DNA of 48,095 nucleotides from Bacteroides caecigallinarum. GTDB taxonomy: Bacteria; Bacteroidota; Bacteroidia; Bacteroidales; Bacteroidaceae. The position numbers were made by a program, and so were the translations under genes. Below the pieces are notes generated by a model. The model saw nothing but the letters and a program-made list of their open reading frames with translations, did no database searches and had not been told where the DNA came from. Within the stretch, counting starts at the first letter, position 1, and each line of letters begins with the position of its first letter. This document shows, piece by piece, positions 1 to 48,095 of the stretch. The stretch is from positions 1 through 48,095 of the forward strand of contig NZ_JADYTF010000012.1 in the NCBI RefSeq assembly GCF_021530995.1, written 5' to 3'.

Positions 1-7
1 ATAAACT

Positions 8-56
8 TATAAAAAATTATTACCGACAACAATATGCTGCCGGTAAATATTTTATT
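8..56. terminator. Possible terminator of an upstream gene
   Basis: An inverted repeat with TTACCG at 20-25 and CGGTAA at 41-46 is flanked by an A-rich stretch on the left and a T-rich stretch on the right. It could end a gene lying outside the window, on either strand. Confidence 0.4.
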
Positions 57-305
57 GCCTTTATTCATATGAATATACCAATGGAAGCCTTTGGAATCAT
101 TCTACCGTAAATCATTTTAGAGGAAAGGTAATGATAAAACCGGATATTCTGTTAAAATCACTCCATTGATTTGATTACTATGTGTTTGTATCACGATATT
201 TATCAAAATCTCCGGATTTCAAGATTACTATAGCCTAATGCGCATGATTCTGATACAGTTGTTCCCAGTTTTATACCCATATTCATTCACAAACATAACT
301 TTTTC
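57..305. other. Intergenic stretch with no gene seen
   Basis: No convincing gene lies between the possible terminator and the queuosine promoter. A 12-codon reading frame at 131-169 has a purine-rich stretch in front of it but is too short to support. No RNA gene was recognised. Confidence 0.4.
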
Positions 306-336
306 TTGCATATATCGTAAATACTCTGTACTTTTG
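306..336 (+). promoter_or_regulatory. Bacteroidetes-type promoter of the queuosine operon
   Basis: TTG at 306-308 and TACTTTTG at 329-336 match the -33 and -7 consensus (TTG and TAnnTTTG) with a 20-bp spacer. Transcription would start near 343 and give a leader of about 85 nt containing the riboswitch. Confidence 0.7.
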
Positions 337-391
337 CGCCCGAATTAAAAAAAGAAACAGAGATCATTAACATGCGATGCCGTGAATAGCG

Positions 392-428
392 GCCGTGTAT
401 TCTAGAACACCACGTAAAAAACAGGAAC
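392..428 (+). ncRNA. Probable preQ1-I riboswitch
   Basis: The sequence resembles the class I preQ1 aptamer. A short stem CGTG (394-397) and CACG (411-414) encloses a loop holding TTCTAG (400-405) and ACACC (407-411). An A-run (416-421) follows, and then AGGAA (423-427), which can pair with the loop as the pseudoknot. The tail holds the AGGAA in front of the ATG at 430, so ligand binding would hide the ribosome site and lower translation of the transporter. The queuosine-pathway context supports the call. The stem has only four clear pairs and no covariance search was run. Confidence 0.62.
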
Positions 429-429
429 G

Positions 430-1116
430 ATGAAAAAAGAAAATCTCGTATCAGTACCTTTCATGGTCTTGGGTATTGTGTTTTGTGTCTGCCTCGTGGC
501 AGCCAATCTTTTAGAGGCCAAAGTCGTACAATTCGGTCCGATTTCCGTAACTGCCGGACTGATAGTTTTTCCAATCTCTTACATTATCAATGACTGTATT
601 GCCGAAGTCTGGGGCTTCCGCAAGGCGCGTCTTATCATCTGGATGGGTTTCCTTATGAACTTCATGGTCGTAGCCCTCGGTAAAGTGGCAGTGGCTCTTC
701 CTGCGGCTCCTTTCTGGGAAGGCGAACAGGCATTCGATTTCGTGTTTGGTCTTGCTCCGCGTATCGCGGCTGCCAGCCTGACTGCTTTCCTTGTAGGCTC
801 GTTCATCAACGCTTTCGTTATGAGTAAGATGAAGATTGCTTCGCACGGTAAGAATTTCTCTGCCCGTGCCATTGTTTCAACTTTGGCCGGTGAGGGTGCA
901 GATTCAATCATTTTCTTCCCGTTGGCTTTCGGCGGACTGATGCCGGTGAACGAACTGCTGAAGATGATGGCGGTGCAGGTAGTCCTGAAAACGCTGTATG
1001 AAATCATCATTCTCCCTGTGACTATCAGGGTGGTGAACTACATCAAGCGTGTGGACGATTGTGATGTGTATGATGAGAATATCTCGTATAATGTACTGAA
1101 AATTAAGGAGATTTGA
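430..1116 (+). CDS. yhhQ: Queuosine precursor transporter, YhhQ/VUT_1 family
   Basis: This is a 228-residue polytopic membrane protein of the YhhQ (DUF165, VUT_1) family, which imports queuosine precursors such as preQ0 or preQ1 across the inner membrane. Hydrophobic segments run from about residue 10 to 30, 40 to 55, 65 to 95, 105 to 130 and 150 to 200. The family's polar stretch after [13 protein letters not shown] (about residues 49-61) is present. It is the first gene of the operon, follows the probable preQ1 riboswitch directly and ends just before queC, so its product would feed the same pathway. The length is normal for the family. The ATG start lies right behind the AGGAA of the riboswitch tail. 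The exact substrate cannot be told from sequence. Confidence 0.88.
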
Positions 1117-1118
1117 TT

Positions 1119-1802
1119 ATGACAATGAATAAGGAGGCCGCACTGGTAGTTTTCAGTGGCGGCCAGGATTCTACTACTTGCCTGTTCTGGGCAAAGAAAC
1201 ATTTCAAGGAAGTTTATGCGCTTAGTTTCATCTATGGTCAGAAACATGTGAAAGAGGTGGAACTGGCGAGAGGAATTGCCGAAAGGGCAGGGGTGCATTT
1301 TCACGCAATGGATGTATCGTTCATCGGTCATCTTGGCAAGAACTCTCTTACTGATACTTCAATAGTGATGGACGAGGAAAAACCGGAAGGCTCTTTCCCT
1401 AATACTTTCGTGCCGGGAAGAAATCTTTTCTTCCTCAGTATAGCTGCTGTTTATGCGCGCGAGCATGGCATCAGTCATCTGGTGACAGGAGTTTCGCAGA
1501 CTGACTTCAGCGGTTATCCCGACTGCAGGGATTCGTTTATCAAATCGCTCAACGTTACTCTTAATCTTGCTATGGACGAGCAGTTCGTTATTCACACTCC
1601 GCTGATGTGGATAGACAAGGCACAGACATGGGCTTTGGCTGACGAGCTTGGAGTGCTTGACCTGATAAGAAACGAAACTCTGACATGCTATAACGGGGTG
1701 CAGGGCGACGGATGCGGACATTGCCCGGCGTGTAAGTTACGTCGCGAGGGACTTGAAAAGTATTTGAGCTCGAAAAATAAATTATCTGCTTTTTATTACT
1801 GA
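1119..1802 (+). CDS. queC: 7-cyano-7-deazaguanine synthase QueC
   Basis: QueC makes preQ0 from 7-carboxy-7-deazaguanine, ammonia and ATP in the cytoplasm. The PP-loop ATP-binding motif SGGQDS is near residues 13-18. The C-terminal zinc site is visible as a cysteine followed by CGHCPAC. The ATG at 1119 was chosen because AAGGAG at 1105-1110 sits 8 nt before it. A TTG at 1113 would add two residues and overlap the previous stop, and is less likely. The gene begins 2 nt after the transporter stop, so the two are cotranscribed and probably translationally coupled. Length (227 residues) is normal for the family. Confidence 0.95.
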
Positions 1803-1823
1803 TTTCCGATAAAGAATGTTTAT

Positions 1824-1911
1824 CTCCACACGAACGTGATGAGATCTCCACACGGCCGTGTCGAGTTCTCCACACGAGCGTGTCGAGTGCTCCACACGAA
1901 CGTGTGGAGAT
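1824..1911. repeat. Four tandem 22-bp palindromic repeats
   Basis: Four head-to-tail units begin at 1824, 1846, 1868 and 1890. Each starts with CTCCACACG, then two variable bases, then an arm of the form CGTGTNGAG (CGTGATGAG in the first). The last unit is a near-perfect dyad with 9-bp arms around AA. The array lies between the queC stop and the queF start. It could form RNA hairpins in the operon transcript or be a dispersed REP-like element. The period is not a multiple of three and no gene runs through it. Confidence 0.92.
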
Positions 1912-1959
1912 AATTGTTTGCGGACATTATATCGTATAAAAGGAAAAATTATATATAAA

Positions 1960-2415
1960 ATGGAAAGAAAAGAAGAACTGACGCTGCTTGGCGGTAGCAC
2001 TGTATATCGTCAGGACTATGCTCCGGAGGTACTTGAGGCTTTTGCAAACAAGCATCCGGAGAATGATTATTGGGTACGTTTCAACTGCCCTGAGTTTACA
2101 AGTCTTTGTCCTATCACCGGACAGCCTGACTTTGCTGAAATCCGTATAAGCTATCTGCCTGACGTGAAGATGGTGGAAAGCAAGAGTCTGAAACTCTATC
2201 TGTTCAGTTTCAGAAATCACGGAGATTTTCATGAGGACTGTGTGAATATAATCATGAAGGACCTTATCAAACTGATGGACCCTAAGTATATCGAAGTTAC
2301 CGGTATATTCACTCCGCGCGGAGGTATATCTATTTATCCTTACTGCAACTACGGACGTCCGGGAACGAAGTATGAGGAACTGGCTGAGTACCGTATGCGC
2401 AATCACGATTTGTAA
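1960..2415 (+). CDS. queF: NADPH-dependent 7-cyano-7-deazaguanine reductase QueF
   Basis: QueF reduces the nitrile of preQ0 to the amine of preQ1, the base inserted into tRNA on the way to queuosine. The 151-residue length fits the short, unimodular type. The family motif SKSLKLY is at about residues 69-75. The active-site cysteine is in [11 protein letters not shown] (about residues 47-57), and the [11 protein letters not shown] stretch follows. The ATG at 1960 was chosen because the conserved sequence starts there; an upstream in-frame TTG would translate the repeat array. AGGAA at 1941-1945 is a weak and distant ribosome site. It is the last gene of the queuosine operon. Confidence 0.95.
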
Positions 2416-2469
2416 TTTTATTGTTAGAAATTTCTTTAGAGGGTTTTATTAAATATCAATAAGCAGTAT

Positions 2470-2516
2470 AAAAATCCGGTAAGAGAAGATTCTGTCTCCT
2501 CTTACCGGATTTTTTA
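2470..2516. terminator. Strong bidirectional terminator
   Basis: A 16-bp perfect stem pairs 2470-2485 with 2499-2514. An A-tract forms the left base and a T-tract the right base. It ends the queuosine operon on the plus strand and also the convergent minus-strand gene that stops at 2531. Confidence 0.93.
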
Positions 2517-2530
2517 TACTGTATTCTTTA

Positions 2531-3850
2531 TTACATATCTTCCATTGAGAGATCCTTGTAAGATATGTCATATCCCTTGAACTCGCCGGTGGCACGCAGG
2601 AAAGCTGCTGCCTTCTGTTTAAGCACCTCCATATCGATATTTGCGGATTTACGTTTTATTTCGAAGAATGTAGCTTTATTGTTTAGCTCATTTTCCGCCA
2701 CGATGTCAATCTCATTTTCTCCTTTGCGGTCCCACCATCCTCCAATCCTTGTATATATCTGGTGTTCAATCAGTACTCGCCTGAAATAACGTTCAAGCAT
2801 CAAACCGCTGAATGTTTCGTAGTCTCTGTTTATAATTGTTTTTAAGCTTTCGTAGTTTTCTATTTCCAGCATATAACTGTATTTGTAGATAAAGCGGAAC
2901 CAGAACATAAAGAAATTGTCTTCTATAGTATAGCGGACATTTTTTGTGGAGCTTTTTTCAAACAGAGGTTGTTTTTTTGCAATTACCTCGTACTCGTTTT
3001 CAAGTTTGGTCAGATAACCGCCAATTTCTCTACCTACTACGTTTTCTATTTCTGAACGTGAAGTTTTTCCCCTTGCTATGGCTGATAGTATTGAAAAATA
3101 AATGCCATAGTCTTTACCGAATTCCTCTATAAGTATTGCTTTGCCTTCACCTAGAAAAATTGAATCACCCTTTACAATTTGATCCAACATTCTTTCTTTT
3201 GTTGTAGCTCCGGCATCTATAAGTAACTGTACATACTTTGCCACTCCTCCAGTGAAAGAATATAGAGCCAAGAGGTCTTCTGCAGTGTAACTGGTGTTAT
3301 AGTCTGTTAAAATCTCCTTTAGAACTGCTGGTGTAAATGGCCGTAGAGTCATTAAACGTGTCTGTCTGTTATATAGTGGTTCCTTCCTGTCTTTGAAGAT
3401 TTTTGTCATCATTGAATAAATAGACCCGCAGACAATCAGGTTTATATGGGCTTTCTGGCTGTACATATCCCAGATACGTTGCATGTCACTGTACACAGAC
3501 TTGTTTACACGAAAGAATTCCTGAAACTCATCGATAAACAGCGTGATGGGACGTTCTATGGAGAGTTTCATCAGAAACTCAAATATATCTGCAAAATGCT
3601 CTGTGCGTCCGATAGTTGGGATTCCCAACTTGTTTTCAATTTCAAGCCGATAATCTTCACACAAGTCACTTTCAGCTTTGCGAGCAACGAAAAAATAGAG
3701 AATAGGTTCATCTTCATATGCTTTCCATATAAGGAATGTTTTACCGATACGGCGTCGCCCTGTTACAACCGTGAATTGTGCATTATTTTTTGCCATTTCA
3801 CGAATCTCACGCAGAGATGCGATTTCTTTTGTTCTATCAAAAAATTTCAT
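2531..3850 (-). CDS. AAA-family ATPase with C-terminal PD-(D/E)XK-like nuclease region (DUF234 type)
   Basis: This is a 439-residue protein of the large group of stand-alone ATPases found in bacteria and archaea with a C-terminal DUF234 region. Walker A is GRRRIGKT at residues 31-38 and Walker B is LFIDEFQ near 104-110. A winged-helix-like stretch follows in the middle. The C-terminus keeps a nuclease-type pattern: E380 and D382 in ENEID, then E397 and K399 in FFEIKRK. The biological role of the family is unclear; plasmid, transposon and defence links have been suggested. The gene stands alone between the queuosine operon and dnaX, with its own promoter and repeats in the leader. It may be an acquired gene, as many Bacteroides genomes carry several paralogues. 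No signal peptide or membrane segment is seen. Confidence 0.85.
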   Translation of the reverse strand: MKFFDRTKEIASLREIREMAKNNAQFTVVTGRRRIGKTFLIWKAYEDEPILYFFVARKAESDLCEDYRLEIENKLGIPTIGRTEHFADIFEFLMKLSIERPITLFIDEFQEFFRVNKSVYSDMQRIWDMYSQKAHINLIVCGSIYSMMTKIFKDRKEPLYNRQTRLMTLRPFTPAVLKEILTDYNTSYTAEDLLALYSFTGGVAKYVQLLIDAGATTKERMLDQIVKGDSIFLGEGKAILIEEFGKDYGIYFSILSAIARGKTSRSEIENVVGREIGGYLTKLENEYEVIAKKQPLFEKSSTKNVRYTIEDNFFMFWFRFIYKYSYMLEIENYESLKTIINRDYETFSGLMLERYFRRVLIEHQIYTRIGGWWDRKGENEIDIVAENELNNKATFFEIKRKSANIDMEVLKQKAAAFLRATGEFKGYDISYKDLSMEDM

Positions 3851-3872
3851 ATCCTTATTTGTTTATTTTCTA

Positions 3873-3907
3873 TTTCCGAAATGACCGTTTCCGAAACAGC
3901 CGTTTCG
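3873..3907. promoter_or_regulatory. Direct repeats, possible operator of the ATPase gene
   Basis: Two adjacent 15-bp units (3873-3887 and 3888-3902) share TTTCCGAAA and end in CCG, and a partial third unit TTTCG follows. The second also forms the dyad CGAAAC/GTTTCG. They lie between the -7 element and the ATPase start, where a repressor could bind. Confidence 0.5.
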
Positions 3908-3913
3908 CTACTG

Positions 3914-3921
3914 CAAATATA
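3914..3921 (-). promoter_or_regulatory. -7 promoter element for the ATPase gene
   Basis: On the minus strand this reads TATATTTG, an exact match to TAnnTTTG, 63 nt before the ATG. No clear TTG was found at the -33 position. Confidence 0.4.
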
Positions 3922-3952
3922 ACGTGTTTTAATTAGTCCGGAAATGAGATTT

Positions 3953-5791
3953 CTATGATAACTCCAGTCCGAACTCTTCTTTCAGTTTCAGCAGATTAGG
4001 ATTTTTCTTGCTCATCATCTGGAAACGTTCCACATGGCTGTAGGCTCTGATATTCTCATCGGCTGCACTTACGCGGACGGTCATCCTGATTTTTCTGTTG
4101 TGAAGCTGTTCTCTCAAGTGATTCTCTATCTTCGGTGCCAGCTGCTGCATGTATTTCTGAACCATTTCGTTATCTACCGCCACTTCGAATGTAGTCTGGT
4201 CGTCAAGAAGTTTCGGCGACATGTTCATCATTCGTCCTGCATTAGCTTTTTCCTCTTTGGGAAGTCGGGTGGCAAACTCTCTCCAGTAGTAGTTCAGGTC
4301 TTTTTCATACACATCGTAGTCTTCCCATTCCTTTTCTGCCTGCTGGACTTGTGCTGCAGGTTTCTGCGCTACGGCCTCCTCCAGATGCTGTGGCCTTTTC
4401 TTTATTGACGGTCCGAGTATTCCCGCTTTTACTACAGGTATTTTCTTCTCCTGGGTAACTTTCAGTCCGTCGGGCAGCTTATGCATCTGCTGTTGGGCGG
4501 GGTTGTTGCCGTATTGTGGTTGAGGCTCTGAAGTGTTCTGCTGTACCGGTTGCTGCACGTTCTGTACATTAGCCGGTTGCTGAGTTATCGGTTGCTGCTG
4601 GGCTACGGGTTGTTGCTGTGTTGCTGCCGGAGCAGTCTGCTGGTTGAAGATAGGTTTTATCACTTTAGGGCTACGCCCATTGCCGGCATCATCTTCTTCG
4701 GATGTTATCTGTGCCAGCTGTATCAGTGTCAGCTCTACCAGAAGCCGTTTGTTCTTGCTCTGTCTGTAGTTCAGGTCGCAGTCGTTGCACAGTTTCATTG
4801 CCTTGTAAAGGAATTTCTGTTCGCATTTCTGTGCCTGAGCCTTGTATCTTTCTCTGATTGAGGCGCCTACTTCCAGAAGCTGGAGTGTCTGTTCGTCGCG
4901 GCTCACGAGGAGGTCTCGGAAGTGTGAACTCAATCCGGTGATGAAGTGATTGCCGTCGAAACCTTTCTTCAAGACCTCGTTGAACAGAAGCATACATTCC
5001 GATACCTTGTTTTCCAGAATATAGTCTGTCAGTTTGAAGTAATATTCGTAATCAAGTACGTTGAGGTTTTCGATGACACTCTTGTAAGTGATGTGCCCGT
5101 TGGAGAAACTTGTTACCTGGTCGAAGATTGACAAGGCATCACGCATACCACCGTCTGCCTTTTGTGCTATCACGGTCAGCGCTTCAGGTTCGACGTCTAT
5201 ACCTTCTTTCTGTGCCACTCCCTGAAGATGTTCCACTGTATCGGTCACACTGATACGACTGAAGTCGTATATCTGACATCGGCTCAGAATAGTAGGCAGG
5301 ATCTTATGTTTCTCTGTTGTGGCAAGAATGAAGATGGCATGATGAGGCGGCTCTTCAAGGGTTTTCAGAAAAGCATTGAAGGCTGCTGTAGACAGCATGT
5401 GCACCTCGTCGATGATATATACCTTGTATTTGCCTATCTGTGGCGGGATGCGTACCTGCTCTATGAGCGAGCGTATGTCTTCCACAGAGTTGTTTGATGC
5501 GGCATCCAGCTCATGGATATTGTATGAACGCTGCTCGTTGAACGCCTTACATGATTCGCATTCGTTGCAAGCCTCTCCGTCAGGTTTCGGGGACAGACAG
5601 TTGATGGTTTTAGCAAAAATACGTGCGCATGTGGTTTTTCCTACTCCTCGCGGTCCGCAGAAAAGGTAGGCGTGGGCCAGCTTGTTGTTGGCAATGGCAT
5701 TCTTCAGAGTCGTTGTGAGTGCACGCTGTCCTACTACGGTATCGAATGTGGCAGGGCGGTATTTACGTGCTGATACAATATAGTTGTCCAT
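3953..5791 (-). CDS. dnaX: DNA polymerase III subunit gamma/tau
   Basis: This is the clamp-loader ATPase of the replicative polymerase. Walker A is GPRGVGKT at residues 46-53. Zinc-binding cysteines are at 65, 75, 78 and 81. Walker B is DEVH at 128-131 and the sensor motif SRC is at 170-172. After domain III (to about 360) a glutamine- and proline-rich linker runs over about residues 385-450, and a C-terminal tau-type domain follows. At 612 residues it is normal for Bacteroidales. No A AAA AAG slippery heptamer was found, so a shorter gamma form by programmed frameshifting is not evident. It is divergent from the DivIC-like gene. Confidence 0.97.
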   Translation of the reverse strand: MDNYIVSARKYRPATFDTVVGQRALTTTLKNAIANNKLAHAYLFCGPRGVGKTTCARIFAKTINCLSPKPDGEACNECESCKAFNEQRSYNIHELDAASNNSVEDIRSLIEQVRIPPQIGKYKVYIIDEVHMLSTAAFNAFLKTLEEPPHHAIFILATTEKHKILPTILSRCQIYDFSRISVTDTVEHLQGVAQKEGIDVEPEALTVIAQKADGGMRDALSIFDQVTSFSNGHITYKSVIENLNVLDYEYYFKLTDYILENKVSECMLLFNEVLKKGFDGNHFITGLSSHFRDLLVSRDEQTLQLLEVGASIRERYKAQAQKCEQKFLYKAMKLCNDCDLNYRQSKNKRLLVELTLIQLAQITSEEDDAGNGRSPKVIKPIFNQQTAPAATQQQPVAQQQPITQQPANVQNVQQPVQQNTSEPQPQYGNNPAQQQMHKLPDGLKVTQEKKIPVVKAGILGPSIKKRPQHLEEAVAQKPAAQVQQAEKEWEDYDVYEKDLNYYWREFATRLPKEEKANAGRMMNMSPKLLDDQTTFEVAVDNEMVQKYMQQLAPKIENHLREQLHNRKIRMTVRVSAADENIRAYSHVERFQMMSKKNPNLLKLKEEFGLELS

Positions 5792-5828
5792 AATCAGGAT
5801 TGGTTTTTCTTGTTTTGTTAAGTTATGA

Positions 5829-5836
5829 CAAAGATA
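5829..5836 (-). promoter_or_regulatory. -7 promoter element for dnaX
   Basis: On the minus strand this reads TATCTTTG, matching TAnnTTTG, 38 nt before the dnaX ATG. No well-spaced -33 TTG was found. Confidence 0.4.
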
Positions 5837-5875
5837 ATTATTTCTGCCGACAATTCATTATGCTGTATGAAAGAA

Positions 5876-5906
5876 TTGGGGCTTACAGCATTTATTCTTA
5901 TATTTG
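5876..5906 (+). promoter_or_regulatory. Bacteroidetes-type promoter of the DivIC-like gene
   Basis: TTG at 5876-5878 and TATATTTG at 5899-5906 are separated by exactly 20 bp. The ATG is 22 nt further on, giving a short leader. Confidence 0.72.
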
Positions 5907-5927
5907 CACCAATAAATATTCTTTATC

Positions 5928-6242
5928 ATGAAAGAGAAGCTGGAAAATATATGGAATTTTGTGCGTCTTCACAAATATGGTGTCACATTGGCTGTATTTG
6001 TGCTGATAATTGGTGTTCTGGATGAGAACAGCTGGGTTCGCCGTTTGGAACATCGCGCTGAAATAAACAGACTGAATACAGAGATAAGGCATTACAGAAA
6101 GCAGTTTGAAGAGGACAGCAAGTTGCTGAAGGAAATCTCTACCAACCCGGAGGCACTGGAGAAAGTGGCGCGCGAAAAATACATGATGAAGAAGGAGAAC
6201 GAGGATATATTTATATTTGAGCAGGATTTGGAAGATGAATAA
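5928..6242 (+). CDS. DivIC/FtsB-like septum formation protein
   Basis: This is a 104-residue bitopic membrane protein of the septum formation initiator (FtsB/DivIC) family, which links early and late divisome proteins through FtsL and FtsQ. A single membrane segment lies at about residues 18-34. A coiled coil runs over about residues 36-75. The conserved TNPEALEKVAREKYMM region follows (about residues 66-81). The length fits the family. It has its own promoter and overlaps the next gene by 8 nt, so the two products are probably made together. Cell-division function is inferred from the family, not from the neighbours. Confidence 0.88.
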   Translation: MKEKLENIWNFVRLHKYGVTLAVFVLIIGVLDENSWVRRLEHRAEINRLNTEIRHYRKQFEEDSKLLKEISTNPEALEKVAREKYMMKKENEDIFIFEQDLEDE

Positions 6243-6576
6243 GTTGGATAATATAATAGCAATATCAGGAGCGTTTGTGTTGTTTGTGGGACTGATGTTG
6301 CAGTTCGTAAAGTTTGAATACGCACCGTATATTTACATTGTCGGGGCACTGATGTTCGGGTGGATTCAGGCAAAGACAGGAAGATATTTTGGCAAGAACA
6401 TAGTTCTCAGACGGTTGAAACGTCAGCAGTTGATAGGGGCTATGCTGCTTGTTATAGCAGGTGTGATGATGATTGTCTGGCATCATAACGAATGGATTTT
6501 ATGCCTGAGTGTAGCAGCTGTGCTTGAACTATATACAGCTTATCGTATTCCGTACGAGGAGAAGAAAGAAGAATAA
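6235..6576 (+). CDS. Small membrane protein of unknown function
   Basis: This is a 113-residue protein with about four hydrophobic segments, near residues 5-20, 27-43, 65-80 and 85-98. A basic stretch (RRLKRQQ) lies between the second and third. The ATG at 6235 overlaps the end of the DivIC-like gene by 8 nt. An in-frame TTG upstream would overlap more and is less likely. It ends in a charged tail. The family was not recognised. Its tight coupling to a divisome gene suggests a membrane role near the division site, but that is only inference. Confidence 0.8.
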   Translation: MNKLDNIIAISGAFVLFVGLMLQFVKFEYAPYIYIVGALMFGWIQAKTGRYFGKNIVLRRLKRQQLIGAMLLVIAGVMMIVWHHNEWILCLSVAAVLELYTAYRIPYEEKKEE

Positions 6577-6598
6577 AATGACATTCAGAAAATATTAA

Positions 6599-6643
6599 AG
6601 AGCCGTTCTATGCAAGTATTGTGTAGAGCGGCTCTCAAATTTT
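6599..6643. terminator. Terminator between convergent genes
   Basis: A 12-bp stem pairs 6599-6610 with 6624-6635 around a 13-nt loop, and a T-rich stretch follows on the plus strand. It ends the DivIC operon. The left flank is A/T-rich, so it probably also ends the minus-strand radical SAM gene. Confidence 0.85.
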
Positions 6644-6646
6644 ATA

Positions 6647-8278
6647 TCAGTTTGTTGCCTTGAATATAGGAATACCTCCCTGTTCGTCGGGATTGAAGGC
6701 ATACCATATATAATGGTCGTTGTCATCGACAGGCAGTTTGCAGAGACGCAGACGTTCGTCGTATGTTCCGTAGGCGACTTCCCATGAATCTGGAGATGTG
6801 ACATGTTTTGTCCTTATCGCTTCTGCAGGTTCTTTCTTGAGCGACATTCCTGCCTCTATCCATGCCTGAGTGGCGGACAGTGTGTATTGCGGATAATTAC
6901 TCTTGCAGAACTTGTAAAGAATTATTCCTCTTCTTTCCAGTCCCATAGGCTGGTCTATTACTCCGATGTTTGTAAGATGTTCAAGGAAACGATACAGGAA
7001 GTCGTCGTTTTCCACTATCAGTCGTCGTGTCAGTTCCTGCCATGCCTTGGTATTGTAGAAACCGTCCAGAAGTCGGGACAAGAGTCTGGCTGTCTGCAGT
7101 TCGTCCGATGTAATATCGTTTGTCTCAAGCACCTCGTATGGAGGTAGGGGAGAATATCTTATTCCAAGCTTTTCCGCTCTTCTTCTCATTTCAGTTCCGG
7201 GAAGCAGTTTCAGTGATTCCAGTTGTATTTCTCCTGCATTAAGTCCGGCAAGAGTACGAACGTCTTCGAATATCTCGCTCAGATGATAGTGGGGCAGTCC
7301 TGCTATAAGGTCTGCATGTGTTTCCATATTCTCCAGTGAGCATAGGAACTTCAGCCCTTTCATCGCATCCTCAAGTTTTCCGGCGCGACGGCTTGTGGTC
7401 AGTACTATTTCTCTCAGGCTTTGTATTCCGGCCTCAAGATGCAGAAGTCCTTTGGGCATTGATCTCAATTCTGCTTTCAGTTCCTCTGAAAGTAATGCCG
7501 GATGTATTTCAAGATGGAAATTTATATCCGGGTATTCACGGAACAGGGATACCAATGCTTTTGCATAGCGGGTGTTGTAGTTGAAAGTACGGTCCAGCAC
7601 TCTTATGTTCTTGATTCCGTGACTGTGAATGATTTCTATTCTTTCTCTGATGGTGTCTATACTTAGATTTCGTACGGGTTTGTCGCCACCGCTTACACAG
7701 AATGCACAGGTGTTGAAGCAGCCTCTTGTAGTCTCCAGTTGTACGAAAGGTTTGTCCCAGTTGAACAGTTCGCTTTTTTCAGGATATTTCAGGGCGGTAA
7801 AATCGCTCACTCTTGCCATACCGTTGTCGTGGTATTCTCCATTATCGTCAATATAGCAAAGTCCGTCAATGTTTTCCCATTCTTCCTTATTGTCGAAATG
7901 CTCCATCCATTGCTTGAAACCGGTTTCGCCTTCACCTCTGAAAACCGCTTCTATAAAATCATTCGTTGTAAGGAATTTTCTGTTATCTCCAAGAAATTCC
8001 GGACCTCCTAGGATTATCCTGCATTGTGGCAGCAGAGATTTTACGCGGCATGTTATATGCAATAGCGCTTCGTGGTTGAAGAGCCAGCATGTAGATGCTA
8101 CAATATCAGGTTTGTGTTTATAGATTTGTTCTGCCACCATTCCCGGGTTCTCGTTGATGGTAGCCGAAACCTTTACCCACACAATGCTTTTGTCGTCTGC
8201 CATCTGTGCATGCAGAGCCGGAAGTGCAAGTGATGAATGTGCATACGAACTGTTTAAGTCCAACCAGAGTAATTTCAT
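6647..8278 (-). CDS. B12-binding radical SAM protein (DUF4080 family)
   Basis: This is a 543-residue enzyme. The N-terminal part (about 1-140) resembles a cobalamin-binding fold. The radical SAM core follows, with the 4Fe-4S motif CFNTCAFC at about residues 185-192. The C-terminal third corresponds to DUF4080. Enzymes of this layout often methylate or rearrange unreactive carbon or phosphorus centres, but the substrate of this family is not known. The usual B12-site DxHxxG motif is not obvious (WLFNHEAL lies in the expected area), so base-off cobalamin binding is uncertain. It is common in Bacteroides. The neighbours give no pathway clue. The start ATG at 8278 gives MKLLWLDLNSSYAH, typical for the family. 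Confidence 0.9.
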   Translation of the reverse strand: MKLLWLDLNSSYAHSSLALPALHAQMADDKSIVWVKVSATINENPGMVAEQIYKHKPDIVASTCWLFNHEALLHITCRVKSLLPQCRIILGGPEFLGDNRKFLTTNDFIEAVFRGEGETGFKQWMEHFDNKEEWENIDGLCYIDDNGEYHDNGMARVSDFTALKYPEKSELFNWDKPFVQLETTRGCFNTCAFCVSGGDKPVRNLSIDTIRERIEIIHSHGIKNIRVLDRTFNYNTRYAKALVSLFREYPDINFHLEIHPALLSEELKAELRSMPKGLLHLEAGIQSLREIVLTTSRRAGKLEDAMKGLKFLCSLENMETHADLIAGLPHYHLSEIFEDVRTLAGLNAGEIQLESLKLLPGTEMRRRAEKLGIRYSPLPPYEVLETNDITSDELQTARLLSRLLDGFYNTKAWQELTRRLIVENDDFLYRFLEHLTNIGVIDQPMGLERRGIILYKFCKSNYPQYTLSATQAWIEAGMSLKKEPAEAIRTKHVTSPDSWEVAYGTYDERLRLCKLPVDDNDHYIWYAFNPDEQGGIPIFKATN

Positions 8279-8304
8279 ACTATAAAAGATGAGAGTAAAC
8301 TATT

Positions 8305-8367
8305 ATTACAAAAGAAAGCGAAGAACCACAATAAGCCGTCTGTATCAGGCTTTATGATTCTTCGCTT
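8305..8367 (-). terminator. Terminator of prs
   Basis: An inverted repeat pairs AAGCGAAGAA (8316-8325) with TTCTTCGCTT (8358-8367). An inner stem (AAGCC and GGCTT) extends it. On the minus strand it is followed by a T-rich run. Confidence 0.85.
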
Positions 8368-8391
8368 AATATTTTTATCGTGCGATGAATA

Positions 8392-9333
8392 TTATTGAAT
8401 CAGATACTGTGAACTGATTGATTCGTTAGTCATCACGCGGCGGATAGTTTCAGCGAACATATCTGCAATTGAAAGCTGTTTAACCTTAGCGCAACGGTTT
8501 GCATAAGGAATACTATCTGTGAATACAATTTCTTCCAATTGAGAGTTCTGTACACGTTCAGAAGCAGGACCTGACATTACGCAGTGTGAAGCAATAGCTC
8601 TTACTGAGTTTGCTCCGGCTTCTTTCATGATGTCGGCAGCCTTAGTGATTGTACCGGCTGTATCAACCATGTCGTCAATAAGAACAACATCTTTTCCTTT
8701 TACGTCACCGATAATCTGCATTGAAGCAACTACGTTAGCTTTTTCACGAGTCTTATGGCAAAGTACCAAAGGAACATCAAGGAACTTGGCATATGTGCTT
8801 GCACGCTTGGAACCACCAACGTCAGGAGTAGCGATTACAAGATTTTCCAGATTCAATGACTGAATGTATGGGGCAAATATTGTAGATGCATACAAGTGGT
8901 CAACAGGAATATTAAAGAAACCCTGAATCTGGTCAGCATGAAGATCCATTGTAATCAGACGGTCAATACCTGCTACACTTAATAAATCTGCTACTAATTT
9001 TGCGCCTATAGAAACACGCGGTTTGTCTTTACGGTCCTGACGAGCCCATCCGAAATAAGGGATTACAGCGATGATGCTTTTTGCTGAAGCGCGTTTGGCT
9101 GCATCAATCATAAGGAGCAATTCCATAAGATTGTCAGAATTTGGGAATGTAGACTGTACTATGAACACATGCTGACCACGGATTGACTCTTCGTAAGATA
9201 CGGCGAACTCTCCGTCAGCAAAGTGAGTAATCTTCATGTTACCAAGTTCGCATCCTAAACTGTTGCAGATTTTTTCTGCCAAGTATCTCGAGTTTGTACC
9301 AGAGAATACTTTAAAAGGTGATTGTACGTTCAT
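8392..9333 (-). CDS. prs: Ribose-phosphate pyrophosphokinase
   Basis: This 313-residue enzyme makes PRPP from ribose 5-phosphate and ATP, feeding nucleotide, histidine and NAD synthesis. The metal and ATP loop DLHADQIQGFF is at about residues 128-138. The PRPP-binding motif VVLIDDMVDTAGT is near 214-226. The N-terminal SGTNSRYLAE is typical. The length matches the class I family. It is a single-gene unit with its own promoter and terminator. Cytoplasmic, housekeeping. Confidence 0.98.
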   Translation of the reverse strand: MNVQSPFKVFSGTNSRYLAEKICNSLGCELGNMKITHFADGEFAVSYEESIRGQHVFIVQSTFPNSDNLMELLLMIDAAKRASAKSIIAVIPYFGWARQDRKDKPRVSIGAKLVADLLSVAGIDRLITMDLHADQIQGFFNIPVDHLYASTIFAPYIQSLNLENLVIATPDVGGSKRASTYAKFLDVPLVLCHKTREKANVVASMQIIGDVKGKDVVLIDDMVDTAGTITKAADIMKEAGANSVRAIASHCVMSGPASERVQNSQLEEIVFTDSIPYANRCAKVKQLSIADMFAETIRRVMTNESISSQYLIQ

Positions 9334-9364
9334 TGTAAATAGATATATTGCCTTGATTTGTTTG

Positions 9365-9395
9365 CAAAGTTATACCATTTATACAAGTATGTCAA
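9365..9395 (-). promoter_or_regulatory. Bacteroidetes-type promoter of prs
   Basis: Read on the minus strand, TTG (9393-9395) is followed after 20 bp by TAACTTTG (9365-9372). This is a full match to the -33 and -7 consensus. Confidence 0.75.
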
Positions 9396-9424
9396 ACGTT
9401 TTGTCGGAAAATTACAATAAGTAT

Positions 9425-10033
9425 TTAGTCGGCAAGTCGTTTTAACTTTCTGAAATGGTCTATAAGTTCTTGATAATTGTTGTCAAAACTATGGTTGAAT
9501 TTGGACCAGAGCCCTCCCATAATGGCTGCGCCTCCGAATCCAAAATCCTTTACTCTAAGAATATTTTCTTCATCAATACCGCCTAAAGCAATTACCTTCT
9601 TGTCAATAATATCGGCTTTTACAGCTTCACGTATTGCTTCGGGAGTGAATTTTGAAGAATAACCCTCTTTGGAGATACTGTCGAATATCGGACTGAGAAA
9701 AACATAGTCGCAAGTCTTTTTGTCTTCCTGCACTTCTTCGAGTGTATGACAAGAAGCACTTATATGACCGGAGTAATTATCCGGAGCGATAGGATTGCGG
9801 CTGTTCAGATGGATACCTTTCAACTTATATTCATTGCATAAGTAGAAATGGTCGTGTATAACTATTTTCTTATGATATTTTTCCGGGATGAGTGTAAGCA
9901 GTCTTTCTGCGTAAACCGCTTCTGTTCCGGGTTTGCGAAGATGTAATATGTCTAACCCTTCTTCGAAGAGTGCATTTAGTATTTGGTCCTCCTCTACAAA
10001 ATATTCTGGAGTTGTTATCAATATCAGTTTCAT
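9425..10033 (-). CDS. tenI: TenI/ThiE-like protein, probable thiazole tautomerase
   Basis: This is a 202-residue TIM-barrel protein related to thiamine phosphate synthase and placed last in the thiamine cluster. It has SCHTLEEV where TenI proteins have a serine-histidine motif, and it lacks the GGTANT-type loop seen in the true ThiE at 14593-15231. That points to TenI, which aromatises the thiazole phosphate made by ThiG. The ATG at 10033 was chosen because MKLILIT is the usual beginning; a TTG at 10072 would extend into the promoter region. Bacteroides is known to carry a thiSEGCHF-tenI order. Thiamine phosphate synthase activity cannot be excluded from sequence alone. Confidence 0.8.
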   Translation of the reverse strand: MKLILITTPEYFVEEDQILNALFEEGLDILHLRKPGTEAVYAERLLTLIPEKYHKKIVIHDHFYLCNEYKLKGIHLNSRNPIAPDNYSGHISASCHTLEEVQEDKKTCDYVFLSPIFDSISKEGYSSKFTPEAIREAVKADIIDKKVIALGGIDEENILRVKDFGFGGAAIMGGLWSKFNHSFDNNYQELIDHFRKLKRLAD

Positions 10034-10056
10034 GTGTGTACCACTAAATCTGAGTG

Positions 10057-10064
10057 CAAAGTTA
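10057..10064 (-). promoter_or_regulatory. Possible internal -7 element before tenI
   Basis: The minus strand reads TAACTTTG, a full -7 match, 23 nt before the tenI ATG. No TTG was seen at the right distance, so an internal promoter is only possible. Confidence 0.35.
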
Positions 10065-10091
10065 GTAACCAAATCGTAATATTCCTAATGT

Positions 10092-10784
10092 TTATAATAA
10101 AATCGTATTTGTTTGCAGTGTTTTCAGGTCTATATACCATAGTTTGCCTGAAAGAGTTTCGCCAAAACCGCAGATTATCTTGATTACTTCGTTTGCCTGC
10201 ACACAACCTACCAGACCCGGCGTTACTCCGATCACTCCTTTTGGAGGGGCCGGCATTGACAGCATTTCTTCCTCATCGGGAAACAGGTCTCTATAGTTTC
10301 TTCCGCCCTGGTAGTTGAACACGGATACCTGCCCGTCAAAAGCTCTAATTGCACCATAGACATATGTTTTCCCCAGTTTGACACAGGTATCGTTTATGAT
10401 GTAGCGTGTCATGAAATTATCGCAGCCGTCAACCACAATATCGTATTTGCCGATTATCTCTTCGGCATTTTCTTTTGTCAGGCGTGTGTTGTATGCGTCT
10501 ATTTTAATCTGACTGTTCAGAGCATTCAGCCTTTTCTGGGCCTGAATGGCTTTCGGCATTCCTACTTCGGCTTCGGAATACAGGACTTGTCTTTGCAGGT
10601 TGCTCTCGCTTACCACATCATCGTCTATCAGACCTATGTTTCCCACTCCTGCACCTGTAAGATATAATGCTATAGGCGAACCAAGACCACCAACACCTAC
10701 AATAAGTACCTTAGCATTTTTTAGTTTCTCTTGCCCGCTTTCTCCTAATTCCGGTAGAATGATTTGTCTGTTGTATCTTTCCAT
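10092..10784 (-). CDS. thiF: ThiF/MoeB/HesA-family adenylyltransferase without the zinc cysteines
   Basis: This is a 230-residue E1-like enzyme that should adenylate the C-terminal GG of ThiS before sulfur transfer. The nucleotide-binding GVGGLGSP motif is near residues 29-36, and DGCDNF is near 115-120. Known ThiF and MoeB proteins have two CxxC zinc pairs and a catalytic or adduct cysteine. Here the first pair reads GRNYRDLF, the next expected cysteine lies in SMPAPPKG, and the protein stops before the second pair. The ATG at 10784 was chosen because MERYNRQI is the conserved start; an ATG at 10826 would lie inside a terminator hairpin. It follows thiH across that hairpin and precedes tenI. 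Confidence 0.87.
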   Translation of the reverse strand: MERYNRQIILPELGESGQEKLKNAKVLIVGVGGLGSPIALYLTGAGVGNIGLIDDDVVSESNLQRQVLYSEAEVGMPKAIQAQKRLNALNSQIKIDAYNTRLTKENAEEIIGKYDIVVDGCDNFMTRYIINDTCVKLGKTYVYGAIRAFDGQVSVFNYQGGRNYRDLFPDEEEMLSMPAPPKGVIGVTPGLVGCVQANEVIKIICGFGETLSGKLWYIDLKTLQTNTILL

Positions 10785-10793
10785 CTTTATATT

Positions 10794-10845
10794 AAAGTAA
10801 AAAAATACCGGCGGCATCGGATACATTATATCGAAGCCGTCGGTA
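10794..10845 (-). terminator. Terminator between thiH and thiF
   Basis: Arms at 10806-10815 and 10836-10845 form a 10-bp stem with one G-U pair. On the minus strand it is followed by a run of seven T. It should stop part of the thi transcript before thiF and tenI. Confidence 0.8.
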
Positions 10846-10859
10846 CTGAATTTGCGTAA

Positions 10860-11996
10860 TCAGACAGCCTTTCCTGTCTTTATGCAGTCGAACGATGCAT
10901 CCCAGTCTTTCCATACCGGTTCACGTCCCAATGCTTTTAAAGCTTTGTCTATTTCTACGGCTGTGCGTTCATCGCTTACATGGAATTGCTCAAGTGCCTG
11001 AGGATATGTGTAATAACCTCCAGGTTCAGTCTTGCTCTCAGCACTCATGGTTGTTACACCGAGTGAGGCCATGTGGTCGCGGATATATGCCGGTTCGCGT
11101 GTAGAGTAGGAGATATCTACATCGTGGTCGAATATACGCATGGCGAAAGTAACCTGTGCCAGTTCCTTGTCGCTCATGATGACATTGGGCTGGAAACCTT
11201 CATTCTCTGCCGGACGCATACGCGGGAAGTTAACACTGTATTTAGTCTTCCAGTAATGCTTCTGCAGATAGCGTAGATGGTATGCCATCATGGTTACGTC
11301 TGTACGCCAGTCTTCAAGTCCGATAAGTACCCCCATACCGATGGAGTGAACACCGGCCTGTCCCATACGGTCGAAACCGTTTACACGCCAGTCGAATTTA
11401 GACTTCATGCCTCTTGGGTGGTAGATGTTGTATCTGGCCTTGTTGTATGTTTCCTGGAAACAGATAACTCCGTTCAGTCCGTGTATCACCAGCTCGGCGT
11501 ATTCCTCAGTCTTTAAAGGCATCACCTCAATCTTAAGATTTGAGAAGTAAGGCTTTGCCAAGTCAAGTGCTTTGGCTATGTATGGGACACCTGCCTTTGC
11601 CGGATTCTCACCTGTTACGATAAGCAGATTCTCGAACGGGCCAAGTTTCTTTATGGCTTTATATTCGTTCTCTATTTCCTCCGGTGTAAGTATTGTGCGT
11701 GCCATAGGGTTGCTGATGTGGAATCCGCAATACACGCATGAGTTTGTACATGAATTTGTTATATACAATGGTATAAACATAGACATTGTACGTCCGAAAC
11801 GTTCTTCAGTATATTTCTTGCTGAGTCGCGCCATCGGTTCAAGATATTTTTCGGCAGCCGGCGAGATGAGTGCCATAAAGTCATCCACGTCGCAGCGGCT
11901 TTTACCGAGAGCACGTATAACGTCTGCCTCGGTCTTGGAGTAGATGGCTTTGGTTGTTTCCTCCCAGCTTATTTTTTCAAGTTCGTCACTAAACAT
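10860..11996 (-). CDS. thiH: 2-iminoacetate synthase ThiH
   Basis: This radical SAM enzyme cleaves tyrosine to give dehydroglycine, the glycine-derived unit of the thiazole ring, in anaerobic-type thiamine synthesis. The cluster motif is CTNSCVYCGF at about residues 82-91. The 378-residue length fits. It lies 11 nt after thiC, clearly in the same operon. The presence of ThiH rather than ThiO is expected for an anaerobe. A terminator follows the stop codon. Confidence 0.97.
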   Translation of the reverse strand: MFSDELEKISWEETTKAIYSKTEADVIRALGKSRCDVDDFMALISPAAEKYLEPMARLSKKYTEERFGRTMSMFIPLYITNSCTNSCVYCGFHISNPMARTILTPEEIENEYKAIKKLGPFENLLIVTGENPAKAGVPYIAKALDLAKPYFSNLKIEVMPLKTEEYAELVIHGLNGVICFQETYNKARYNIYHPRGMKSKFDWRVNGFDRMGQAGVHSIGMGVLIGLEDWRTDVTMMAYHLRYLQKHYWKTKYSVNFPRMRPAENEGFQPNVIMSDKELAQVTFAMRIFDHDVDISYSTREPAYIRDHMASLGVTTMSAESKTEPGGYYTYPQALEQFHVSDERTAVEIDKALKALGREPVWKDWDASFDCIKTGKAV

Positions 11997-12007
11997 GTTT
12001 CTTAGTT

Positions 12008-14490
<2,483 letters not shown>

Positions 14491-14495
14491 ATATG

Positions 14496-14537
14496 TTATG
14501 AGTTTTTGAGTTCTTAAGTTTATGAGTTTTTAAGTTT
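14496..14537. repeat. Short 24-bp-period direct repeat between thiE and thiG
   Basis: TTATGAGTTTTTGAGTT at 14496-14512 recurs at 14520 with one change. This is the only long gap inside the thi operon. The role is unknown; simple AT-rich repeats like this are seen between genes in Bacteroides. Confidence 0.6.
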
Positions 14538-14592
14538 GGAGGATGTCTGTGTGTTGATAAATTTATAGTTTCATATGTCTAACAACTAAAAT

Positions 14593-15231
14593 CTAACAAC
14601 CAATGACCATCTTCACAATCCTACCTGTCTCTTCCACCGGATTTTCAGCCCTGAGTATAGTTCCGCTCAGTGCGATGCCTGTCACACCGGTTTGCATTAT
14701 TTCCGGAATGTCATCAATAGTGATTCCGCCTATTGCAACTATCGGGAGGTTGATACATTCGGCTTTCATCTGATTTGTTATGGAACGGTAGCCCTCAAGA
14801 CCTAATATCGGACTTAATTTCTTCTTGGTAGTTGTGAAACGGAACGGACCGCATCCTATGTAGTCGGCTCCCGAAAGATAATGAGCCTTTACGTCGTCGA
14901 AAGTATTTGCTGTTCCACCTATAATGAAATCATTTCCCAATATCCTTCTTGCTTCAGCTATAGGCATGTCGTTCTTTCCAAGATGCACACCATCGGCTTT
15001 CAGCTTCTTGACGAGTTCCACACGGTCGTCTATAATGAAAGTCGCGTTATGCTGTCTGCACAACTCTTGAACCTTTACGGCAATGGCTTCCACCTCCTCG
15101 TCGGAAGCGTCCTTCATACGTAGCTGAACCCATCGGCAACCGCCTTCGAGAGCCATACGTGCAGAATCCAGATAAGAATACTGTTCGGTGAAATGAGTGA
15201 TGAACTGAAGTTTGAATGCTTTAGTATCCAT
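14593..15231 (-). CDS. thiE: Thiamine phosphate synthase ThiE
   Basis: This 212-residue enzyme joins hydroxymethylpyrimidine pyrophosphate and thiazole phosphate to thiamine monophosphate. The GCRWVQLRMKD motif is at about residues 30-40. The DDRVELVKKLKADGVHLGK stretch follows, and the GGTANT and GPFRFTTTK loops that bind pyrophosphate are present. It starts 4 nt after the thiS stop. It differs from the TenI-like paralogue at the end of the cluster by keeping these ThiE signatures. Confidence 0.96.
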   Translation of the reverse strand: MDTKAFKLQFITHFTEQYSYLDSARMALEGGCRWVQLRMKDASDEEVEAIAVKVQELCRQHNATFIIDDRVELVKKLKADGVHLGKNDMPIAEARRILGNDFIIGGTANTFDDVKAHYLSGADYIGCGPFRFTTTKKKLSPILGLEGYRSITNQMKAECINLPIVAIGGITIDDIPEIMQTGVTGIALSGTILRAENPVEETGRIVKMVIGC

Positions 15232-15235
15232 GTCA

Positions 15236-15436
15236 TTATCCTCCGCAAGCTGCTTTTATGATGACAAGACTGTCGCCTTCCTTGATTTCCTGTTCAGCCC
15301 ACTGGCTGCGAGGTATCATACGGTTGTTAAGAGCAACTGCCACTCCCTGCTCAGGAAGTTTAAGCTGTAGTGCAAGCGATGCAACATTATTGCCTTGAGT
15401 GAGTTCGGTCTCTTTGTTGTTTACTTGTATTTTCAT
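15236..15436 (-). CDS. thiS: Sulfur carrier protein ThiS
   Basis: This is a 66-residue ubiquitin-fold sulfur carrier that ends in the required diglycine (KAACGG). ThiF adenylates this C-terminus, and the resulting thiocarboxylate gives its sulfur to ThiG. It is the first gene of the thiamine operon, about 100 nt downstream of the TPP riboswitch. The ATG has no strong ribosome site, which is usual in Bacteroidetes. Confidence 0.96.
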   Translation of the reverse strand: MKIQVNNKETELTQGNNVASLALQLKLPEQGVAVALNNRMIPRSQWAEQEIKEGDSLVIIKAACGG

Positions 15437-15535
15437 AAATGACTTGTTTTAAAATGTTAGTCAAAGCAAACACAAAGAGAATGTAAGAATTACAGTTTGA
15501 GAGAATATCTTATGACGGATGTCTTTTTTGAGGAC

Positions 15536-15614
15536 AATCCCTTCGTCGGTATTAACCGCATCAGGTTCATAGGGTATAATCTCAGCCCGGGTTTTATTCT
15601 TTGGGCACCCCTTT
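15536..15614 (-). ncRNA. TPP riboswitch (THI element)
   Basis: On the minus strand the aptamer shows the conserved GGGGTGCCC start, GGGCTGAGA, ACCC, then GAACCTGATGCGGTTAATACCG and the closing AAGGGA. It sits in the leader of thiS. Binding of thiamine pyrophosphate should switch the whole operon off. No clear terminator lies between the aptamer and thiS, so control may act on translation or on a structure not recognised here. Confidence 0.97.
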
Positions 15615-15630
15615 GTCTTTACTTCGGACG

Positions 15631-15663
15631 CAAAGTTAAACAAAAGATTCAAAAAGCGGACAA
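15631..15663 (-). promoter_or_regulatory. Promoter of the thiamine operon
   Basis: On the minus strand TAACTTTG (15631-15638) matches the -7 element. TTG (15661-15663) lies 22 bp upstream, slightly longer than usual. Transcription would start just before the TPP aptamer. Confidence 0.6.
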
Positions 15664-15695
15664 TAATTTATATTTTTTACGATACCTCTTGATAT

Positions 15696-18263
15696 TCAGA
15701 ACGTAAATGATACACCTGCTAGGAATTCACGCGGACGAAGTGTGAAGCGATAATAATTCCGCTCGATAGAGGAGACAAACTCACGCTCGTAAACGGATTT
15801 TCCTAAAATGTTATTGGCTTTCAGTCGAAATTCCAGTCTTTTATAAGTATAACTGGCCGCAAAGTCAGTAAACCAGGAATTTTCGTTGGTTTCCAGTGAT
15901 TGGTGACAGGCATTGGAAACACTGAACATCAGTTTCTCTGTAACAGGGAAATTAAGGTCTATGCTATGCTTCAGTTGGTTGACGCGTGAATCGGTAGAAG
16001 GTGAGTGCATGCGGTTCTGTTGCCATAAAGAACGCAACTCTACCGAAAACCATGATAGCGGACGGCCTGAATATGAAATGACTGCAGAATAGCTGTCCAT
16101 GTCATAGTCTGTAAGCGTTCCGCCATAAAGTAGGGCATCCTGATTGCGCATGTATGTACCCGAAAGTGTCAGAAGACTCTTCCATGCACTGAATGATTTG
16201 CTGAGCCGTGAAGTAACCAGATACATATCGGCATGGTGAGGTGCAGCAGTCAGGCTACGTACCAGCACTTCATTACCTTCCGTCAGACGGCTTTCGTAGG
16301 CTGTTTTCTTTTGTGCTCTTCTGGCCGTTGCAGAGACAGAGAAGAACAGTCCCTTGATAGGGTGGCTGTACTGATAGTTCATCGTGACACGGTGATTGCT
16401 GTTGGCTTCCGGAGCATGTGTATTATCTACTATTGTGCGATAAGAGGTAAAAAGATATCCGGAATATAAATCCCTCAAATCTTCCAACTGCTTGCCGTAT
16501 TGATAAGTCATACTTATAAAGGAAGTACCTGAAAACGTATATTTCAAGAACAGCTTCGCATCAGGATAGAACTCACCCTGGCGCAGTACGTCTTTCGGCT
16601 GTCGGAACCTTATATCCATTCGCTGGAGTTTGGCTTCAGCTTCCATCTTGAAGTCAGATGTCTGATAGTTCAATCCTAAACCTAAATGTGGAAGATAGCG
16701 GTTGAAGCGTTGTGACGGTAAAGTCTCACTATTGCCTACATGAGCTGAAAGTGATTGGAAAATACCCTGGAAACCAACCTCATAGTTGGCATACATACCG
16801 AAGAATCTGTGACGGAAGTCAGCAGTAGTATATGTCTGGAAAGATGTATAGTCCACACGCTGATTCTCACCGGAGTAAAGGGAAAGTTCCTGCGGGTGAT
16901 AATTATATCCGTTTACTGAAGAAACAGACAGATACCTATCATTCGAAAGTGGGAGCTTTATATCGAGTATATCCGAAAAATACCTTCTGTCCGGAGAAGA
17001 AGAAAGTTGCAACCGGTTGTCATTCCATACTGTGTTGCTTCTTGAGTCCAGCCAGTCGAATGAAGCCTTACTTTCATTTTTCAGATAAAGTTCCTTGCGG
17101 TTGATTTCCACATTCAGACTTGCATCCAGCCTGTTTCTTCGTTCGTGAAGGGAATGACTTTCAATCAAGGCACCGGACGCATTTTCTGCCAGAAGATAGT
17201 TGGTCTCCACCCAGTTGTTACGTTCGGCTACATCATTGAAGTAGCTTACCTGGGCACGTAGCGTACTCTTTGGAGCAAGTTGGAAAAGATGGTTCGTTGC
17301 TACCAGATGCGAGCGGTTGAAACGGTATCTGTTCTGGTCTATGTCCGGCCTTTGTGTCGTGACAGAAGAAATCAAAGCATCCTCTTCCGTAGTACGTTTT
17401 TCCAACAGATCGGAAAGCCGTATCGGATTGATCTCGTTATACAGGTCGAGACCTGTGTTGTCGTTCTTGTAGAGTGAAAGAGTCTGGTATTTTTTCTTGA
17501 AGAGCATGGCAAGCAGACGATTGCTATATAGCATGTCATCGGCATTTGCTCCCAAACCTACATCGGCAGTGCCCACGAGATTCATCTTGCTGTCATCTTC
17601 CAGAATCAGGTTGATGGCAGCCTGCTCACTGAAAAGTTTTCCTTTCAAAAGTTCAATTGGTTGATGGTTTTGCAGTACTTCTACAGCTTTCACTCTCTTG
17701 CGTGATATGTTATTCGAAGCCAAAGCGTAACGGTCGTTCATCAAGTCCATACCTTCTATGTAAAACTTGTTGATGTTTTTCCCCTGGAAACTGATCATTC
17801 CGTCCGGTTTTACCTCTATACCTGGCATCTTGGCAAGAACGTCGGCGATGCTCCTGTCTTGAGGTTGGGCAAATCCTGCCACCGAATATACCAGTGTATC
17901 CTGTTTTTGCTGAATCCTCTGTGCAGATACTTTTACAGTTTGTAGCTGATAAACCTCTTCCTGAAGCAACACATTGTATTCAGACTGTCCCGGAACGATT
18001 TTCACTGTTTTTCTCTTGAACCCTAATGCCTGAAAAGAAAGTAAAGCAGGTTGCAGCTTTGTTTCCGGTACCTTGATTTCAAACCGTCCTTTCTGGTCGG
18101 TAATGGCATAACTGATAATCAGACTGTCGGAAGATAGCACGCAGAGAGATACTCCATCAATAGTCTTGCCGGAGTCCTGATTGACAACGGTTCCCACATA
18201 GCTTTGGCTGAAACCTGAAAGAACGTTCAGTATCAGAAAGAAAATGACAGTATATCTTTTCAT
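15696..18263 (-). CDS. TonB-receptor-like outer-membrane protein with carboxypeptidase regulatory-like domain
   Basis: This is an 855-residue predicted outer-membrane protein. It has a signal peptide (about 1-21, ending near GFSQS) and a carboxypeptidase regulatory-like beta-sandwich (about 23-95). A plug-like region follows, with VLAKMPGIEVKPDG near 140-153, and then a long beta-barrel ending in an aromatic residue. It resembles the TonB-dependent-receptor-like partners that sit next to GLPGLI proteins in Bacteroidetes. The substrate is unknown. The ATG at 18263 was chosen because MKRYTVIFF gives a clean signal peptide; an ATG at 18272 would add three residues. It follows the GLPGLI gene by 60 nt and is probably cotranscribed with it. 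Confidence 0.87.
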   Translation of the reverse strand: MKRYTVIFFLILNVLSGFSQSYVGTVVNQDSGKTIDGVSLCVLSSDSLIISYAITDQKGRFEIKVPETKLQPALLSFQALGFKRKTVKIVPGQSEYNVLLQEEVYQLQTVKVSAQRIQQKQDTLVYSVAGFAQPQDRSIADVLAKMPGIEVKPDGMISFQGKNINKFYIEGMDLMNDRYALASNNISRKRVKAVEVLQNHQPIELLKGKLFSEQAAINLILEDDSKMNLVGTADVGLGANADDMLYSNRLLAMLFKKKYQTLSLYKNDNTGLDLYNEINPIRLSDLLEKRTTEEDALISSVTTQRPDIDQNRYRFNRSHLVATNHLFQLAPKSTLRAQVSYFNDVAERNNWVETNYLLAENASGALIESHSLHERRNRLDASLNVEINRKELYLKNESKASFDWLDSRSNTVWNDNRLQLSSSPDRRYFSDILDIKLPLSNDRYLSVSSVNGYNYHPQELSLYSGENQRVDYTSFQTYTTADFRHRFFGMYANYEVGFQGIFQSLSAHVGNSETLPSQRFNRYLPHLGLGLNYQTSDFKMEAEAKLQRMDIRFRQPKDVLRQGEFYPDAKLFLKYTFSGTSFISMTYQYGKQLEDLRDLYSGYLFTSYRTIVDNTHAPEANSNHRVTMNYQYSHPIKGLFFSVSATARRAQKKTAYESRLTEGNEVLVRSLTAAPHHADMYLVTSRLSKSFSAWKSLLTLSGTYMRNQDALLYGGTLTDYDMDSYSAVISYSGRPLSWFSVELRSLWQQNRMHSPSTDSRVNQLKHSIDLNFPVTEKLMFSVSNACHQSLETNENSWFTDFAASYTYKRLEFRLKANNILGKSVYEREFVSSIERNYYRFTLRPREFLAGVSFTF

Positions 18264-18323
18264 ACAAATCATACCTGCTTACATGGTTATACAATTTTGA
18301 GCCAAAAAGAAATTCAAGACTTA

Positions 18324-19139
18324 TTAAGGCTGTTTCTCAAAGAAGTTGATTTGTTTCTTTCTGCTTTTCAGCGGTTTGCCGTCTGCACCCATGATTTGCA
18401 GATTTCTGCCTGTTATGGCTTTCAGTCCGCTGTTGGGATCTTTCTCATAATTCTGGCGGAGAGTAAGGAATTCTTTGCGGGTGCAACGTATGATTTGTTT
18501 TGTATCAGGTTCTTTTAGGGTTTCATAAAAGTTTTTCAGTTCAATTGCCTTGAAGTGGAAAATTCCTTCTGTATCTACAGCTTCAAGTATCAGCCCCGGC
18601 AATCCTCCTAGAAGCCATGGACCTTCGGCAACAGGTATTTGAGGTGTGAACCATACTTCCCAAGTACGACCGTCAATAGTTGCGGTAGCTTTTTGGCAAG
18701 TGTATCCCAACAGTTCTTTGGTTTCCGGAACAATGTTCCATTGCAGTGAAGGGAGTTTTTCTTCATAACAATACATTTTCACTACTTTGTCATAGCACTT
18801 GTAAGTACCTTTGGCAGGACTGTTTTTATAATATTCAAAATATTGATGTGTTCGTGGCATATCTGCCTGTTGGTTTATTATTTCATTGGCAGTCATACCT
18901 ATACGTAACATACTGTCGCGCGATGTGCGGATAGCTCTTTCGTAAACACTGTAAAAAGCTGATTTCCCATCCGGGTAAATATCAAGTGCAAATTCATCCT
19001 GACGGATATCCTTGGGCTTAGCAGAATCTTTGATATAGTTTTCCAAATATATGCATCGGATAGAATTGTTTGAAGACTGTGCATGCAAGCTGATAGTGTA
19101 AAAGGTGGAAAGTAAAGCAAAAAGTAAGTATTTTCTCAT
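18324..19139 (-). CDS. GLPGLI family exported protein
   Basis: This is a 271-residue protein with a signal peptide (about 1-20, ending in LHAQ) and the family motif GGLPGLILEA near residues 180-189. The preceding TWEVWFTPQIPVAEGPW-type stretch is also typical. GLPGLI proteins are restricted largely to Bacteroidetes, are thought to be periplasmic or surface-associated, and have no established function. It is the upstream partner of the TonB-receptor-like gene. Both lie on the minus strand, upstream of the thi operon but with a separate promoter. Confidence 0.9.
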   Translation of the reverse strand: MRKYLLFALLSTFYTISLHAQSSNNSIRCIYLENYIKDSAKPKDIRQDEFALDIYPDGKSAFYSVYERAIRTSRDSMLRIGMTANEIINQQADMPRTHQYFEYYKNSPAKGTYKCYDKVVKMYCYEEKLPSLQWNIVPETKELLGYTCQKATATIDGRTWEVWFTPQIPVAEGPWLLGGLPGLILEAVDTEGIFHFKAIELKNFYETLKEPDTKQIIRCTRKEFLTLRQNYEKDPNSGLKAITGRNLQIMGADGKPLKSRKKQINFFEKQP

Positions 19140-19170
19140 ATATATATATTAGATGTTAGTGAATATGTGT

Positions 19171-19178
19171 CAAAAGTA
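19171..19178 (-). promoter_or_regulatory. Possible -7 element for the GLPGLI gene
   Basis: The minus strand reads TACTTTTG, a full match to TAnnTTTG, 32 nt before the ATG. No clear TTG was found at the -33 position. Confidence 0.38.
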
Positions 19179-19351
19179 ATATTTTTCTTTGTATTTTATA
19201 TTGAATAGAAAAGAAAATTTTTTGTTGAAGACACAAATTATAGTATAATGAGGAGGGTCCCTTCGTTGCCTTACATAAAAAAGTACATCATGTTTTTATC
19301 TAACGCTCTGAAAATCAGTGTGCCGTCGTTTTACAATGTACATCGCTCTGT

Positions 19352-19383
19352 TTGTTGTAATGTATTGTAATACTATATTTTTG
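19352..19383 (+). promoter_or_regulatory. Promoter of the outer-membrane protein gene
   Basis: TATTTTTG at 19376-19383 matches the -7 element. TTG at 19352-19354 lies 21 bp upstream. The predicted start of transcription is near 19390, about 100 nt before the coding region. Confidence 0.55.
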
Positions 19384-19398
19384 CATTCGAAAATAAGT

Positions 19399-19479
19399 AT
19401 GAAAAAAGCCTTTTCAGAAGCTTTTAAAAAACGTGCCAGTATTTTTTTTGAGTATTCTGTAAGCTTGCTCAGATGTTAA
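19399..19479 (+). CDS. Possible 26-residue leader peptide
   Basis: A short frame begins with ATG about 15 nt after the predicted promoter and encodes a lysine- and phenylalanine-rich 26-residue peptide. Its stop lies 5 nt before the AGGAGA that precedes the next gene. This arrangement could couple translation of the two. There is no homology evidence, and the frame may be chance. Confidence 0.25.
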   Translation: MKKAFSEAFKKRASIFFEYSVSLLRC

Positions 19480-19496
19480 TTTCAGGAGAATATTAA

Positions 19497-20222
19497 TTGA
19501 ATAAAATAAATTTGTTTATGAGGTTTATTAAAGCATCAGTTCTAAGATTTACTATTGTTATTTTTCTTTTGTGCGGTTTTGTTTCACTTTATTCACAGGA
19601 CATGAATGAGAAGCGATTATGGTTAGTAGAACTCAACGGTGCATTGACCAGTCAAAGTTCATGGGAGGTTGAACCTTCGGTTACTTTTCTGCCTATAGAC
19701 TATGTAGGCCTGGCGGCGGGCTTGGTGTTTATTTCTCCGTATCCGTCGAAATCTTTAGGTGGAGTTGCTGTAAACAAACAACTTAGGTGGAGTGAAACCA
19801 ATGACAATTCGGTAAGTTACTTTTTTGCTTTCCGTCCTGCTTTGCGTTTGAATTCCCCAAAACTATGGATAGGTAAAGACAATGACTATGCCCTATATCT
19901 TTCTGTTTCGCCCGGACTGACAATACCTCTTCCTTCCGACAGAAGATTCACCATTGATTACTTTCCAAACCAGCAGGGAGAATGGTCTGCAATAAAAAGA
20001 GAAGAGGTGACAAACAGTGGTGCAAGAAAGGTATATTACAATGTCCGTACAGCCGTATCATTGGAAATAGATGAAAGGTTAGTGTTCTCGGCAGGTTACA
20101 CTTTCTCTGATTTTGATATTTATGGCGGTAGCAGGAATATTACAGTCGAAGGAAGTAAGCTTTCATTACCTAAAGTCAGTATGATGCATTCGGTATTTGT
20201 TGGTATTGGTGTTCGTTTTTAA
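19497..20222 (+). CDS. Predicted outer-membrane protein of unknown function
   Basis: This is a protein of 241 residues from the TTG at 19497, or 234 from the ATG at 19518. AGGAGA at 19484-19489 is placed 7 nt before the TTG, which favours that start, although TTG is uncommon in Bacteroidetes. An N-terminal hydrophobic segment ends near LYSQD and looks like a signal peptide. The rest alternates polar and aromatic residues as in small beta-barrels, and the last residue of GIGVRF is phenylalanine, which is typical of outer-membrane insertion. The family was not recognised. It stands alone between the GLPGLI pair and the acn operon. Confidence 0.75.
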   Translation: MNKINLFMRFIKASVLRFTIVIFLLCGFVSLYSQDMNEKRLWLVELNGALTSQSSWEVEPSVTFLPIDYVGLAAGLVFISPYPSKSLGGVAVNKQLRWSETNDNSVSYFFAFRPALRLNSPKLWIGKDNDYALYLSVSPGLTIPLPSDRRFTIDYFPNQQGEWSAIKREEVTNSGARKVYYNVRTAVSLEIDERLVFSAGYTFSDFDIYGGSRNITVEGSKLSLPKVSMMHSVFVGIGVRF

Positions 20223-20284
20223 ATTGTATATTTATGTAACTATTTGTACTGTTATTCTGTAAAAATATATCTTTTATCAATTAA

Positions 20285-20340
20285 ATATTGCATATTGCTT
20301 GCATATTTCAATTTTTATACCGAATATTGCACAACTTTAA
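20285..20340. repeat. ATATTGC repeats upstream of acn
   Basis: ATATTGC occurs twice in tandem at 20285-20298 and again at 20334-20340, within the 268-bp gap before aconitase. TTGCATATT also repeats at 20288 and 20299. It could be a regulator site, but the region is AT-rich and chance is possible. No complete promoter was recognised in this gap. Confidence 0.4.
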
Positions 20341-20490
20341 TTAAAAACAGTGCTGTAGTGGATTTTTGATAGTCAAATTCTACTATTGATGATAATAGTA
20401 TAATGAAATGCTTATTTATCTGACAGACTGTATAAAGTTTTGAGCTTTAATTATAAAAGGTATTTACATAATAAATAGGATTTAGTTACT

Positions 20491-22746
20491 ATGATGTATG
20501 ATTTGGAAATGATGAAACAATTTTATGTTTCATATAACGGTAAAGTACAGGATACACGTAAAAAATTAGGTAGGGCATTGACTTTGGCAGAAAAGATTTT
20601 GTATAGCCATCTCTACGATGCGAATTCCATCAAGTGTTTTGAGAGGGGAGTGGACTATGTGAATTTCCGTCCTGACAGGGTAGCCATGCAGGATGCCACT
20701 GCACAAATGGCATTACTTCAGTTCATGAATGCGGGAAAGAGTGTTTCCGCAGTGCCTGCCACTGTACATTGTGATCATCTTATACAGGCATATAAAGGCG
20801 CTTCTGTTGATTTGCCTGTAGCACAGACAACCAACAAGGAAGTATATGATTTTCTGAAGAGTGTAGCATCGAAATATGGAATCGGTTTCTGGAAGCCGGG
20901 AGCAGGAATCATACATCAGGTCGTTTTGGAAAATTATGCATTCCCGGGAGGAATGATGGTAGGTACGGATTCGCATACACCGAATGCCGGCGGTCTTGGA
21001 ATGATTGCCATTGGTGTAGGGGGTGCCGATGCCGTTGACGTGATGACCGGTATGGAATGGGAATTGAAGATGCCGAGAATAATAGGTGTACACCTTAAAG
21101 GAAAACTGAACGGATGGGCAGCACCAAAGGATGTTATCTTAAAGCTGGCAGGAATACTGACTGTCAAGGGTGGTACAAATGCCATAATAGAGTACTTTGG
21201 GGAAGGTACTTCTTCAATTTCGGCCACGGGTAAAGCCACTATCTGTAATATGGGAGCTGAGGTAGGAGCGACTACATCTGTATTCCCGTTCGATGGTGAA
21301 ATAGTGGAATATCTCAGAGCTACTGGACGTGCGGAAGTTGCCGATATGGCATTAAAAGTTTCGGACGACCTGAAAGCGGATAATGAAGTTTTGTCATCAC
21401 CTGAAAAGTATTACGACAAGGTGATAGAGATTGACTTGTCGGCATTGGAACCGTATCTTAATGGTCCGTTTACACCGGATGCGGCGTGTCCGCTCTCTGA
21501 GTTCAAGGACAAGGTCATTGCAAACGGTTATCCTCAACGTATGGAAGTAGGACTTATCGGTTCATGTACAAACTCTTCATATCAGGATTTGGGAAGAGCT
21601 GCCTCATTGGTAAGACAGTTGAAAGACAAAGGTCTGAAGATGAAATCACCATTGCTGGTTAATCCCGGTTCGGAACTTGTGTACTGCACATCCAAACGTG
21701 ACGGAATGATTGCCGATTTTGAAGAAGCCGGTGCCGTAATAATGACAAATGCCTGCGGTCCTTGTATCGGTCAGTGGAAACGTGAGACAGATGATCCTAC
21801 AAGACCGAATTCCATTGTGACTTCGTTCAACAGAAACTTTGCGAAGCGTGCCGACGGCAATCCTAATACACACGCTTTCGTTGCATCGCCGGAGATTGCT
21901 ACAGCCTTTGCCATAGCAGGAGATTTGTGCTTTAATCCTATGACGGATGCTCTGATTAATGATAAGGGCGAGCAGGTGAAACTGGATGCCCCTACTGGTG
22001 ACAAGCTCCCTGTGAAAGGATTTACAGTTGATGATAATGGTTATGTAGCTCCTTCTGCTGACGGATGTAATATTGAAGTTATCATTGATCCGAAATCAGA
22101 ACGTCTGCAGAAGCTTCAGCCGTTTGCTCCATGGGATGGTAAGGATTTATTGGATATGCCTCTGCTTATCAAGACCAAAGGCAAGTGTACCACAGACCAT
22201 ATCTCAATGGCAGGTCCATGGCTTCGATTCCGCGGACATCTTGAAAATATCTCCAAGAATATGCTGATGGGAGCTGTGAACGCATTCAATGGTGAGACGA
22301 ATAAGGTTTGGAACTCAGCGGACGGCAGTTATGGCGAAGTGTCGGCTGTAGCCGGCGGATATAAGGCTAAGGGTATTTCATCAATCGTAGTGGCAGAAGA
22401 AAACTATGGTGAAGGTTCAAGCCGTGAACATGCTGCCATGGAACCTAGATTCCTCAACGTAAAGGTTATCCTTGCAAAGAGTTTCGCACGTATCCACGAA
22501 ACAAATCTGAAGAAACAAGGTATGCTTGCGCTGACTTTTGCCGATAAGGATGACTATGACAAAGTGCAGGAACATGACAGAATTTCAATCGTTGGGCTTG
22601 AATCATTCGCGCCTGGACGTAATCTAAAAGTGGTATTAACTCATGAAGACGGTACTCAGGATTCTTTCGAGGCTGTACATACATATAATGAAATGCAGAT
22701 TGAATGGTTCAAGGCTGGTTCGGCACTTAATACATTTAGAAAATAA
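20491..22746 (+). CDS. acnA: Aconitate hydratase, mitochondrial-like
   Basis: This 751-residue 4Fe-4S enzyme isomerises citrate to isocitrate. The cluster cysteines are visible in [10 protein letters not shown] (near residue 356) and in [11 protein letters not shown] (near 419-429). The swivel domain contains [17 protein letters not shown] near residue 650. The length matches the mitochondrial-type aconitases described from Bacteroides fragilis, where the gene is cotranscribed with icd and gltA. It leads the three-gene operon that makes 2-oxoglutarate for glutamate synthesis. Confidence 0.97.
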
Positions 22747-22782
22747 CAATCAATATACAACTAATATAGGAGAAACTAGACA

Positions 22783-24042
22783 ATGAGTAAAGTTCGTATG
22801 GAAGAAGGTAAACTTGTTGTACCTTCAAATGTTACTATACCTTTTATTGAGGGAGATGGTGTTGGAGCTGAGATAACTCCGGCTTGTCAGAAAATTGTAA
22901 ATGAAGCAGTAAAATTAGCTTACAAAGGTGAACGCTCAATAGAATGGATGGAAGTGCTGGCCGGTGAAAAGGCCTACAAACAGGTAGGAGAGTGGCTTCC
23001 GGAATCAACTATGGATGTGTTCAGAGAATATCTTATAGGAATCAAAGGTCCGCTTACAACGCCTGTAGGAGGCGGAATACGTTCACTCAACGTGGCATTG
23101 CGCCAGACATTGGACTTGTATGTTTGTCTGCGTCCTGTAAGATGGTTTAAGGGTGTAGTATCTCCTTTGAAAGAGCCTCAGAAAGTTGACATGTGTATTT
23201 TCAGAGAGAATACAGAAGATATATATGCCGGAATAGAATGGGAGCAGGGTACTCCTGAAGCAAAGAAATTCTATGATTTCCTTTATAATGAGATGAAAGT
23301 TACCAAGGTGAGATTCCCTGAAACTTCTTCTTTTGGAGTAAAGCCTGTCTCTGTAGAAGGTACAAAACGTCTTGTTCGTTCTGCCATACAATATGCCTTG
23401 GATCATAAGCTTCCGTCGGTAACACTTGTTCATAAGGGAAACATCATGAAGTTTACCGAAGGTGGTTTCAAAAAATGGGGATATGAAGTGGCTGAAACTG
23501 AGTTTGCAGAACAGACATTCACCATGAACTATTATCAGCAGTTGAAGAAAGATTTGGGCGAAGAATCTGCAAAGGCTGCCATGGCTGAGGCTATCAACAA
23601 GGGAAAAGTGATAATAAAAGACTGTATCGCCGACGCTTTCCTTCAGAATACATTGCTGAAACCGGAAGACTATTCTGTTATCGCAACTCTGAATCTTAAC
23701 GGTGACTATGTTTCCGATCAGCTGGCTGCCATGGTAGGTGGTATTGGCATTGCTCCGGGAGCAAACATAAACTACAATAGCGGTCATGCCATTTTCGAGG
23801 CTACCCACGGAACAGCTCCTGATATTGCGGGTAAGAATATGGTCAATCCATGTTCTCTTCTTCTGTCATCAGTAATGATGCTTGAGTATTTGGGATGGCA
23901 GGAAGCAGCCGACCTTATAACATCTGCACTTGAACAGGTTTTTGAAAATTCTGAGGCAACTATTGATTTGGCTAGATTTATGCCGGGTGGTAAAGTCTTG
24001 AGTACAGAAGAGTTTACTGAAAGAATAATACAAAGTCTATAA
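22783..24042 (+). CDS. icd: Isocitrate dehydrogenase, cofactor choice possibly NAD
   Basis: This 419-residue homodimeric type I enzyme oxidises isocitrate to 2-oxoglutarate and CO2. The substrate loop [13 protein letters not shown] and the [11 protein letters not shown] stretch are present. At the cofactor site the motif reads [10 protein letters not shown] (D347, I348), where the NADP enzyme of E. coli has lysine and tyrosine at these two positions. Asp-Ile is the pair associated with NAD-dependent relatives. The residue matching E. coli Tyr391 is isoleucine, while the matching Arg395 is kept, so the prediction is mixed. It lies 36 nt after acn and 21 nt before gltA. Confidence 0.95.
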
Positions 24043-24063
24043 TTCAACTATAACGAACTGAAC

Positions 24064-25404
24064 ATGAAAAAAGAATATATAGTTTACAAACTTTCCGAAT
24101 GCGCAAAGCAGGCTTGCAGAATAGACAACAGTCTGTTTACAAGCTTTAATGTTAAGCGCGGACTTCGTAATGAAGACGGAACAGGTGTGCTTGTAGGACT
24201 AACCAAGATAGGAAACGTAGTGGGATATGAGAAAACGGAAGAAGGCCTGAAACCTATTCCGGGTAAACTCTTCTATAGGGGATATGATTTGGATGATATT
24301 GTTCATGCTCTTTTGAAAGAGAAACGTTTCGGCTTCGAGGAGGTTGCCTATTTGCTTTTGTCAGGTGAACTTCCTGACAAGGAGCAGCTGGCTTCTTTCA
24401 AGGAACTGATAAACGACAATATGCCTCTTGACAAGAAGACTACAATGAATATCATCGACCTGGAAGGTCATAACATAATGAATATCCTGGCCCGTAGCGT
24501 TCTGGAAATGTACACATTCGATCCTAATCCGGATGACATCTCTCGCGACAATCTCATGCGTCAGTCTATCGAACTTATCTCAAAGTTCCCAACAGTAATA
24601 GCATACGCATATAGCATCTATCGCCACAGTACACACGGACGTTCATTGCATATCCGCTATCCGGATGAGAAACTCTCGTTGGCTGAGAATTTTCTTTACA
24701 TGATAAAGAAAGATTACACACCTCTTGAGGCACGTATGCTTGACCTTCTGCTGGTTCTCCAGGCTGAGCACGGTGGTGGTAACAACTCTACATTCACTGT
24801 CAGGGTTACAAGTTCTACACGCACAGATACATATTCAAGTATCGCAGCGGGAATCGGTTCGCTAAAAGGTTCATTGCATGGTGGAGCAAACATTCAGGTA
24901 GTAAAAATGTTCCATCACCTGAAAGAAGCCATTTCAGACTGGACTAATGTAGATGAAATAGACACATACCTTATTCGTATGCTTAATAAAGAGGCATACG
25001 ACAAGACCGGATTGATATATGGTATCGGACATGCCGTATATACCATTTCCGATCCGCGCGCAGTACTTCTGAAGGAATTGGCAGGTGAACTGGTAGCCGA
25101 GAAAGGCTGTGAAAAAGAATTTGCCTTCCTTGAATTGATAGAGAAACGTGCCATAGCTTGTTTCAAGAAAGTCAAGGGAGACAAGAAGAAAGTATGCTCA
25201 AATGTTGACTTCTATTCAGGATTCATATACGAGATGATGGGCTTGCCTCATGAGATATACACTCCTCTGTTTGCTATGGCGAGAATTGTCGGTTGGACAG
25301 CTCACCGTATTGAGGAATTGCATTTCGACGGCCGTCGTATTATCCGTCCTGCATACAAGAATGTACTTAATGAGGTACCTTACAAACCAATATCAGAAAG
25401 ATAA
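24064..25404 (+). CDS. gltA: Citrate synthase
   Basis: This 446-residue enzyme condenses oxaloacetate and acetyl-CoA to citrate. Catalytic-site stretches are seen in AEHGGGNNSTFTVR, GSLKGSLHGGAN and GIGHAVYTISDPRA (the last near residues 319-332). The N-terminal region with FYRGYDLDD is typical. It is the last gene of the acn-icd-gltA operon and is followed by a strong terminator. The gene order is the reverse of the pathway order. Confidence 0.97.
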   Translation: MKKEYIVYKLSECAKQACRIDNSLFTSFNVKRGLRNEDGTGVLVGLTKIGNVVGYEKTEEGLKPIPGKLFYRGYDLDDIVHALLKEKRFGFEEVAYLLLSGELPDKEQLASFKELINDNMPLDKKTTMNIIDLEGHNIMNILARSVLEMYTFDPNPDDISRDNLMRQSIELISKFPTVIAYAYSIYRHSTHGRSLHIRYPDEKLSLAENFLYMIKKDYTPLEARMLDLLLVLQAEHGGGNNSTFTVRVTSSTRTDTYSSIAAGIGSLKGSLHGGANIQVVKMFHHLKEAISDWTNVDEIDTYLIRMLNKEAYDKTGLIYGIGHAVYTISDPRAVLLKELAGELVAEKGCEKEFAFLELIEKRAIACFKKVKGDKKKVCSNVDFYSGFIYEMMGLPHEIYTPLFAMARIVGWTAHRIEELHFDGRRIIRPAYKNVLNEVPYKPISER

Positions 25405-25433
25405 TAGTTAATAATGAAATAATTGATTGGTGA

Positions 25434-25472
25434 AAACAGCCGGCTGGTTCGTTCTGAACCGGTCGGCTGTTT
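25434..25472. terminator. Terminator between gltA and the response regulator gene
   Basis: An approximately 17-bp inverted repeat pairs AAACAGCCG at 25434-25442 with CGGCTGTTT at 25464-25472. An inner GGTTC/GAACC extends the stem. It lies between convergent genes and probably serves both. Confidence 0.88.
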
Positions 25473-25474
25473 GG

Positions 25475-26185
25475 TTATTGTTGAACTTTAAGGCATATCC
25501 CCACACCCTTCAGTACATTCAGTGATACATTTGTATCTTTAGATAGATATTTTCTGAGTTTTGTTATGAAAACATCAAGGCTTCTGGATGAATAGAAATC
25601 AGAATTACCCCAGATTTCATTAAGGATGTTTTCCCTGCTTACAACTTTTCCTTTTTCGCGGCAAAGCATTTCAAGTATTTTGCTTTCCTTAGCTGTCAGG
25701 TTGTGTTGTTCATTTTCGAATATTAGCATGTGCTGTGTCGGGTCGAAACTGTATTTGCCTATTGTAAATATAGTATCTTCATCATTGCCGACTGGACTTT
25801 CTGCTTGAGTGTTATGCCTCATTCTTAATACTGCCTGAATGTGTGCGTCAAGCTCCTCAGGAAGGAAAGGTTTCTTTATATAGAAGTCTGCTCCGGCCTG
25901 ATATCCGTTTATCACGTCACGGGCCGTAGTAAGACCTGTAATAAAGATTATGGCCAATGACGGATGATTCTTTCTGATGTGCTGTACCATAGTCACTCCG
26001 TCCATTACAGGCATTTCCACGTCAGAAACTATTACATCGAAGTTTTCCTTTGTAAGCATATCCAATCCGTCTTTACCGTTGGCGACGGATAATACCTCAT
26101 AACCTCCAATCATCTGTTCCAGACTGCTTTTTAGTATGAAACTCAGATTTTTGTCATCTTCCACCAGTAATACTCTTGTCATCAT
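25475..26185 (-). CDS. OmpR-family response regulator, RprY-like
   Basis: This is a 236-residue regulator. The receiver domain (about 5-120) has the acidic pair ED-D at 9-11, the phosphorylation site D55 in VSDVEMP, and the conserved lysine in YIKKPF near 107. A C-terminal winged-helix DNA-binding domain follows (about 140-232). It resembles RprY of Bacteroides fragilis. It starts 3 nt after the kinase stop, so the two form an operon. The likely target is the divergent TonB-receptor-like gene, by position only. A second ATG one codon in is equally possible. Confidence 0.93.
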   Translation of the reverse strand: MMTRVLLVEDDKNLSFILKSSLEQMIGGYEVLSVANGKDGLDMLTKENFDVIVSDVEMPVMDGVTMVQHIRKNHPSLAIIFITGLTTARDVINGYQAGADFYIKKPFLPEELDAHIQAVLRMRHNTQAESPVGNDEDTIFTIGKYSFDPTQHMLIFENEQHNLTAKESKILEMLCREKGKVVSRENILNEIWGNSDFYSSRSLDVFITKLRKYLSKDTNVSLNVLKGVGICLKVQQ

Positions 26186-26188
26186 TCA

Positions 26189-27526
26189 TCAGTTTTTTAT
26201 AGGTAAGGTCAATATGAATTCACTGTATTCTCCTTCTATGCTGTTTAACGAAACGCTTCCGTTCATAGCTGTTATGACTTTATAGACGTAGTTCAGTCCA
26301 AGTCCGAAACCTGATACTTTATTGTCTTTTCTATATTCCAGTCCGCCACGTTGGAACTTCTCAAATATTCGTTTCTGTTCTTTTAGTGGAATACCCCATC
26401 CATTATCCCGGACTTTTATAAGGATTGAACTTCCATTTTCTTCTGCTGTCAGTCTCACAGTCACTTTTTCGTCAGAGTATTTCAGGGAATTGTCTATCAG
26501 ATTGCTTATAGCTTCTTTCAGATATTCCTTGTCTGCCATCAGGTGTGATTTGATACTGACATCTTTTATGAAAGAAACATTCTTGTCCGATTTCAGACTG
26601 AATTTCTGTATCAGTTCATCAAACATTGAGTTCAAATCTATTTCCTCGTTATTGAGTTTGAGTCTTGACTGCTCTATCTTGGCTATTGTAAGTATCTTTT
26701 CTGCAAGATTCAGAAGATGCATACTCTCTTCTTTCAGTATGGAGAAATATTGCTTTTTCAGTGCCGGATTACTGTCCATCATACCACTTTCAAGTACATG
26801 GCCGGCCATCGTGATAGTGTTTATCGGCGTTTTCATATCGTGAATCATGGCATATGTGAAGTCCTGTCTCAGCATGGCTATCTTGTTCTGTTTTATGATG
26901 ATTTTTATCTGATAGATTATGCATCCGGCTACAAAACAGATAAGCAAAGCTGTAGCAATGAGCAGTACGCTCATTTCGCGGATTGCTATCCAGTAAGGAT
27001 TTACGATAACTGCCTGCACGCATTCTGTCTTGTCCTTGTTAAGTGCCACGACTGAAGTCTTTACAGTCCTCATGGCATTTATTCCGGAAATCTTCTTTTC
27101 ACCGTCAATAGGAATGCCTGTGGAATCTACTTTCAGACAGTATAGCTCGGCATTATATCCTTCTTCTTTCATATCAGCCTTGAAGATGGAGTCCAATAAT
27201 TGGAGGGATACGTGCGACTGGTATAACGAATCGGCATAATTGTTCAGAAAGGATATCAGATGTTCTTTCAGAGTCTTGTCGCTGATGGTCTCGTCATAGT
27301 CCATGTCGGTTGACAGGTTTAAGGTCTTGTCCTCACCGTATGATTCTGTTATGATATTGAGCCTTTCCAGCACTTCGTTCAATACGGATTTAGGAAATAT
27401 ACGGTTTCCGGATTCGGTCAATTGCTGTTCTATAAGCTGATATGTTTTCATCAGCCAGACACTCTGGATAATCACAATTACCAGCAATCCGAGAAATGTT
27501 ATTATTTTGATATACTTTCCGTTCAT
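26189..27526 (-). CDS. Sensor histidine kinase, RprX-like
   Basis: This is a 445-residue inner-membrane kinase with membrane segments at about residues 6-24 and 190-212 and a periplasmic sensor region between them. The H-box MIHDMKTPIN holds the phospho-accepting H229. The ATPase domain shows the N-box NLIDNSLKYS and the glycine boxes DNGWGIP and GFGLGLNYV. The ATG at 27526 was chosen because it puts the first membrane segment near the N-terminus; a longer frame to 27610 runs through the promoter. The signal sensed is unknown. Confidence 0.93.
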   Translation of the reverse strand: MNGKYIKIITFLGLLVIVIIQSVWLMKTYQLIEQQLTESGNRIFPKSVLNEVLERLNIITESYGEDKTLNLSTDMDYDETISDKTLKEHLISFLNNYADSLYQSHVSLQLLDSIFKADMKEEGYNAELYCLKVDSTGIPIDGEKKISGINAMRTVKTSVVALNKDKTECVQAVIVNPYWIAIREMSVLLIATALLICFVAGCIIYQIKIIIKQNKIAMLRQDFTYAMIHDMKTPINTITMAGHVLESGMMDSNPALKKQYFSILKEESMHLLNLAEKILTIAKIEQSRLKLNNEEIDLNSMFDELIQKFSLKSDKNVSFIKDVSIKSHLMADKEYLKEAISNLIDNSLKYSDEKVTVRLTAEENGSSILIKVRDNGWGIPLKEQKRIFEKFQRGGLEYRKDNKVSGFGLGLNYVYKVITAMNGSVSLNSIEGEYSEFILTLPIKN

Positions 27527-27545
27527 ATATTGATATTTTGAAGCA

Positions 27546-27553
27546 CAAAGATA
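27546..27553 (-). promoter_or_regulatory. -7 promoter element of the kinase-regulator operon
   Basis: The minus strand reads TATCTTTG, a full match to TAnnTTTG, 20 nt before the kinase ATG. The -33 element is not clear. Confidence 0.45.
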
Positions 27554-27676
27554 TAACAATAAATTAACATTACTGAATATGATAACGATAATATAACAAA
27601 AGCATAACAACCGTATAACGTATTATGACGAGCGTTTAGGCTTACTTTGCATCACGAAAACAAATAACTATGCTTT

Positions 27677-29962
27677 ATGAAAACTTTAGTGATTATTATC
27701 TCTTGCATGATTATATGCATAAACAATGTCATGTCGCAGAACGTGAACGGAAAAGTAGTAAATAGAAACCAGCAACCGGTTGAGGCTGTAACTGTAGTGA
27801 TGCAGTCTGAAGACTCGGTGTTTGTGGATGCAGTGATAACAGATGCTCAGGGAAGGTTTGTGTTCGATACTGGTCTTAAGTCATTTCGACTGATATTCCA
27901 GCATATTCTTTACGAAACGGTTTCCAGAGATTTCAACGAACCGAATGTCGGTGTGATAACAATGAAGGAACAGAATTATAGTCTTGATGAAGTAGTTATA
28001 AAAGGAGAGCGTCCTTTAGTGAAGGCTGAAAACGGATTGCTGTCATACGATGTATCTGTAATAGCAGAAAAATCATCGGTAAGCAATGCCTATGAGGCTG
28101 TAACACGCTTGCCGGGAGTGATGGAACAGGATGGCGGACTGCAGCTCGTTGGAGCAGGCAGCCCAACCATAATATTGAACGGACGCCCATCGTCCATGAC
28201 TGCCGAACAGTTGGTAAATCTTCTGAAGAATACTCCTGTTTCGAATGTAGAGAAAGCGGAAGTAATGTACAGTGCTCCTGCAAAATATCGTGTAAGGGGA
28301 GCTGTTATAAATATCGTATTGAAAAAGAATAAGTCAGAAGAGCCTTTGTTGCGTGGTGAAGTAGGGGGTAACTTCACTCAGGGTATATATTCACGAGGTG
28401 GAGGTAATATGAGTATGTCCTTTTCCGGTGAGAAACTGTCGGCAGATGTACTTTATTCAGCAGATTATTCAAAAATCAGATCTTCAAACGATTTTATCTC
28501 ACATCATACATTAGGCGATAAAGTGTATGATATATCACAGTATAATACCGGTAATCGACAGAGGCTTACTCATAATATGCGCGCTTCCATTGATTATAGA
28601 ATAACTGATGATGATAATCTGAGTGTGGCATATACATCGGCTATAAGTCCAAATAGTAAATCTACAGAAAATTCTAATGGTACTCTCTCCGAATCTTCAA
28701 ATATAAGGACGGGAGATGAACAGATGCATAACTTCAGCGCTGATTATACTTCAGGGTGGGGGACGAATGTAGGTATGGATTATACTTACTATGCTTATCC
28801 TAGTGTGCAGAACTTTAATGATAAGTCGTCTCTCAAAGAGCAGAAATTTATTCTCAACAGCAGTCAGTATGTAAACCGTTGGAATGTATATGCAGGTCAG
28901 ACTCACGCATTACCAAAGGAATGGAGCGTAAATTATGGTATCAACTTCTCATTTGCCAATGAAAAAAGCTTACAGAAATATACTCCTACAGACGGAACTG
29001 ATATGTCAGATATGAATTCATCATCAAATCTTGAAGAAAAGACTTATAATTTTTATGGAGGTTTTGAAAAGTCATTTAATGAAAAACTTTCCTTATCCAT
29101 GTCGCTTGCCGGAGAATACTATAGACTTGCCGATTATACAGACTGGTCTGTATATCCCACAATGCAGTTAAGTTATGTTCCTTCTGCTGCACACATCTTT
29201 CAATTGTCTTTCTCTTCCGATAAGACATATCCTGATTACTGGGATATACAGAATTCTGTAAGCTATCTGAACGGATATTCAAAAGTGTTGGGAAATCCGC
29301 AACTGCGTCCTTCTACTGATTATATTGCAGACCTAACTTATGTGCTTAAAAGCAAATATATGTTCAGCGTATATTATACCCATATAAAGGGCCTTTTCGG
29401 ACAGTTGGCATATCAGAGTCCTGACGAACTGGTCATGATATATCAGTCTGTAAACTATGACTATCAGAGGAATTTTGGAATATCTGCCATAATACCATTT
29501 ACAATAGGAAGTTTCTGGAATTCGCGTATCACACTTGATGGTTCCTACTTCAGGCATGTGTGTCGTGATTATCATGGTATAGGCTTCGACAACTCCGTAT
29601 GGCGAGGAGTCGCTATGATTAACAATACATTTACTTTGTCCTCCAAGCCATCCATCAGTCTGGAATTGAATGCTATGTATGTCAGTCCGTCAATTCAAGG
29701 CAATTACGACCTGTCGTCAATATGGAAAGTAGATGCCGGCTTGAAATGGATATTTGCAAACAAGGATGCCGAATTTCGTCTGACAGGTAATGACCTGTTT
29801 AATACAGCTACGCCGAATGCAACCGTAAATGACAGAGGACAACGCTTTGAAATAATACAGCATGCAGACAGCCGTTACGTTTCGCTGTCGTTTACATACA
29901 GGTTTGGCGGATTTAAATCTAAGGAACGCAAGAAGGTTGACACTTCAAGGTTTGGATATTAA
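27677..29962 (+). CDS. TonB-receptor-like outer-membrane beta-barrel protein
   Basis: This is a 761-residue protein with a signal peptide (1-20, ending MSQ) and a carboxypeptidase regulatory-like domain (about 22-95). A plug region follows, with VTRLPGVMEQDGG near 142-154, and then an outer-membrane beta-barrel ending in a short charged tail. This type is common in Bacteroides and is often listed as an outer-membrane beta-barrel family protein. It is not followed by a SusD gene, so a carbohydrate role is not indicated. It is divergent from the RprXY-like operon and may be its target. Confidence 0.88.
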   Translation: MKTLVIIISCMIICINNVMSQNVNGKVVNRNQQPVEAVTVVMQSEDSVFVDAVITDAQGRFVFDTGLKSFRLIFQHILYETVSRDFNEPNVGVITMKEQNYSLDEVVIKGERPLVKAENGLLSYDVSVIAEKSSVSNAYEAVTRLPGVMEQDGGLQLVGAGSPTIILNGRPSSMTAEQLVNLLKNTPVSNVEKAEVMYSAPAKYRVRGAVINIVLKKNKSEEPLLRGEVGGNFTQGIYSRGGGNMSMSFSGEKLSADVLYSADYSKIRSSNDFISHHTLGDKVYDISQYNTGNRQRLTHNMRASIDYRITDDDNLSVAYTSAISPNSKSTENSNGTLSESSNIRTGDEQMHNFSADYTSGWGTNVGMDYTYYAYPSVQNFNDKSSLKEQKFILNSSQYVNRWNVYAGQTHALPKEWSVNYGINFSFANEKSLQKYTPTDGTDMSDMNSSSNLEEKTYNFYGGFEKSFNEKLSLSMSLAGEYYRLADYTDWSVYPTMQLSYVPSAAHIFQLSFSSDKTYPDYWDIQNSVSYLNGYSKVLGNPQLRPSTDYIADLTYVLKSKYMFSVYYTHIKGLFGQLAYQSPDELVMIYQSVNYDYQRNFGISAIIPFTIGSFWNSRITLDGSYFRHVCRDYHGIGFDNSVWRGVAMINNTFTLSSKPSISLELNAMYVSPSIQGNYDLSSIWKVDAGLKWIFANKDAEFRLTGNDLFNTATPNATVNDRGQRFEIIQHADSRYVSLSFTYRFGGFKSKERKKVDTSRFGY

Positions 29963-30000
29963 TAAAAAAGGACTGGCTTCCCTAAAAGAAAGTCAGTCCT
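29963..30000. terminator. Terminator for convergent genes
   Basis: An 11-bp stem pairs 29969-29979 with 29990-30000, with one G-U pair. The A-run on its left gives the T-tract on the minus strand, so it mainly ends the redox operon that stops at 30021. Confidence 0.85.
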
Positions 30001-30020
30001 AAATCTATATCATAGATATA

Positions 30021-30578
30021 TCATTTTGTGATAATCTGTTTAGCCCATTCTTCAGCCTGTTTGCTTCCTCTGTTGAACAAGCGGCCTTCTTTCCAATCCA
30101 CTTCTGGATACAGCTTCTTCAGTTGTTTAACACTGTTGTTGATGGAGCTTCCGCCTGACGTAGCAAAAGGAATAACCGTCTTGCCGGAAAGATTATATTT
30201 TTCAATGAATGTATTTACCGGACGCGGACATAAATCCCACCAGATAGGGTAGCCTATAAATACAGTGTCGTAGTCATTCATATCAATAGCTTCACCACCA
30301 AGTTCAGGACGTGAATTGTCGTCATTCATTTCTATTGAACTTCTGCTGTTTTTGTCTCTCCAGTCAAGGTCGGCAGAAGAATATGCTTTCTTTGGAGTAA
30401 TTCTGTACAGTGTTCCACCGGTAGCTTTTGAAATTGATTTGGCAACGCTTTCGGTGTTTCCCGTACATGAAAAATAAGCCACAAGGATTTTAGTTTCCGC
30501 ATTATCCTTCTTTTGCTGTGCGTCTGACTGGCTGTTCAAGCAAAAAAGACTCATAATTATCAGTATTAAAGTTTTCAT
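30021..30578 (-). CDS. Exported flavodoxin
   Basis: This is a 185-residue flavodoxin-like protein. The FMN phosphate loop SCTGNTESVAKSI is at about residues 38-50. The YPIWWDLCP and TSGGSSI stretches belong to the flavin site of this family. An N-terminal hydrophobic segment (about 1-20, ending SDAQ) predicts export to the periplasm, unusual for a flavodoxin but seen in Bacteroidetes. It starts 1 nt after the stop of the decarboxylase-cupin gene and is the last gene of the operon. A role in reducing an envelope redox partner is inferred. Confidence 0.88.
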   Translation of the reverse strand: MKTLILIIMSLFCLNSQSDAQQKKDNAETKILVAYFSCTGNTESVAKSISKATGGTLYRITPKKAYSSADLDWRDKNSRSSIEMNDDNSRPELGGEAIDMNDYDTVFIGYPIWWDLCPRPVNTFIEKYNLSGKTVIPFATSGGSSINNSVKQLKKLYPEVDWKEGRLFNRGSKQAEEWAKQIITK

Positions 30579-30579
30579 G

Positions 30580-31410
30580 TTATTTCAGTTTTGAATAATC
30601 TTCGTCATTAACCGGTTCCAGCCATTCGTTACTGCATCCTTCTCCCGGAATTTCCATTGCAAGATGTGAGAACCAACTGCCAGGAGCGGCTCCATGCCAG
30701 TGCTTGACTCCTGTTGGAATGTATATAACATCGCCTGGATTCATTTCTATAGGTTCTTTACCCCATTCCTGATAGTAACCACGTCCGCCTACGCAGATAA
30801 GAGTTTGTCCTCCACCTTTTTCGGCTTTATGGATGTGCCAGTTATTACGGCAACCAGGTTCGAAAGTTACATTGGAAACCGGAACGACTTCTGTGACGAT
30901 TGGTGCAAGATAACTTTGTCCAACGAAATATTTTGCGTATGCATCGTTAGGTTTGCCTATCGGGAAAATAATAGTTTGTGAGTATGCGTCAAGAGAGGCA
31001 TTAGATGTGCTGTCCGCATTTTCTGCCCATACTTCTTTTGCCATACGGAATGCAGCCCATGCCTTAGGCCATCCTGCATAGAATGCGGCATGTGTAAGTA
31101 TCTCTGCTATTTCAGTTTTTGTCACTCCGTTTTTCTTTGCAAATTCAAGATGGTGTCTGAACGATGAGTCTGTCAGTCCCTGCGACATCAGTGCAACAAC
31201 GGTAACGATTGAACGGTCGCGCATGGATAGCAAGTCATTGCGGCTCCATACTTCGCCAAAAAGGATATTATCATTAAGATGCGCGAATTCAGGAGCGAAT
31301 TCTCCCAACACATCATGTCCTGCGGTTTGCTGGACTTTAACCTGTGATTTAGCCATATTCGGAAAAATTAAAAATGATAACGTAATAAGTAAGAATAATT
31401 TTGTTTTCAT
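30580..31410 (-). CDS. Exported carboxymuconolactone decarboxylase-cupin fusion
   Basis: This is a 276-residue protein. A signal peptide covers about 1-22. A carboxymuconolactone decarboxylase-like domain covers about 35-130, with RHHLEFAKKNGVTKTEIAEILTH-type sequence at its core. A cupin covers about 165-262, with metal ligands suggested by HIH in NNWHIHKAE and by GVKHWHG. The CxxC of the AhpD subgroup is absent, so the fold is closer to PcaC than to AhpD. Cytosolic homologues of the two domains often occur as separate proteins. It sits between the DUF362 lipoprotein and the flavodoxin. The substrate is unknown. Confidence 0.88.
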   Translation of the reverse strand: MKTKLFLLITLSFLIFPNMAKSQVKVQQTAGHDVLGEFAPEFAHLNDNILFGEVWSRNDLLSMRDRSIVTVVALMSQGLTDSSFRHHLEFAKKNGVTKTEIAEILTHAAFYAGWPKAWAAFRMAKEVWAENADSTSNASLDAYSQTIIFPIGKPNDAYAKYFVGQSYLAPIVTEVVPVSNVTFEPGCRNNWHIHKAEKGGGQTLICVGGRGYYQEWGKEPIEMNPGDVIYIPTGVKHWHGAAPGSWFSHLAMEIPGEGCSNEWLEPVNDEDYSKLK

Positions 31411-31453
31411 TTGATATGGGTTTTATAATGAATGAAATTATATGTATGATTTA

Positions 31454-32422
31454 TCAATCAAGCTTAATTAATTCATATTTTTGGCTTCCCATTCCAAGTG
31501 CTTCAGCATGATCCAAAGTATGCATGCCGTGACGTGAATCGATACGTTCAATCAGGTGTATCTTGCCATGGTCTTTTGACGAACGAACCAAGTCGGTACA
31601 TGCACGGTCGAGAGCTACAGGGTCAAGCGATGCGAGAATACCTATATCGCCCATTTTAGGATCTTCCGGCGAAGAATCGCAGTCGCAATCAACAGATAGA
31701 TTATTGGCTACACTTATGTAGAGTATATTTTCTCCGCAGTGGTCTGCTATTGCTTTTGCAGCTTCAGCCATTGATTCCAGGAAATCATCCTGTTTCGGGT
31801 TGCCCCAACTTGTGGTACTTTCTCCAGCAGAATGTATCAATCTTTTACCATTGGACGATGCAATTCCTATAGACATGTTTTTGATTGCACCACCGAATCC
31901 TCCCATGGCATGTCCTTTGAAATGAGAGAGGATTATTGTGAAATCATAATTGAGAAATTTCTTGCCGACAATATCTTTTGTGAGATGCTTTCCTCCTTTT
32001 ACTGGAAGTTCAGTTTCTCCTTCGGCATCCATGATGTCAACATTCGCGATTGCGGTGAAACCATGATCGGCAGCAGCTTTCAGATGGCTTTCTGTATTGG
32101 AACGTCCGCCGCCATACGCAGTATTGCATTCTACGATTGTTCCATTTACTTTCTGCACAAGGTCTTTGATAAGCTTGGGTTGCAGGAAATTGTGTCCTCC
32201 GGGTTCTCCGGTAGAAAGTTTGACAGCCACTTTCCCTTTAGCTTCGCGTCCTAATGCCTCATAGATTTTAATCAGATTCTCGGATGAGATGTTTTTGTAC
32301 CAGTAAACTTTAGGGGTATCAGTCGTTTCCGTATTGGCTGATTCCTGCACTTTTGGCGAATGTCCGCAACTTGGTGCTACGAAAGCAATTGCCAAAATAA
32401 TTGTTAGAAAAATCTTTTTCAT
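31454..32422 (-). CDS. DUF362-domain lipoprotein
   Basis: This is a 322-residue protein with a lipoprotein signal (VAPSC, lipidated cysteine near residue 19), so it is anchored on the periplasmic side or at the surface. The DUF362 core shows KLSTGEPGGHNF, AYGGGRSNTESH, SHFKGHAMGGFGGAIKN and LDPVALDRAC. Several DUF362 proteins carry ferredoxin-type clusters, but no classical 4Fe-4S motif is visible here; the only cysteine-rich bit is DCDCD. The function of the domain is not settled. It lies 23 nt downstream of the TonB receptor gene in the same operon. Confidence 0.88.
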   Translation of the reverse strand: MKKIFLTIILAIAFVAPSCGHSPKVQESANTETTDTPKVYWYKNISSENLIKIYEALGREAKGKVAVKLSTGEPGGHNFLQPKLIKDLVQKVNGTIVECNTAYGGGRSNTESHLKAAADHGFTAIANVDIMDAEGETELPVKGGKHLTKDIVGKKFLNYDFTIILSHFKGHAMGGFGGAIKNMSIGIASSNGKRLIHSAGESTTSWGNPKQDDFLESMAEAAKAIADHCGENILYISVANNLSVDCDCDSSPEDPKMGDIGILASLDPVALDRACTDLVRSSKDHGKIHLIERIDSRHGMHTLDHAEALGMGSQKYELIKLD

Positions 32423-32445
32423 ATCTTTAAGTATTTGTAGATTGT

Positions 32446-34353
32446 TTAGAAATTGATATTCACTCCACCCATAACGGTTGCTTTAGGCATCGGGTAACCG
32501 GCATTGATTTCATATCTTTGTGCAAGCAGGTTCTCTCCGCGCACCCAGATGTCGAGCCATTTTGTTGTGCGGAACGAAGCTCTTAAATTCCATAATACGA
32601 AATCTTCCGTCTTCACAGGGTCGGTCTGTGTATATAGTCCTGCTATGTACTGTATGCCTGTTGATATGTTCCAGCGTCCGCATGAAAAGTTTGCTCCTCC
32701 GTAAAGCTTATGTTCCGGTGCGGCAATCACAGGCTCTTTCATGTGCAGATAACTGTAGTTTCCGTCAACTGACCATTGTCTGTTTATGCGGTATGCGGCC
32801 TGTACTTCGATACCTGTATTGTCTATCTCGCCAGAATTCTGGTTAAGCTTCCCGCTACCGTTAGGATTTGGCAGAGTCATAATCAGGTTCTTGCCGTCTA
32901 TATAGAAGAGATTTACTCCATAACTAAATTGTCCGTTCATCAGTCGTTGCGAGAATGCAAGTTCGTAAGTCCACATAGACTCGGGTTTCAAATCAGGATT
33001 CTGCGGTGGAAACATATACATTTCCCTAAGGATTGGGTAGCGGAATCCTTTTGACGCCGATGCTTTCATTTCTATGGCGTGAGGAAGATGGAAAGCCAAT
33101 CCTGCCTGTGGCACCCATTCTGTACCTATGCGTGAATGATGGTCGGCACGGATACCGGCATTCAGTGTGATAAAGGTATTTATATCCTGACGAACATCAA
33201 TGTATCCGGCAAATTCATTTTCCTGCTTGTCAACCAGATCGGATGTAGTTCCTGCCTTTTCGCCGCTGATATACTCATTCCATGCATGGCCTCCATAGTT
33301 GAACCAATCGAATCCGGCTGTGATGCGGTTGCCTTTGAAGAACTGCATACTTTGATAAATAGATACTCCCATCATTTTGTCGAATGAGAGGAAACGGTCG
33401 TCTTGCGGACCTTCTCCCTCGGATGGAGTATAGCCATCGTTAATCCAGTGGTCTCCCCAGTTGTAAAAGAAACTTACCGCTCCTGAGGTCTTTTCGTAAT
33501 TGTTTTCAATGGCAAATGAAGTCATTCCGCGTGTAATTCTCTGGTCCCCGTCAAGAAGTGGAGCACTCACAGGTCCAGGGTATGAAGCGTTGAAGTGGGT
33601 AATGTTTACGTCTCCTCTAAGATTCCAGTTGTTTGTCATTTCATAACCCAATTTCGCATATCCGCCGTATTGTTCGAAATTCATATCGGCACGGTGTCCG
33701 TCAGTGCGGTTGTACGAACCTGATATTACGCTGGAAAATCGTCCTTTACGTACACGGTTTGTAAGTTCCGTCTCAAGTGTATTGTATGAGCCATAACCTG
33801 CATGGAGGTTTGTGTTTACTCCGTCTTCCTGCATTTTGCGTGTTACGATATTAACTACACCTCCCATAGCGTTGGAACCGTAAAGCACTGAAGCTGGACC
33901 TCTCAATACCTCTACACGTTCTGCGAGGAATGACTGGTAGGCATCTGATATCGGATGTCCGAAGATACCGGCATATTGCGGATGACCGTCAATCATCACC
34001 ATCAGTCGTCCTGAACCACCGCTCAGTCCACGCAACGAAATACCTCCCGCTGCACCGTTTGACACTCCATATCCCATAATGCCACGTGACGTTACGAAAA
34101 GTCCCGGAACCTGTTCGGTAAGTACTGGCAGTAGAGAAGGCTGCATGGCGCTTTCTATATGGTCACGATCTACCACAGATACAGTCTGCGATAGATGGCG
34201 TACATCTGTTTCGCTACGGCTTCCTGTCACTACCACTTCATTGATGTTATAAACCCGTGTGGAGTCTATTATACCTTGTGCCGACAGACCGAGTGGGGTA
34301 AATAATGCAATGTAAAATATATTTCTTTTTATATTGGGGATTATTGTTCTCAT
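32446..34353 (-). CDS. TonB-dependent receptor
   Basis: This is a 635-residue outer-membrane transporter of the BtuB/FepA type. A signal peptide (about 1-25, ending SAQ) is followed by a TonB-box-like stretch (NEVVVTGSRSET, about 37-48). The plug follows to about 165, with QVPGLFVTSRG and EVLRGPASVLYGSNAMGGVVNIVT, and the 22-strand barrel ends in VNINF. It is shorter than SusC proteins and lacks the regulatory-like domain. Such receptors move metal chelates, corrinoids or haem. It is the second gene of the redox run and has its own possible promoter. Confidence 0.93.
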   Translation of the reverse strand: MRTIIPNIKRNIFYIALFTPLGLSAQGIIDSTRVYNINEVVVTGSRSETDVRHLSQTVSVVDRDHIESAMQPSLLPVLTEQVPGLFVTSRGIMGYGVSNGAAGGISLRGLSGGSGRLMVMIDGHPQYAGIFGHPISDAYQSFLAERVEVLRGPASVLYGSNAMGGVVNIVTRKMQEDGVNTNLHAGYGSYNTLETELTNRVRKGRFSSVISGSYNRTDGHRADMNFEQYGGYAKLGYEMTNNWNLRGDVNITHFNASYPGPVSAPLLDGDQRITRGMTSFAIENNYEKTSGAVSFFYNWGDHWINDGYTPSEGEGPQDDRFLSFDKMMGVSIYQSMQFFKGNRITAGFDWFNYGGHAWNEYISGEKAGTTSDLVDKQENEFAGYIDVRQDINTFITLNAGIRADHHSRIGTEWVPQAGLAFHLPHAIEMKASASKGFRYPILREMYMFPPQNPDLKPESMWTYELAFSQRLMNGQFSYGVNLFYIDGKNLIMTLPNPNGSGKLNQNSGEIDNTGIEVQAAYRINRQWSVDGNYSYLHMKEPVIAAPEHKLYGGANFSCGRWNISTGIQYIAGLYTQTDPVKTEDFVLWNLRASFRTTKWLDIWVRGENLLAQRYEINAGYPMPKATVMGGVNINF

Positions 34354-34416
34354 AAAATATTCTGTTCAGTTTCTATAAATTATGTCTCTATAATTTTTAA
34401 ATTTGTTTTGATGCTA

Positions 34417-34424
34417 CAAAGTTA
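34417..34424 (-). promoter_or_regulatory. -7 promoter element before the TonB receptor
   Basis: The minus strand reads TAACTTTG, a full -7 match, 64 nt before the ATG. The -33 element is not clear. The gap also separates the receptor from the aldo/keto reductase gene. Confidence 0.42.
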
Positions 34425-34498
34425 TCATACATATAGTATAAATACGTATATCTATTACTGCATTATTTACCCAAATTACAGATATTTGTATTTTCCTT

Positions 34499-35338
34499 TT
34501 ATCTCCATCCCATGAACATGCGTACGGTATCGGCATCATGATGGTCGAAGAAAAGACTTTTTCCTGTGTCCAGTCCAGCTATATTTCCCATGTCTTCCTG
34601 TGACAGTGAAAAATCGAAAATTTCAATATTTTCTTTCATACGTTCGATATGAGTAGATTTCGGTATGATGATAACTCCACGTTGTATTAGCCATCTTAAT
34701 GCTACCTGTGCAATGCTTTTTCCATACTTTGTTCCAATATTGGCTAATATCGTATTATTAAAGAAATTGTTGCGTCCTTCAGCAAGCGGTCCCCATGACA
34801 TGATTCTAGTACCGAATTCCTCCATGATTTTCTGTGCTTCAATCTGTTGGTCGAAGACATGCGTCTCCACCTGATTCACTGCTGGTATTATTTCCATGTT
34901 ACTGGCTATATCTATAAAGTGATCAGGATAGAAATTACTTACACCGATAGCTCTGAGTTTACCTTCCTTGTATGCTTTTTCAAGTGCCCGATATGCTCCG
35001 TAGCGGTCACAAAACGGCTGATGCAGTAGCATCAAATCAATATAATCTGTTTGTAGTTTCTTTAAACTTTCGTCTATTGATTTGCGTGCATTCTCGTAGC
35101 CGTAATTTGATTTCCAAACTTTGCTTACAATGAAAATTTCATTTCGTTTTATTCCGCTGTTTTTAACTGCTTTTCCTACACCTTCTTCGTTATGGTATGC
35201 TTGTGCCGTATCAATCATACGGTAGCCACATTCCAAAGCGTTGCTCACACAACGTTCACATTCTGAAGGAGAGACCTGATATACTCCATAACCAATCTGT
35301 GGCATTTCGACGCCATTGTTTAATCTTACTGTTTTCAT
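34499..35338 (-). CDS. Aldo/keto reductase
   Basis: This is a 279-residue NADPH-dependent oxidoreductase with a (beta/alpha)8 barrel. The start motif VEMPQIGYGVYQ is at about 10-21. Catalytic residues are visible as D and Y in IDTAQAYHNEE, the lysine in VSKVWK and the histidine in MLLHQP. IGVSNF and IPKSTH mark the cofactor site. No signal peptide is seen, so this one is cytosolic. It is transcribed away from the AraC gene at 35474. It is probably a reductase of reactive aldehydes or ketones. Confidence 0.93.
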   Translation of the reverse strand: MKTVRLNNGVEMPQIGYGVYQVSPSECERCVSNALECGYRMIDTAQAYHNEEGVGKAVKNSGIKRNEIFIVSKVWKSNYGYENARKSIDESLKKLQTDYIDLMLLHQPFCDRYGAYRALEKAYKEGKLRAIGVSNFYPDHFIDIASNMEIIPAVNQVETHVFDQQIEAQKIMEEFGTRIMSWGPLAEGRNNFFNNTILANIGTKYGKSIAQVALRWLIQRGVIIIPKSTHIERMKENIEIFDFSLSQEDMGNIAGLDTGKSLFFDHHDADTVRMFMGWR

Positions 35339-35379
35339 ATTTTCAGTTTTAATTTATTTTGATAATTTTGTTCTTTGTG

Positions 35380-35387
35380 CAAAGATA
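35380..35387 (-). promoter_or_regulatory. -7 promoter element of the aldo/keto reductase gene
   Basis: The minus strand reads TATCTTTG, a full match to TAnnTTTG, 42 nt before the ATG. No TTG lies at the usual distance, which would fit a promoter that needs an activator. Confidence 0.45.
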
Positions 35388-35392
35388 GATAC

Positions 35393-35437
35393 ATGGTAAT
35401 ATAGGACTAAAACAAAAAATGCGGATATAATTACCAT
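35393..35437. promoter_or_regulatory. Inverted repeat between divergent reductase and AraC genes
   Basis: ATGGTAAT at 35393-35400 and ATTACCAT at 35430-35437 form an 8-bp inverted repeat with a 29-bp spacer. It covers the upstream part of the reductase promoter and the region before the AraC start, so it is a candidate AraC binding site. Confidence 0.45.
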
Positions 35438-35473
35438 TTTTACAGTTCTTGTTAGTAATTGGAGGATATTTAT

Positions 35474-36280
35474 ATGGAAGAAAATAAAGAAATATTCATA
35501 GCCCATAGACTTGGTGAAATAAAAACAGATTCGGACGAGGAGTATCTTGCCCATATGCTTTGTTTGGGAGGAACATGTAAGTACTGTTTCAACAGGCAGG
35601 ATTTTGAATTGCATGCAGGCGATCTGTCCATAATACGCAAGCGTAAAATGATAGAAAAGATAGAAGCATCAGATGATTTCCGATGCAGAATTATTTATGT
35701 AAAACCGGAATTTGTGACTCTATGCACTCCGCAGAGTAATTATGGAACTAAGGGACAGTTGGCCTTGTTTCTGAATCCTGTCATGCACTTAAATCGTGAG
35801 CAACAGGATATATGTCTTCGTGATTTTGAACTGCTTGAGCAAAGGATAAACGACACAAGTCATCGTTTTTATCGTGAGACGGTTATTAATGCGATGCGGA
35901 TGGCAATTCTTGATTTTTTTGATTTCCATGCCCGTATTTATGGTGAAAATGATATTACCACACAAAATGCATCCATTATGAATAGATTCCTGAAGATGCT
36001 GGAGGACGGAGCATACCGCGAGCACAGAGAGGTGACATATTATGCGGATTGCCTTTGTGTCACATCAAAATACCTGTCCGAAGTTTCAAAGAAGGTTAGC
36101 GGATACGGAGCCAATTATTGGATCAATAATTATACCATACTTGATATAACTCGTCTGCTCCGCGATAAATCTCTTTCGCTAGTACAGATATCAGATATGT
36201 TCGGGTTTTCATCTATGGCCTATTTCAGCCGTTATGTACAACAATATTCAGGTATAAAGCCTTCTGATTACAGAGAGTGA
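35474..36280 (+). CDS. AraC-family transcriptional regulator
   Basis: This is a 268-residue regulator. The N-terminal part (about 1-130) is a sensor region with a cupin-like pattern. The C-terminal double helix-turn-helix (about 170-268) ends in GIKPSDYRE, with ISDMFGFSSMAYFSRYVQQ as the second motif. The ATG at 35474 was chosen because GGAGG at 35461-35465 lies 8 nt upstream; the frame also opens at a TTG at 35459. It is divergent from the reductase gene and most likely controls it and the redox genes behind it. Confidence 0.92.
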   Translation: MEENKEIFIAHRLGEIKTDSDEEYLAHMLCLGGTCKYCFNRQDFELHAGDLSIIRKRKMIEKIEASDDFRCRIIYVKPEFVTLCTPQSNYGTKGQLALFLNPVMHLNREQQDICLRDFELLEQRINDTSHRFYRETVINAMRMAILDFFDFHARIYGENDITTQNASIMNRFLKMLEDGAYREHREVTYYADCLCVTSKYLSEVSKKVSGYGANYWINNYTILDITRLLRDKSLSLVQISDMFGFSSMAYFSRYVQQYSGIKPSDYRE

Positions 36281-36296
36281 TGGGCATGATTAAGTG

Positions 36297-37202
36297 CTAA
36301 ATGTCATTCCTTTTCTGTTTTACATACTCTGTCGGGGAACATCCGCAACATTTTTTGAATAATCTGCTAAGGTGTTGCGGGTAGTCAAAGCCTAGATTAT
36401 ATGCTACTTGTGATGCTGTTGCTCCGCTTATAAGTTCATTTTTGGCACGTTGAATAATGTATTGCCTGATATGGTTACTTGCGGTATCGCCTGTAGTCTT
36501 TTTTATAAGGTCTCCAAAATAGTTTGACGACATGCATAATTCATTTGCACAATATTGTACAGTGGGTAATCCGAGTGTAAATTGTATTCCTTTCTCATAA
36601 TAATCCTGTAACAGGGAATTGAATCGCATCAGTATATCTGAATTTTCCAGCTTTCTGGTCAGGAACTGGCGATTGTAGAAACGTTGGCAGAAATTAAGCA
36701 TCAGTTCTATGTAGCCCACTATAATTGCATTCTGTTGTTCATCGTGTCTTTTTGATAGCTCATATCTCATTTGGTGCATTAATGACACCAAAATGTCATG
36801 TTCTTCTTCTGACATATGTAGAGCCTCGTTTATGCGGTAATCGAAAAATGTATAATTCTTTATAGTCTTTTCCAGTGTCGTTCCTTGTAGTATATCAGGA
36901 TGAAAAAGTAGTGCCCATCCGGTCAGCATAACTCGTTCACCGTTGTCTTCCTTTCCTCCAATCTGCCCCGGAGCGACACAAATTACAGTACCTTTCTTGT
37001 AGTCATATTTGCCACACCCGTATGTCAAGTCTATTTCTGCTTCATCGTGAAAGAATATTCCGTAAACACTGTAGTTGGCCAGACAATGACGTATAGGGGA
37101 GACTTCCTTGTAGTCAATTACACAAACCTGTTGGTGTTGGCATTCATAACCAAGCCAGTTACAATAATCGTTTACATTTTTTACTTTCAGAATTTTGCTC
37201 AT
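36297..37202 (-). CDS. AraC-family transcriptional regulator
   Basis: This is a 301-residue regulator. The N-terminal cupin-like sensor region covers about 1-160 and the C-terminal AraC-type DNA-binding domain covers about 200-298, with VAYNLGFDYPQHLSRLFKK and CSPTEYVK. The stop is 16 nt from that of the other AraC gene, with which it converges. It is divergent from the small gene and aldo/keto reductase at 37366-38728, which are its likely targets. Several cysteines in the sensor part might respond to electrophiles, but that is speculative. Confidence 0.92.
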   Translation of the reverse strand: MSKILKVKNVNDYCNWLGYECQHQQVCVIDYKEVSPIRHCLANYSVYGIFFHDEAEIDLTYGCGKYDYKKGTVICVAPGQIGGKEDNGERVMLTGWALLFHPDILQGTTLEKTIKNYTFFDYRINEALHMSEEEHDILVSLMHQMRYELSKRHDEQQNAIIVGYIELMLNFCQRFYNRQFLTRKLENSDILMRFNSLLQDYYEKGIQFTLGLPTVQYCANELCMSSNYFGDLIKKTTGDTASNHIRQYIIQRAKNELISGATASQVAYNLGFDYPQHLSRLFKKCCGCSPTEYVKQKRNDI

Positions 37203-37229
37203 TGTGCTATGCTTTTATCCATGTCACGG

Positions 37230-37237
37230 CAAAAATA
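37230..37237 (-). promoter_or_regulatory. Possible -7 element of the second AraC gene
   Basis: The minus strand reads TATTTTTG, matching TAnnTTTG, 27 nt before the AraC ATG. The -33 element is not clear. Confidence 0.38.
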
Positions 37238-37334
37238 AAACTTTTCACTTAATCTTAAAACTCAATAGTGGCATTATCAGTAAAAATGATACAAATGTCC
37301 CACTTATTGTTACTTCACTGTTATCTGGTGCAAG

Positions 37335-37342
37335 TAACTTTG
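37335..37342 (+). promoter_or_regulatory. -7 promoter element of the small gene/reductase operon
   Basis: TAACTTTG is a full -7 match, 23 nt before the ATG at 37366. The nearest TTG upstream (37307-37309) leaves a 25-bp spacer, too long for basal expression, so activation by the divergent AraC protein is plausible. Confidence 0.45.
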
Positions 37343-37365
37343 TGATATCAAAAAAACAGTGAAAA

Positions 37366-37584
37366 ATGGATAGGCAAATCATCATTTCTCCCCAATTATG
37401 TGAAGACGAGGTCGTTTGTTTTATTGCAGACCGTTATCACATTAATCCACAAACACTTTTGCAGCTTTTTCTGATGCAGAATGGAATTATAAAAGATACA
37501 GATAATGTGGAATGTGAACTACAACTAGAAGATAACGAAATAGAAATATTACGTGGTTTGACAGGTTTTGATAATAGTAATTAA
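37366..37584 (+). CDS. Small acidic protein of unknown function
   Basis: This is a 72-residue soluble, acidic protein. It starts 23 nt after a -7 element and ends 16 nt before the aldo/keto reductase gene, so the two are cotranscribed. A short helical region (about 15-45) with FIADRYHINPQTLLQLF faintly recalls small DUF3791-type proteins, but no family was recognised with confidence. There is no signal peptide. It may be a regulator or partner of the reductase; this is inference from position. Confidence 0.68.
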   Translation: MDRQIIISPQLCEDEVVCFIADRYHINPQTLLQLFLMQNGIIKDTDNVECELQLEDNEIEILRGLTGFDNSN

Positions 37585-37597
37585 TAATGATTTATAG

Positions 37598-38728
<1,131 letters not shown>

Positions 38729-38803
38729 TGACGATGCAAGGCTTCGGTATTTTTTAGTTATCATATAATAATCGGTATTTTTTTAAGATTTAAAAGTTAA
38801 AAA

Positions 38804-39277
38804 ATGAAGATATTATTTTGTCGTTTGTTGTTACCTTTATTTATGCTTCTGAGTGTAAAATCCGAAGCACAGGAGAAGAGTATAAATATATGTGATTCTT
38901 ATTATATGGAAAAACAAATTATATGTCACAAATTGCCGATGGAGGCAGACGGCATAGTCCGTCTATCGAAAATAGAGGTATATCCGGAATTCCTTGATGA
39001 ATATATTAAATATGCTGTAGAAGTAGGGGAGATTTCCTTGCTTACTGAACCAGGGGTGTTGACTATGTATGCTGTGAGTGAAAAAGATAATCCTTGCAAG
39101 GTTACCATTCTTGAAACCTATGCAAGTAAAGCCGCTTATGAACAGCATATAGCTTCAGAGCACTTTCAAAAGTACAAGCAAGGAACACTCCACATGGTAA
39201 AAAGTCTTTTACTTTCCGACCAAATACCTCTTAATCCGAATAGTCATATCGATAATGTTATCCGGCGGCTGTATTAA
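38804..39277 (+). CDS. Exported ABM-domain (antibiotic biosynthesis monooxygenase-like) protein
   Basis: This is a 157-residue protein with a signal peptide (about 1-22, ending SEAQ) and a ferredoxin-like ABM domain over about 45-135. LSKIEVYPEFLDEYIKYAVEVG and ILETYASKAAYEQHIASEHFQKY match the helix-strand pattern of the family, which includes quinol monooxygenases and haem-degrading proteins. It lies 75 nt after the reductase on the same strand. Its end overlaps the convergent SDR gene by 4 nt. A role with quinone-like compounds is inferred only. Confidence 0.8.
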   Translation: MKILFCRLLLPLFMLLSVKSEAQEKSINICDSYYMEKQIICHKLPMEADGIVRLSKIEVYPEFLDEYIKYAVEVGEISLLTEPGVLTMYAVSEKDNPCKVTILETYASKAAYEQHIASEHFQKYKQGTLHMVKSLLLSDQIPLNPNSHIDNVIRRLY

Positions 39278-40026
39278 AGTTCCATTTTCCAACCGTTATC
39301 ATTATGATATACCATCAGTCTGCCCATTCCTCCGTCTATCGTGAGGTTTGTTCCGTTGATGAAACTGTTCTTTTCGTCACACAGGAACATAACGGCTCTG
39401 GCAATATCTTCAGGCTCGCCTATGCGCTGTGACGGATGTTGCATGATGTCGGCTTCCGAGTAATTAGGAACTTCTGTATCCTTGTGGAAACGTGCGGTCT
39501 CAATCCATCCTGGAGCAATGGAGTTCACTCTTGCCATACCGCTGAGGCTTACAGCGAGAGCATGAGTAAGTGCTGCTATACCGCCCTTGGCCGCCGTGTA
39601 GCTTTCTGTATCGGCTTGCGACTGGAATGCCCTGCTTGAAGATATGTTGACGATGGACGCACCTTTGGAGAAATGTTCCTTGAATAATACAGTCAGCCAG
39701 TAAGGGGCAGCCACACCGACTTTCTGCACATACATGAAATCTTCGTATGAGCATCCGCTTAATATACCTCCGTTCATCAGACATGCATTGTTTATAAGGA
39801 AGTCAATTCTCTCTTCTTTTGACAATACCCATGCGGCAAAACTTTCCAGTACTTCTTTCTCTGAAATATCCCCTTTGTAGCAGAATATATTTTCGTCAGT
39901 ATAGTGGTAAATGTCTCTGTCTATAACATATACTCTGGCACCTTCTTTACTGAAACTCTCAGCAATACATCTGCCTATACCGGCATTACCTCCGGTTACT
40001 ATACATACTTTGTTGTCGAACTGCAT
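39274..40026 (-). CDS. SDR-family oxidoreductase
   Basis: This is a 250-residue short-chain dehydrogenase/reductase. The NAD(P)-binding motif TGGNAGIG is at about residues 11-18. NNAC, the catalytic serine in NISSSRAF and the YTAAKGG motif (about 151-157) are all present. The C-terminal INGTNLTIDGGMG is typical. It is cytosolic. It starts 15 nt after the outer-membrane protein gene and is probably cotranscribed with it. The substrate is unknown. Confidence 0.93.
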   Translation of the reverse strand: MQFDNKVCIVTGGNAGIGRCIAESFSKEGARVYVIDRDIYHYTDENIFCYKGDISEKEVLESFAAWVLSKEERIDFLINNACLMNGGILSGCSYEDFMYVQKVGVAAPYWLTVLFKEHFSKGASIVNISSSRAFQSQADTESYTAAKGGIAALTHALAVSLSGMARVNSIAPGWIETARFHKDTEVPNYSEADIMQHPSQRIGEPEDIARAVMFLCDEKNSFINGTNLTIDGGMGRLMVYHNDNGWKMEL

Positions 40027-40041
40027 AACTAATATTGAAAT

Positions 40042-40839
40042 TTATCTTCCCGGCATTATTGTAGGGTTGCCGCCCTGATTTTTAAATTTTGCGCTTCTTA
40101 TTATCTCATAAAGAATACCTCCTACGTCAAGTCCTATTTTGGTCTTGTTGAATTTGTAATAAGGTATTGCAATAGGGCGTGTGTCCCATCTTCCTCTCAT
40201 AGGGTCATATATCCTTTCTGCACCAACTTCCATTCCCCATCTATCGTTGAACTCATAGCCTATGGTTCCTCCGAAACTGCTCATTTGAAATCCGTAAGCA
40301 TTTGCAGGAGCGTATGAACCGAAAGCCCTCAAACTTAGTTTCTCATTCGGTTGGTAAATTACTGCTCCAGATGTTCCGAAAACCTGACCGGTACTGAACG
40401 GGAAATTAAACTTGGTAGCATTCAGTCCTGCCTGTATTTCCCAATAATCATTTATATTGTATTGGTACATCAGTGACGCTTCGTTTATTCTTCCAATCCC
40501 GGGCAACGTTGATTGCGAGCCGTAACCATACAGATTGGGAGCCATCATTCCGCCGGTACTGTAATCACCGTAGAACATAGGAGAGGGGTTCGTATAGTAA
40601 GGCATGTAGAACGGGCGGCGCAACTTTATTTCCTGTATTTCCATCTGTTGTATTTCCGTTTCAGCCTTTACTTCAGGCTTTTTCATACCATTGTTGGCAG
40701 GTGATATTTTCGGTATGCCAATACTTTCATCAGTTATGGCTCTCAGGCTGTCCTTTCTCAACTTTGAGTTGTCTTCCTGGGCATAGATACCCGCTGTAAA
40801 GAGGCAAAATGCAGATAGTATGATAATCCTGAATTTCAT
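40042..40839 (-). CDS. Predicted outer-membrane protein of unknown function
   Basis: This is a 265-residue protein with a signal peptide (about 1-20, ending IYAQ), a polar N-terminal region rich in lysine and glutamate (about 21-75) and a beta-rich remainder with many aromatic and glycine residues, as in small outer-membrane barrels. The family was not recognised. It has a good promoter and is the first gene of a two-gene operon with the SDR oxidoreductase, an odd pairing that may be only positional. Confidence 0.75.
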   Translation of the reverse strand: MKFRIIILSAFCLFTAGIYAQEDNSKLRKDSLRAITDESIGIPKISPANNGMKKPEVKAETEIQQMEIQEIKLRRPFYMPYYTNPSPMFYGDYSTGGMMAPNLYGYGSQSTLPGIGRINEASLMYQYNINDYWEIQAGLNATKFNFPFSTGQVFGTSGAVIYQPNEKLSLRAFGSYAPANAYGFQMSSFGGTIGYEFNDRWGMEVGAERIYDPMRGRWDTRPIAIPYYKFNKTKIGLDVGGILYEIIRSAKFKNQGGNPTIMPGR

Positions 40840-40884
40840 ATACAGATGTTTTTTACAAAAGGATATAAAGTCTGTTATTCATAT

Positions 40885-40914
40885 CAAAGTTAGCCAAAGC
40901 TTTAATAATTACAA
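40885..40914 (-). promoter_or_regulatory. Bacteroidetes-type promoter of the outer-membrane protein/SDR operon
   Basis: On the minus strand TTG (40912-40914) and TAACTTTG (40885-40892) are separated by 19 bp, a full match to the consensus. Confidence 0.7.
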
Positions 40915-40970
40915 AGTATCTTCTGTATCTTTATTATTTGTTTTTCGTTTTTTACAAATCAGCCATAGTG

Positions 40971-41023
40971 AATACCGTTTAAACAGCATTTAAATACTGC
41001 TTGAATGGTATTTAAACGGTGTT
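40971..41023. repeat. AT-rich inverted repeat
   Basis: Arms of 13 bp (40971-40983 and 41011-41023) match at 12 positions around a 27-bp centre that itself holds related ATTTAAAT-type pieces. It lies between two minus-strand genes, separate from the terminator next to it. The function is unknown. Confidence 0.7.
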
Positions 41024-41030
41024 TGATAAA

Positions 41031-41063
41031 CAAAAAGTAGCACCCCTGTTGAGAGTGCTACCT
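41031..41063 (-). terminator. Terminator of the exported protein gene
   Basis: GTAGCAC (41037-41043) pairs with GTGCTAC (41055-41061). On the minus strand the stem is followed by five T and a further T-rich run. Confidence 0.85.
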
Positions 41064-41101
41064 TCATAAAAATATTTTTACTTTTCTGTTCCTTTTGAAT
41101 T

Positions 41102-41806
41102 TTATTTTACAATCTTGGTCAGCAAGGTCTTTCCGTAGGCATTGCCTTTTGTATCGTGAGCCTCAGACTTTACGAGCCCTACACCTTTTGCATACCATTC
41201 AGTGATTCTCAATGTAGTAGTCTTCAATACAATCTTTGTACGTTTCAGATATGATATTTTAATACAGTCGAATTTCCCAGCTGTGGTGCTTACAGTTTCA
41301 TTACCCATATATGCAGCCCCTGAAATGTTTATTTCGTTTTTCAGCATATTAAGAATAAGTTTATATGAGCGGTCAGGCATAGATTCACCTGCTTTTGCAT
41401 TGTCCGACAATGTAAAAGAGTTGTCTCCATCGAACTTTCTGTCCTCTTGCAGGGCCGCTTTAGCTGTAGGACCGTACTTATCAGGGTCGGAGTCCGAAGC
41501 TATATAAAGTTCGTACATCAGGTCTTCTGTACAAACGGTATTATTACCATCGTAGCTCCATTGTGTCAGTGAATAGGAAGTGTTGTTTTTTGTCTTGGTA
41601 GTCACTGTCTTGCTGTAATAATCTGCAAAAGTCTTACCGTCTTCACTTGTAACGTTTTTTACAGTGGTAGTTACGTTAGAAATACTCTGGCCCACTTCAT
41701 CATAGTTTACGTAATGCAGTTCCGTACCGTTCTTTGTGCAGAAATACTGTGCTTCAGCCATTCCGCAAATGAGTAATGCACTGACGAATAATGCTATTTT
41801 TTTCAT
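41102..41806 (-). CDS. Exported protein of unknown function, DUF3108/TapB-like
   Basis: This is a 234-residue protein with a signal peptide (about 1-20, ending MAEAQ). The rest is beta-rich. The C-terminal pattern, with KFDCIKISY, ITEWYAKGVGLVKSEAHD and a final strand, recalls DUF3108 or TapB-type periplasmic proteins seen in Bacteroidetes. The assignment is tentative. It is a single-gene unit with its own terminator, and its neighbours give no clue. Confidence 0.75.
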   Translation of the reverse strand: MKKIALFVSALLICGMAEAQYFCTKNGTELHYVNYDEVGQSISNVTTTVKNVTSEDGKTFADYYSKTVTTKTKNNTSYSLTQWSYDGNNTVCTEDLMYELYIASDSDPDKYGPTAKAALQEDRKFDGDNSFTLSDNAKAGESMPDRSYKLILNMLKNEINISGAAYMGNETVSTTAGKFDCIKISYLKRTKIVLKTTTLRITEWYAKGVGLVKSEAHDTKGNAYGKTLLTKIVK

Positions 41807-41996
41807 AATGGAATTGTCTTTTATTTGTTTAATAAATCAAGTTATTTCCAAAAACGATGCGAACTTACAAAAAATAAAATTAATCATCTACAGGTATGAA
41901 AGAAATGTATATAAAAAATGAATATAATGTAAATGTCAGCCGATTAAACCTTGTTTTTGATTTTTACTATCCAACTTCATTTATCACTTTTCCTGT

Positions 41997-42212
41997 TTAC
42001 GCGTTCAAGTAATCCTCTTTCTTCAACTTGTTTTTCAGATACTTCCAGTAGTTCCTGTTCTTGGTATAATCATCTTGGGCATTTAGCACGCCTACAATAT
42101 CTAGTACAGAAAACCACCATTTGGAATTCTTGTCATCCCAAATGGCACGTACTTCTCTGTCATCAAAGAAACGGATGGATATTTTATTTATTTTGGTTAT
42201 AATTAGAATCGT
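41997..42212 (-). pseudogene. Fragment of a Bro-N-domain (antirepressor-like) gene
   Basis: A minus-strand frame of about 70 codons encodes IRFFDDREVRAIWDD, KWWFSVLDIVGVL and YWKYLKNKLKKE, the N-terminal pattern of Bro-N proteins related to phage antirepressors. No proper ATG starts it; the frame opens with ATT after an in-frame stop. It ends in a stop right after the first part of the domain, so most of the usual protein is missing. It is a remnant of a mobile or phage-related gene. Confidence 0.7.
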
Positions 42213-42229
42213 TTATCTGCCTTTCTGTC

Positions 42230-42554
42230 TCATATTCTGAACTGTACTCCACGGTATGACTTTACACGATAACCTACACTGATTATCATGTCAAGGTTAT
42301 AGTAAGCTACTTTATATTTTTTATTGTCAGAGGCAGTTGTTGCAAAAAATGCAACAACTGAGTCCGGATTCACTCTCCGTCTTCGAATACATTATTAATA
42401 TGTCGGGAAATGGTAGATTTGTTTCTCTGGAACAGTTCTGCCATTTGTTCGGCTGTAAGCCAAACCGTATCATTGCATAGAGTAACTTCTATCCTTGATT
42501 TGCCATCCTCCGTCTGGTAGAGAATTATATTTCCATAGTTTTGCTCTCATTCAT
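42230..42554 (-). pseudogene. Decayed RhuM-family gene
   Basis: Minus-strand pieces match the virulence protein RhuM family. One frame reads ILYQTEDGKSRIEV, VWLTAEQMAELFQRNKSTIS and HINNVFEDGE, then stops. After a one-base frame change the match goes on with DSVVAFFATTASDNK and YYNLDMIISVGYRVKS up to QFRI. There a TGA stands where the family has tryptophan. The start ATG at 42554 is also out of frame with the first piece. RhuM genes often sit in restriction or defence loci. This copy is clearly dead. Confidence 0.8.
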
Positions 42555-42565
42555 GGTCGATTCTT

Positions 42566-45500
42566 TTATTTTAATCGGATATTATTTCCAATATACTCAA
42601 TCTTCCCTTGATTTCTCAGTACTTCCAAAGCCTTTTTAAAAGCTGTTTCAACATTTGTTCCACGTCGTGTGAAACCAAGTTTTTTGGCTGCAATCAGTGT
42701 CAGACTGTCTTCGTCAACAGCTACCTGTTCAAATAGCGATTCTTTAATTACATTCAACAACTCTATCTGTGGAATATCTATAATGTCACGATTAGAATTA
42801 GGTCTGTATATCTGATAATTATGACTGTCTGATTTGCTTAACCACATTATTCCATTATCATCTTTATAAAAAGATGGCTCATACATACTAAGAGTTTTCT
42901 GAAGGGTTGGAGTTACTCTTCCACTACCACGCAACGAACAAACTCGTCGGCAAAGAAGCATAAAAGTAATAGGTTGTTCAGTTGAAATAATATTTTTCAT
43001 AAGTGTTTCATCTGATAAACTTATAGCTTCTGCCTTGTTGGTATTATAGCAGATATATTCCCGTGCATTTAGAGAACAATCTTCCAACTTTTCTTGAGAG
43101 ATGTCAAAAGACTTAATCTGAGATCTCTGTTCAGTTTCAGATTCAGAAGAAAGACGTTCTATGATACGATTTATCACTCTTTCTTTATTATTAAACCAAT
43201 CTACACTCCAAACACGCATCACTTGCCAGTTTAATGCCGAAAGGACAGAAGGTTGTACTACCTCGCGGTCGCGTGTAGTATGAGTATCGCGATATCCCTC
43301 ACCGTCCAAAAGAATACCGAGACGATATGTGTCAGCTTTATTTTCATCGCAAATTGCCACATCTACCTTGAATTGTGAGCGACCAATATTTGTTGCTACT
43401 GTATAGCCTCTTTTCTTCAGTTCTGTTGCAATCTGTTCAGCCAGTAGGTTATCATTAAAATACTTGTCATTATGTTGTGAAGATGAAGGCAATGACTGTG
43501 TTTCGGCATATTGTAGAAAATGTTTCAGTCCCTCCACGCCGCGAGCTTTTGAACGACGCAAATCAATATCAGATGATTTCAACGTAGAGAATACATACAT
43601 CTCCTGACGTGCACGGCTTACTGCAACATTAAGACGGCGCTCACCACCTGAATTGTTCAACGGGCCAAAATTCATGGAAATTTTTCCATCTTTATCTGGT
43701 CCATATCCGATAGAGAAAAGTATTACATCTCGTTCATCTCCCTGAACATTCTCCAGATTTTTCACAAAGACGGGTTCATACATTTGCTGAATGATATCCT
43801 GTAAAGTATTGTCTTTTTCCAGTTGTTCCTGCAACAAATCTTCTATCAGACTTTGTTGAACAACACTGAATGCAATCACACCTATACTTTTCTTTTGTAA
43901 TTCTTCGTCTCTAAGTCTGCGGACGATTTCTTCTACAATTACTTTTGCTTCTGTCAGATTGCAACGTTTTCCGCCTTTGTCATAATAACCCGAAACGTGA
44001 ACATAATGTACTTTGGTATGCTGGTCATCAATAGAGGGGAATGTAATCAGAGAACCATCATAATACTCGTTATTCGAAAAAGCAATCAAACTTTCGTGAC
44101 GTGAACGGTAATGCCATGAGAGCTGTAAGGATGGAATCTCAAGAGTTCGACAATCTTCAAGAATACTTTCCATGTCATCAATGCATGCTTCTTCAATATC
44201 TACATTAGTAGAAGAGAAGAAACTGGTTGGCGGCATCTGCTTGGGGTCACCTACTACGACAAGTGATTTTCCACGGGCTATTGCACCAACCGCTTCGCTT
44301 GTTGGCATCTGGGAAGCTTCATCAAATATTACTAAATCGAATTTATCCTGACAGAGATTAATATATTGTGCTACACTCATCGGACTCATCAGCATACACG
44401 GACACAAACGTGGTAGTAAGGTCGGTATTTGTTCAAATAAATCGCGTAAGGATAATCCACGTCCCCCATTACTGATATTGCGATTGAGTAAACCTATTTC
44501 ACTACCACTGCTCGCATTGTCGATAACACGCGGTATTCTGGTCGCTAATTTAGCATAAAGTTCTTTTTGTGTGAGTAATTGGAATTCATCTGTCATGCGT
44601 TTATAGGTAGCTACTTTGTCGTCAAAAAGCATACCTTCGAATGTAGCTAAAATTTCTGATTTACGGATTTTTTCTTCTGCTTTATATTGGAATAAAGCTT
44701 TTAGATAGGTATTGCGCACAACAGTTGTATCCATACTTTGTGTTTGCATGACTTTAACCACACACTCCAGTCCATTCACTTTAAGTTCATTACAAAATTC
44801 AGACCAATGAAGCCAGTCGCGCATCAGGGCAGAATTTTCTGCCCATCGTTTCATTTTGCCCATGGCAGTTTCGATGATACTGTTTTCCGGCATTTCATCT
44901 GTTGGTGTTTCAATATCAAAGTATTGCTTCAGAATTTGTCTGATTTGTTCTATTTCCTCATGCTGTTTTTGATAAATGGCAAACTGGTTTATTAGTGAAT
45001 CAACTTCTTGCTCCCTAATGTATTGGTTGTATTGTTTCAAACGCCTAAGGAAACTGCGTTTGGCAAAGAAACGTGGTATGAACCATTTAGCTTTGATTTC
45101 ACGCCATGAAATACGTAGCTCTTCGGCATTTTCATTAAAGAATTCTAAAGAGTTGTCACGTAATAGCAGTTCATACAGTTCTTTTGTATGAGATAATTCA
45201 TGACTTTTCGACATCAGTACCTTCAGTACCTGTATTTTTTTATGAAGGTTCATGACTGTTTCTTCACTATGCTGTAACATATCCCGATTAATCTGGAATC
45301 CATTCAACGGGTGACATGATGGATGTCCTATCAATTTGACAACCGTATCAAAGCGTGTTCCTAGTAAATTCTCAACTCCTTTTATACCTTCTTTGGTTAG
45401 TAGTGAGTCCAGTGAAGAATTAAAACTGAAATTGTTCATAGGAGCAACGGATAAAGCTTCATATCGCAAGATGCAATCATAGAGAGATAATCCGTCTTTA

Positions 45501-47863
45501 GGCTCTTTTTCATGAAGAGCATTCATATATGCAATGAGTGCTTTGCGTTCTTCAAATATTTTGTTTGCCTGAAATTCGAAATTTTCAGGAGATTGGATGT
45601 GGGTAACTTGAAGAGCTTTTTCCAATTGTTGCAGTACATGCCGTTTAGTAGTTTTATTGGAATGAAGTTCCAAGCAGAAAGGATCAAGACCAATCTTTGC
45701 CAATCGGCTCTGTACTACACTAAGTGCTGCCATTTTCTCGGCAACAAAAAGCACACGCTTCCCTTGATAAAGGGCATTTGCTATCAGATTTGTAATTGTC
45801 TGCGATTTTCCGGTTCCGGGAGGACCATACAGGATAAACGAGTGCCCCTTACCTGCTTCTATTACAGCAGCCATCTGTGAAGAATCTACAGGAACCGGTA
45901 AAGCTATTTCTGCTGGTGAAATCTGCTGATCAATATTTCTTAAATTGTCAGTAATAGGTTCCGGAGTCCAAGTAAGTTTATTCTCTACCAGACTATTTAT
46001 AATATCGTTTTTGCGTAGCTCTTCTCTATGGCTATGTATATCATTCCACATGAGGAACTTACTGAAAGAGAAAGTACCTAACAAACATTCCTCCTCGACA
46101 TCCCAGCGTTTTTGCTCTTTCAGTGCTGCGCGAATAGCAGCAAAAATTAGAGGTACATCAACTCCACTCTCATCCTTTGGCAAAGGATCTAATCCATTTA
46201 CCTGAATCCCATAATTTTGCCTGATGAACTCTATTAGGGTTACATTTAGTGATATTTCTTCATCTCTTGTGCGAATATAGTATCTCCCCTTTTTATAGAC
46301 CATCTCTACAGGAAGTAATAATAAGGGGGCGTAACGCGGAGTTTCACTTTGTTGAGTTTCAAACCATCGAAGAGTACCTATAGTAAGAAATAATGAATTG
46401 GCTCCTGTTTCTTCAATTGCATTACGAGCTGCACGATATATATTCTTCAGCACATCTCGAGTTTCATTTTCGGTCTGATAAGTATGTAGCACATGATGCT
46501 CTATGTCGCTACGAATCAATTCATGTAATTGTTCGTGTAATTTTGAACGGACTAAACGTTCATTGTTGTCAAGCTGAAATTCAATATTTGGTTTTGAAAT
46601 AATGCAATATTCTTCACCATCCTGAAGATGATCTTCTATACGGTCTATATCAAAAGAAATGAATTGTATGGCTTTACGGCGTAAATAAAGGTTTAGTAAG
46701 GAATTTCGTAAGGAGAAGTCAAGCAATTTTCGTTCCCAAATATCAAACTTCGTAAGCTCTTTTTTCTTGTCTGTCATCAGGCTGAGGTCGTATCTGTCAT
46801 GCTCTTTTATTTCGAACAGGCATTGTTCATGTCCTACGCCTGTCTCTTCGAATGTCCATTCTCCATTAGTCAGTACTCTGGTCGGTAAAGGGAAAATCCG
46901 TTCCAGACGGCTTCTTTTAATGTCGATAAACAACTCAAAAACACTATGGTCTGCTAAATTCTGTTCTGCAATCTTTACAGCATTTTCAAATGAAGTCGTT
47001 TCCTGGGCTACCTGCGTACATTCAACGACAAGCATTTCATCAATGCCTCGTGAACATTTTTTTTCTATGTAAGAAGCATCATCGCATATACTACAGGAAT
47101 AACAGTCATCAACGAGCCATACCCCAAGATAGGCATGCCCTTTTTGAATTATCACAACAGTGTTGATTCCAATGCTTTCTAACACTGAAGCCATAAGAAG
47201 GGTAAGCTCAATACAATTTCCAATTTTGATAGATATTACTTGGTCTGGCATTGTAATACGTTGGCCGATATCTTCATAACTTGCTGGCACACTGCGATAA
47301 ACAATTCCAAGCTGATGTACGGCTGTAAAAACGGCAGCAACTTGCAAACGCACATCATTACTGTTGCAAGTCTGATAGGCAGTCAGTACAGAAGAACCTG
47401 TTACTTTTTTTAAGGCTTCAGCTGTTTTGACTACCAAACTGTTGATAGCCGGATGATTAGGAGTTACAAACGAAACAAGAGTTTGTGGCAGAATAGTAAT
47501 CCCCAACCAATGATCGTATGGCATTAATTCTATTTCGTACTGTTTCTCTTCTATAATTTCGTCCTGACTTGTTACTGTTAAAGTAAAATATGTTACAATC
47601 CTTTCTGTTAATACCGCCAGTTTTGACGCATCAGGAGATATTTCAAAAGACATTACACGCACCGTTTCTCCTGCGTTAATTCGTCCTATTAGATAGCTCT
47701 CGTACTCTTTGATGAATTCCCCTTTACAGCATACCTTTACATCATTCAAATGTTGAACCGAAATATTGGTTACATTAACCGATTGACAAACAGGTATTCG
47801 ATTATGAAACAATGCATAGTTTACCGTTTTTATATAATCTATATCTATATTAACTGATTTCAT
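42566..47863 (-). CDS. Giant DUF4011-helicase-nuclease protein, Hhe-type defence candidate
   Basis: This is a 1765-residue multidomain protein. A transglutaminase-like region (about 190-280) has C217 and H243. DUF4011 begins near residue 370 with IWERKLLDFSLRNSLLNLYL. The SF1 helicase has Walker A GPPGTGKS at 680-687, Walker B FDEAS with D1181, WHYRSRHE near 1250, NVQGDERD near 1373 and NVAVSRARQE near 1413. A long helical insertion lies at about 880-1120. A Vsr/MTES_1575-like nuclease region follows, with D1501 and LLDGEGY (D1520, E1522). A C-terminal winged-helix-like DUF3320-type tail (about 1650-1765) ends the protein. As I recall it, DUF4011-helicase-Vsr genes have been reported as the anti-phage system Hhe. 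It stands alone next to decayed RhuM and Bro-N genes. Base and length are intact. Confidence 0.9.
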   Translation of the reverse strand: MKSVNIDIDYIKTVNYALFHNRIPVCQSVNVTNISVQHLNDVKVCCKGEFIKEYESYLIGRINAGETVRVMSFEISPDASKLAVLTERIVTYFTLTVTSQDEIIEEKQYEIELMPYDHWLGITILPQTLVSFVTPNHPAINSLVVKTAEALKKVTGSSVLTAYQTCNSNDVRLQVAAVFTAVHQLGIVYRSVPASYEDIGQRITMPDQVISIKIGNCIELTLLMASVLESIGINTVVIIQKGHAYLGVWLVDDCYSCSICDDASYIEKKCSRGIDEMLVVECTQVAQETTSFENAVKIAEQNLADHSVFELFIDIKRSRLERIFPLPTRVLTNGEWTFEETGVGHEQCLFEIKEHDRYDLSLMTDKKKELTKFDIWERKLLDFSLRNSLLNLYLRRKAIQFISFDIDRIEDHLQDGEEYCIISKPNIEFQLDNNERLVRSKLHEQLHELIRSDIEHHVLHTYQTENETRDVLKNIYRAARNAIEETGANSLFLTIGTLRWFETQQSETPRYAPLLLLPVEMVYKKGRYYIRTRDEEISLNVTLIEFIRQNYGIQVNGLDPLPKDESGVDVPLIFAAIRAALKEQKRWDVEEECLLGTFSFSKFLMWNDIHSHREELRKNDIINSLVENKLTWTPEPITDNLRNIDQQISPAEIALPVPVDSSQMAAVIEAGKGHSFILYGPPGTGKSQTITNLIANALYQGKRVLFVAEKMAALSVVQSRLAKIGLDPFCLELHSNKTTKRHVLQQLEKALQVTHIQSPENFEFQANKIFEERKALIAYMNALHEKEPKDGLSLYDCILRYEALSVAPMNNFSFNSSLDSLLTKEGIKGVENLLGTRFDTVVKLIGHPSCHPLNGFQINRDMLQHSEETVMNLHKKIQVLKVLMSKSHELSHTKELYELLLRDNSLEFFNENAEELRISWREIKAKWFIPRFFAKRSFLRRLKQYNQYIREQEVDSLINQFAIYQKQHEEIEQIRQILKQYFDIETPTDEMPENSIIETAMGKMKRWAENSALMRDWLHWSEFCNELKVNGLECVVKVMQTQSMDTTVVRNTYLKALFQYKAEEKIRKSEILATFEGMLFDDKVATYKRMTDEFQLLTQKELYAKLATRIPRVIDNASSGSEIGLLNRNISNGGRGLSLRDLFEQIPTLLPRLCPCMLMSPMSVAQYINLCQDKFDLVIFDEASQMPTSEAVGAIARGKSLVVVGDPKQMPPTSFFSSTNVDIEEACIDDMESILEDCRTLEIPSLQLSWHYRSRHESLIAFSNNEYYDGSLITFPSIDDQHTKVHYVHVSGYYDKGGKRCNLTEAKVIVEEIVRRLRDEELQKKSIGVIAFSVVQQSLIEDLLQEQLEKDNTLQDIIQQMYEPVFVKNLENVQGDERDVILFSIGYGPDKDGKISMNFGPLNNSGGERRLNVAVSRARQEMYVFSTLKSSDIDLRRSKARGVEGLKHFLQYAETQSLPSSSQHNDKYFNDNLLAEQIATELKKRGYTVATNIGRSQFKVDVAICDENKADTYRLGILLDGEGYRDTHTTRDREVVQPSVLSALNWQVMRVWSVDWFNNKERVINRIIERLSSESETEQRSQIKSFDISQEKLEDCSLNAREYICYNTNKAEAISLSDETLMKNIISTEQPITFMLLCRRVCSLRGSGRVTPTLQKTLSMYEPSFYKDDNGIMWLSKSDSHNYQIYRPNSNRDIIDIPQIELLNVIKESLFEQVAVDEDSLTLIAAKKLGFTRRGTNVETAFKKALEVLRNQGKIEYIGNNIRLK

Positions 47864-48095
47864 TGTATATGTATTTTTCTTTTTTTATCATGTCAAAATC
47901 AGGAATTTCATATACCTTCATTTAATCCATACATAAAGATGATGTAAGAGAAGTAATACTCATTAAGTGTGTTGATATATTTCTTCTTTTATATATTATA
48001 AAGTTTTGTCTTATTCGAAAGTAATTACTGTTTATTTGTATTTCCACTGCATATTAATTACTTTAAATAAGCGTGTTATTTCTACAATACAAAGA
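47864..48095. other. AT-rich upstream region of the giant helicase gene
   Basis: No gene, RNA or clear promoter was recognised in this stretch up to the window edge. It presumably holds the promoter of the helicase gene. Confidence 0.4.

What the first reader, a model, noticed from the sequence alone, without database searches (positions are those of the whole stretch)
392..428. preQ1-I-like riboswitch whose tail is the ribosome site
The element has a TTCTAG loop, an ACACC segment, an A-run and an AGGAA tail directly before the transporter ATG. It would control precursor import by hiding the ribosome site. I would not have expected preQ1-I elements to be prominent in Bacteroidetes.
Basis: partly seen in the sequence, partly recalled or inferred. 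Interest (0 to 1): 0.5.

Follow-up and report, generated by a model that had tools for sequence, protein, structure and literature searches.

The report
preQ1 riboswitch before queuosine-precursor transporter gene
A 34-base RNA switch that most likely senses the queuosine precursor preQ1 lies almost against the start codon of the precursor's importer in a gut Phocaeicola; the single copy is a known kind of switch, but relatives carry two or three copies joined end to end, which a 2022 survey lists as not found for this class.

Summary
The element is real and very probably a preQ1-I riboswitch with type II features, before a yhhQ-queC-queF operon. Rfam RF00522 misses it and passes its cut-off in 0 of 198 Bacteroidales genomes (strict filters). 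Comparison decides it: 135 of 137 testable loci, the closest yhhQ relatives found, carry it. P1 covaries (56/56 paired at four core pairs; U-A 31, A-U 22, G-C 3 at one), as does the loop-tail pseudoknot P2 (CUUG/CAAG, CCUG/CAGG, CUGG/CCAG). A model trained without the window's subtype finds 393-427 as the only good match in the window (E 7e-4). Another genome also has a copy before queC-queF.

"Hides the ribosome site" needs correcting: Bacteroidia ribosomes are reported not to read Shine-Dalgarno sequences, and 46 of 49 main-subtype tails lack GG. The fold would cover the A-rich start region instead. preQ1-I is already reported in Bacteroidota.

Unexpected: one genus of the same family carries two or three aptamers head to tail before yhhQ, mostly without spacer. 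A 2022 survey lists preQ1-I among classes not found in tandem. Binding and regulation are untested.

The parts
329..336 (+). Bacteroidetes-type -7 promoter box TANNTTTG (TACTTTTG)
   Evidence: TANNTTTG lies within 130 nt upstream of P1 in 85 of 99 distinct leaders against 56 of 990 control windows; consensus from PMC6847099 (passage)
379..393 (+). 5' hairpin (GCCG/CGGC, loop TGAATAG; U383-G389 optional) ending exactly where P1 begins
   Evidence: by eye, (in fold and centroid): a stem of 5 bp or more ending within 2 nt of P1 in 47 of 99 distinct leaders against 52 of 1980 mononucleotide shuffles; many of the 47 are close relatives
394..397 (+). P1 5' strand CGUG
   Evidence: pairs with 411-414; orthologues CGAG/CUCG, GGGG/CCCC, AGAG/CUCU
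398..398 (+). U that would contact the ligand (U6 of known aptamers)
   Evidence: U in 70 of 70 unique elements (U was part of the extraction rule, so this is partly circular)
400..405 (+). P2 5' strand UUCUAG in the loop
   Evidence: pairs with 422-427 with one U-G and one A-A; variants in the subtype: Y-R position U-G 6, C-G 4, C-A 2, U-A 1
409..410 (+). AC before the P1 3' strand; C410 is the expected specificity base, A marks type II
   Evidence: AC in 70 of 70 unique elements (the C was part of the extraction rule, the A was not)
411..414 (+). P1 3' strand CACG
415..421 (+). A-rich L3 strand (UAAAAAA), positions -15 to -9 of yhhQ
   Evidence: A at -11 in 100%, -12 in 96%, -13 in 91% of 99 distinct leaders (an AAA was part of the extraction rule)
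422..427 (+). P2 3' strand CAGGAA, positions -8 to -3 of yhhQ
   Evidence: covaries with the loop; the 4-base core ends 4 nt before the ATG in 68 of 99 leaders
430..1116 (+). yhhQ-family queuosine precursor transporter
   Evidence: TIGR00697, 108.7 bits, cut-off 50.95
1119..1802 (+). queC, 7-cyano-7-deazaguanine synthase
   Evidence: TIGR00364, 260.7 bits, cut-off 150.3
1960..2415 (+). queF, preQ1 synthase (ORF listed from 1858; start at 1960 is my reading from the translation)
   Evidence: TIGR03139, 169.9 bits, cut-off 86.9

Best explanation
The element at 394-427 is a translational OFF riboswitch of the preQ1-I class with type II features. When preQ1 is plentiful it pairs with C410 between P1 (394-397/411-414) and the pseudoknot helix P2 (400-405/422-427), and the A-rich strand 415-421 packs against P1. 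The folded knot then occupies positions -36 to -3 of yhhQ, so the 30S subunit cannot load on the A-rich start region, and import (and probably the downstream queC-queF) falls. Without ligand the tail is open and A-rich, which is what Bacteroidia ribosomes use instead of a Shine-Dalgarno. Shown: the fold, by covariation; its position; the gene association. Inferred: the ligand, the direction of control, the SD-independent blocking, co-transcription of the three genes.
For: P1 paired in 56 of 56 sequences at the four core pairs, with U-A 31, A-U 22, G-C 3 at one pair and CG, AU, GC, GU, UG at another; covariation score 0.231 against 0.061 in shuffles, 0 of 500 as high. P2 fully paired in 52 of 57 main-subtype elements against a shuffle mean of 41.5 and maximum of 47 in 10,000. 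Model R1, trained without the window's subtype, finds 393-427 at 28.9 bits, E 6.9e-4, next best 9.4 bits, and nothing else in the genome at E<=10 (E there 0.054, 150 of 1735 first-look candidates scored). Type II hallmark AC in 70 of 70. RF00522 itself touches the orthologous site in Prevotella loci L135, L136, L129 at 25.3, 24.2, 21.6 bits, below its cut-off of 39 and not significant alone (E 0.68, 1.3, 5.9). Gene association: yhhQ-queC-queF and, separately, an element directly before queC-queF in G164 (queC 67%; queF 88%). No room for a terminator: the tail ends 2 nt before the ATG.
Against: RF00522 gives no match at E<=10 in 1-520. A fifth P1 pair is not supported: 42 of 56 unpaired. The window's P2 contains an A-A mismatch and a U-G pair; all 13 unique elements of its subtype have the A-A. 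Five of 57 main-subtype elements do not pair fully in P2. A nested-only fold of 370-432 is no more stable than shuffles (z -0.08) and prefers GUGU/ACAC over P1 (that register is not available in CGAG-type orthologues). No binding, expression or mapped-transcript data. Two of 137 testable yhhQ loci lack the element (L102, L108); a more distant yhhQ leader, L166, has no R1 match; and 9 of 9 Phocaeicola genomes examined with a divergent yhhQ (33-36% identity) have none in the roughly 100 nt fetched upstream.
Confidence: 0.86

Rival explanations
1. It is a preQ1-I-type pseudoknot whose physiological ligand is preQ0 (or both), matched to the transporter and to queC.
For: yhhQ of proteobacteria salvages preQ0 and preQ1, and type II Tte prefers preQ1 only about 17-fold (PMC10622847, passages). 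The operon contains queC, which makes preQ0.
Against: The predicted contacts (U398, C410) are shared by preQ1-I aptamers; nothing in the sequence points to preQ0.
Confidence: 0.15
2. It works mainly on transcription, by ligand-dependent pausing or early termination, rather than on translation.
For: preQ1 riboswitches can induce transcriptional pausing (PMC11625349, abstract); the related B. subtilis aptamer acts by transcription termination (PMC3905878, passage).
Against: The knot ends 2 nt before the ATG, so no terminator fits between; the spacing to the ATG is kept (4 nt in 68 of 99 leaders), which transcription control does not need.
Confidence: 0.08
3. It is a conserved structured start region or protein-binding site that does not sense a metabolite.
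For: No ligand data; unusual P2 in the window's subtype.
Against: The U, AC and A-tract match preQ1-I aptamers; all confirmed sites precede yhhQ or queC; sub-threshold RF00522 matches at the same site.
Confidence: 0.04
4. Chance resemblance of a leader sequence to B. subtilis preQ1-I.
For: RF00522 finds nothing.
Against: Conservation with compensatory change in both helices across Bacteroidales.
Confidence: 0.01

Closest known systems
preQ1-I (class I) type II riboswitch, e.g. Thermoanaerobacter tengcongensis (Tte), Rfam RF00522
   Same: H-type pseudoknot, short P1, U at the loop start, AC before the P1 3' strand, A-rich L3, P2 between loop and tail, before a putative preQ1 transporter, translational position. 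Prevotella loci L135/L136 resemble Tte closely (Tte letters recalled, not from a call).
   Different: Below Rfam's cut-off; CAAG or CAGG tail in a phylum whose ribosomes are reported SD-blind; the window's subtype has a longer P2 with a fixed A-A; some relatives carry tandem copies.
preQ1-I type II of B. subtilis (queCDEF)
   Same: Same class and fold; controls Q genes; loop UUCUAG resembles the window (Bsu letters recalled).
   Different: Bsu acts by transcription termination (PMC3905878, passage); here the knot abuts the ATG.
preQ1-I type III (E. coli yhhQ)
   Same: Controls yhhQ at translation; the A-rich strand and tail are part of the start region.
   Different: Type III is almost exclusively in Pseudomonadota, with a shorter pyrimidine-rich loop and an SD that contacts the ligand (PMC10622847, PMC11625349, passages).
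preQ1-I type I
   Same: Same class.
   Different: Type I has UC before the P1 3' strand (PMC11625349, passage). Elements with UC, scoring below the Rfam cut-off, occur in other Bacteroidales (L261-L264, L266), so the order seems to hold two forms.

Membership tests
preQ1-I riboswitch, type II | Score at or above Rfam RF00522 gathering cut-off (39 bits) | tested here: not met
   No match in window 1-520 at E<=10; best genome match 17.1 bits elsewhere (150 of 513 candidates scored); 0 of 198 Bacteroidales genomes over the cut-off (strict filters); so the cut-off fails for the lineage, not only for this copy.
preQ1-I riboswitch, type II | P1 stem supported by covariation | tested here: met
   56 of 56 paired at the four core pairs, three pair types at cols 4-20, five at cols 2-22; the fifth, outer pair is unpaired in 42 of 56.
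preQ1-I riboswitch, type II | Loop-tail pseudoknot P2 (H-type) | tested here: met
   52 of 57 main-subtype elements fully paired; CUUG/CAAG, CCUG/CAGG, CUGG/CCAG, CUAG/CUAG. In the window's subtype (13 unique) one core position is always A-A.
preQ1-I riboswitch, type II | Specificity C preceded by A (AC) before the P1 3' strand | tested here: met
   A409-C410; 70 of 70 unique elements. Criterion from PMC11625349 (passage).
preQ1-I riboswitch, type II | U at the first loop position and A-rich L3 strand | tested here: met
   U398, A416-421; position table.
preQ1-I riboswitch, type II | Association with queuosine synthesis or transport genes | tested here: met
   (yhhQ, queC, queF); L172 before queC-queF.
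preQ1-I riboswitch, type II | Binding of preQ1 | not testable with these tools
   Needs in-line probing, ITC or SHAPE.
preQ1-I riboswitch, type II | Translational control by covering a Shine-Dalgarno sequence (Tte-like) | tested here: not met
   No GG in 46 of 49 unique main-subtype tails next to the ATG; Bacteroidia ribosomes are reported not to use SDs (PMC9976891, passages). The window's own tail does hold AGGA, 3 nt from the ATG. The position fits translational control by another route.

The most novel reading that the evidence does not exclude
Bacteroidales preQ1-I elements are a lineage of SD-independent translational riboswitches in which the aptamer's own A-rich strand is the ribosome's recognition region, and in one genus of the window's family they have been multiplied into arrays of two or three aptamers, mostly with no spacer, each P2 abutting the next P1. 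Such an array could fold as one continuous stack and give a steep, cooperative response to one ligand; it would be the first tandem form of preQ1-I.
Probability: 0.5. Interest if true: 0.72.

Novelty: new variant of a known kind. Interest (0 to 1): 0.5.

Why it matters
It gives a testable case of riboswitch control of translation in a phylum whose ribosomes are reported to ignore Shine-Dalgarno sequences, so 'hide the SD' is unlikely to be the mechanism. The zero-spacer triplets offer a compact natural system for asking whether several minimal aptamers cooperate through stacking. In practice, pipelines that rely on RF00522 at its curated cut-off would miss preQ1-I in the Bacteroidales genomes sampled here.

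Tried and rejected
Rfam as the deciding test: rejected, because the family cut-off is passed in none of 198 genomes of the order while the site is still touched below threshold in Prevotella loci. MAFFT on all subtypes together (A1) shifted the ATTC subtype by two columns; I used A2 (main subtype only, 56 sequences) for the model and counted P2 in a script. In A2 the tails of rows with longer or shorter linkers are out of register, so one search's P2 figure (82.6% of cells paired) is lower than one search's.

One search was a faulty extraction script (superseded). In one search two unique rows (L034/L092 copy 1, L113 copy 1) are spurious and were left out. The four loci of the L023 type were mis-registered by 3 nt; corrected by hand but not, so its hairpin count may be slightly low. 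L119 and L140 (loop insertions) were left out of A1 and A2. The queF protein was translated out of frame, so its 37% identity is wrong; one search gives 88%.

Phylum search with R1: 3 of 395 genomes with a match at E<=0.01, but the strict filters missed the window's own genome, so it is not a test of absence. Order sample with R1: 7 of 41 at E<=0.1, again strict filters. Extra R1 sites in G671 and G666 show no match to the window's Q genes nearby and do not look like aptamers. Of the junction-pattern hits, L222, L223 and L243 are sites without a yhhQ match. Thermodynamic folding is uninformative for a pseudoknot.

A switch between the duplicated CCGTG at 380-384 and 393-397 was considered; many orthologues lack the upstream copy, so I dropped it.

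Full report
WHAT IS THERE. The window is very probably a Phocaeicola contig: YhhQ is 99.6% identical in the named loci L068 (Candidatus Phocaeicola faecipullorum), L069 and L075 (Bacteroides caecigallinarum). At 430-1116 lies a TIGR00697 queuosine precursor transporter, followed by queC (from 1119) and queF. The missing piece is the stem: CGUG 394-397 with CACG 411-414. With it the element reads as an H-type pseudoknot: P1, a loop beginning with U398, a loop segment UUCUAG (400-405), AC (409-410), the P1 3' strand, UAAAAAA (415-421) and CAGGAA (422-427), then CG and the ATG.

THE RFAM TEST FAILS, AND WHY THAT IS NOT DECISIVE. RF00522 gives nothing in 1-520 at E up to 10 and does not list this site in the genome (150 of 513 candidates scored). 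Over 198 Bacteroidales genomes it passes its cut-off in none, while it does so in Bacillus subtilis (strict filters). At the orthologous site it scores 25.3, 24.2 and 21.6 bits in Prevotella loci L135, L136 and L129 (E 0.68, 1.3, 5.9, not significant alone). Among the 20 short leaders, only L163 has any RF00522 match (15.6 bits, E 9.1).

COMPARATIVE TEST. I took the region before yhhQ in 139 loci, the best-matching relatives returned; some genomes appear in both collections, and lower-scoring matches were mostly not fetched. Two (L016, L073) begin at a contig end. Of the other 137, 133 hold the element by script, two more (L044, L056) hold it with a longer linker, seen by eye, and two (L102, L108) do not. 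Two further leaders of yhhQ genes at 47-50% identity gave one weak R1 match (L167, E 0.034) and none (L166). In alignment A2 (56 unique main-subtype sequences, window subtype left out) the four core P1 pairs are standard in 56 of 56; one pair is U-A 31, A-U 22, G-C 3, another CG 46, AU 5, GC 3, GU 1, UG 1; a fifth outer pair is unpaired in 42. The covariation score is 0.231 against 0.061 in shuffles (0 of 500 as high), and slid controls fall to 0.002-0.095. P2, counted in register, is fully paired in 52 of 57 against a shuffle mean of 41.5 and maximum of 47 in 10,000. AC is present in 70 of 70 unique elements. Two elements carry a hairpin inserted in the loop (L119, L140).

INDEPENDENT DETECTION. 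A covariance model from A2 finds the window's element at 28.9 bits, E 6.9e-4, with the next best match at 9.4 bits. It is the only match listed in the genome at E up to 10 (E there 0.054; 150 of 1735 candidates scored).

LIGAND BY GENE CONTEXT. Besides yhhQ-queC-queF, genome G164 has one element before yhhQ and a second directly before queC-queF (L172; queC 67%, queF 88%). Nine of nine Phocaeicola genomes examined with a divergent yhhQ (33-36% identity) show no element in the roughly 100 nt fetched upstream: the R1 matches there (13 bits, 4 of 9) lie over the start of the coding sequence.

THE WINDOW'S SUBTYPE. Thirteen unique elements share the AUUC loop. In register with the main subtype, P2 has C-G, Y-R, A-A, G-C and two more potential pairs, UU with AA or AG. 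Y-R is U-G 6, C-G 4, C-A 2, U-A 1. So this subtype appears to have replaced one central pair by a mismatch and lengthened the helix.

HOW IT WOULD WORK. The 4-base tail core is followed by the ATG after 1-9 nt, 4 nt in 68 of 99 distinct leaders; A is present at -3 in 60%, -6 in 60%, -12 in 96% and -13 in 91%. Bacteroidia ribosomes are reported not to recognise SD sequences and to rely on A at -3, -6, -12, -13 and low structure; an added AGGA had virtually no effect in a reporter (PMC9976891, passages; PMC6847099, passages; work in Flavobacterium johnsoniae, not Phocaeicola; the former also reports strong SDs before a few ribosomal genes). I infer that the folded aptamer blocks initiation by covering this region, not by hiding an SD. 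The adenine frequencies cannot by themselves separate ribosome preference from the aptamer's own A-tract. No terminator fits between tail and ATG. In 10 leaders the promoter box TANNTTTG ends 5-9 nt before P1, so the mRNA there probably begins near the aptamer. In 47 of 99 leaders (52 of 1980 shuffles) a hairpin ends within 2 nt of P1, as at 379-393; many of the 47 are close relatives. A stacked helix at the foot of P1 is my guess at its role.

TANDEM ARRAYS. In seven named loci (L106, L110, L137, L139, L141, L144, L145), rumen or horse-gut by their record titles and isolate names (RUG read as rumen from recall), the leader holds two or three copies. R1 has matches at E<=1 in 27 of 41 genomes of the genus of L144, with two or more in 21; six of the seven loci are in that sample, L106's genome is not. 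Parsed arrays: 19 leaders, 13 with three copies and 6 with two (17 distinct array sequences by my count), of 82 leaders parsed out of 127; the P2 3' strand runs straight into the next P1 with no spacer in 18 of the 19, and 3 nt in L194. The parser undercounts: L196 shows a third, imperfect copy by eye, and L207 three copies with a 3-nt spacer after the first. The copies have their own P2 sequences (CCUG/CAGG first; CCAG/CCAG, CUAG/CCAG or CUUG/CAAG second; CUUG/CAAG last). The second copy's P2 often has only 2 of 4 standard pairs, so its folding is the weakest point. A junction pattern found 22 of 399 genomes of the family, 19 of them in one genus (g329; 33 listed genomes by my count) and three at sites without yhhQ; the reversed-pattern control rang twice. 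A 2022 survey lists PreQ1-I among classes not found in tandem (PMC9481103, Table 3, passages). Searches for 'tandem preQ1' (0 papers) and for preQ1, aptamers, in tandem, queuosine since 2022 (2 papers, listing only) gave no title reporting it; of 61 papers with preQ1, riboswitch and tandem (25 listed) I looked only into the few named here. The library holds open-licence papers only.

WHAT IS KNOWN. The 2024 review places type I preQ1-I in Bacteroidota and says type II is similarly distributed (PMC11625349, passages). The single copy in the window is therefore a member of a known class, missed by Rfam. What goes beyond that is the SD-independent setting and the arrays in relatives; the rating 'new variant' rests on those, not on the window copy alone.

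Noticed in passing
L139:2406-2497, L141:2406-2497, L144:897-991 (three copies); L106:2436-2498, L110:2433-2496, L137:2429-2493, L145 from 2411 (two copies): Head-to-tail preQ1-I aptamer arrays before yhhQ, mostly without spacer, in gut and rumen Bacteroidales.
   Followed up: partly
L172:1501-1536: A second element of the same family directly before queC-queF in a genome that also has one before yhhQ.
   Followed up: yes
L261, L262, L263, L264, L266 (match near 1501): Type-I-like preQ1-I elements (UC before the P1 3' strand, 23.5-27.1 bits, below the Rfam cut-off) in other Bacteroidales; further RF00522 matches in G141 and G245, not inspected, lie about 160-250 nt before a yhhQ match.
   Followed up: partly
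window 15521-15622 (-): TPP riboswitch, 71.5 bits, the only Rfam match over a gathering score in the window.
   Followed up: no
window 1802-1960: Stretch between queC and queF with repeated or palindromic-looking sequence (similar peptides in several frames of the ORF list).
   Followed up: no
L119:2443-2497 and L140:2084-2137: Aptamers with an extra hairpin inserted in the loop after the P2 5' strand.
   Followed up: no
window 371-393: CATGCGATGCCGTGAATAGCGGC is kept across many Phocaeicola and in L041 more strictly than a plain hairpin needs (listing).
   Followed up: no

Follow-up and report, generated by a model that had tools for sequence, protein, structure and literature searches.

An intact ProA-family helicase-nuclease gene with an N-terminal transglutaminase-like module at a strain-variable site in Bacteroides caecigallinarum

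The window, i.e. the whole stretch of 48,095 bp analysed here, is a complete contig of Bacteroides caecigallinarum. It carries on the minus strand a single uninterrupted frame of 1765 codons (42566-47863), which opens with an ATG at 47863, closes with a stop codon at 42566-42568 and has no stop inside. The contig ends only 232 bp upstream of this gene, a point that the first-pass annotation overlooked, and no promoter is recognisable in these 232 bp. The gene, its domains and its surroundings are as follows.

41934..48095, no strand: strain-variable segment, left part of an island; synteny ends at 41927-41933, the right end is off the contig and the right flank is on contig C372
42012..42200, minus: dead Bro-N-Fic N-terminal fragment lacking its start codon and 3' part; aligned with the G000:C82 copy beside hsdM and hsdS
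42230..42554, minus: dead RhuM-family fragment with frameshifts and a small deletion; 89% copy at G000:C82, PF13310 in that copy
42566..47863, minus: ProA-family gene, 1765 aa, intact; open frame, NF058533 1795.9 bits against 1500, PDC-S37 1092 bits
42569..43051, minus: two predicted winged-helix domains, aa 1605-1765, the first overlapping a degenerate DUF3320; AlphaFold2, Foldseek, sub-threshold DUF3320
43151..43438, minus: MTES_1575 nuclease (Vsr-type REase fold), aa 1476-1571; PF18741, E 3.4e-23
43586..44359, minus: SF1 helicase, second half (DEAS, GDPKQMPPT, QGDERD, VSRAR), aa 1169-1426; AAA_11/AAA_12
44534..45523, minus: variable region between the helicase halves, aa 781-1110; alignment gaps, low conservation (0.31-0.5)
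45575..45883, minus: SF1 (Upf1-like) helicase, first half, aa 661-763; AAA_11/AAA_19
46226..46729, minus: DUF4011, aa 379-546; PF13195, E 3.5e-38, 138 bits
46829..47518, minus: transglutaminase-like peptidase domain (Cys217, His243, Asp261/Asp262), aa 116-345; PF01841 in homologues, triad, fold matches
47519..47863, minus: Ig-like beta-sandwich, aa 1-115; all-beta in AlphaFold2, some ~120-column Foldseek matches to beta-sandwich proteins

The first-pass annotation had described an intact giant combining DUF4011, an SF1 helicase and a Vsr/MTES-like nuclease, and had assigned it to the Hhe type. The giant is indeed there, at full length and with conserved motifs, but the assignment does not hold. 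The whole protein passes the cut-off of the NCBIfam model NF058533 (antiphage_ProA, a curated equivalog of 1903 positions for 'anti-phage protein ProA') with 1795.9 bits against 1500, or 1796 bits when the gene is searched as DNA, and it fails that of the Hhe equivalog NF042953, scoring 759.1 bits against a curated cut-off of 2000. PADLOC likewise prefers PDC-S37, its top profile (1092.2 bits in two stretches, the best covering positions 703-1544 of 1550), over Hhe, which reaches 527 bits and is matched in two pieces only (best aa 996-1590). Given the cut-off passed, the cut-off failed and the PADLOC preference, the profiles identify the gene as a ProA/PDC-S37 protein and membership in Hhe is rejected. 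That both profiles match the same protein suggests that PDC-S37 and ProA are probably one family. The NF058533 match comes in three stretches, of which the best covers profile positions 1-877, because the middle region of the window protein is short; its score is some 80-480 bits below those of full-length long-form ProA proteins. Our literature search found no paper reporting ProA experiments or an original description, and the name rests on NCBIfam.

Matches in Pfam to DUF4011, both helicase halves and MTES_1575 are far beyond chance. The AAA_11 and AAA_12 halves of the split SF1 helicase lie about 400 aa apart, with the Walker A motif GPPGTGKS at aa 680-687, and the nearest solved helicases, SMUBP-2, SEN1 and UPF1, are also the sole solved structures that the protein matches by sequence. 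In the alignment, the variable region between the halves is shorter in the window protein than in long-form relatives, and the homologues fall into two length classes (1765-1813 and 1820-2019 aa). This alignment holds 71 homologues, one row of which (L068) is probably in the wrong frame and is an outlier in the tree. The helicase motifs of the second half, including motif II (DEAS), are conserved in 70 of the 71, and nuclease residues D1501, D1520 and Y1524 in all of them; when the helicase motifs are taken with D1501, D1520-G1521, Y1524 and R1531-D1532-R1533, conservation extends to at least 69. Every predicted catalytic motif is present in the window protein. At the C-terminus, the AlphaFold2 model of aa 1440-1765 combines two confident winged helices with a nuclease-like part that is mixed alpha/beta and modelled at moderate confidence. 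Foldseek aligns isolated winged-helix domains to this model at 2-3 Å, and returned no whole-chain relative and no match below E 0.001; the nuclease is therefore called from its Pfam match together with its conserved residues. Of the profiles proposed earlier, DUF4011, AAA_11/AAA_12 and MTES_1575 were thus recovered, but DUF3320 stays below threshold in the window protein (E 0.054, 13.9 bits against a cut-off of 25), being above it in the homologue L002.

The earlier domain reading stood for the helicase-nuclease core and missed what precedes it. The first 345 residues comprise an Ig-like domain and, after it, a transglutaminase-like peptidase domain, modelled by AlphaFold2 with a mean pLDDT of 91. 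Foldseek matches this N-terminus to transglutaminases, to a putative protease of Parabacteroides and to axonemal transglutaminase-like proteins, the last of which are also matched by sequence; some 120-column matches probably stem from the Ig-like half. A PDB profile search with the N-terminal alignment gave no match. PF01841 is weak in the window protein itself (E 0.023) and matches 23 of 37 homologues (best E 1.1e-7), and the Cys-His-Asp triad (C217, H243, D261/D262) is conserved in 67-69 of the 71. Seven homologues have no transglutaminase-like peptidase in frame: two (L040, L100) retain the Ig-like part and continue directly into DUF4011, as expected from a clean internal deletion, and five (L089, L091, L098, L099, L101) start at DUF4011 or just before. 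Because of these seven, and of the two clean deletions among them, the predicted peptidase is best described as an evolutionarily dispensable add-on to the helicase-nuclease core.

These variants bear on the possibility that the protein is an abortive-infection device, with the transglutaminase-like peptidase as effector and the helicase-nuclease as sensor. Such a device would fit with the near-invariance of the triad wherever the domain occurs, and with the occurrence in the genus of membrane-anchored versions that stand alone and carry the same Cys, His and Asp. Yet an indispensable effector would not go missing as it does in the seven homologues, and we regard this explanation as quite unlikely. 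As to the stand-alone versions, many genomes of the genus encode a protein of ~400 aa whose N-terminus carries a membrane helix and which shows a ProA-like Ig-like/transglutaminase-like arrangement (NC..H..D; loci L009, L011-L018, L020 and L021; e.g. L175:5708-6916), adjoining dnaN-like genes at the three loci inspected.

The site of the gene varies among close relatives, as the first-pass annotation had anticipated for a defence gene. Over the compared stretches between 35.8 and 40.0 kb of the left flank, the window shares 97-98% identity with genomes of three species (G017, G065 and G027), and over 40.0-41.9 kb it shares 90-93%; all three break synteny at 41927-41933 and none carries the ProA gene. 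Beyond the breakpoint, G027 has a cNMP-binding regulator and then an acyltransferase, G065 matches G027 up to its contig end, and the first gene of G017 is an HU-HIG gene. The same HU-HIG gene starts contig C372, which holds the right flank in the window's own genome. The ProA segment would then sit in an interval of ~120 bp in G017, the C33-C372 adjacency being deduced from relatives since the two contigs do not overlap. With the right end of the island off the contig, our search of the site gave no convincing insertion repeats or tRNA; the window neighbours scanned include no methyltransferase, the 5' side of the island also lying off the contig. Two further stretches of the window, 37744-38475 and 38736-39273, are missing from G017; they lie within the genes for an aldo/keto reductase and an ABM monooxygenase, both intact in the window. 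At a strict threshold, ProA is present in 9 of the 61 genomes in the genus and in 55 of the 298 in the family. A decayed ProA-like gene with in-frame stops lies in another genome of the genus (G066:C1:2736002-2741399).

Downstream of ProA lies debris. The 540 bp right after its stop match, at 89%, contig C82 of the same genome (L140, G000:C82:1-4625), a type I R-M operon comprising hsdM, a 5' fragment of RhuM, a Bro-N-Fic gene and hsdS. The dead RhuM and Bro-N neighbours noted at first pass are thus real, both aligning at 89% to this less damaged copy, and the alignment identifies them as remains of a type I R-M operon. Homology to C82 starts just past the ProA stop, near the end of hsdM in C82, so that ProA takes the position of an hsdM. 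The simplest reading would be that one defence locus overwrote another.

The tree of 71 proteins places the window protein as sister to a protein of an uncultured Parabacteroides (82%), both within a clade with Muribaculaceae, and far from the copies of the same genus (L003, L004), with the proviso that binning errors in metagenome-assembled genomes may affect single rows. Horizontal acquisition is the best explanation for this pattern. The GC content of the gene is 0.38 against 0.417 and its codon usage lies inside the range of the other window genes, so composition was not used as evidence of transfer. The vehicles that we considered were rejected: for phages, the only match (43.5%) is to one unannotated faecal phage contig, and all plasmid matches are below 60%. 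The best of the latter is to B. finegoldii NZ_OY725931.1 (L174), a record classed as plasmid 29; with its rpsA and glutamine synthetase III genes, it resembles a fragment of chromosome that was circularised during assembly. Distant homologues are carried by a conjugative plasmid of Pseudomonas and by an Acinetobacter plasmid, there in a region rich in toxin-antitoxin genes. The closest homologue adjoins the candidate defence gene PDC-M29A, and homologue neighbourhoods include several R-M, Vsr and candidate defence genes, counted without a control set, so that we claim no enrichment.

The gene is under strong purifying selection. Compared with its 82% homologue (L025), dN is 0.099 and dS 1.117, a ratio of ~0.09; all domains are constrained, DUF4011 and the helicase halves most. 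One might speculate that the gene is silent, carried along by a mobile element or a decaying island and useless to the strain now, given the R-M debris directly downstream, the decayed copy in G066 and the lack of a recognisable promoter. But the full-length frame, the complete set of motifs and the low dN/dS along the path to the 82% homologue are at odds with this idea, which we consider highly improbable.

Other members of the family are found at fixed places. Both ProA flanks are common to 10-11 genomes of one Bacteroides-like sister genus (g27), and the B. finegoldii copy adjoins rpsA. In about 11 Prevotella, long-form relatives (L065, L069-L072, L074, L078, L079, L086, L090, L092) have the same radical SAM gene as neighbour and ftsX-, uppP-, truB- and queA-like genes further up, as named from inspection of the sequences. 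The Prevotella locus resembles the DUF4011-radical SAM pair flanking a defence hotspot of P. aeruginosa, in which the DUF4011 gene next to the hotspot is present in every isolate (PMC10250203). Since such loci lie beside housekeeping genes, family membership alone is no proof of a mobile defence role. Such a role is nevertheless what the variable site of the window gene, its transfer and the adjoining debris indicate.

The fixed loci in Bacteroides and Prevotella, and the DUF4011 gene conserved in all P. aeruginosa, could suggest a helicase-nuclease for DNA repair or genome maintenance that is not mainly defensive, its patchiness reflecting ordinary gain and loss. This is at odds with the low carriage in genus and family at the strict threshold, with the absence of the gene from near-identical relatives and with the match to a curated anti-phage equivalog, and we find it unlikely. 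The check for a housekeeping family or a universally conserved locus, which would have spoken against the first-pass proposal, came out in favour of defence for this gene, some relatives at fixed loci notwithstanding. A speculative reading, to which we give limited credence, would have ProA as a modular immune protein whose peptidase is optional and serves as a second weapon or as a switch. The family would exist in two forms, one mobile and strain-variable, as in the window, the other settled next to housekeeping genes in Bacteroides and Prevotella and perhaps domesticated there for genome maintenance.

Our preferred reading, at a probability of about 0.72, is that the gene encodes a ProA (PDC-S37) anti-phage restriction factor, a single giant protein acquired horizontally and placed at a variable chromosomal site. 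An anti-phage role, proposed at first pass, is probable given the curated ProA equivalog and the variable site beside what is left of another defence locus. In the mechanism that we envisage, DUF4011 and the C-terminal winged helices would recognise invading DNA or load onto it, the Upf1-like SF1 motor would translocate along it at the expense of ATP and the Vsr-type nuclease would cut it. Because no modification gene accompanies ProA in the assembled part, methylation would not be what protects self DNA; the protein might instead tell it apart by a DNA end, a structure or the state of replication. As the core occurs without the peptidase in relatives, the latter would be accessory, cleaving a phage protein or ProA itself as a switch.

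The window gene is thus an intact, recently acquired and good example of an already named family of giant proteins that probably shield gut bacteria against phages, and no new system. It offers a clean case of presence and absence for a large anti-phage family on which our literature search found no mechanism paper, and the peptidase module, together with its natural peptidase-less variants, lets the roles of peptidase and helicase-nuclease be separated experimentally. It also carries a caution, as an assignment from its domains only (DUF4011, helicase, Vsr) would have put the gene in the wrong family, Hhe.

How does this protein compare with known systems? Its helicase core is like that of the SF1B enzymes UPF1, SMUBP-2 and SEN1, but these are eukaryotic RNA/DNA helicases without nuclease or DUF4011. 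With Hhe it shares the order DUF4011, SF1 helicase and Vsr-type nuclease in Pfam. PDC-S37 is a PADLOC candidate single-gene defence system for which the literature search found no published experiments. A 2013 description of MTES_1575-type giants with HEPN, transglutaminase, SF1 helicase, Vsr and wHTH domains predicted that they restrict DNA independently of modification, and proposed DNA recognition for the C-terminal winged helices and protein cleavage for the transglutaminase domain (PMC3710099). The window protein has in common with these giants the transglutaminase, the SF1 helicase, the Vsr-type nuclease and the C-terminal winged helices. HEPN is theirs: no such domain appeared in the window protein, among the best 25 of 35 whole-protein Pfam matches or in a separate scan of aa 1-345, and its N-terminus is modelled as Ig-like plus transglutaminase-like. 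Members of ProA NF058533 show the same order as the window protein, from Ig-like and transglutaminase-like through DUF4011, SF1 helicase and MTES_1575 to DUF3320/winged helices. The transglutaminase-like module, unstated by NCBIfam, is a feature of the members seen here, and the window protein has both module and triad. Relative to the ProA model, it is ~140 aa shorter, mostly owing to the variable region that separates the helicase halves, and its DUF3320 is degenerate.
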